This document shows, one piece after another, positions 1 through 26,639 of a DNA stretch of 26,639 bases (within the stretch, counting starts at the first letter, position 1; every line of letters starts with the position of its first letter). Location of the stretch: positions 1 through 26,639 of the IMG/VR virus record IMGVR_UViG_3300046454_000099. One strand, given 5' to 3'. Made by a program: the position numbers and the translations under genes. The notes below the pieces were generated by a model that was not told the DNA's origin, did not search any database, and worked only from the letters and a program-made list of their open reading frames with translations. This DNA is from a virus.

Positions 1-134
1 TCTACCGCCTGGCAAAGGATGAACTTGAGATGTTCCGCGACATTGACGAACGGCCTAATGATGGTATCGGGGGCGGTGCAGCTGACAAGCTTGCCATTCT
101 GAGTCACCTGGCTATGGACGGATGGGAGGACTAA
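1..134 (+). CDS. 3' end of an unidentified protein (partial)
   Basis: An open frame enters from the left edge in the third reading frame and stops at TAA 132-134, giving 43 residues that end in HLAMDGWED. The visible tail is acidic, with a run of Gly (IGGGADKL) and no recognisable motif. It runs in the same direction as the small genes that follow but is separated from them by a 119-base gap with a promoter-like sequence, so it may belong to a different transcription unit. I do not recognise the protein. Confidence 0.6.
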   Translation, partial: YRLAKDELEMFRDIDERPNDGIGGGAADKLAILSHLAMDGWED

Positions 135-163
135 ATTATTTTGCGTCTCCTGTGTTTTTATTG

Positions 164-192
164 TTGACAAAGTAATCCGCATAGCCCATACT
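164..192 (+). promoter_or_regulatory. Putative sigma70-type promoter
   Basis: TTGACA (164-169) is a perfect -35 consensus; 17 bases later CATACT (187-192) matches four of six bases of TATAAT. It lies in the gap between the partial left gene and the small-gene operon starting at 254, in the right direction and at a sensible distance. The assignment rests on consensus and spacing only; the host sigma factor is unknown. Confidence 0.55.
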
Positions 193-253
193 CGCTCTAT
201 CAGCAATTGAGCTGACCTCTGACACTGGCCTATAGGCTGAAGTGAGGCACACC

Positions 254-475
254 ATGAAAACCTACATCACGAAAACCGGTAAGACGCAATACAAGCCAAG
301 TTTTAAAGCACTCAAACAGATCATGGAAGGCGACAACAGCGAGGGATTCTGCCTCGCTTGCGGACAGCGTGCATATGGTGTGGAGCCAGATGCGAGACGC
401 TATACCTGCGAGGACTGCGGACAGCCTAAGGTGTATGGCGCTGAAGAACTTTTGATGATGGGACTTCACTCGTAA
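254..475 (+). CDS. Small zinc-ribbon protein
   Basis: A 73-residue protein starting MKTYITKTGK. The second half carries two Cys pairs, CLACG and CEDCG, about 20 residues apart, the pattern of a small zinc ribbon; such proteins are common in phage accessory regions and may bind nucleic acid or protein. I chose the ATG at 254 because GTGAGG sits just upstream with a 6-base spacer; an in-frame GTG at 242 is part of that ribosome-binding sequence and is less likely. It is the first gene after the promoter at 164-192. Specific function unknown. Confidence 0.75.
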   Translation: MKTYITKTGKTQYKPSFKALKQIMEGDNSEGFCLACGQRAYGVEPDARRYTCEDCGQPKVYGAEELLMMGLHS

Positions 476-570
476 CCTGAAGAGGCCGGAAGGCCGAAAC
501 GTGGCATCGCAAGCCACGTCGTTACGTTACCTCAATACGCTGCCTGTTATCCGGTGTAAGCGAGGACACA
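476..570 (+). promoter_or_regulatory. Leader with a 7-bp stem-loop before the 571 gene
   Basis: The gap between the first small gene and the 571 gene contains a perfect hairpin: ACGTGGC (499-505), a 7-base loop, and GCCACGT (513-519). Just before it lies GGCC-GGAA-GGCC, which can form a second small hairpin. No T-run follows, so it is not a typical intrinsic terminator; it may be an RNA structure in the leader or an operator. GAGG lies 5 bases before the ATG at 571 as a ribosome-binding site. Confidence 0.4.
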
Positions 571-1335
571 ATGGTAGATGCCGCGATCGTCTGGGAAGGT
601 TTCAGTGAACTTGATCAAACAGCTCCGCTAGTCGCAATCATCACCGGTATGTCAGGCCGTTCCAAAAATCCTAAGACTGGCCCAATGGCGCAATTGTGGA
701 TTCTCCGCTCTGACCGTTCGCCGCTTGATGCCATTGCAGACGGTTCCGACAGCGCAATTTGTGGCAAGTGCATATTCAGAGGCGACAAGGGGAAAGGCCG
801 TGGTTGCTACGTCACAGTGAAGAATGCGCCTCTGGCTATCTATCGCAAGTTTGCTCGAGGCGGTTATCAGACCATGGCGCCTGAATATGCCGCGCTTGCA
901 CTCCGTGACAGAGGCGTATCGCTGCGACTCGGCGCCTATGGTGATCCTGCCGCTCTGCCGGCTTGGCTCCTGCAACGGTTAACGGATGTCATCGTCTCAC
1001 ATACTGGCTATACGCATAGCTGGCGCAACAGACCTGACCTTGCACGCTACGTGATGGCATCGGCGGATTGTCCAGGTGACTATGCTTTGGCGCATTCTAT
1101 GGGCTTTCGGACGTTTAGAACTCGCACGGCTGATCAGCCTATGCTCCCAGGTGAAATCGCTTGCCCAGCGTCAGATGAGGCCGGTAAACGGACGACGTGC
1201 GAAAAGTGCAAGCTATGCAATGGCGCCGACTCAAACGATAAGCGCAAGTCAATTGCAATCATCGTTCACGGCGCCGTGGCATCCGTTCATGCCTTGCGAG
1301 TCATCCGTAACGCTGCAGAACTGAAGGTGGCCTAA
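571..1335 (+). CDS. Conserved Cys-rich phage protein of unknown function
   Basis: A 254-residue protein. Visible landmarks in order: CGKC at 64-67 with a third Cys in GCYVTV (79); LRLGAYGDPAALP near 118-130; HTGYTHSW near 144-151; GFRTFRTR near 178-185; IACPAS near 196-201; and CEKCKLC (210-216), a CxxCxxC cluster, followed by IAIIVHGA. This set of motifs is known to me from a widespread phage and plasmid family usually annotated only as hypothetical; affinity to the 'gene product 88' or a DUF family is possible but I cannot confirm a name. The Cys clusters suggest metal or Fe-S binding (inference). It is the largest gene of the rightward operon, and its stop overlaps the next start. Confidence 0.8.
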   Translation: MVDAAIVWEGFSELDQTAPLVAIITGMSGRSKNPKTGPMAQLWILRSDRSPLDAIADGSDSAICGKCIFRGDKGKGRGCYVTVKNAPLAIYRKFARGGYQTMAPEYAALALRDRGVSLRLGAYGDPAALPAWLLQRLTDVIVSHTGYTHSWRNRPDLARYVMASADCPGDYALAHSMGFRTFRTRTADQPMLPGEIACPASDEAGKRTTCEKCKLCNGADSNDKRKSIAIIVHGAVASVHALRVIRNAAELKVA

Positions 1336-1526
1336 TGGCTATGAACAGAGCAGATCGTATCGTGGCTGACCTTATGACGGCGCTAGACGCTATCCTCCGT
1401 GAAGCTGAGAAGCAGGAAGCCAATCGGCACTTCATTGCTGGCATGGCAGAACAAGCCATGAGGACATGTGACCATCAGCGGGAGCGTAACTCTGACGGTT
1501 ACCTCATTGTGAAGGTTGACCGCTAG
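1335..1526 (+). CDS. Small helical protein, unknown
   Basis: A 63-residue protein, mostly charged helix with one Cys (RTCDHQRERN). The ATG at 1335 uses the last base of the preceding TAA, and AAGGTGG lies upstream at good spacing, so it is translationally coupled; a second in-frame ATG at 1341 is possible. Its stop TAG overlaps the GTG of the next gene. I do not recognise a family. Confidence 0.65.
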   Translation: MAMNRADRIVADLMTALDAILREAEKQEANRHFIAGMAEQAMRTCDHQRERNSDGYLIVKVDR

Positions 1527-1801
1527 TGGCGACCTACATCCTACGCAAGATCGATGATTCCCTCTGGCGCCAAGTGACAGCGCAAGCGCAAGCGGAAGGA
1601 CAGCCGTTACGACGGCTGTTCGTCCGACTGCTCGACCTGTATGCCCGAAACGGATCAAAACTTTTCGACTCGGCGGTCACACTGTCACAATCGGTTCTGA
1701 CTTCAGACTTGACGAATGACACCTATTGCCAGGTATGCGGGAATCTTCCCAATGCCGGCGAGCGGTGCCCAATCTGCGGATTACAATCATTGGAGGATTA
1801 A
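1526..1801 (+). CDS. Ribbon-helix-helix-like protein with C-terminal zinc ribbon
   Basis: A 91-residue protein beginning at GTG 1526, which overlaps the preceding TAG. Residues 1-40 (YILRKIDDSLWRQV, then a helix with EGQPLRRLFVRLLDLY) have the strand-helix-helix layout of the Arc/CopG-type DNA-binding fold, seen in many small phage regulators. A linker rich in Ser/Thr is followed by CQVCG and CPICG, a zinc ribbon. A DNA-binding role, perhaps regulation of its own region, is inference. The linker contains the first copy of a 23-bp element repeated twice more at 2663 and 2828. Confidence 0.7.
   Translation: MATYILRKIDDSLWRQVTAQAQAEGQPLRRLFVRLLDLYARNGSKLFDSAVTLSQSVLTSDLTNDTYCQVCGNLPNAGERCPICGLQSLED
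1653..1675. repeat. Element B, copy 1 (inside the RHH-like gene)
   Basis: A 23-bp stretch beginning GATCAAAA and ending GACTCGGCG. It matches 20 of 23 bases at 2334-2356. The two copies are read in different codon phases, so the similarity is at the DNA level. A degenerate third copy may start at 2684, directly after element A copy 2. Role unknown. Confidence 0.4.
1685..1707. repeat. Element A, copy 1
   Basis: A 23-bp element TCACAATC-NN-TTCTGACTT-CAGA inside the RHH-like gene, 21 of 23 identical to each of the copies at 2663 and 2828. Its right half contains TCTGA-CT-TCAGA, a 5-bp inverted repeat with a 2-bp spacer. In this copy the sequence is coding (SQSVLTSD); the other two copies are at least partly noncoding. 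Confidence 0.6.
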
Positions 1802-2020
1802 ATGAAAGCCAAGACAACCATCACTATCACAACACGAAGTTGCGGCGTTCATTTCGGGACAGTAGGCGTCGTAAGGCGCGGTCGTTCACGTCGTGTCATC
1901 CATATCACTGACCCTAGGCCGTATGGATTTCGACACGCAGCGGCACATGATGCGCTCGATTGGGCATATGAACGCGGATATGAGAATGTCGAGATGCCTA
2001 GATACTATGGGGAGGATTAG
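1802..2020 (+). CDS. Small hypothetical protein
   Basis: A 72-residue protein starting directly after the TAA of the RHH-like gene, with GGAGG located in the end of that gene as ribosome-binding site. The N-terminal half is basic and beta-like (TTITITTRS, then RRGRSRRVIHI), the C-terminal half is helical and acidic. No family recognised. Confidence 0.65.
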   Translation: MKAKTTITITTRSCGVHFGTVGVVRRGRSRRVIHITDPRPYGFRHAAAHDALDWAYERGYENVEMPRYYGED

Positions 2021-2023
2021 CTT

Positions 2024-2335
2024 ATGGGATGCCGGATCATGCATGACCGCGAACAGAATATCGCGGCACTCTACTGCTCAACTTCAGATGTAGCCTTCGG
2101 GCCGTTGTTCAATGATGGGGATTTCCAAGACTGCTACGAGCGAGCAGAGGCTTTCCTTCGCTGGATCATTGTAGATCCGCGCGAGTATGACCAGTCACAA
2201 CTAGTTGGATGCTACAGCGAATGGCTGGCTCAGGAGGAGGAGCAATACAAACGCGAGAACCCTCCTCGCTGCTACGACTGCGGAGAACCTGTCGGGGCGT
2301 GCGGCGATGACTGCCCTAGCAAGGTGAAAGCATGA
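2024..2335 (+). CDS. Small hypothetical protein with C-terminal Cys cluster
   Basis: A 103-residue protein preceded by GGGGAGG at suitable distance. A helical, acidic middle (YERAEAFLRWIIVD, EWLAQEEEQYKRE) is followed by CYDCGEPVGACGDDC, four Cys that could bind zinc. Its TGA overlaps the next ATG (ATGA). Function unknown. Confidence 0.65.
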   Translation: MGCRIMHDREQNIAALYCSTSDVAFGPLFNDGDFQDCYERAEAFLRWIIVDPREYDQSQLVGCYSEWLAQEEEQYKRENPPRCYDCGEPVGACGDDCPSKVKA

Positions 2336-2568
2336 TCAAAAATTTTGGACTCGGAGCCATTCCAAAGACGCTCACATGGCGTAAGCGCTATGGGGATATC
2401 TTTCTTATGCTGACACTTGCGCCAGGCCAACATATCGATTCCATTCGCACCCATGATGACATTCAGCGTCATACGCCGAAAGACTTCGATGGATTCATCG
2501 AAGATCAAGGTCTGATTGTGCGCGAATACAAAGCCGGTGTGTGCGTATGGCCTGAAACGGATCAATGA
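2332..2568 (+). CDS. Small hypothetical protein, last gene of the rightward operon
   Basis: A 78-residue protein whose ATG overlaps the preceding TGA. It contains IFLMLTLAPGQHIDSIRTHDD and ends VCVWPETDQ; no motif is recognised. Its first codons coincide with element B copy 2, and its last codons and stop form the left arm of the 2558-2624 stem-loop. Confidence 0.6.
   Translation: MIKNFGLGAIPKTLTWRKRYGDIFLMLTLAPGQHIDSIRTHDDIQRHTPKDFDGFIEDQGLIVREYKAGVCVWPETDQ
2334..2356. repeat. Element B, copy 2 (at the start of the last rightward gene)
   Basis: A 23-bp stretch beginning GATCAAAAA and ending GACTCGGAG, 20 of 23 identical to 1653-1675. It overlaps the initiation codon of the gene at 2332, so protein binding or RNA structure here could affect translation. 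Role unknown. Confidence 0.4.
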
Positions 2569-2624
2569 GAACCCGCATCGCAGTGGGGTGCAGCTGCGTT
2601 CCCAGCGGTTGACTCATTGATCCG
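2558..2624. terminator. Long stem-loop at the convergent junction (possible two-way terminator)
   Basis: CGGATCAATGAG (2558-2569) and CTCATTGATCCG (2613-2624) are perfect reverse complements (12 bp). Inside, AACC(C)GC can pair with GCGGTT and CGCAG with CTGCG, so almost the whole 67 bases can fold into one bulged hairpin. The left arm includes the stop codon of the last rightward gene; leftward transcription ends just to the right. No clear T-run follows on either strand, so termination would be atypical or the structure may protect 3' ends. Confidence 0.5.
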
Positions 2625-2845
2625 CTCAGATCCTTCACGATCGATTATGACCTCGGAATCTGTCACAATCCGTTCTGACTTCTGATCAAAAAATTCTCTC
2701 TCGGTGACTCGGAGTGGCTTGGATTGCAACCATGAGAGGATCGCGCAGCGTGAGCCAGGACAGACGTGGGGAAATCTGACGAATGCGCCACCGACAAAGT
2801 GCCCATGTGTGAGGTTTGGCGCTCGCATCACAATCCATTCTGACT
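2569..2845. other. Convergent intergenic region
   Basis: This 277-base region separates the rightward small-gene operon from the end of the leftward virion operon. It holds the right part of the 2558-2624 stem-loop and element A copies 2 and 3. No reading frame here has a convincing start and family signature on either strand. An A-run at 2688-2693 follows element A copy 2. Confidence 0.6.
2663..2685. repeat. Element A, copy 2
   Basis: A 23-bp element, 21 of 23 identical to 1685-1707, in the convergent intergenic region. In this copy the terminal CAGA is CTGA, so the internal inverted repeat becomes a direct TCTGA-CT-TCTGA. It runs straight into GATCAAAAAATT, resembling the start of element B. 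Confidence 0.6.
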
Positions 2846-2850
2846 TCAGA
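2828..2850. repeat. Element A, copy 3
   Basis: A 23-bp element, 21 of 23 identical to 1685-1707, lying across the stop codon of the last leftward gene (stop at 2846-2848). It retains the TCTGA-CT-TCAGA inverted repeat. Position at the end of one operon, between operons, and inside a putative DNA-binding-protein gene would suit an operator, but this is inference. Confidence 0.6.
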
Positions 2851-3184
2851 GCACAGAAATGACCGCATCGAGGTAAGGCCGAATCCTCGAGTCAGCCGGC
2901 AATTGCTGTTCCTCCCGCACAAGGACATTTTTCGCGGCCACTTGCCATCCGCCACTCAACCCGGCTACCGCTGCCGTGGCATCGTTCAAGATGTGGTAGG
3001 TAATGGTGCAGGCGGTGCCATTCAACCATTGTGAATAGCAGGCATAATCCACGCCATAGAGCGCATCGGCAATCAGCGCCAGCACCTCATTCTGTGTGAT
3101 TGGATGAGGGAGATGGTTGGCTGAACAGGACCACGAACCGATCGCGAGAGACAGCGCAATGACGGTCGCACGCATTCGGTTCAC
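2846..3184 (-). CDS. Exported or lipoprotein-like phage protein
   Basis: A 112-residue protein starting at GTG 3184, overlapping the preceding TGA. The N-terminus MNRMR followed by ATVIALSLAIGSW and Cys20 looks like a signal peptide; SWSC is a poor lipobox, so either lipoprotein or signal-peptidase I processing is possible. The rest has two Cys (YACYSQW and GTACT), a helical body and a motif ADSRIRPYLDAVISVL at the end. It is the last gene of the leftward operon, next to small membrane proteins, so a role in lysis or at the host envelope is possible (inference). Confidence 0.65.
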   Translation of the reverse strand: MNRMRATVIALSLAIGSWSCSANHLPHPITQNEVLALIADALYGVDYACYSQWLNGTACTITYHILNDATAAVAGLSGGWQVAAKNVLVREEQQLPADSRIRPYLDAVISVL

Positions 3185-3345
3185 TTGTTCACGCCTTTCT
3201 TAATGGTGATGGGCTCGTCAACTGGACACGGCAGATCGTCTGGAGGCTCTTCACTGCCGGTCCATTTATACCAATGCCCACATGAAAGAATGAGCCAGAT
3301 GCCACGACTGGCTTCGACGGGAAACTTCGCGAGGACTTCGCTCAA
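3181..3345 (-). CDS. Small Cys/His protein with TTG start
   Basis: A 54-residue frame starting at TTG 3345, which overlaps the TGA of the gene upstream (TTGA), and ending at TGA 3181-3183, which overlaps the GTG of the next gene. The centre reads SCGHWYKWTGS followed by LPCP, resembling half of a zinc-binding motif; the usual fourth ligand is missing (CPV instead of CPxC). Overlaps at both ends fill the only gap in the operon and support it as a real gene despite the rare start and no clear ribosome-binding site. Confidence 0.6.
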   Translation of the reverse strand: MSEVLAKFPVEASRGIWLILSCGHWYKWTGSEEPPDDLPCPVDEPITIKKGVNK

Positions 3346-3530
3346 TGGAGATTCAATCTCAGGCTCCCGAGCCCGATGCCGAAGAGTGCCTCAAGCACCC
3401 ATAGGATAATGATCAGAATCGCGATAACACGAATGATGATCACGATGGTTGGGTCCATCGGAATCAATGTAATGAGGTAGAGCACGACTCCGACGAGCAC
3501 TAGGACAACGAGAAGGCTTATCAGACTCAT
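3342..3530 (-). CDS. Two-helix membrane protein, Thivi_2564-like
   Basis: A 62-residue hydrophobic protein: first membrane helix LISLLVVLVLVGVVLYLITL, the motif IPMDPTI, then a second helix (IIIRVIAILIIILWVLEAL). The helix-IPMDP-helix layout matches a family of small membrane proteins named Thivi_2564 in bacterial and phage genomes. AAGGGG precedes the ATG at good spacing. In a phage operon end, a holin-like role is conceivable but not shown. Confidence 0.75.
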   Translation of the reverse strand: MSLISLLVVLVLVGVVLYLITLIPMDPTIVIIIRVIAILIIILWVLEALFGIGLGSLRLNLH

Positions 3531-3539
3531 GGGTTCCCC

Positions 3540-3635
3540 TTAATCAACCACGATCAACCACGCGAGTAGGAGCATCAAGACGACAAGTCCACCAACAAGT
3601 ATCCACAGCTTCGTGACTTCAGAGAGGATCGCCAT
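3540..3635 (-). CDS. 31-residue single-span membrane peptide
   Basis: ATG at 3635 begins MAILSEVTKLW followed by ILVGGLVVLMLLLAWLIVVD, a single membrane helix with a short charged N-terminus. It overlaps the end of the glycosidase-like gene by 17 bases and precedes another small membrane protein. A weak GGAG lies about 15 bases upstream. Size and neighbours suggest a lysis-accessory or unrelated small membrane protein; function is unknown. Confidence 0.5.
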   Translation of the reverse strand: MAILSEVTKLWILVGGLVVLMLLLAWLIVVD

Positions 3636-4713
3636 TGGGCATCCGCGCTCCGTTCCCGTATCCGCCCATCGGCAATCCGGTATGCGAGGTCGTGCATTGG
3701 GTGTAATAGCTCGCTTGGTCGCCTTGAAGTTCTGACGCTCGCGCATCAAACTCAAATTGCGCCATGACTTCAAAGGCGACGAGTGAGAAGGGACGCAGCA
3801 CCCCACCACGCTGGCTCTGGCCCATATTGCCTTTGCTTTGGTCGCCGCCGAATGGATCAAGCGTATCGAGCAGTTTGTCCTGATACAGCTTCGGATCAGT
3901 CAATGCCACTTGGTTATCGCCCTGGTGATGCCCACCAGTCAGATACGGCTGCATGGCTCCCCACCAGGAGAAGCGATTATCGACGTTGACCGTCTGATAC
4001 TTATCGCTCCACACCTCGCCGCCAGTCTTCCACCATGCAAGGGCTTCATTCACCCAATGTGTGTAAAGCGGAACGGACTGGGGGAGAGCACTCGCGAGAT
4101 AGGCAATGATGGAGATGATGGGGTTGCCGGGAGCGTTCCACTGGTCGAGTTGCCATCCAACGCACGCGCAATCCACCACCCCTGCGCCAACGAGTTGATC
4201 GACATATGGTTGCAGAATAGGCGCCCAGTAGGCTGCATCCTTGTCTCGAGATTTGAATATCCAGTCATCGCCTTCTCCACCACCGAGCCACCACTCATCG
4301 CAATACAATCCATAGGAATGCGCCTTACGACTCAGCGCGATGTGATCATCGACAGAATGCCCGTAGTAGATCGAATGGCCGATGCTCCGCTGAAGATGCG
4401 TGTAGCCATACTGCGCGTAGGTGAGCAGATACTCGTCATGCACCGAGGCTGGATAGTTGTCAAGGAGGCACGCCATAACCAGTGATGGATTCGATGCATT
4501 GCACCCAGGCACGACTGGCGCACCTGGAATCGTCAGGCCAGCGAAATTGCCGCGATAGAAGTGGAGGTCACGTCCAACTGGCGGAATGAATGGGAGCGTC
4601 GTTCGATAATTGACGGGCTGTGGAGCAGGTCCAAACGGCTCGCGCTTCACAGGCGGGATGACAGGGCTGTGACCGCCCTTCCCGCTGTAAAGCGCGATAT
4701 CGAAACCTCTCAT
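3619..4713 (-). CDS. Glycosidase-like (TIM-barrel-like) phage protein
   Basis: A 364-residue protein; its ATG overlaps the preceding TGA (ATGA). A Pro-rich N-terminus (1-45) leads to DLHFYRGNFAGLTIPG (49-64), then YAQYGYTHLQRSIGH (99-113), LYCDEWWLGG (137-144), CACVGWQLDQWNAPGN (183-197), VPLYTHW (214-220) and DNRFSWWGAMQPYLTGG (245-261). The alternation of strand-end motifs with Trp and acidic residues resembles TIM-barrel glycoside-hydrolase-like proteins found in other phages; candidate acids are D139/E140, D190 and E233. It may degrade or bind a host-surface or cell-wall glycan. No classical lysozyme is seen in the window, so this is the best candidate for a wall or capsule enzyme, but catalysis is inference. 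Confidence 0.6.
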   Translation of the reverse strand: MRGFDIALYSGKGGHSPVIPPVKREPFGPAPQPVNYRTTLPFIPPVGRDLHFYRGNFAGLTIPGAPVVPGCNASNPSLVMACLLDNYPASVHDEYLLTYAQYGYTHLQRSIGHSIYYGHSVDDHIALSRKAHSYGLYCDEWWLGGGEGDDWIFKSRDKDAAYWAPILQPYVDQLVGAGVVDCACVGWQLDQWNAPGNPIISIIAYLASALPQSVPLYTHWVNEALAWWKTGGEVWSDKYQTVNVDNRFSWWGAMQPYLTGGHHQGDNQVALTDPKLYQDKLLDTLDPFGGDQSKGNMGQSQRGGVLRPFSLVAFEVMAQFEFDARASELQGDQASYYTQCTTSHTGLPMGGYGNGARMPNGDPL

Positions 4714-4973
4714 CCAATCACCAGATAACCGCGAGCCTGACCGCCTGAACTGCGGTAGACCAGCTTGTCACCATACAAACTGGCCTGTGTCCACGGAGAA
4801 TCCCAATTGCTCTGACCTGCTGGCACAGTCCTCACCTGACTGCCATCCGGTTCCACCACGATGGAGGCGCCATTTTCGAGCACCTGGAGATACATGCCTG
4901 GAGACGTGCTTGGCACAATCGAGCACGCGACCAACTTGGCTGGCGATGTTTGCATGTCGATTGTGTAAGCCAT
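4710..4973 (-). CDS. Small hypothetical protein beside the glycosidase-like gene
   Basis: An 87-residue, probably beta-rich protein (MAYTIDMQTS, YLQVLENGASIVVEP, GDKLVYRSSGGQARGYLVIG). It begins 2 bases after the stop of the coiled-coil gene and its TGA overlaps the next ATG. Coupling to the glycosidase-like gene suggests that the two products work together or sit in the same virion part, but no family is recognised. Confidence 0.65.
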   Translation of the reverse strand: MAYTIDMQTSPAKLVACSIVPSTSPGMYLQVLENGASIVVEPDGSQVRTVPAGQSNWDSPWTQASLYGDKLVYRSSGGQARGYLVIG

Positions 4974-4975
4974 GA

Positions 4976-5332
4976 CTAGGCTGCCGGCGTGTTCGCTGTC
5001 GCCGCATCCGCGAGCTTCTGCTTGTCGGCATCCACCTTCGTGCTGAGCGCCGAGAGACTGTCTGCCACTGCCTGAATCGCCGCAGGATCGTTCGCCGCAA
5101 TCGCCGCCGCCAGCTGCGATTTCAGGTCTGCGATCATCGCGGAGAGTCCGTTGAGCAGCGTGACGACGCTCCCAATGACCGTTTCTTCATCCGTGACCTT
5201 TGCCGAAAGTGCATCCACGCTCGTCTTGATGTCTGCTACGCCTGCCATGATTGCTCCTAGGTGCGTGAGGATTTTCTTTAACGCCTGGTTCACGCCGTCA
5301 GGCGTATCGTCAATGTAGACATGTAAATACAT
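4976..5332 (-). CDS. Helical coiled-coil phage protein
   Basis: A 118-residue protein from the ATG at 5332, which overlaps the preceding TAA. After MYLHVYIDDTPDGVN it is almost entirely heptad-like helix (ADIKTSVDALSAKV, LKSQLAAAIAANDPAAIQAV, SLSALSTKVDADKQKL). Proteins with this sequence style are common among phage virion or lysis-region genes and are usually unassigned. A trimeric or dimeric coiled coil is likely; role unknown. Confidence 0.7.
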   Translation of the reverse strand: MYLHVYIDDTPDGVNQALKKILTHLGAIMAGVADIKTSVDALSAKVTDEETVIGSVVTLLNGLSAMIADLKSQLAAAIAANDPAAIQAVADSLSALSTKVDADKQKLADAATANTPAA

Positions 5333-5925
5333 TACTTGACCACAAGGGGAAGGGAGGTTTGTCGTACTAGCGAACAGCCGAATGAGGTCAAGACACGCAC
5401 TCCCAACGTGTGACTGCCGACACTCGGCTGTGTAAACCACATGCCTGAGAATGCCTTAAGGTCGTCTGTTGGCCCTGTGGCCCTCCCAACCGAGGAGTCA
5501 GCGCCATCGACCTGAATAGCCACCTCCGTCACCCTGTCTGGACCGCCAAGTTGATAGTTCAGAAAGGCTCTCGAGCCTGGACCTTTGCTACCAGTGAACT
5601 GCGGAGAGGTCGGAAAGATGGCCGGCGCGTGAACCCCCAGCGGAGGCGTGCAAGGGTCTGTCTGAGGCGCGATCGTGAACGGCAAGGGGTCTGATGGAGC
5701 ACTCACGCCAGACGCATTATAGGCCAACAGCGCAGCCACATGAGCCCCTGCCGTGACCGTCTGGGTTACCGTCGTGACGTTGCCAACATCACTGATGGTG
5801 GAGTCTAGAACCAGCCGGTAGCCCTGCACATTGTCGCTAGCGGGATTGGCATCCCACGCGAAGTTCACAGCACTCTGGGCTGAGACTGGCGCGACGAGCA
5901 GGAATGCGATCATGATGGATCTCAC
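5332..5925 (-). CDS. Exported fibronectin type III-like protein
   Basis: A 197-residue protein. I chose GTG 5925 because it overlaps the preceding TGA (GTGA) and places a clean signal peptide at the start: RSIMIAFLLVAPVSAQS, with cleavage expected after AQS or nearby. Residues about 20-85 (NFAWDANPASDNVQGYRLVL, then a strand pattern ending APSDPLPFTI) fit a fibronectin type III domain; a second beta-rich part follows. A frame extension to 6006 exists but lies within the upstream gene. The signal peptide means the product probably leaves the cytoplasm, unusual among virion genes; it could be a surface or lysis-linked protein. Confidence 0.65.
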   Translation of the reverse strand: MRSIMIAFLLVAPVSAQSAVNFAWDANPASDNVQGYRLVLDSTISDVGNVTTVTQTVTAGAHVAALLAYNASGVSAPSDPLPFTIAPQTDPCTPPLGVHAPAIFPTSPQFTGSKGPGSRAFLNYQLGGPDRVTEVAIQVDGADSSVGRATGPTDDLKAFSGMWFTQPSVGSHTLGVRVLTSFGCSLVRQTSLPLVVK

Positions 5926-6158
5926 GGCTTGGGCTTCATCGCGGCTAGCACCTTGCTCAGATCCACGGCGCCTTTTGGTAGCATATCGACGTTGGCAATC
6001 AGCCAATCCGCGACATGACCGAGTGTGTCATCGTTCGGTGTGTGTGATTTCTCAGACATGCCGTGCGATAGTTCGCTGATCAGGGCCATGCGCCTCTGAG
6101 CCGATGCGGCATCGCAGCAGAGCCCTATGGCGCAGCAGAAGCTACCATTCGACATCAT
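5922..6158 (-). CDS. Small conserved phage protein with CCAIGLCC motif
   Basis: A 78-residue protein starting MMSNGSFCCAIGLCCD; the first ATG overlaps the preceding TGA, and the second ATG follows at once. The Cys-pair motif near the N-terminus followed by a helical domain (HVADWLIANVDMLPKG) is a pattern I know from many phage genomes, without assigned function. The paired cysteines could bind metal or form disulfides. Confidence 0.7.
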   Translation of the reverse strand: MMSNGSFCCAIGLCCDAASAQRRMALISELSHGMSEKSHTPNDDTLGHVADWLIANVDMLPKGAVDLSKVLAAMKPKP

Positions 6159-6622
6159 CGACTCCTTCGGACGTTATCCTGCCTGAACGTCTGAAACTCT
6201 GCGTATTGTAGCCTCTGCTGTTGCTCAAGGCGAATGATTGTTTCTTTCAGGTTCTGAATAGAAAGCGTTGAGGCTGTCGAGGACGAATCCAGCCGGTTGA
6301 TGACTTCTGCCCTCAGACTGGCAATGTCTGATTGTGACTGCTTCTGGGCTGAATTGATCCCGAGAATACCTCCTCCGATGGTTAAGAATCCAGCCGCTAT
6401 GCCGATGACGATCGGGAGCGGGAATCGGAGCGTCGTCACATCAGGAGGAGGAGCCGCGATCAGCACTCCCACTTTGTTATCGAGTTCTCTGAGACGCCGT
6501 TCCAGTTCATGGTTTTTATCCTCGGCATCTCGCAGATCAAGTCTCAGACGCTTATGCGCTTCCTCGTTCTTTTGGTCGTTCTGTTCGACCATTTGCTGGA
6601 GAGCGCCAAGCGAGAGAGGCAT
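6155..6622 (-). CDS. Coil-TM-coil membrane protein
   Basis: A 155-residue protein beginning directly before the stop of the tail gene. Residues 8-52 are a highly charged coiled coil (EEAHKRLRLDLRDAEDKNHE), followed by APPPD, a single membrane helix at about 68-89 (LPIVIGIAAGFLTIGGG), and a second helical segment at 92-150. The layout, with long coils on both sides of one membrane span, could join envelope layers as spanins do, or form an anchor for lysis; this is inference. Confidence 0.65.
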   Translation of the reverse strand: MPLSLGALQQMVEQNDQKNEEAHKRLRLDLRDAEDKNHELERRLRELDNKVGVLIAAPPPDVTTLRFPLPIVIGIAAGFLTIGGGILGINSAQKQSQSDIASLRAEVINRLDSSSTASTLSIQNLKETIIRLEQQQRLQYAEFQTFRQDNVRRSR

Positions 6623-7318
6623 CTAGCTTGTCGTTCTATATGTAAATGTTGAGGCCACCGTGAATGTATTCGTAATATCTGTTGTCGTTAAAAATGCCAC
6701 GTTCGATGTGGACGCAGCCGTAATAGCTGTCAATAAGAGCGAACTGCCTTGAATGAAGCATGAGAAGTTCACGATGGCGGTATTGGTATTCTCCCAGAAA
6801 TCTATGGATCCCGCATACCCTGCTGCGCCATCACTTGGGAAAGGAAGCCCATTGATCTGCAGATTCCCAACAATGACGCCTTTATCGGTCATTGTGATAT
6901 TGAACCCGGCAATGACGAGCGCACCAAGTTTCGTATATTGTCCAAACTGCTGGCTATAGGTCTGCCCGGCTACGCTAGTTGAGCCTCCGACCACGGGTGT
7001 CCATGTTCCTGTCACATTTGGATTGAGCGGAACAGCCGCAATGTTATCGCGTGTCGCGACTGTGGCTCCGAGCACATCCTTTAGGATGAATTTATAGGAG
7101 ACGCCAGGCGTTAAGAAGATGGCTCCGCTCGTTGGTCGGCCAGCCGCATCAAGGCTGATCGGATTTGTATTCGCGATAGTAAGGTTGACATCAGAATAGG
7201 TTGTAGCTGGCGTGCTGAGTCCTGCGAGGAATGTGGTGAGTGTGCCGCTGGACAATGGATTTCCATCGTCGTCGCACATTTGTTCAAAAGGGTCTGGCGC
7301 GTAGGTGCCTGTAGCCAT
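6623..7318 (-). CDS. Tail protein with a short-fibre head-binding-like domain
   Basis: A 231-residue protein preceded by AAGGA at good spacing. Residues 1-95 contain PFEQMCDDDGNPLSSG, TYSDVNLT, NTNPISLDAAGRP and SYKFILKDVLGATVATRDNI, the signature of the N-terminal domain of many podophage tail fibres or spikes that attaches the fibre to the tail. The rest is beta-rich and Thr/Ala-rich with no recognised enzymatic domain, so it is short for a full tailspike. It follows the ejection-protein genes, where P22-type phages keep their tail and lysis genes. Confidence 0.7.
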   Translation of the reverse strand: MATGTYAPDPFEQMCDDDGNPLSSGTLTTFLAGLSTPATTYSDVNLTIANTNPISLDAAGRPTSGAIFLTPGVSYKFILKDVLGATVATRDNIAAVPLNPNVTGTWTPVVGGSTSVAGQTYSQQFGQYTKLGALVIAGFNITMTDKGVIVGNLQINGLPFPSDGAAGYAGSIDFWENTNTAIVNFSCFIQGSSLLLTAITAASTSNVAFLTTTDITNTFTVASTFTYRTTS

Positions 7319-7330
7319 CTGGTCCTTATT

Positions 7331-7960
7331 CTACCGGCGAATCGTCTGATCGGATATGGCTTTGACGGCATCCTCGCGAGACAATCCGTAGTGCATCAAG
7401 GCCGCGATACCGTCTTGCACTTTACTGGCGAGCATGTTCAATAAGGCCGGATGAGCCGTCTTCTCTGCATCTGAACGTGGCTGTCCGATGCTCACGCCGA
7501 TGGTCCCGATGTCTTGGCGGTTCGGTTCGCTCACTTGCGCGAGGTCTAGCACCCCTTGCGCCCCGCTTAACGTTGAGAGCGTTTGAGCATATGGAGCAAT
7601 GGCTTCAAGCGTGGCCGAAATACCTCTCGCTGCTGGCTGTCCGAAATTCCGTGTCAGCCAATATGCAGCGTTTCCGCTTGCCCTTCCCAGTCTTGGAGCA
7701 GCGATGACATCAAGAGGGTTCATCGTTGCAACCCCTTTGAGTGTCGCCGCTCCTTGAGCAGCAACATTCACAGCCTTGCTAGTGGCTCCAGCAATCGTTG
7801 GACTTTTTCCGTATGCTTCTGCCGCAGATGCGACATATGGCATCGCCGCTTTGGCGCCTTGCACCAATAGGCCGACATTCGTGCTTGGTTGCGAATCTGG
7901 AACCATGCCTACGACATGCAATGGTTCCTCTTTAATGATGGTGAGTTGATCGTCGGCCAT
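7331..7960 (-). CDS. Ala-rich virion-associated protein, unknown
   Basis: A 209-residue protein with long Ala-rich helices (GAKAAMPYVASAAEAYGK, AAQGAATLKGVATMNPLDVI) and a C-terminal helix EDAVKAISDQTIRR. It lies directly after the three ejection-type genes with 3 bases between it and the preceding stop, so an internal-virion or ejection-accessory role is plausible. I do not recognise a named family. Confidence 0.55.
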   Translation of the reverse strand: MADDQLTIIKEEPLHVVGMVPDSQPSTNVGLLVQGAKAAMPYVASAAEAYGKSPTIAGATSKAVNVAAQGAATLKGVATMNPLDVIAAPRLGRASGNAAYWLTRNFGQPAARGISATLEAIAPYAQTLSTLSGAQGVLDLAQVSEPNRQDIGTIGVSIGQPRSDAEKTAHPALLNMLASKVQDGIAALMHYGLSREDAVKAISDQTIRR

Positions 7961-7963
7961 GTT

Positions 7964-9823
7964 CTATGATCCAGGCCGAATCGTGCCGGTGCCGTCGATG
8001 ACCCACTGACTACCGTCAGATAGGGTATAGCGCCCTGCTCCCTTACCAGACAAGGCACTCTTCACATTATCAGGAGCAGTGCCTTTCAGTTGTGTCTGCG
8101 CTTTCGGCTGCTCGCCTCCTGCACGTGCTGCGATCTTCTCTAGTGTCTGTTTCGTATCCGGGCGAATAAATGTCGCATTAGCATCAGAGGATTTCCCCAT
8201 GCCTTGCTGATACTGCTCTTGCATGGAGAGAATCTTTCCGCCGAGGAGATCACCATATTCAGAGATGGCTCCTCGCAACTGATCTGGTGAGTTCGCCGCA
8301 TCAAGATTCTGACGAGCCGCAGCAATGTCTTCTACAGACCCGCCAGTTTGCCTCCAGACTCGAGTCACTTCGTCTGCTACGGCTTTCTGAATTGTCTTAA
8401 AGTTTGTGACAGTCGCTGAACCAAAATGCTGAGAGAACCAATTCTTAACAGCATTGTAATCAGGAGAATCGGTGTTATTTAGCGTTTCTGCCGCATCACT
8501 CAACTTGGAGATATGACTGATGACGGTGTTCAGTGAATTCACATCCTGCGATTGTTTACCCGACGAGAATGCTTTGCGCGTGCTGGCTCGCGTATTGTAG
8601 TTGATGGCATCGAACGATGGATCGTATTGGCTGACTGCCTGCAACATGCCCTGCCAGTAGGGCGTCTTGAGAGCAAAACTGCTTGGGAATGCCATGCGAC
8701 CTTCAGCGAGCGCCTTGACCTGCGTGCCGATATTCGCAGGAAGCGTCTTGAGGAAGTCATCGCCATTGATAGTTGGAGGCTCCGCGCCAGAAGATGTTCC
8801 TGTCTGCCCAGCGCCACCACCGATAAGTGCAGCCATTGGGTTCAGAGCAGCCTCTGTCACTTTGTTGTGGCGTGCCGTCTCTGCTTGCGCTGCCTGCTCG
8901 CGCCCGACGTTCATCTTGGCGATTGCTTCCATCGCTTGATTGTGTCGAACCGTTTCAGGATTGACTGGAGGCGGCTGATGCATCAACTTATTCGCTTCGA
9001 CAGCATCACCTCCTGCCGCATCCATAGCGATACTGGAAGGCGTCGGCTGTGCTGGTCCTGCCGATGCACCAGTCGCAATCACTTCGTGCGTCAGCGGATC
9101 CACAGCCGTCTGCGGAGCCCCACCAGGCCGTTGAGCCCCACCAAGAATCAGTGGCTTCTGCTGACCCGCATAGGTCACGGCGATCTTCTGGACGATTGCG
9201 GCTTTGGCTTGTGGCGTGTCTGCCGCATCAATGAGGCCGGTGAGGCGAGATGCCGTCGCATCATCGATCGTGCGATTGCGCTTCGCCATCTCAATGAAGT
9301 TGACAGCGAGGTCTGGATCTGGAGCCTTGGCGAGAGCCTGTGCGGCTGTCTGCACTGTGGCTTGTCGAGCCGCTGCCTCTGAACGGAAGGCATCATTGAC
9401 CTTCCCATACTCCGCCAGATACTGCGAAGGATCGATACCGGCTGCGACTGACTTCTGACCGAGTGTCGGCAGATCCCAGAGATCCATGCCGCTCTCCTGA
9501 ATCTGCGGCGTGTCCTTGAGGATCTTCTTGAACGTATCGTGGTCAGCGATGGCGGACTGCTGCTCCTTCAGTTTCAGTTCAGCCAACTTATTGACAGTCT
9601 TCTCCTGCTGTGTCTTCGCGATGAGCAGAGGCAACTGCGCGACAGTCTGACCGACGTTGTTCAGCGCACCTGACCATGCTTGTCCGCGCTGCAACGCGGA
9701 TTGTGCCTGAGCCTGCCCAATTGTCGTCGCAGCCTGTGCTTGCGCCTGTGCTGGTGCTTGCATCAACTGTGTGATGCTCTGCACATAGGGATTGTGATAC
9801 GTCTCAAACTGAAACGGTCCCAT
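7964..9823 (-). CDS. Large ejection (internal virion) protein, gp16-like position
   Basis: A 619-residue protein with GGAAG at good spacing before ATG 9823. N-terminal Gln/Ala-rich helix (20-60), a helical region to about 225, two near-repeated RHN helices (293 and 318), and a conserved region at about 350-450 with MAFPSSFALKTPYWQGMLQA and QYDPSFDAINYNTR, which I know from phage DNA-transfer proteins. Length and position (third of three) resemble P22 gp16 (609 residues), which is ejected into the host with DNA. Ejection function is inferred from family style and gene order. Confidence 0.65.
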   Translation of the reverse strand: MGPFQFETYHNPYVQSITQLMQAPAQAQAQAATTIGQAQAQSALQRGQAWSGALNNVGQTVAQLPLLIAKTQQEKTVNKLAELKLKEQQSAIADHDTFKKILKDTPQIQESGMDLWDLPTLGQKSVAAGIDPSQYLAEYGKVNDAFRSEAAARQATVQTAAQALAKAPDPDLAVNFIEMAKRNRTIDDATASRLTGLIDAADTPQAKAAIVQKIAVTYAGQQKPLILGGAQRPGGAPQTAVDPLTHEVIATGASAGPAQPTPSSIAMDAAGGDAVEANKLMHQPPPVNPETVRHNQAMEAIAKMNVGREQAAQAETARHNKVTEAALNPMAALIGGGAGQTGTSSGAEPPTINGDDFLKTLPANIGTQVKALAEGRMAFPSSFALKTPYWQGMLQAVSQYDPSFDAINYNTRASTRKAFSSGKQSQDVNSLNTVISHISKLSDAAETLNNTDSPDYNAVKNWFSQHFGSATVTNFKTIQKAVADEVTRVWRQTGGSVEDIAAARQNLDAANSPDQLRGAISEYGDLLGGKILSMQEQYQQGMGKSSDANATFIRPDTKQTLEKIAARAGGEQPKAQTQLKGTAPDNVKSALSGKGAGRYTLSDGSQWVIDGTGTIRPGS

Positions 9824-9825
9824 GA

Positions 9826-10866
9826 TCAGCTTCCGAGCACCGTATTAAACTTGTTGAAGGCCCGATCCTGCTGCTGCGTATACATGTTGTAGTCAGACAG
9901 CCACTTGGACATCGCGTTGGCATAGTCGGTGTTATTCTGGCTCTGAATCATCGGAGCTGTCGTCTGCCATGCCGTGAGTTTCGGAGCGAACTCAGACTGC
10001 GCGTTCTGGAAGGCGTTGTTATATGGATCCAGATATTGCGTCTTGTAGTTCGTCATGTAGTTGCCGAGGTCACGATTGTAGACGTTGCCGTATTGCGTCG
10101 AACCTGCGGCCTGTCCATAATCGACTAAGGCTTTCCCAGTCGCTCCTGAGTTCAGCATCCCTCCAGCTGCACGACTATTTAGCAAGGCGCCGATGCCTTG
10201 ACCGAGCGTGAATTTATAGCCTGGATCATTCTGGGCTTGTTCTTGCGTCGGCGCCGTGAACGGATCTGGCGTCTTGAAGGATGGCGCGGTGAAGACTGGC
10301 GCATTCGGAATATCTTTCGGTGTCGGCGCGGCGAACTGCTCACTGAATGGCTTGGTGAAGTCTCCGATGTTCATCCCATAGTAGGGACTACCAGAGGCTG
10401 GTGGTCCAGCAGTGGTCGCTGGAGGAGCCGCCGCAGTCCCTCCACCACCTCCGCCGCCGCTTCCTGCCGGTGCCACCGCTGCCGTAGGAGCCGGATCCCA
10501 TGCCTGTGTCTGCGGATTCCATCCCGGAGAACCTGCCGGGGGAGGATTCTGACCTGTGGTCGTGACGCCAACCGTGCCGCCAGGACCATAAATGCCGTTC
10601 AGGTAGGTTAGGACATCAGGGTCTGTCGCGTGTGCTGGATCGGTCAGACGTGGATCATGCGGATCCGTGACTGGACCCGTAGGGTTATACGCTTGGGTGC
10701 CAGGATTGAATGTGGCACCACTCGGAGGTGCGGTCTGTCCTGTCGGAGTCACGCCAACGCTTCCGCCTGGCCCATAGATGCTGTTCAGATAGGCGAGGAC
10801 ATCAGGATCGCTGGCATAGGCCGGATCGGTCAGCCGTGGATCGTTTGGATCGGTAATCGCGGCCAT
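9826..10866 (-). CDS. Ejection (DNA-transfer) protein with tandem 62-residue repeats, gp20-like position
   Basis: A 346-residue protein with AAGGGG before ATG 10866. Residues 4-65 and 66-127 are a tandem duplication (TDPNDPRLTDPAYASDPDVL against TDPHDPRLTDPAHATDPDVL, then IYGPGGxVGVTxTGQ in both). Next come a Gly run (136-143) and a Pro/Ala linker. Residues about 213-275, starting DPGYKFTLGQGIGALLNSRA and including MLNSGATGKALVDYGQ, match a motif common in phage DNA-transfer or internal proteins. The tail is helical and Gln-rich. It is second of three ejection-type genes, as gp20 in P22. Confidence 0.7.
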   Translation of the reverse strand: MAAITDPNDPRLTDPAYASDPDVLAYLNSIYGPGGSVGVTPTGQTAPPSGATFNPGTQAYNPTGPVTDPHDPRLTDPAHATDPDVLTYLNGIYGPGGTVGVTTTGQNPPPAGSPGWNPQTQAWDPAPTAAVAPAGSGGGGGGGTAAAPPATTAGPPASGSPYYGMNIGDFTKPFSEQFAAPTPKDIPNAPVFTAPSFKTPDPFTAPTQEQAQNDPGYKFTLGQGIGALLNSRAAGGMLNSGATGKALVDYGQAAGSTQYGNVYNRDLGNYMTNYKTQYLDPYNNAFQNAQSEFAPKLTAWQTTAPMIQSQNNTDYANAMSKWLSDYNMYTQQQDRAFNKFNTVLGS

Positions 10867-10869
10867 GTC

Positions 10870-11553
10870 TTATCCCCTTGCAGTCGGTGGTGTTCCGGCC
10901 TTGGACAGTTCCTGCGCGATGCGGCCATTCGGACCCAACCAATAGCCCTGATTGTCTGCCGTCAATCCGCCAGTTTTGTTGATGGCATCGGCCATGTAGG
11001 CGATGTCAGTCGGTCCTGTGCCTGGTCCTGTCGGTGAGTAGCCCAGTGTCTTGTAGTTCTTTGTCAAGGCGTCCATGATGCTCTGTGTCGGTGCGCCACC
11101 TGATGCGGCTCCGCTCCCGCTCATCGCAAAGGGATTCGCTCCGTAGACCGGAGGTGCTGCGATGTTCGCCGCTGGAAGTTGACGCGCTGGCAGTCCGAGG
11201 AGTTGACCGAGGTAGCCCATATTGTTCTGATGGAGTGCCCAACGGTCATAGTCGGTCTGAGCCCCTGCCGCATACTGGCCATAGTTCTCGTTTGAAGCGG
11301 TCTGAAACTGCCCGTAGTTCGCGTTCTGCGTCTTCTGGAAGTTCTGCTGATCGATCGCGGATTGCTGCTGCTGAAATGCCAGTGCCTGTTGTGCGGCTTT
11401 CGATTGCAAATCTGCGGCATATTTCGCAGCTTCGCTCTGAGTAGCCGTGGCTTCTTTCGCAGCATCGGCTTGCTTCCCTGCCCCAAGCCAACTAAACAGA
11501 CCGCTGACTGGAGCGGCGATCAGAGAGAGCGGATTGAAACTGTCATTAGCCAT
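10870..11553 (-). CDS. Ejection-type internal virion protein, gp7-like position
   Basis: A 227-residue protein. After FNPLSLIAAPVSGLFSWLG (a hydrophobic N-terminal helix) comes an Ala/Gln/Lys coiled region (AAKEATATQSEAAKYAADLQ through about 75), then Asn/Gln/Tyr-rich repeats (QNANYGQFQTASNENYGQY), and a Gly/Pro-rich tail. Length is close to P22 gp7 (229 residues) and the gene is first of three ejection-type genes. The ATG overlaps the end of the GNAT-like gene by 8 bases, with GGTGA upstream. Confidence 0.6.
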   Translation of the reverse strand: MANDSFNPLSLIAAPVSGLFSWLGAGKQADAAKEATATQSEAAKYAADLQSKAAQQALAFQQQQSAIDQQNFQKTQNANYGQFQTASNENYGQYAAGAQTDYDRWALHQNNMGYLGQLLGLPARQLPAANIAAPPVYGANPFAMSGSGAASGGAPTQSIMDALTKNYKTLGYSPTGPGTGPTDIAYMADAINKTGGLTADNQGYWLGPNGRIAQELSKAGTPPTARG

Positions 11554-11917
11554 TGAATGTCACCGCGAAATGCTTCCCGAGCACTTCAATCCCATGCATC
11601 TTCTTCTCGATCCGAGTCTGACTTTCGGCTGTCACCGCGCACATCAATGCGCCCATCGCCCCGCGTTGTTTCACCACAGATTTCATTGCATTCCAGAGAC
11701 GACGCCCGACAGCGACCTTGCCTCGATAGCGTGGATCGATCCATGCGCCTTCTACGTGAACGCATGTGATGACAGACCAACACCCGATAATGACTCCCTG
11801 ATCGTCCTCGACTACGAGAACAGATCCATCCACCGCTGCGCCTCCAATGGCTGGCAGTTTCATCTTCTCAGGATCGAGCCGAGTCCACTCTTCAGGTGGA
11901 AGAAGGCGAGTCGTCAT
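11546..11917 (-). CDS. GNAT-like acetyltransferase
   Basis: A 123-residue protein whose ATG overlaps the preceding TGA. It has a central strand pair (SVLVVEDDQGVIIGCWSVI), then HVEGAWIDPRYRGKVAVGRR, in which the strand ending WID and RGKVAVGRRL (65-74) resembles GNAT motif A, the acetyl-CoA pyrophosphate loop, although the second Gly of the usual RGxGxG is replaced. Similar small acyltransferase-like proteins occur in other phage virion gene clusters. Substrate unknown; it may modify a virion or host protein, or be a structural derivative. Confidence 0.6.
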   Translation of the reverse strand: MTTRLLPPEEWTRLDPEKMKLPAIGGAAVDGSVLVVEDDQGVIIGCWSVITCVHVEGAWIDPRYRGKVAVGRRLWNAMKSVVKQRGAMGALMCAVTAESQTRIEKKMHGIEVLGKHFAVTFNG

Positions 11918-12393
11918 GTGCTCTGCACAATCACGGTGAGTCGATATTTCATCACGCCAGCCGCATTGCTCGCATAGGCCGTTGAATAGTTCAGAGGCGT
12001 ATTCCCATCAGCCACAACCATGACTGACCCGCTCTGCGTCGTCGTCGTCGTATTGCCAGTCATTGGCATGCCTGTGAAGGTCAGCGGAATGGAACTCTCT
12101 GTCCAGCCCAGTGTCACCGTGAGCGAACTTGAGACGCCAGCCGCTGTGGTAATTCTCGCATAATAGCTGAGGATATACTGCCCTGCTGTGATGGCTGGAA
12201 GCGGAATATTCGTGGTCCCAATGGCTGCGCCTTGCCCTGTGAGCGCGATGATGGCTGGGAGTGTCCTTGATGTACTGGAGAGTAAGTTGAACACTGTGGC
12301 CTGAAACCATCGCATCCAACCACTGCCCATCACTTCAGGTCGCCCTTCAGCAATCGGCGCGAGATACGGGGGAGGGTCAGGCGGAAGTGCCAT
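11914..12393 (-). CDS. Beta-rich virion-associated protein
   Basis: A 159-residue protein. A Pro-rich N-terminus (MALPPDPPPYLAPIAEGRPE) and an amphipathic helix WMRWFQATVFNLLSS precede a beta domain with LTVTLGWTESSIPLTFTG and repeated Thr (TTTTTQSGS), ending YRLTVIVQST. The beta part resembles small phage virion domains often joined to tails or fibres. In P22 the corresponding position holds the tail needle gp26; no trimeric needle signature is seen here. Confidence 0.55.
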   Translation of the reverse strand: MALPPDPPPYLAPIAEGRPEVMGSGWMRWFQATVFNLLSSTSRTLPAIIALTGQGAAIGTTNIPLPAITAGQYILSYYARITTAAGVSSSLTVTLGWTESSIPLTFTGMPMTGNTTTTTQSGSVMVVADGNTPLNYSTAYASNAAGVMKYRLTVIVQST

Positions 12394-12647
12394 CAGAGAA
12401 CAACTCCACGCAACGCATAGCTACCATAAATCAGAATGCCAACCCACCACACGTTACGAATGGCCCAATTACGCATAGCAAGCATTGGCCTACCGAGCGT
12501 GCCTGCCATCTCATACATGTGATACCACGACATCTCTAACTGCGCTTGCTGATTTTCCTCTTCAGCATAGACCAGTTCCGACTCGTCATCATATGGCGCT
12601 ATATCAATCGTGCGATGGAGAAACGGCGAGAATTCAGAGCCCGTCAT
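12393..12647 (-). CDS. Small protein with a C-terminal membrane helix
   Basis: An 84-residue protein from ATG 12647 (MTGSEFSPFL), overlapping the gp10-like gene by 14 bases; starts at 12662 (ATG) or 12665 (TTG) are possible and none has a strong ribosome-binding site. The middle is acidic (YDDESELVYAEEENQQ) and residues 61-84 form a hydrophobic segment (NVWWVGILIYGSYALRGVVL). A C-terminal membrane anchor among head-completion genes is unusual. Function unknown. Confidence 0.55.
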   Translation of the reverse strand: MTGSEFSPFLHRTIDIAPYDDESELVYAEEENQQAQLEMSWYHMYEMAGTLGRPMLAMRNWAIRNVWWVGILIYGSYALRGVVL

Positions 12648-14103
12648 TGTTGATGAATGCATCAATGATGCGCCACGGAATCGGGTCCGTGACCACCATC
12701 TTGTTCACACGGTCACGCGGCGTGCCCATCCGCCACATACGAAGCCGCCGTTTGTATTGCCCCATCTTGCCAGCAGAGAGCGAGCGTTCATTCCCCCACG
12801 TATTGCCGCCATCATCGCTCGTCGTGAACATCACCTGTGGATCGGATCCGAGCACCGTGGCACTGGAGGCTGCGCCTTCTTTCAACCCCAAACCAGACTG
12901 CAGATAAATCTCCATGTTCCGAATCGGGACTTGCTGCTTCTGATCGAAGATGCCTGGCGCGATGCGCGTGCGACGAATCGCGGATCCGTCAGCTTCGGTG
13001 CCAGTCGTGATACTCATCGCGCAAATATTGGCTGTCGTGAAATCTGCCGTCAGATGCTTCCCGAAGGCGTAGGTATGCACGCGAGCACGCCACGGTTCAT
13101 CCATCATCGTGTTTGGATTCCAATAGCTACGCTTGGCCCACTTGTTCTCTTCGATGTCATAGGCCCATGTGACCTTGGCTGTAGGGAAGTGCAGGATGTA
13201 GAAGGTGTGTCCTTCTTCCTGATAGACGAACGCTTCCGCATCGGTGATGGTGGAGTCACGTTCATAGGACGCGATGGCTGTCTCGACGGCGGCATCGCTG
13301 ATTGGCGTCGGTGAATAGCCGCGAGTCCTCACGACGATTCCGCCACCGTCATCATTGCGACTGAGCCAGAACAATGACGCACCAGACGCTTTGAGCGTGA
13401 ATGGGGCGACGATCCCATACTTGTAACTCAGCCCGGTGCGAGGCGCGAATGGAAATGGGAATGTGCCAGCGTCATACCAGATGTCTCCGGTCTTGCTGCC
13501 AATCAGCCAAACGTCTGGCGCCACGATCGCCATCGCCACCCAGTTGTCTGGAGCCGACGAGCGAGACACGAACTGAAGTGGATCCCATGTCGTGCCGTCG
13601 TTCAGACCAGAGATACGCATCGTGCTGGTGAGTGGGTCTAAGACGGCAAAATAACCGTCGAGCATGCCAACCATGCCGCAATCGCCAGTCAGTTCTTGCG
13701 TGAGCGTATTCGTGGCGAGGTCGTGAAGATAACCGTTCGTGCCGCTCGCCACAAAGGCCTGATTCGCATTGGACCCGTTCGTCACGATCTGCGCTTGGTT
13801 CGTATCGTAGGAGACGAATCCATATCGCGTGAAGGTATTCACGCCAGTCGTGCTGACAGTCAGCTCACCGTAATCCTTCCCCATCACGCCGAAGGTGCGC
13901 CCATTCTCAGAGAACAACGCACGTCCTTGCGAGATCGAGGCGCCTGAGGCTACCCAGACAGAGAAGCCAGGTGTCGGATAAAGCGCAGCGGTATTCTTCG
14001 CATGTTGAGGTTGCGATTCATAATACCAGTTGATTGTCTCTTCAGGGTTAGCGGTGACGCTCTGCGTCTTATCGCTCACCCCGATGAAGCCTGGATACTT
14101 CAT
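12634..14103 (-). CDS. Packaged-DNA stabilisation protein, P22 gp10-like
   Basis: A 489-residue protein; P22 gp10 has 472. The N-terminus has the typical ETINWYYESQPQ and TAALYPTPGFSVW segments of this family, then repeated propeller-like blades (GTNGYLHDLATN, CGMVGMLDGYFAVLDP, SAPDNWVAMAIVAPDVWLIG, GHTFYILHFPTAKVTWAYD) and the late ENKWAKRSYW. In P22-type phages gp10 follows gp4 and plugs the portal channel after packaging. Here it also directly follows the gp4-like gene with an ATGA overlap, which supports the assignment. Confidence 0.8.
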   Translation of the reverse strand: MKYPGFIGVSDKTQSVTANPEETINWYYESQPQHAKNTAALYPTPGFSVWVASGASISQGRALFSENGRTFGVMGKDYGELTVSTTGVNTFTRYGFVSYDTNQAQIVTNGSNANQAFVASGTNGYLHDLATNTLTQELTGDCGMVGMLDGYFAVLDPLTSTMRISGLNDGTTWDPLQFVSRSSAPDNWVAMAIVAPDVWLIGSKTGDIWYDAGTFPFPFAPRTGLSYKYGIVAPFTLKASGASLFWLSRNDDGGGIVVRTRGYSPTPISDAAVETAIASYERDSTITDAEAFVYQEEGHTFYILHFPTAKVTWAYDIEENKWAKRSYWNPNTMMDEPWRARVHTYAFGKHLTADFTTANICAMSITTGTEADGSAIRRTRIAPGIFDQKQQVPIRNMEIYLQSGLGLKEGAASSATVLGSDPQVMFTTSDDGGNTWGNERSLSAGKMGQYKRRLRMWRMGTPRDRVNKMVVTDPIPWRIIDAFINNDGL

Positions 14104-15140
14104 GGCCCGGTATAGATCGAATACCGACGACTACCAAACATCAACTGTGGATCGCTCTGGAGGTCCATCAGGCGATTGTTCATGCGCTTGATATTAGCCT
14201 TCGATTCAGAGGCGCTCTGCATCAGGTATGGGTCCATCTGCTGCCCCTCCCTAAACTCAGGGAATAGTTCCAGTGCGAGCCCTTCTCGCATGAATCGGTT
14301 ATAGCCAGGCGGCAATGCAATCGTGTCGTTCACGCTCGAGAATCGGTTCACTTGCTGTGGGTAATAGAGCGCCCCTTGCAGACCTGTTCCGGTCACGGTC
14401 GGCCAGATCGTGAGTGTTCCCAGAGCCCCTGTATAGGTCGGATTGTAGTAGGCGTAGAACGGATACGTCGAGGTCAGCGACTTGAGCGCGAGCGAGGCTT
14501 CAGCATCTTCCGTCAGCAGCGTCAACTGCTGCTCAAATGGCACGGACAGATTCGCATTGATCCAGTTGATCTGATTGATGAATTGCGGACGGACGATATT
14601 CACATCGCCGCCTAGCCCGATCGTATATGTGGCTTGGCTTGGGACGAGGTTCCATGTCGTGCGCGTCACGGTGTAGATGCTCAGACGCTCGTTGCCGCAG
14701 ATGGAATCCACCCAGTCATTGAACCGATCGAAGGCATCGCTGAGGGAGTCTCCGCTGGGGTCTTCGTTCTCCTGAATGACGTTGATCCGCCGCATCGCGG
14801 CCTTGATCATATTCCGCACGGTGATAGAGGTGCCGCCAGTCGTGTTGGCGGATGCGACGGTTTGAGCCTCGGTGACCGTCGCCACCTGAATCGTCGCAGG
14901 GACAGCACCATTGCCGATGAAGGTGAAAGCGATGAGGACGTAATCGGTTTCAGCTGCGGTCGGTCGATAGGTGTAATAACCGTTACCCTCTGCCGTGCAG
15001 ATGCCACTCCCGACAGCGCCTAGCGTCTGCGTGCCGCCATCCCCGGTGACGTAGACCGTGACCGTTCCGGCAAAGGCTGCGCCTGTGGTCGCATTGACCA
15101 TCTGTGCGCCGATGACTTGTCCCGATGCTGCTCTGATCAT
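14100..15140 (-). CDS. gp4-like head-tail adaptor with extra N-terminal beta domain
   Basis: A 346-residue protein, more than twice the length of P22 gp4 (166). Residues about 104-346 (TVRNMIKAAMRRINVIQENE, SDAFDRFNDWVDSICGNERL, TWNLVPSQATYTIGLGGD, TYPFYAYYNPTY, ALPPGYNRFMREGLALELFP, SKANIKRMNNR) match the gp4-like adaptor proteins of podophages. Residues 1-90 (SGQVIGAQMVNATTGAAFAG, GNGYYTYRPTAAETDYVLIA) look like an Ig-like or decoration domain seen elsewhere in phage virion proteins. The adaptor would bind the portal ring and recruit the gp10-like protein; the added domain may project outward. Confidence 0.75.
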   Translation of the reverse strand: MIRAASGQVIGAQMVNATTGAAFAGTVTVYVTGDGGTQTLGAVGSGICTAEGNGYYTYRPTAAETDYVLIAFTFIGNGAVPATIQVATVTEAQTVASANTTGGTSITVRNMIKAAMRRINVIQENEDPSGDSLSDAFDRFNDWVDSICGNERLSIYTVTRTTWNLVPSQATYTIGLGGDVNIVRPQFINQINWINANLSVPFEQQLTLLTEDAEASLALKSLTSTYPFYAYYNPTYTGALGTLTIWPTVTGTGLQGALYYPQQVNRFSSVNDTIALPPGYNRFMREGLALELFPEFREGQQMDPYLMQSASESKANIKRMNNRLMDLQSDPQLMFGSRRYSIYTGP

Positions 15141-15169
15141 GGCTGCGCCTGCTTAGTATCGCTGATCTG

Positions 15170-16564
15170 TCAACAATTCACTGAGAAAACATGAACAACA
15201 GGTCGATGATCACCTTCACTATTCCGGGCCGTCATAAACAGCAGTTTGCTCGTCGGCTCAAACCATGCGCCTCCATGCGCGTTCTGGCATGGGGCCAGCT
15301 CAGGGAAACTGCTCCCTCCTGGCATATCCACGAAGAGTGCAGCAGACGTGACTGGCGGTAAGAGGACCGAAGATTTCGATCCGAGCGCCACCGCCAGCAA
15401 GTCGGCGGGATCGTAGATCCACATGGACGATTGCATCGAGACAGTGCCTGGTCCCGTCGCCTCGTTGCCGTAGTGCGTGTCGTTCTGCCCATGGGCGCAC
15501 ATCTTCAGCGAACCAAACACCTGCGCCGGTCCATACCACGTATGAACTCGTCCATCTGGCGGATAGCTCCCTGACAGAGACGCCACGGTTCTGGCGAGTT
15601 GGCCCATGAACACCACGCCTTGTTTAGTCGTCCCGTTAATCCAGACGGAGGCTGTGACGTTATCCAGAGCCGTAAAGACATCTACTTGTCCAAACTGCAC
15701 ACCGCAGAACGCTCCATCAATGTTGCAGCCGCTGCCATCCTGCACGGGGTTAGCTTGCGGCTGATGCGCGAAGTCTCCCCCCTCTCCGTAATGGGTCCAT
15801 CCGCAATCATCCACATCGTTTGGCCGTGACTGTTTATTGGAGATGTCCGAGTAGATCAGCGTCGTGACAGGCACGCTCACATGACCATCCTGATAGCCAT
15901 CTGGAGGCGTGCTGTTCGCCGGCACGTTACACGCCGATGACGCCACTCCCCATGGTGAGCCAGAATTGCCAGACCCAATAGGAGCCCCACAGAGAATCCG
16001 GCCTTGCAAGGTCGCTTGGTAGGCTGAAGGAACAGGCATCATGTAGCCAGCAGTGAAGCCTGAGAATTGGGAGGTGCGCCACGGACCGAAGGGTTGCACA
16101 GTAGGCAGACTGAGAATCGTGCTTCCGAAACTCGGATTCCAATCGAATCCCACGTTGTATTGATCCTGATAGGACCAGAGGAGTTGACCAGCTACCTCGT
16201 CCCAGAGCAGACCTCGCGTCGGTTTCGGATTTGATGATCCGACCTTACCGCCCAAGGTCACATCCCACCAGTTCTGAACAAGCGTGCAGACGGTTCCAGT
16301 ACCGTTGTATTTGATTTCGTAGACGGGATCGGGCCATCCCGTTTCAGCTTGTGAGCCGCAGATCAAGAGATTGATGTCTGATCCCACCTTTCGACCTGTG
16401 AGCGCACCCATCGAATAAGAGAATTTGACGCCGTTCGGCTGGTCATCTGGCGGCATCGTCACAAAGCCCAGATAGGTGAAATCGCTGGTGTGCAGCAGTG
16501 ACGGATTGACGGGCGCGGAAGAAGACACGACTGGGATGCCATGACGACGCTGTATGTAATGCAC
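15170..16564 (-). CDS. Large beta-rich virion protein, possible propeller or host-contact protein
   Basis: A 464-residue protein. I chose GTG 16564 because it overlaps the previous TAG and has GGAG eight bases before; a TTG at 16591 is possible but lies inside the previous gene. Repeated strand motifs with Trp and Gly (LLWDEVAGQLLWSYQDQY, GPWRTSQFSGFTAGY, HGGAWFEPTSKLLFMTA) suggest a beta-propeller or similar fold. About ten Cys are spread along the protein, including SGCNIDGAFCG, which is rare in a cytoplasmically made virion protein. It follows the Trp/Pro-repeat gene and could serve in surface binding. No family recognised. Confidence 0.6.
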   Translation of the reverse strand: MHYIQRRHGIPVVSSSAPVNPSLLHTSDFTYLGFVTMPPDDQPNGVKFSYSMGALTGRKVGSDINLLICGSQAETGWPDPVYEIKYNGTGTVCTLVQNWWDVTLGGKVGSSNPKPTRGLLWDEVAGQLLWSYQDQYNVGFDWNPSFGSTILSLPTVQPFGPWRTSQFSGFTAGYMMPVPSAYQATLQGRILCGAPIGSGNSGSPWGVASSACNVPANSTPPDGYQDGHVSVPVTTLIYSDISNKQSRPNDVDDCGWTHYGEGGDFAHQPQANPVQDGSGCNIDGAFCGVQFGQVDVFTALDNVTASVWINGTTKQGVVFMGQLARTVASLSGSYPPDGRVHTWYGPAQVFGSLKMCAHGQNDTHYGNEATGPGTVSMQSSMWIYDPADLLAVALGSKSSVLLPPVTSAALFVDMPGGSSFPELAPCQNAHGGAWFEPTSKLLFMTARNSEGDHRPVVHVFSVNC

Positions 16565-18588
16565 TAATGCGTCTCCGGTTGAGGCGCCCAAGGTCCAACA
16601 ATCTGGTTACTGTTCGTCGCCCATTCTGGATTGAATGGAGGAGGCGCAGCACCACTGATGGTTTGCATTGGCTTCACTGATTGTGCTGCCCAATGCTGGA
16701 CCCATTGATTGACTAAAGCTCCGAGATTCGCATTACTGATCGACCTGACAGGAGGAGGAGCCGTTCCAGACGGCAGACTCGCCGTCATGTTCCGCGCACG
16801 CTGTGCGTTCCAAGCCGGTTGCCACGGACTGACCAATTCACTGATGGCCGTGACTGACAGTGGTCCATGCGGTGTCGGAGGCGCGAATGGCGTCGGCGGA
16901 ACGAATGCGGTCAGCCGCTGAGGCTCAGGCCAGTCGGTCGGCCACGATCGCACCAGTTCGCTGACTGCTGTCGCGGACAGTGGTCCCTGCGGAACAGGTG
17001 GAGCACTTGGCGTCGGCGGCACGAACGTCGTCAGACGCTGAGGTTCAGGCCAGTCGCTGGACCATGCCTGCCGAATGACCCACTGTTGCGGACTGTATGG
17101 ACCGTGCGGATTTGGCTGATCTGGTGAATTGACCGGGATCAGGACATTGGAATCGACAACAACGATCTGGAGGTCTGGGAACGCTGCGGCCCAGATGCCT
17201 GGATTCAGCCAGCCTGTCTGATGCGTCGGATATTGCCCAGTGAAGTTGTCGGCTATGAAATTATCGAGCAGGGCTGGCGAGGCGATGTCGTTGACGAAGA
17301 TGCCAGGCTGTCCAGTCGTGACGGCGGTATCGGTTTGTGTCGTGCCGATCTGCGCGGTATTGAGGAACATCTGCAGCGCAGATCCGATGACCTGTAGACG
17401 ATAGATATCTCCATCAACGAGGGTGAGTCCTGAAACGGTCTGGATGGCCGTGCCGACGCCAGCGACGGTCTGGTAGAGCGTGATCGTGCCACCGCTGGCA
17501 TCTCCCACCATCGCATAGGAGGCATCCCCTGATGGTGAGATGCGAACGACGATGCCTGGAGTATCCCCACCGTATGCGGCAATCGTGACTTGGGCAAACT
17601 GGTCTGGAGAGAATGTGGTTTCTTTCCAGAACGAAAGATTCTGACCGACTGCTCCTGGGAAGGCGTTGATGCCATTGGTTTCAAAATTCCCAATGACGTT
17701 TGTCCAGTTGCATGACCCGAGTGAAGTCCCGTAGTTGACGTTGAACTCGTCATGCGCTGGGAGCCCCACCGGCTGACACATCAGCGGGGCAATCTTGTTC
17801 TCCTGATTGTTCGGCGCCTGTAGACGTGGCTCTAGCGATGCCGGCCATGAGGCCAGCACGGCATTCAGCGATGGCGTCTTCTGGGATGGTAGAGGCGGCG
17901 GAATGAATGTCGGTGGAGTGACATGCCGTGCCGACTGCGCGGACCATTCCGTCGGCCATGACCGCTGCGCGACCGAATAGTATGGAGCGGCTAGCGGACC
18001 ACGAATGGGAGGTGGATCTGGATTATCAGGTCCGATCGTCCACGTCGTAACGAGGTCAATCTCCGCTGGCTCATGCCACGACGCAAGGATACTCAGTGGC
18101 TGTCGCGCAATCGGCGGATTCGCCGCTGGTGGAGGCGGCAAGACCGCTGCCGTGCCAAACGCTCGTTGTGCCGGCCATGCCGGGAGCCATTGACCATAGA
18201 CATGCGTCAGTGGCGTGTTGTAAGGAACTGGCGGCTGAACGATTGGCGGAGGCGGAATGACCGCCGCATTGCCAATAATCGTCTGCGCGGACCATTCCGT
18301 CTTCCATTGCCCGATGATCGGATGGATCTGAAGCGTGAACGGGATTTGTGGCGGAACAAATGGCGGCGGCGGAATGACCGCTGCATTCTTGACTTGCTGA
18401 TTGTTCGGCGCCTGAAGTCTGGGCTCAAGGTCTGCCGGCCATGAGGCCAACACGACGGCCATCGCCAGAACTGCCTGCACTTGCCGACGAGGAGGCTGAT
18501 CGCCAGTTGATCCCTGTGGCTCATGCGGCACAGGAGGTGTGACACTCGATGATTGCGACGGCGGTGGAGGCGGATAGAAAAACGCCAT
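16564..18588 (-). CDS. Trp/Pro-repeat virion protein with central beta-sandwich domain
   Basis: A 674-residue protein. About eleven copies of a roughly 40-residue unit run through it: a Pro run (such as VIPPPPFVPP), a short hydrophobic stretch, then WxxxW followed by AQ or EPQ. The Trp pairs fall near W95/W99, W134/W138, W211/W215, W509/W513, W549/W553, W589/W593 and W629/W633; variants with WPADLEPRLQAPNN occur at 50 and WPASL at 248. Residues about 278-450 (DEFNVNYGTSLGSCNWTNVI to NFIADNF) interrupt the repeats with a single beta-sandwich of the concanavalin/LamG type. This looks like an extended or ring-like scaffold carrying a carbohydrate-binding-like domain. It lies in the block between coat and adaptor genes; I do not know a described family with this layout. 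Confidence 0.7.
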   Translation of the reverse strand: MAFFYPPPPPSQSSSVTPPVPHEPQGSTGDQPPRRQVQAVLAMAVVLASWPADLEPRLQAPNNQQVKNAAVIPPPPFVPPQIPFTLQIHPIIGQWKTEWSAQTIIGNAAVIPPPPIVQPPVPYNTPLTHVYGQWLPAWPAQRAFGTAAVLPPPPAANPPIARQPLSILASWHEPAEIDLVTTWTIGPDNPDPPPIRGPLAAPYYSVAQRSWPTEWSAQSARHVTPPTFIPPPLPSQKTPSLNAVLASWPASLEPRLQAPNNQENKIAPLMCQPVGLPAHDEFNVNYGTSLGSCNWTNVIGNFETNGINAFPGAVGQNLSFWKETTFSPDQFAQVTIAAYGGDTPGIVVRISPSGDASYAMVGDASGGTITLYQTVAGVGTAIQTVSGLTLVDGDIYRLQVIGSALQMFLNTAQIGTTQTDTAVTTGQPGIFVNDIASPALLDNFIADNFTGQYPTHQTGWLNPGIWAAAFPDLQIVVVDSNVLIPVNSPDQPNPHGPYSPQQWVIRQAWSSDWPEPQRLTTFVPPTPSAPPVPQGPLSATAVSELVRSWPTDWPEPQRLTAFVPPTPFAPPTPHGPLSVTAISELVSPWQPAWNAQRARNMTASLPSGTAPPPVRSISNANLGALVNQWVQHWAAQSVKPMQTISGAAPPPFNPEWATNSNQIVGPWAPQPETH

Positions 18589-18589
18589 G

Positions 18590-19348
18590 CTATTGCGTCA
18601 GAATAGGCGCCATGTAGTTATTGCGTGGCACTTGTGTTGACGACACAGCCGAGAGTTTATAGACCAATACGGCCATATTCCAATTGACCGTGCCGCTGGC
18701 CCACGTCACTTCTGCGCGAGCGGTCGATCCAGAGGAGCCAGAATCCGCATCCTCCAGCAACGCCTCTTCAGTGGAACTGGCATCGAGTTTCGCGAAGACG
18801 CTATACGTCGTATCGACTGTGCCAGCCGAAAGAGTTTTGCTCACCCCGTCGTCCGCATAGGCGCCGATCTTGAGTTCGTTCGCCGCCGTGGTCGTGCCTG
18901 CGGTCGTGCCAGAATCCGCTGGACCAGTTGAACCGACAGAGTTCGCCTTACTAATGTCTATAGCCGCTGCCGCTCCTACGGCTGTCGAGATTCCGCTATA
19001 CGCGCCAATGGCGACCGCTGCGCCACCCGTCGCCGTCAGGTTCCCGCTAAATGTGACCGTGATATGCGTGACACTGGTGCCATTCGCGACCGTGCTCCAC
19101 ACCTCCAGGCAACCGAAATCTGACCCGTAATCCTTCTGCTCTTGGAGGTCACGGTTCCATGTATTGCCTTGCGTATCGGTGATACTCGAAACAGAGAAGG
19201 CGCCTGCTGAATGGATAGTGCTGACGCCAATCACGGCAATGACACGATCGTTGGCGACCGTGGCCGCTCCGAGATCGCCGAAGTCTTTTGATGTGCCGGC
19301 ATTCTCTGTTCCGGTGAGAATCGCGCCGGCCCTACGTGCCCATGCCAT
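18590..19348 (-). CDS. Beta-rich virion-associated protein, unknown
   Basis: A 252-residue protein rich in Ala, Thr, Ser and Gly, with strand motifs (VIAVIGVSTIHSAGAFSVS, ITDTQGNTWNRDLQEQKDYG, HITVTFSGNLTATGGAAVAI, GTVNWNMAVLVYKLS). The style fits phage decoration or tail-associated domains also found in many metagenomic phages. Its ATG overlaps the previous stop. The last residues (VPRNNYMAPILTQ) precede the repeat protein with a one-base gap. Confidence 0.6.
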   Translation of the reverse strand: MAWARRAGAILTGTENAGTSKDFGDLGAATVANDRVIAVIGVSTIHSAGAFSVSSITDTQGNTWNRDLQEQKDYGSDFGCLEVWSTVANGTSVTHITVTFSGNLTATGGAAVAIGAYSGISTAVGAAAAIDISKANSVGSTGPADSGTTAGTTTAANELKIGAYADDGVSKTLSAGTVDTTYSVFAKLDASSTEEALLEDADSGSSGSTARAEVTWASGTVNWNMAVLVYKLSAVSSTQVPRNNYMAPILTQ

Positions 19349-20124
19349 TAGAGACTCAGCGCCTCATAGAAGGTGAAGCCGTAAAGGGTGATGTCGCTTG
19401 TCGCGCCGAAGTCGTGACAGAAGCTACCCATCCCTGGATTGCCATCAGACCAAATGACTGAATCCGGTCCACCTGGATTACTGCCAGCGCCTCCATCGTT
19501 TCCTGTGGAGGTGTTATAGGTGCCAGCCTGAAACTCGACACCGACGCCATTGCCACCGTTGAAGCCAGCGATTGTGAGGTAACTCGTCAGCACCGATCCG
19601 ATAGCCGTGGCACGTATTTGGTCGCCGGTATGCATCACCCAGCTAGCATTATCGGTATGGAGAAGCGCCGTGAAACTGCCGATGGCTCCATTCCACCGAA
19701 TAATTTCGATATAGGGATCGGCTGGATAGCCTGGGATACGGACATTGAACTCATAGCCACGGTTGATGCCTATAGAGAGGGCTGACCGCAGCCGCATCTC
19801 TACTTCAGAGTTCCAATTCCCTGCAGTGCGTGTCGTGAAGATGGTGCCTCTCGCTTGCTGGTTATTACTCCACGTGCCAGTGAGGAGCGCCGTGGAATCA
19901 TCATAGATACTGGCTGCGCTTCCTGTCTCAGTCCCGATGGCTTTGCCGCTTGGACTCACGCGCATATTCGTCCAATCACGCCCATTGGTCTGCCCGTTGA
20001 TCCAGAGTCCGCTTTCTGAGAGCGGATTTTCTACGAGCGGAAACGAGGTGGAATAGGACGCATGGAAAGGCGAGGGAGGCGTGACGGTCCTCCCTCGCTT
20101 CGTTGGAATGTAATACTTCGGCAT
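19348..20124 (-). CDS. Concanavalin/LamG-like virion protein
   Basis: A 258-residue protein starting MPKYYIPTKRGRTVTPPSPF. From about residue 25 it shows the strand pattern of a concanavalin-like lectin domain: LWINGQTNGRDWTNM, YDDSTALLTGTWSNNQQA, EVEMRLRSALSIGINRGYEF, YIEIIRWNGAIGSFTALL, and DITLYGFTFYEAL at the end. Such domains bind sugars or act as structural domains in phage virions. The start is preceded by an unusual hairpin (20127-20138) that may position the ribosome-binding site. Confidence 0.65.
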   Translation of the reverse strand: MPKYYIPTKRGRTVTPPSPFHASYSTSFPLVENPLSESGLWINGQTNGRDWTNMRVSPSGKAIGTETGSAASIYDDSTALLTGTWSNNQQARGTIFTTRTAGNWNSEVEMRLRSALSIGINRGYEFNVRIPGYPADPYIEIIRWNGAIGSFTALLHTDNASWVMHTGDQIRATAIGSVLTSYLTIAGFNGGNGVGVEFQAGTYNTSTGNDGGAGSNPGGPDSVIWSDGNPGMGSFCHDFGATSDITLYGFTFYEALSL

Positions 20125-20126
20125 AT

Positions 20127-20138
20127 GGGCCGAAGCCC
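20127..20138 (-). promoter_or_regulatory. UUCG-type hairpin just upstream of the 20124 start
   Basis: Read on the - strand, GGGC-TTCG-GCCC forms a 4-bp stem with the very stable C(UUCG)G loop two bases before the ATG. The nearest purine-rich site, TAAGG at the end of the previous gene, is 19 bases away in the linear sequence but about 7 bases away if the hairpin is folded. It may thus help initiation or regulate it. Confidence 0.4.
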
Positions 20139-20145
20139 CCGCGCC

Positions 20146-20646
20146 TTAGCCGATTTCTCGATAGACCACGCCGAAGGACCATCCGGTCAGTGTTCCAGGC
20201 GTCGAGGTGAACTGCAGGAACGTGCCACTGGTGCTCCCAGGCATCGACTGCATGGTTTCAGCAGGCGTCGGAACCCAGAGCCATCCGTTGAGGACGTTGA
20301 AGTTGTCCGGATAGACCTTGATTTCGGTGCCACCACCGTTCGCACTGGAGTTGATGCCAGCCGATCCAGCCGCACCAGTCGTGTTGCCAACAAGACTTGC
20401 GGTCGGCAAGCCGAGCGAGGTCTTCGCAGGCGTAGCCGATGTCAGCGTCGGAAACGCCGTTACTTTTGTGCCGATGCAGATCCCCTGTTGCGCCGACGTG
20501 GCGTTGGCTCGCTGACTCACCCAGCATCGCAACAGTTCATAGCCAGGCACGCCAGCGCCACCGGCTGCGACGTTCAGGAAGACAAGCTGTGGGGCCGCGA
20601 CGACGGTGATGTTGTCACCAGAGACGGTATAGGAACGATCAGCCAT
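20146..20646 (-). CDS. Small beta-rich virion-associated protein, unknown
   Basis: A 166-residue protein beginning MADRSYTVSGDNITVVAAPQ, with GAGGA before the ATG. Short strands and Ala/Gly/Thr-rich loops (VFLNVAAGGAGVPGYELL, STSGTFLQFTSTPGTLTGW) suggest a beta-rich structural domain such as a decoration protein. It overlaps the end of the DnaJ-type zinc protein gene by 8 bases. No family recognised. Confidence 0.6.
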   Translation of the reverse strand: MADRSYTVSGDNITVVAAPQLVFLNVAAGGAGVPGYELLRCWVSQRANATSAQQGICIGTKVTAFPTLTSATPAKTSLGLPTASLVGNTTGAAGSAGINSSANGGGTEIKVYPDNFNVLNGWLWVPTPAETMQSMPGSTSGTFLQFTSTPGTLTGWSFGVVYREIG

Positions 20647-20902
20647 GTGTAGAGTCCTCTAAGTTGACGAATTTCTGTCCGGGCTTATCGTATTCAATTT
20701 CACGCCCGGTGCGAACATCGATGTGCTTGAATCTCTCGACCTGACCCGTTCCACCACATTTCGGACAATCGATCAAGATGTCCTCTTGCGTCAGTTTGTT
20801 GATACCGAGCCACATCTTCCCCGGTTGCCGCTTGTAATCACTACAAGCGATACAGCGCATCATCCCAACAGGTCGTGAAATGAATGGAACCACTTCGATC
20901 AT
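20639..20902 (-). CDS. Small zinc-ribbon protein with CxxCxGxG motif
   Basis: An 87-residue protein from ATG 20902, which overlaps the previous TGA (ATGA); a longer frame to 20992 would lie inside the preceding gene. CIACSDYKRQPG near the start and CPKCGGTGQVERFKH form two Cys pairs, the second like the zinc-finger repeat of DnaJ. In a phage structural operon it might be a small structural or regulatory zinc protein. It ends VNLEDSTHG. Confidence 0.65.
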   Translation of the reverse strand: MIEVVPFISRPVGMMRCIACSDYKRQPGKMWLGINKLTQEDILIDCPKCGGTGQVERFKHIDVRTGREIEYDKPGQKFVNLEDSTHG

Positions 20903-21435
20903 GGTGCCCAATCCTTCGGCGCTTCTTCCCAGATCAGACCGCACTGAATGACTGCCGTCGTCAATGTGGCAGACCCGGCAAGCGATACCCATCCACCTGG
21001 TGGAACCGTGATGATGCGATTGAGAAAGGCCCAGTTCATCGTGGATTCAGTCACCGTCAGCGCACCTGTCGTGATCTGCGCCAGTGGGAGAAAGAACGTG
21101 CCGGCGTTCGTTGGCGTGCCCACCCGATAGGCCGTGCAGGACGATGCCCTTCCACCAAGGAACAGATTCGCGGTGCTGTCGATCGCCGTCGTGGAACCTG
21201 GCGCGGCGGTTTGCCCTGTGGCTCCAGTCAGACCCAACGCGCCAGCAGCCGCTGATGCTGTCGTGACCGCGAATCCCACAGCCACGATGCGTGCGTTGAC
21301 CGTCGTTGAACCGTTCCAGAGGAGCGGTCCTCCTGTCCCTGCCGCCGTGCTGAAGATGACCGGAGCCGTGACGATGGCTTGAGCGCAGTAGAGCCTCCTG
21401 TTCGTTGAGGCGTCTCCGAAATAGAGGTCATCCAT
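20899..21435 (-). CDS. Beta-rich virion-associated protein, unknown
   Basis: A 178-residue protein starting MDDLYFGDASTNRRLYCAQ, with GGCGGA about 7 bases before the ATG. The sequence is Ala/Thr/Gly-rich with regular strands (GPLLWNGSTTVNARIVAVGF, NWAFLNRIITVPPGGWVSL, VIQCGLIWEEAPKDW), resembling the proteins encoded at 22460 and 20146 in style. A head decoration or surface protein is likely from context; no family recognised. Confidence 0.6.
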   Translation of the reverse strand: MDDLYFGDASTNRRLYCAQAIVTAPVIFSTAAGTGGPLLWNGSTTVNARIVAVGFAVTTASAAAGALGLTGATGQTAAPGSTTAIDSTANLFLGGRASSCTAYRVGTPTNAGTFFLPLAQITTGALTVTESTMNWAFLNRIITVPPGGWVSLAGSATLTTAVIQCGLIWEEAPKDWAP

Positions 21436-21438
21436 CGG

Positions 21439-21993
21439 CTATTCCGCCGAAATCTCGACGGGTTTCACGCCCTTCGCCGGTCGGCCACGCTTCCGCTTCG
21501 GCTTCACGTCAAGGATGTGCTGGCTGGTCGAAGCATCCGCTTCCTTGAACTCGGCTCGAGCCTTCTCGCCCATGCGTGCGACCTGATAATGCACGCGAGC
21601 GGCTTCTTCAGCCATGTCCTCATAGTGCTTCTCCGCTCGCCTCAGCGCCTCGTCCTGCTTCTCGCACCACCCCTGACCCTGCGCCTTCAGATCTTCATCC
21701 TCATTCTGGACGATCTTCTGGCACTGCCGGTTGAAGCCTTCCACGAAGTTCGTGTCACGCTCCAAGTCCTGCATGTTCGTGTAGAGCCACGGTGCAGGCT
21801 GGACTTCTCCGACAGACATCTTGCCAGTCTTCGGATTCGTCTTCGCCATGAACAGCATCTTCGGATATGGCCTGAAGACGTAGGGATTGCCAGGCTTGAA
21901 GTCACCGTCTGGAGTCATCGCATAAATGGTGTTGTGCTGTTCCCACTTGCGAAGTTCTTCAGATGTTGCCCCTGAAGGATTGTGAATGATCAT
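21439..21993 (-). CDS. Helical virion-region protein with C-terminal AT-hook-like motif
   Basis: A 184-residue protein preceded by AGAGGA. The N-terminal third is mixed (FKPGNPYVFRPYPKMLFMAK); the middle is a long charged helix (CEKQDEALRRAEKHYEDMAE, ARMGEKARAEFKEAD). Residues 164-176 (KPKRKRGRPAKGV) contain the GRP core of an AT-hook, a minor-groove DNA-binding motif. It could contact packaged DNA or simply be a basic tail. Its place among surface-protein-like genes makes this notable. Confidence 0.65.
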   Translation of the reverse strand: MIIHNPSGATSEELRKWEQHNTIYAMTPDGDFKPGNPYVFRPYPKMLFMAKTNPKTGKMSVGEVQPAPWLYTNMQDLERDTNFVEGFNRQCQKIVQNEDEDLKAQGQGWCEKQDEALRRAEKHYEDMAEEAARVHYQVARMGEKARAEFKEADASTSQHILDVKPKRKRGRPAKGVKPVEISAE

Positions 21994-22003
21994 GGTTCCT
22001 CTT

Positions 22004-22459
22004 CTAAACAGGCGTCGTCAGGTTGTATTGCCTGACGCCGAGCGGACCCGGATACTGGATGTTCGTGACCAACTGCCATGAACGGTCCTGCGCTCCGTCT
22101 CCGCTCTCATTACCCTGCACGGTCCAGACATTGCCGTTCAAGACGTTGATGTGCGGCAGGACATAGACGCCAAGTGGCGGCACGCCTACCGGATCAGACT
22201 GATACAGTTGATTCGGTAATGCAATCCAGACCGTCTCAAGCGGAGAATGCATCCGCGTGGCTGTGCCTTCATAGCCACGACGCACATGGACACCGCTGTT
22301 GATGGTGTCGATGTATTCCACATCGAAGGCTTCAGCGCCAGCATAGAGCACGCTGTTGCGAATGATGCCAGCCGTGCTGGCGAGATACACAATCGTGTCT
22401 CCCGCCAGAACAGGCTGCGTGAACGTCGTGCTCGCGAGCGCGATCGTGGGCGTGGACAT
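22004..22459 (-). CDS. Small virion protein, paralogous to the N-terminus of the 23176 gene product
   Basis: A 151-residue protein with GGGAG before the ATG; its start abuts the previous stop. Residues 1-85 (GDTIVYLASTAGIIRNSVL, AFDVEYID, VHVRRGYEGTATRMHSPL) align in order with the first 80 residues of the protein starting at 23811 (DTNIVVASAASVSAGRLVLI, EVMQVAQ, IPVLRGRDGSKSSAH), sharing the RG-x-x-G-x-x-x-x-x-H core. The rest ends GPLGVRQYNLTTPV. Probable small structural protein. Confidence 0.6.
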   Translation of the reverse strand: MSTPTIALASTTFTQPVLAGDTIVYLASTAGIIRNSVLYAGAEAFDVEYIDTINSGVHVRRGYEGTATRMHSPLETVWIALPNQLYQSDPVGVPPLGVYVLPHINVLNGNVWTVQGNESGDGAQDRSWQLVTNIQYPGPLGVRQYNLTTPV

Positions 22460-23176
22460 TTACCGCTCCCACCACCCGCACTCATATTCAAATGTCATCG
22501 CGGTAGTCGCACCGCTAGGACCAGTCTGGACGAAGTAGAAGTTTCCGCCAGACGCGATGACGATCGGAGCGCATGACGTGATCGTATTCGTCACAGCGGT
22601 GATGAGGGCATAGCCGGTCGGAGCCCATGCGCCATTGCCGAAGACGAACGAGTAGGAGTCCAGCGCCACGCCGATGTAAGGCTTGACGGTGCGCTGAAGC
22701 ACCTTCTTGACGTTCGTGAGCGGGGCCGTGACGCACGCGCCAGCCGTCAACGTGACCGCAGTTCCAGCCGTCGAGTTTGAGCGCGTATTGACAGCCACAG
22801 AGGCTGTCCCTCCTGACGTGAGGCCGGTCGCTCCCTTCGAGTCGGTCCATGCCAGGAAATCGACTGCCGTGGCCGAAGCGTTCGCGACGACGGTCGTGAG
22901 CACGATATAGTCCAAATACATATCCGTAGGTCCAGCGTTGAACATGTGGATGATGGATTTGGTATTCGTGTCAGCTATGGCCGGCGCGACGTGGCCGGTG
23001 AGCTGCGTGCCCACCGTGGCGTTCTGACAGACGAAGTAGGAACCTTCATCCGCCAGAGAGACGCGACCAATGCCATACGGCAGAATCGCCGCCTCGGCAT
23101 ATTTGCCGGTGCGCGTCGGAGTCGCGACAGTCGCGCTGTCGGCTGACCCTGTGGGGCGTGCTTTTGCGACAGCCAT
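22460..23176 (-). CDS. Beta-rich virion protein, unknown
   Basis: A 238-residue protein. The ATG at 23176 (MAVAKARPTGSADSATV) overlaps the previous TAA; a longer frame to 23242 lies inside the preceding gene. It is mostly beta-rich with Ala/Thr loops (SYFVCQNATVGTQLTGHVAP, DMYLDYIVLTTVV, GNGAWAPTGYALITAVTNT) and ends with MTFEYECGWWER. A surface or decoration role is inferred from position two genes after the coat. Confidence 0.65.
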   Translation of the reverse strand: MAVAKARPTGSADSATVATPTRTGKYAEAAILPYGIGRVSLADEGSYFVCQNATVGTQLTGHVAPAIADTNTKSIIHMFNAGPTDMYLDYIVLTTVVANASATAVDFLAWTDSKGATGLTSGGTASVAVNTRSNSTAGTAVTLTAGACVTAPLTNVKKVLQRTVKPYIGVALDSYSFVFGNGAWAPTGYALITAVTNTITSCAPIVIASGGNFYFVQTGPSGATTAMTFEYECGWWER

Positions 23177-23811
23177 TACGCGATACCTCCAGTGACCTTC
23201 GTCACCGTGCCCGTCCATGCCGGCGCAGACGGAATGTTCCAAGTGCCGTTACAGGCCATCACATGAATGCACATCTGAGCGCCCGTTGCGGCAGTCAGTG
23301 CGGTATAGCCTGAGCCCACACCACCGAGCCCACCAGTGAAGGTGACGACGTGCGCAGCCACCGTGCTGCTGACGATCCACAGTTCCGTGCCGTCCATGTC
23401 CTTCGTCGGAACAGGCACGGTAATGGAGGCTGCTGTCGCGAGATTGATGACCACGCGCATGTCCTGTCCAGCCGTGGGCAGAACTAAACTCGTTGAGGTC
23501 GTCGTGATGCTCGCCATGACGACAGGACGGCCTACCGAATAGGTCACGTTCTGTTGCGGAGACGGCAGGGCAAAGTCTGACGCCAGTCCGTGCGTGACGG
23601 CGGCGGTCAGAAAATGCGCGGACGATTTGGAACCATCGCGTCCACGCAGCACAGGAATCGTGGTGCCAGTCGAGTAGTTCTGCGCGACCTGCATCACTTC
23701 CTGATCGATCAGCACCAAGCGTCCAGCCGACACACTCGCGGCTGACGCTACGACGATGTTGGTATCGAGTGCCGTGATCGTCGCGGAAAGAGTCGTTGTG
23801 GCAAGTGCCAT
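23176..23811 (-). CDS. Virion-associated protein immediately after the coat gene
   Basis: A 211-residue protein with GGGG before the ATG; it starts 4 bases after the coat gene stop. Residues 1-80 carry a domain shared with the product of 22004-22459 (RGRDGSKSSAH core). Residues about 90-190 form a Ser/Thr/Val-rich beta domain (MASITTTSTSLVLPTAGQD, LWIVSSTVAAHVVTFTGG), ending APAWTGTVTKVTGGIA. Genes placed next to the coat often encode head decoration proteins. Confidence 0.65.
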   Translation of the reverse strand: MALATTTLSATITALDTNIVVASAASVSAGRLVLIDQEVMQVAQNYSTGTTIPVLRGRDGSKSSAHFLTAAVTHGLASDFALPSPQQNVTYSVGRPVVMASITTTSTSLVLPTAGQDMRVVINLATAASITVPVPTKDMDGTELWIVSSTVAAHVVTFTGGLGGVGSGYTALTAATGAQMCIHVMACNGTWNIPSAPAWTGTVTKVTGGIA

Positions 23812-23815
23812 GTGA

Positions 23816-25057
23816 TTAACCCCACACTCTGCACGCCAGACGTGCCTGAAGAGTGGCCGCGCCGATCAGAATGTCCATACGATTGGGATTCTGGTCGGTG
23901 CCAATCTGATACTGCTCGACATACCGGATGGAAATGCCCAGCGTCTTGTCCTGCACCGAGTAGCTATTCGCACCAGCGCCAGGCTTCTTCAAGTCGGCCA
24001 TGACGAACGCGAAGGCGTCTGGATGGTAAACGAATGACTGACGTGAAGCCGTCGCGACGAGCGTGCCAGAAGTCTTCGAGGAGGCTCCGAGCACCGTGAT
24101 GCCGGCGCCAGAGGCTGGCGAAGCGTCCACCGTCTGCAACTGACCAGAGGTGATGATGGACGGGCTAATCGGCAGAGCGGTCATATTGCCGCTGCTGTCT
24201 GAGGTCGTCGCCGTCACCACGAACTGCTGGAGGCGTCCGTTGCTCGCATAGGACAGCGGGTTCACGCTGTTGACCGCATCAAGCACGATGATGTCGCCCT
24301 TGTTCAACGTCGTGGAACCGGAGGCCCATGCCTGCGTGTTCAGCGTCGAACCAGTCTGGTTCGCGCCGTTCACGGTCGGAGTCGCCGTCGATGTCCATGA
24401 ACCAGTCGTATGCGTCGGCGTGACCGGATCCTGATACCACTCGGAGACGCCGAGGTTCATTCCCGAGAACTGGCCTTCCTTCCAGAAGGAACTTACGGAA
24501 CTCTGTGGATTGAATTGCGTGTAAGTCGCATTCGCGATGGTCTGCATCGCGAGCGGATCCAAACAGGCCACGCGGCCCTTGAGCGGAGTCGCGAGGTCCG
24601 TGAGTTTGGTGCCAGCCTGCAGATAGGTCAGCGTGGCATTTGGCGTCGTCCCAGGCGTGCCGACTGACGAGTAGATGTCCCGGTAGACCGCCTGAAACGC
24701 CAACACTTCAGAGGCACTCGCAAGGGCTTCCGCAGCGGGTTTGGTATACCGCTCACGGATGAACTGAATCTCAGTCGTCGCCTGTGCGCTTGAGTAACTC
24801 GTCGCGACGTTTTTTTGATTTGTGAGCGTGATCGGAACAGTCTGATCGAAGATGTTCTGTACCTGCAGCGCCTGTCCGTCAGTCACCGTGAAACGCTGGG
24901 GCAGTCTCGCGTTCACCGTGTTACCAACCACAGCTCCCGCCTGCATGTACTGATCGTCGTAGGTCCGGTTGACGTTGCTCAGGAACGTCAGGTCGTTCAG
25001 GTAGCCTCTAGCAGTGTCCTTCGTCACCCATGAGGGTGTCGCAAGTGTATTCGGCAT
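23816..25057 (-). CDS. Major coat protein, P22 gp5-like
   Basis: A 413-residue protein (P22 gp5 has 430). The N-terminus TPSWVTKDTARGYLNDL, then YDDQYMQAGAVVGNTVNARL, VTLTNQKNVATSYSSAQ-like TLTNQKNVATSYSSAQATTE, and late segments RQSFVYHPDAFAFVMADL and LGISIRYVEQYQIGTDQNP are the conserved blocks of P22-type HK97-fold coat proteins. Residues about 215-335 (TGSWTSTATPTVNGANQTG onward) correspond to the inserted I-domain. It follows the scaffold gene, as in P22. The ATG has no strong ribosome-binding site within 12 bases, odd for the most abundant virion protein; coupling to the scaffold gene may compensate. Confidence 0.9.
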   Translation of the reverse strand: MPNTLATPSWVTKDTARGYLNDLTFLSNVNRTYDDQYMQAGAVVGNTVNARLPQRFTVTDGQALQVQNIFDQTVPITLTNQKNVATSYSSAQATTEIQFIRERYTKPAAEALASASEVLAFQAVYRDIYSSVGTPGTTPNATLTYLQAGTKLTDLATPLKGRVACLDPLAMQTIANATYTQFNPQSSVSSFWKEGQFSGMNLGVSEWYQDPVTPTHTTGSWTSTATPTVNGANQTGSTLNTQAWASGSTTLNKGDIIVLDAVNSVNPLSYASNGRLQQFVVTATTSDSSGNMTALPISPSIITSGQLQTVDASPASGAGITVLGASSKTSGTLVATASRQSFVYHPDAFAFVMADLKKPGAGANSYSVQDKTLGISIRYVEQYQIGTDQNPNRMDILIGAATLQARLACRVWG

Positions 25058-25069
25058 TCGGAACTCGCA

Positions 25070-26014
25070 TTAGCGCACCCCTCGTTTGCTCTCGGCTTTG
25101 TTTTCCCGCGCATAGAAGGCGGAAAACGGTTCGTCATCACCGGGATCAGGAGCAGTGGCTACGGGCGAAGTTCCCAGCGGCTGGATGGGAGGTTTCGCGG
25201 AACTCACAACGGGCGGTTTGCGTTGAGCCGCAGGGGCAACAACAGACCGCGCAGATAACTTGCCGACGATTTCCCCAATTCGTCCGATCTGATCGATCGG
25301 GTGCAGGCCGAGGAGAGCCCGAGCTTCCGGGACATTCTGCGAGAGGTATTCCGCGATTTCTGGACCCTGTGCGTGGTTCTGGAGGAACGGCCACACCCGC
25401 TGGTCAATCGGTGTCTGGCTCAACCGCTGGTCGATGTCTGGCACACGCTGGCGAATCTCTGCCAGTTTTCCGGCCCATGTCTGGCCGACTACCGCCTGAT
25501 GGCGCTGCGCTTCGGTCTGCTGCGCGATCTTGCCGTATTCCTGGCGACTGATCCATGCCGCTTTGGCGAAGACCCATGAACTATACGGATCGGGATTCGC
25601 GGTCCCGTCCGGGAGCTTCATAAAGTCGGTCAGTGCGGGTTCAGCATCAGTCGGAGGCGCCGTTGCAGGTTGAGGATCTGTTCGCGCCTGGGGCTGTGGT
25701 GTGCGTGGCTCCGACCGCAGTCGGGCAAGTTCGGCTTGGTGAGCTTCGAGTTCGCGCTTCGCCTCATGTTTCGCGGCTGTGAGCGCATCGATTTCCTGTT
25801 GGATGGTGAGTTTACGACCTTCTTTGGTGCGCTTATCGACCTTCGGTTCGGTCGTCGCAGTCGTCGCGGCAGGTTCGGGTTCTGGCTCAGGTTCTGGCGT
25901 CGGTTCCGGTTCAGGCTCTGGATCGCCGCGCTCGAGCGCATTCTCACGCGCTACGAAGTCACTGAGCGATTCTTCAGGCTCTGCGACCGGCGCTTCAACC
26001 TGTTCGTCTGCCAT
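25070..26014 (-). CDS. Capsid scaffold protein
   Basis: A 314-residue protein (P22 gp8 has 303) directly upstream of the coat gene. Order: short N-terminal motif LSDFVARENALERG (17-30); an acidic Pro-Glu repeat (PEPEPEPTPEPEPEPEP, about 32-48); a charged coiled coil (about 65-100); a helical central region; and a C-terminal basic tail with PFSAFYARENKAESKRG. The acidic/helical composition and place before the coat gene are typical of podophage scaffolds. The same FxARENxxE motif occurs at both ends, an unusual symmetry that may reflect coat-binding peptides (inference). Confidence 0.8.
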   Translation of the reverse strand: MADEQVEAPVAEPEESLSDFVARENALERGDPEPEPEPTPEPEPEPEPAATTATTEPKVDKRTKEGRKLTIQQEIDALTAAKHEAKRELEAHQAELARLRSEPRTPQPQARTDPQPATAPPTDAEPALTDFMKLPDGTANPDPYSSWVFAKAAWISRQEYGKIAQQTEAQRHQAVVGQTWAGKLAEIRQRVPDIDQRLSQTPIDQRVWPFLQNHAQGPEIAEYLSQNVPEARALLGLHPIDQIGRIGEIVGKLSARSVVAPAAQRKPPVVSSAKPPIQPLGTSPVATAPDPGDDEPFSAFYARENKAESKRGVR

Positions 26015-26298
26015 TAGCGTTCCCCAGCGAACGCGGCATCGAAGTCCAGCATGGTGAAGGTCCGAAACATGCCCTGCTGTGGACCGCTGACGATGTAGGT
26101 GTCTGGACGCATGACAATGCGATTCCCATCTTCGCCCACATGGAATACCACAAGGTCACCGTCAATCTCGTAGGGCGTATCAAGCATCAGTTCGCGCAGG
26201 GATGTCTCGTCGTGCCCATCCCACTGCCACGCCACGACACGCTCTCCGGTCGCTCGTTCGATGGCAATCAGTGAAACCAAGAGGAGAGCTGTCTTCAC
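26014..26298 (-). CDS. Small hypothetical protein upstream of the scaffold gene
   Basis: A 94-residue protein starting at GTG 26298, overlapping the previous TGA (GTGA) with AAGGG just before it. Residues include AWQWDGHDETSLRELML, YEIDGDLVVFHVGEDGNRIV and QGMFRTFTMLDFDAAFAGER, a beta-rich pattern with an acidic tail. Its stop overlaps the ATG of the scaffold gene. I do not recognise a family. Confidence 0.65.
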   Translation of the reverse strand: MKTALLLVSLIAIERATGERVVAWQWDGHDETSLRELMLDTPYEIDGDLVVFHVGEDGNRIVMRPDTYIVSGPQQGMFRTFTMLDFDAAFAGER

Positions 26299-26531
26299 TT
26301 GCCCTTGGCCTTATGCAAATACGCGCCGAGGTTCTTGTGTGGGTGCTGCGTGCCGATACTCGGGTAGGCGCGATGCACTGCGGCTTTGATCGAGCCCGGA
26401 TTGGACGCATAGTGCGCCATCGAGAGCGCAGCGCGAGCATGCGAGGCATCCTGAATCGGGAAACTGCGATTCGGGCCAGCAAATTTTGCGGTCGGAATGG
26501 CTGCGCGAGTCCTGGCGGTCAGTTTCGCCAT
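26295..26531 (-). CDS. Small conserved phage protein with SFPI/HARAAL motif
   Basis: A 78-residue protein. The segment FAGPNRSFPIQDASHARAAL followed by SMAHYASNPGSIKAAVHRAY is a well-known conserved motif of small phage proteins, usually of unassigned function. The C-terminus HPHKNLGAYLHKAKGK is nearly identical to the C-terminus of the neighbour encoded at 26532. AAGG in the end of the previous gene serves as ribosome-binding site. Confidence 0.7.
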   Translation of the reverse strand: MAKLTARTRAAIPTAKFAGPNRSFPIQDASHARAALSMAHYASNPGSIKAAVHRAYPSIGTQHPHKNLGAYLHKAKGK

Positions 26532-26639
26532 CTACTTGCCCTTCGCTTTGTGGAGATACGCGCCAAGATTGCGATGCGGATGCGAGACGTGTTGTGGCTT
26601 GCCTTTTTCGCTCCCTACAGCGAAATCATGCATCTGTTG
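26532..26639 (-). CDS. C-terminal part of a small protein with the same tail as its neighbour (partial)
   Basis: The frame enters from the right edge and stops at TAG 26532-26534, giving 35 residues, including an internal Met two codons in, so the gene may start just inside the window or continue beyond it. It ends SHPHRNLGAYLHKAKGK, matching the tail of the next gene. The rest (MHDFAVGSEKGKPQHV) is not recognised. Confidence 0.55.
   Translation of the reverse strand, partial: QQMHDFAVGSEKGKPQHVSHPHRNLGAYLHKAKGK

Follow-up and report, generated by a model that had tools for sequence, protein, structure and literature searches.

The window, the whole 26,639-base stretch of an IMG/VR virus record, carries on its minus strand a gene that starts with ATG at 18588, ends at 16564 and encodes a 674-residue protein rich in Trp and Pro. 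This Trp/Pro gene sits between P22-type scaffold and coat genes and adaptor and gp10 genes, and coat, scaffold and gp10-like closure proteins occur in order, as in a P22-like head module. The large ORFs at the usual position of ejection proteins lie elsewhere, downstream of gp10 and away from the Trp/Pro gene. The features of the locus are as follows.

12634–14103, minus strand: gp10-like head closure protein (phrog_578, head closure Hc3, 2.8e-80)
14100–15140, minus strand: head-tail adaptor (phrog_12985, 1.3e-33; PF24175, 1.1e-5, just under the cutoff)
16564–18588, minus strand: Trp/Pro-repeat protein, 674 aa (ORF and translation, family alignment, dN/dS)
16567–16668, minus strand: conserved C-terminal region ending FNPEWATNSNQIVGPWAPQPETH (alignments)
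16669–17220, minus strand: second block of Trp/Pro units, residues 457–640 (W509, W549, W589 and W629, exactly 40 apart; spacing, profile matches, dN/dS)
17221–17766, minus strand: inserted galectin/CBM66-like beta-sandwich, residues 275–456, optional in the family (AlphaFold2, Foldseek, PHROG matches of relatives, dN/dS)
17767–18378, minus strand: first block of Trp/Pro units, residues 71–274 (W95, W134, W171, W211, W248; spacing, profile matches, dN/dS)
18379–18588, minus strand: conserved N-terminal region, residues 1–70, MAFFYPPPPP...RRQVQ...ASWPADLEPRLQAPNN, including the first unit variant (kept in all complete relatives; dN/dS)
18590–19348, minus strand: directly upstream (5') gene with an exchangeable beta-domain and a short C-terminal tail (locus comparison; homologous domain fused to DWPNP repeats elsewhere)
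18593–18634, minus strand: 14-residue C-terminal tail QVPRNNYMAPILTQ of the upstream gene (peptide kept with synonymous changes at nine loci)
18637–20099, strand not given: exchanged two-gene cassette (blastn of the window against L003, L004 and L017)
23816–25057, minus strand: P22-type coat protein (PF11651, 4.7e-27; phrog_283, 1.8e-58)
25070–26014, minus strand: scaffolding protein (phrog_8865, 2.6e-20)

The ORF at 15170–16591, immediately downstream, overlaps the Trp/Pro gene only if it uses a TTG start; relatives (L047:8134) suggest a start further in, at about 16456.

The protein contains 25 Trp and 109 Pro residues, of which 23 and 101, respectively, lie outside the insert. The protein has seven copies of the motif WxxxWx[AEPS][QP], compared with a mean of 0.07 and a maximum of 2 in 2000 shuffles, and PPP occurs 13 times (shuffle mean 2.8, maximum 12). 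Strict WxxxW motifs begin at residues 95, 134, 211, 509, 549, 589 and 629 with spacings of 39 or 40 plus one gap of 77, which equals two periods with a degenerate unit at W171 between them. Variant units are found at W50, W171, W248, approximately W466 and W667. The unit period is 37–42 residues (~39), and degenerate units stay in register. These results bear out the layout given in a preliminary description of this DNA, namely repeated units of a Pro run, a hydrophobic stretch and a WxxxW-AQ/EPQ motif. Its figure of about eleven units is in line with the 11–12 found here, and counting all variants moves the total to about 12. No tandem repeats were found at the DNA level across the gene, so the units have diverged, and a recent DNA satellite as their origin was rejected on the same ground.

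Comparison of the window with L003, a 91% variant, gave a dN/dS of 0.14 for the whole gene. Regional values were 0.03 for residues 1–70, 0.02 for the insert, and 0.30 and 0.15 for the first and second repeat blocks; the last 34 residues, which offer few sites, have no nonsynonymous changes (dN/dS 0). Within the repeats, all 23 Trp and 95 of the 101 Pro residues are kept. Constraint is thus strongest at the ends and in the insert, and the repeats retain their Trp/Pro pattern and drift elsewhere. This pattern of selection marks the 674-residue ORF as a real gene, and a low-complexity artefact was rejected on this evidence.

Searches of IMG/VR, using as queries the protein, the genes around it and alignments, yielded about ten distinct relatives. 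L001 and L002 carry identical copies of the window protein, and L003 and L004 the 91% variant. More distant relatives that include the insert are L047, L048 and the fragment L020. Six others (L023, L025, L027, L033, L039 and L041; 413–605 aa) have uninterrupted repeats spaced 33–42 residues apart, nearly all 37–42. All complete members begin with MAFFY and end with EWAxNSNQ..GP..QPETH, and the number of units differs between these constant ends. Units within one relative are on average only about 25% identical to each other. A unit profile built from L023, L025, L027 and L033, with the window excluded, scores 72.9 bits against the window protein, compared with 5.6 bits for the best of 200 shuffles. 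With this match, the constant ends and a period of ~39, the window protein belongs to a WPxxWPAQ repeat family. Among 6363 ORFs the profile found no protein outside the family.

Neither Pfam nor PHROGs contains a family that matches the repeats of the window protein or of L025, and the repeats have no match among PDB sequences. Queried by tblastn with the Trp/Pro proteins, the INPHARED phage records yielded no repeat relative; three Mycobacterium phage matches (E 0.3–8) were taken as chance or as generic likeness to the insert. A search of the genome collection with the Trp/Pro alignment also found none, nor was there a Trp/Pro protein in the examined stretch of the phages nearest by adaptor gene (EBPR podovirus 1, VvAW1, Rhodoferax P26218 and others), and a literature search returned nothing on such repeats. 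Judged by Pfam, PHROGs, PDB and INPHARED sequence searches, the Trp/Pro repeat proteins are an undescribed virus family. A 49-kb contig, IMGVR_UViG_3300046475_000195, has two ~60%-identical Trp/Pro genes (L035 and L043) about 42.7 kb apart; instead of being two copies, they may represent the overlapping ends of one circular genome that was assembled from two strains.

Modeled alone with AlphaFold2 from seven aligned sequences, the insert has a mean pLDDT of 65 and a pTM of 0.69, with a core at 76–92, i.e., moderate confidence. A Foldseek search of the PDB with this model returned 78 matches at E ≤ 0.001. The top matches are CBM66 (1.8e-5, TM ~0.6) and galectins (1.5e-4), at identities of about 11–15%, followed by SPRY domains, alginate lyases and the central fibre of phage Douge. 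Matches in BFVD include phage minor tail, tail fibre and DUF7257 proteins. Pfam has no match for the insert in the window protein, L047 or L048; in PHROGs, the inserts of L047 and L048 give weak matches to tail and virion-structural families. A 1129-residue protein (L155:4158–7544) also contains a relative of the insert. On the basis of the Foldseek and PHROG matches and the L155 relative, the lectin-like label is supported as a description of the fold. The insert would probably bind a surface or matrix glycan; SPRY domains, which also match this fold, are mostly protein-binding.

The insert thus largely confirms what had been proposed from the window alone: a single lectin-like beta-sandwich at about residues 278–450 (here ~275–456) in a layout matching no described family. 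That the domain splits the repeats is correct for the window protein and fails as a rule for the family. The insert is absent from L023, L025, L027 and L033, and because most distinct relatives have uninterrupted repeats, it is an optional addition.

For the whole chain, AlphaFold2 gave a mean pLDDT of 28 from a five-sequence alignment, with 20–30 across the repeats; with this input, low pLDDT cannot separate disorder from an uninformative alignment. The preliminary description also proposed a repeating rigid or adhesive structure, and rigidity or adhesiveness is at most a putative property of the array. Helices of very low confidence at residues 539–547, 590–601 and 619–632 overlap or adjoin the Trp motifs of some units. 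The consensus suggests that the unit is probably a helix-Trp-polyproline element: a short helix with an S/T-x-x-E cap would lead into WPxxW and on to AQ or EPQ, and the extended, proline-rich stretch that comes after these may pack against the Trp. In the Trp-cage miniprotein, a short helix carries a Trp and a polyproline stretch comes next. Purely by analogy, each Trp/Pro unit could fold in this way.

The upstream gene at 18590–19348 ends in a tail of the type YMxxILTQ. In nine compared loci the tail is retained with synonymous codon changes, and some of the domains in front of it share little or no similarity. Altogether the tail occurs at 12 listed loci, each time directly before a Trp/Pro gene and on several different domains. 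The cassette at 18637–20099 has no nucleotide homology to L003 or L004, and both of its flanks are 90–93% identical; homology between the window and L003 starts again at about 18636, at the tail. L048 and L019 have the same upstream domain (66% identity); in L019, which lacks the Trp/Pro gene, that domain carries another tail and the next gene encodes a different Pro-rich repeat protein. Tail and Trp/Pro gene need not occur together, since in L033 the Trp/Pro gene has no tagged neighbour. Part of the tail region coincides with the region where translation of the next gene starts, and some of its conservation may therefore be at the DNA level.

Several of the related phages (L023, L025, L027 and others) encode, just before the adaptor gene, a second Trp/Pro protein of about 300 residues with a DWPNP repeat. 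The C-terminal region of these proteins is nearly identical to that of the Trp/Pro family (FKPEWAADSNQLLGPTRTQPETH), including the ending seen in the window protein. The pattern F.Q.DWPNP, searched at the DNA level, is present in 95 IMG/VR stretches, and 77 ORFs were found among the 80 loci read. The period is ~34 (median 34), with double and triple peaks, and the genes examined adjoin terminase, portal, coat or tail genes. This class is widespread in podovirus-like contigs, and it has no name in the libraries searched. It resembles the Trp/Pro family in its tandem Trp/Pro-anchored units, constant period and head/tail gene neighbourhood, and differs in unit motif and period. The window protein falls outside it, with a period of 39 and only the C-terminal region in common, and the WPxxWPAQ unit profile matches none of the DWPNP ORFs. 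The DNA pattern occurs in 37 stretches of 257 Gb of cellular genomes, nearly all as single matches; several matches per contig were seen only in two contigs of one Ignavibacteria MAG. We take the isolated cellular matches to be mostly due to chance.

In L071 and L128, a domain of the type found upstream of the Trp/Pro gene is fused in front of DWPNP repeats, and iterated searches placed L055, L107 and others in the same arrangement, the later rounds being weaker evidence. The last ten residues of genes upstream of DWPNP genes are unusually hydrophobic and Met-rich (p ~1e-5 with kinship ignored), and an LxAQIxM-like tail recurs in DWPNP phages on proteins most of which bear no similarity to one another. 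Tails such as DVLMGQAWM or NILFAQIMM are present in L059, L064, L073, L077, L079, L082, L089, L111 and L138, with one similar pair; some of these proteins directly precede DWPNP genes, and others have no repeat gene after them. Several DWPNP proteins among L055–L134 have at their end either a further short Trp repeat, QTPNWxxVxDS (e.g., L060 and L055), or a GGxARAxxLTxxQRxxIAxxAAxxRW tail (e.g., L081 and L079).

Several pieces of evidence suggest that the Trp/Pro protein is a virion accessory of a phage with a P22-type head: (i) the head-gene context; (ii) the conserved period, the profile score and the conservation of Trp; (iii) the constant ends, between which unit number varies, and the optional insert; (iv) the Foldseek matches of the insert and its relative in L155; and (v) the location of DWPNP genes beside terminase, portal, coat and tail genes. 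We hold this reading at roughly even confidence, the protein most likely being an extended fibre or decoration outside the head or neck of a phage that probably has a short tail. We infer virion membership from gene context and virion-type domain matches only, and the external position is putative; no signal separates a head from a tail location. In such an accessory, the constrained ends would, judging by their conservation, dock the chain, and the middle would form a tandem array of ~39-residue Trp/Pro units acting as a periodic spacer that becomes longer or shorter as units are gained or lost. In the lineage of the window, a galectin/CBM66-like domain would have been inserted into the array and displayed there.

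Part of the evidence points the other way. The repeats are less constrained than the ends (dN/dS 0.15–0.30), as is also expected of a flexible linker, SPRY domains share the predicted fold of the insert, and the whole-chain pLDDT is 28. A serious rival, which we judge possible and on balance rather unlikely, is an intrinsically disordered linker of the sticker-and-spacer type: the Trp motifs of the repeats would act as weak adhesive stickers, Pro residues would keep the chain open, and folded structure would be confined to the ends and the insert. The low pLDDT across the repeats, the low identity between units, the relaxed dN/dS and a Pro-rich composition poor in Gly and charge would all fit such a linker. 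However, the period stays mostly at 37–42 with degenerate units in register, every Trp and nearly all Pro residues are kept, and a pLDDT from five sequences is weak evidence. Position in the head gene block would also suit an internal or assembly protein, such as an ejection protein or assembly chaperone, that incidentally has Pro/Trp repeats. This we find improbable, since the galectin/fibre-like insert and the exchange of neighbouring genes are what is typically seen in exposed parts and the usual place of ejection proteins is occupied by other large ORFs.

The tails raise a further alternative, in which the units or the constant ends bind the tail of the upstream protein, so that display domains could be exchanged with the carrier unchanged, as on a scaffoldin. 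The constant placement of the tail before Trp/Pro genes, the exchange with L003/L004 that stops at the tail, the absence of both tail and Trp/Pro gene from L019, which has the domain, and the fusions in L071 and L128 are consistent with it. The untagged L033, the overlap of the tail with a translation start region and the similar tails on proteins with no repeat gene after them argue against it, and we regard it as highly doubtful. We give an equally slim chance to the broader proposal of a general class of carrier or scaffold in uncultured phages, as yet unnamed, that consists of Trp/Pro-repeat proteins and on which exchangeable display domains are mounted via short C-terminal tails. That these tails would be YMxxILTQ in the window group and LxAQIxM-like in DWPNP phages is put forward just as tentatively. 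Such a class would follow the logic of scaffoldin and dockerin and differ from it in using Trp/Pro units of 34–40 residues.

The virion accessory reading can be set beside known systems. CBM66, galectin and concanavalin-like domains resemble the insert in predicted fold and differ from it in the low identity and the lack of a Pfam match. Douge gp20 and the minor tail and DUF7257 proteins of Gordonia and Rhodococcus phages are likewise similar in insert fold and in the PHROG matches of L047 and L048. Those phages are long-tailed, and the tblastn search of phage records gave no repeat relative among them, whereas here the domain sits inside a repeat array in a phage with a P22-type head. To phage decoration proteins (reviewed in PMC7602432), the likeness would be a probable accessory, surface-displayed and modular role at the head, and we found no homology.

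The family adds a new tandem repeat to virion gene blocks, alongside a second and much wider class, and has a modular arrangement that combines exchangeable domains with ends or tails that stay constant; here, the virus group is known from metagenomes only. If the proposed reading is true, it would show how such phages vary their displayed domains, and the compact Trp/Pro repeat could be used as a protein spacer. Elsewhere in the window, the plus-strand gene at 571–1335 strongly matches phrog_2554 (6.4e-68), a family with no annotated function. In related phages, the same gene block also encodes large proteins with repeated IPT/TIG domains (L025:5227–7875 and L033:11124–14111).
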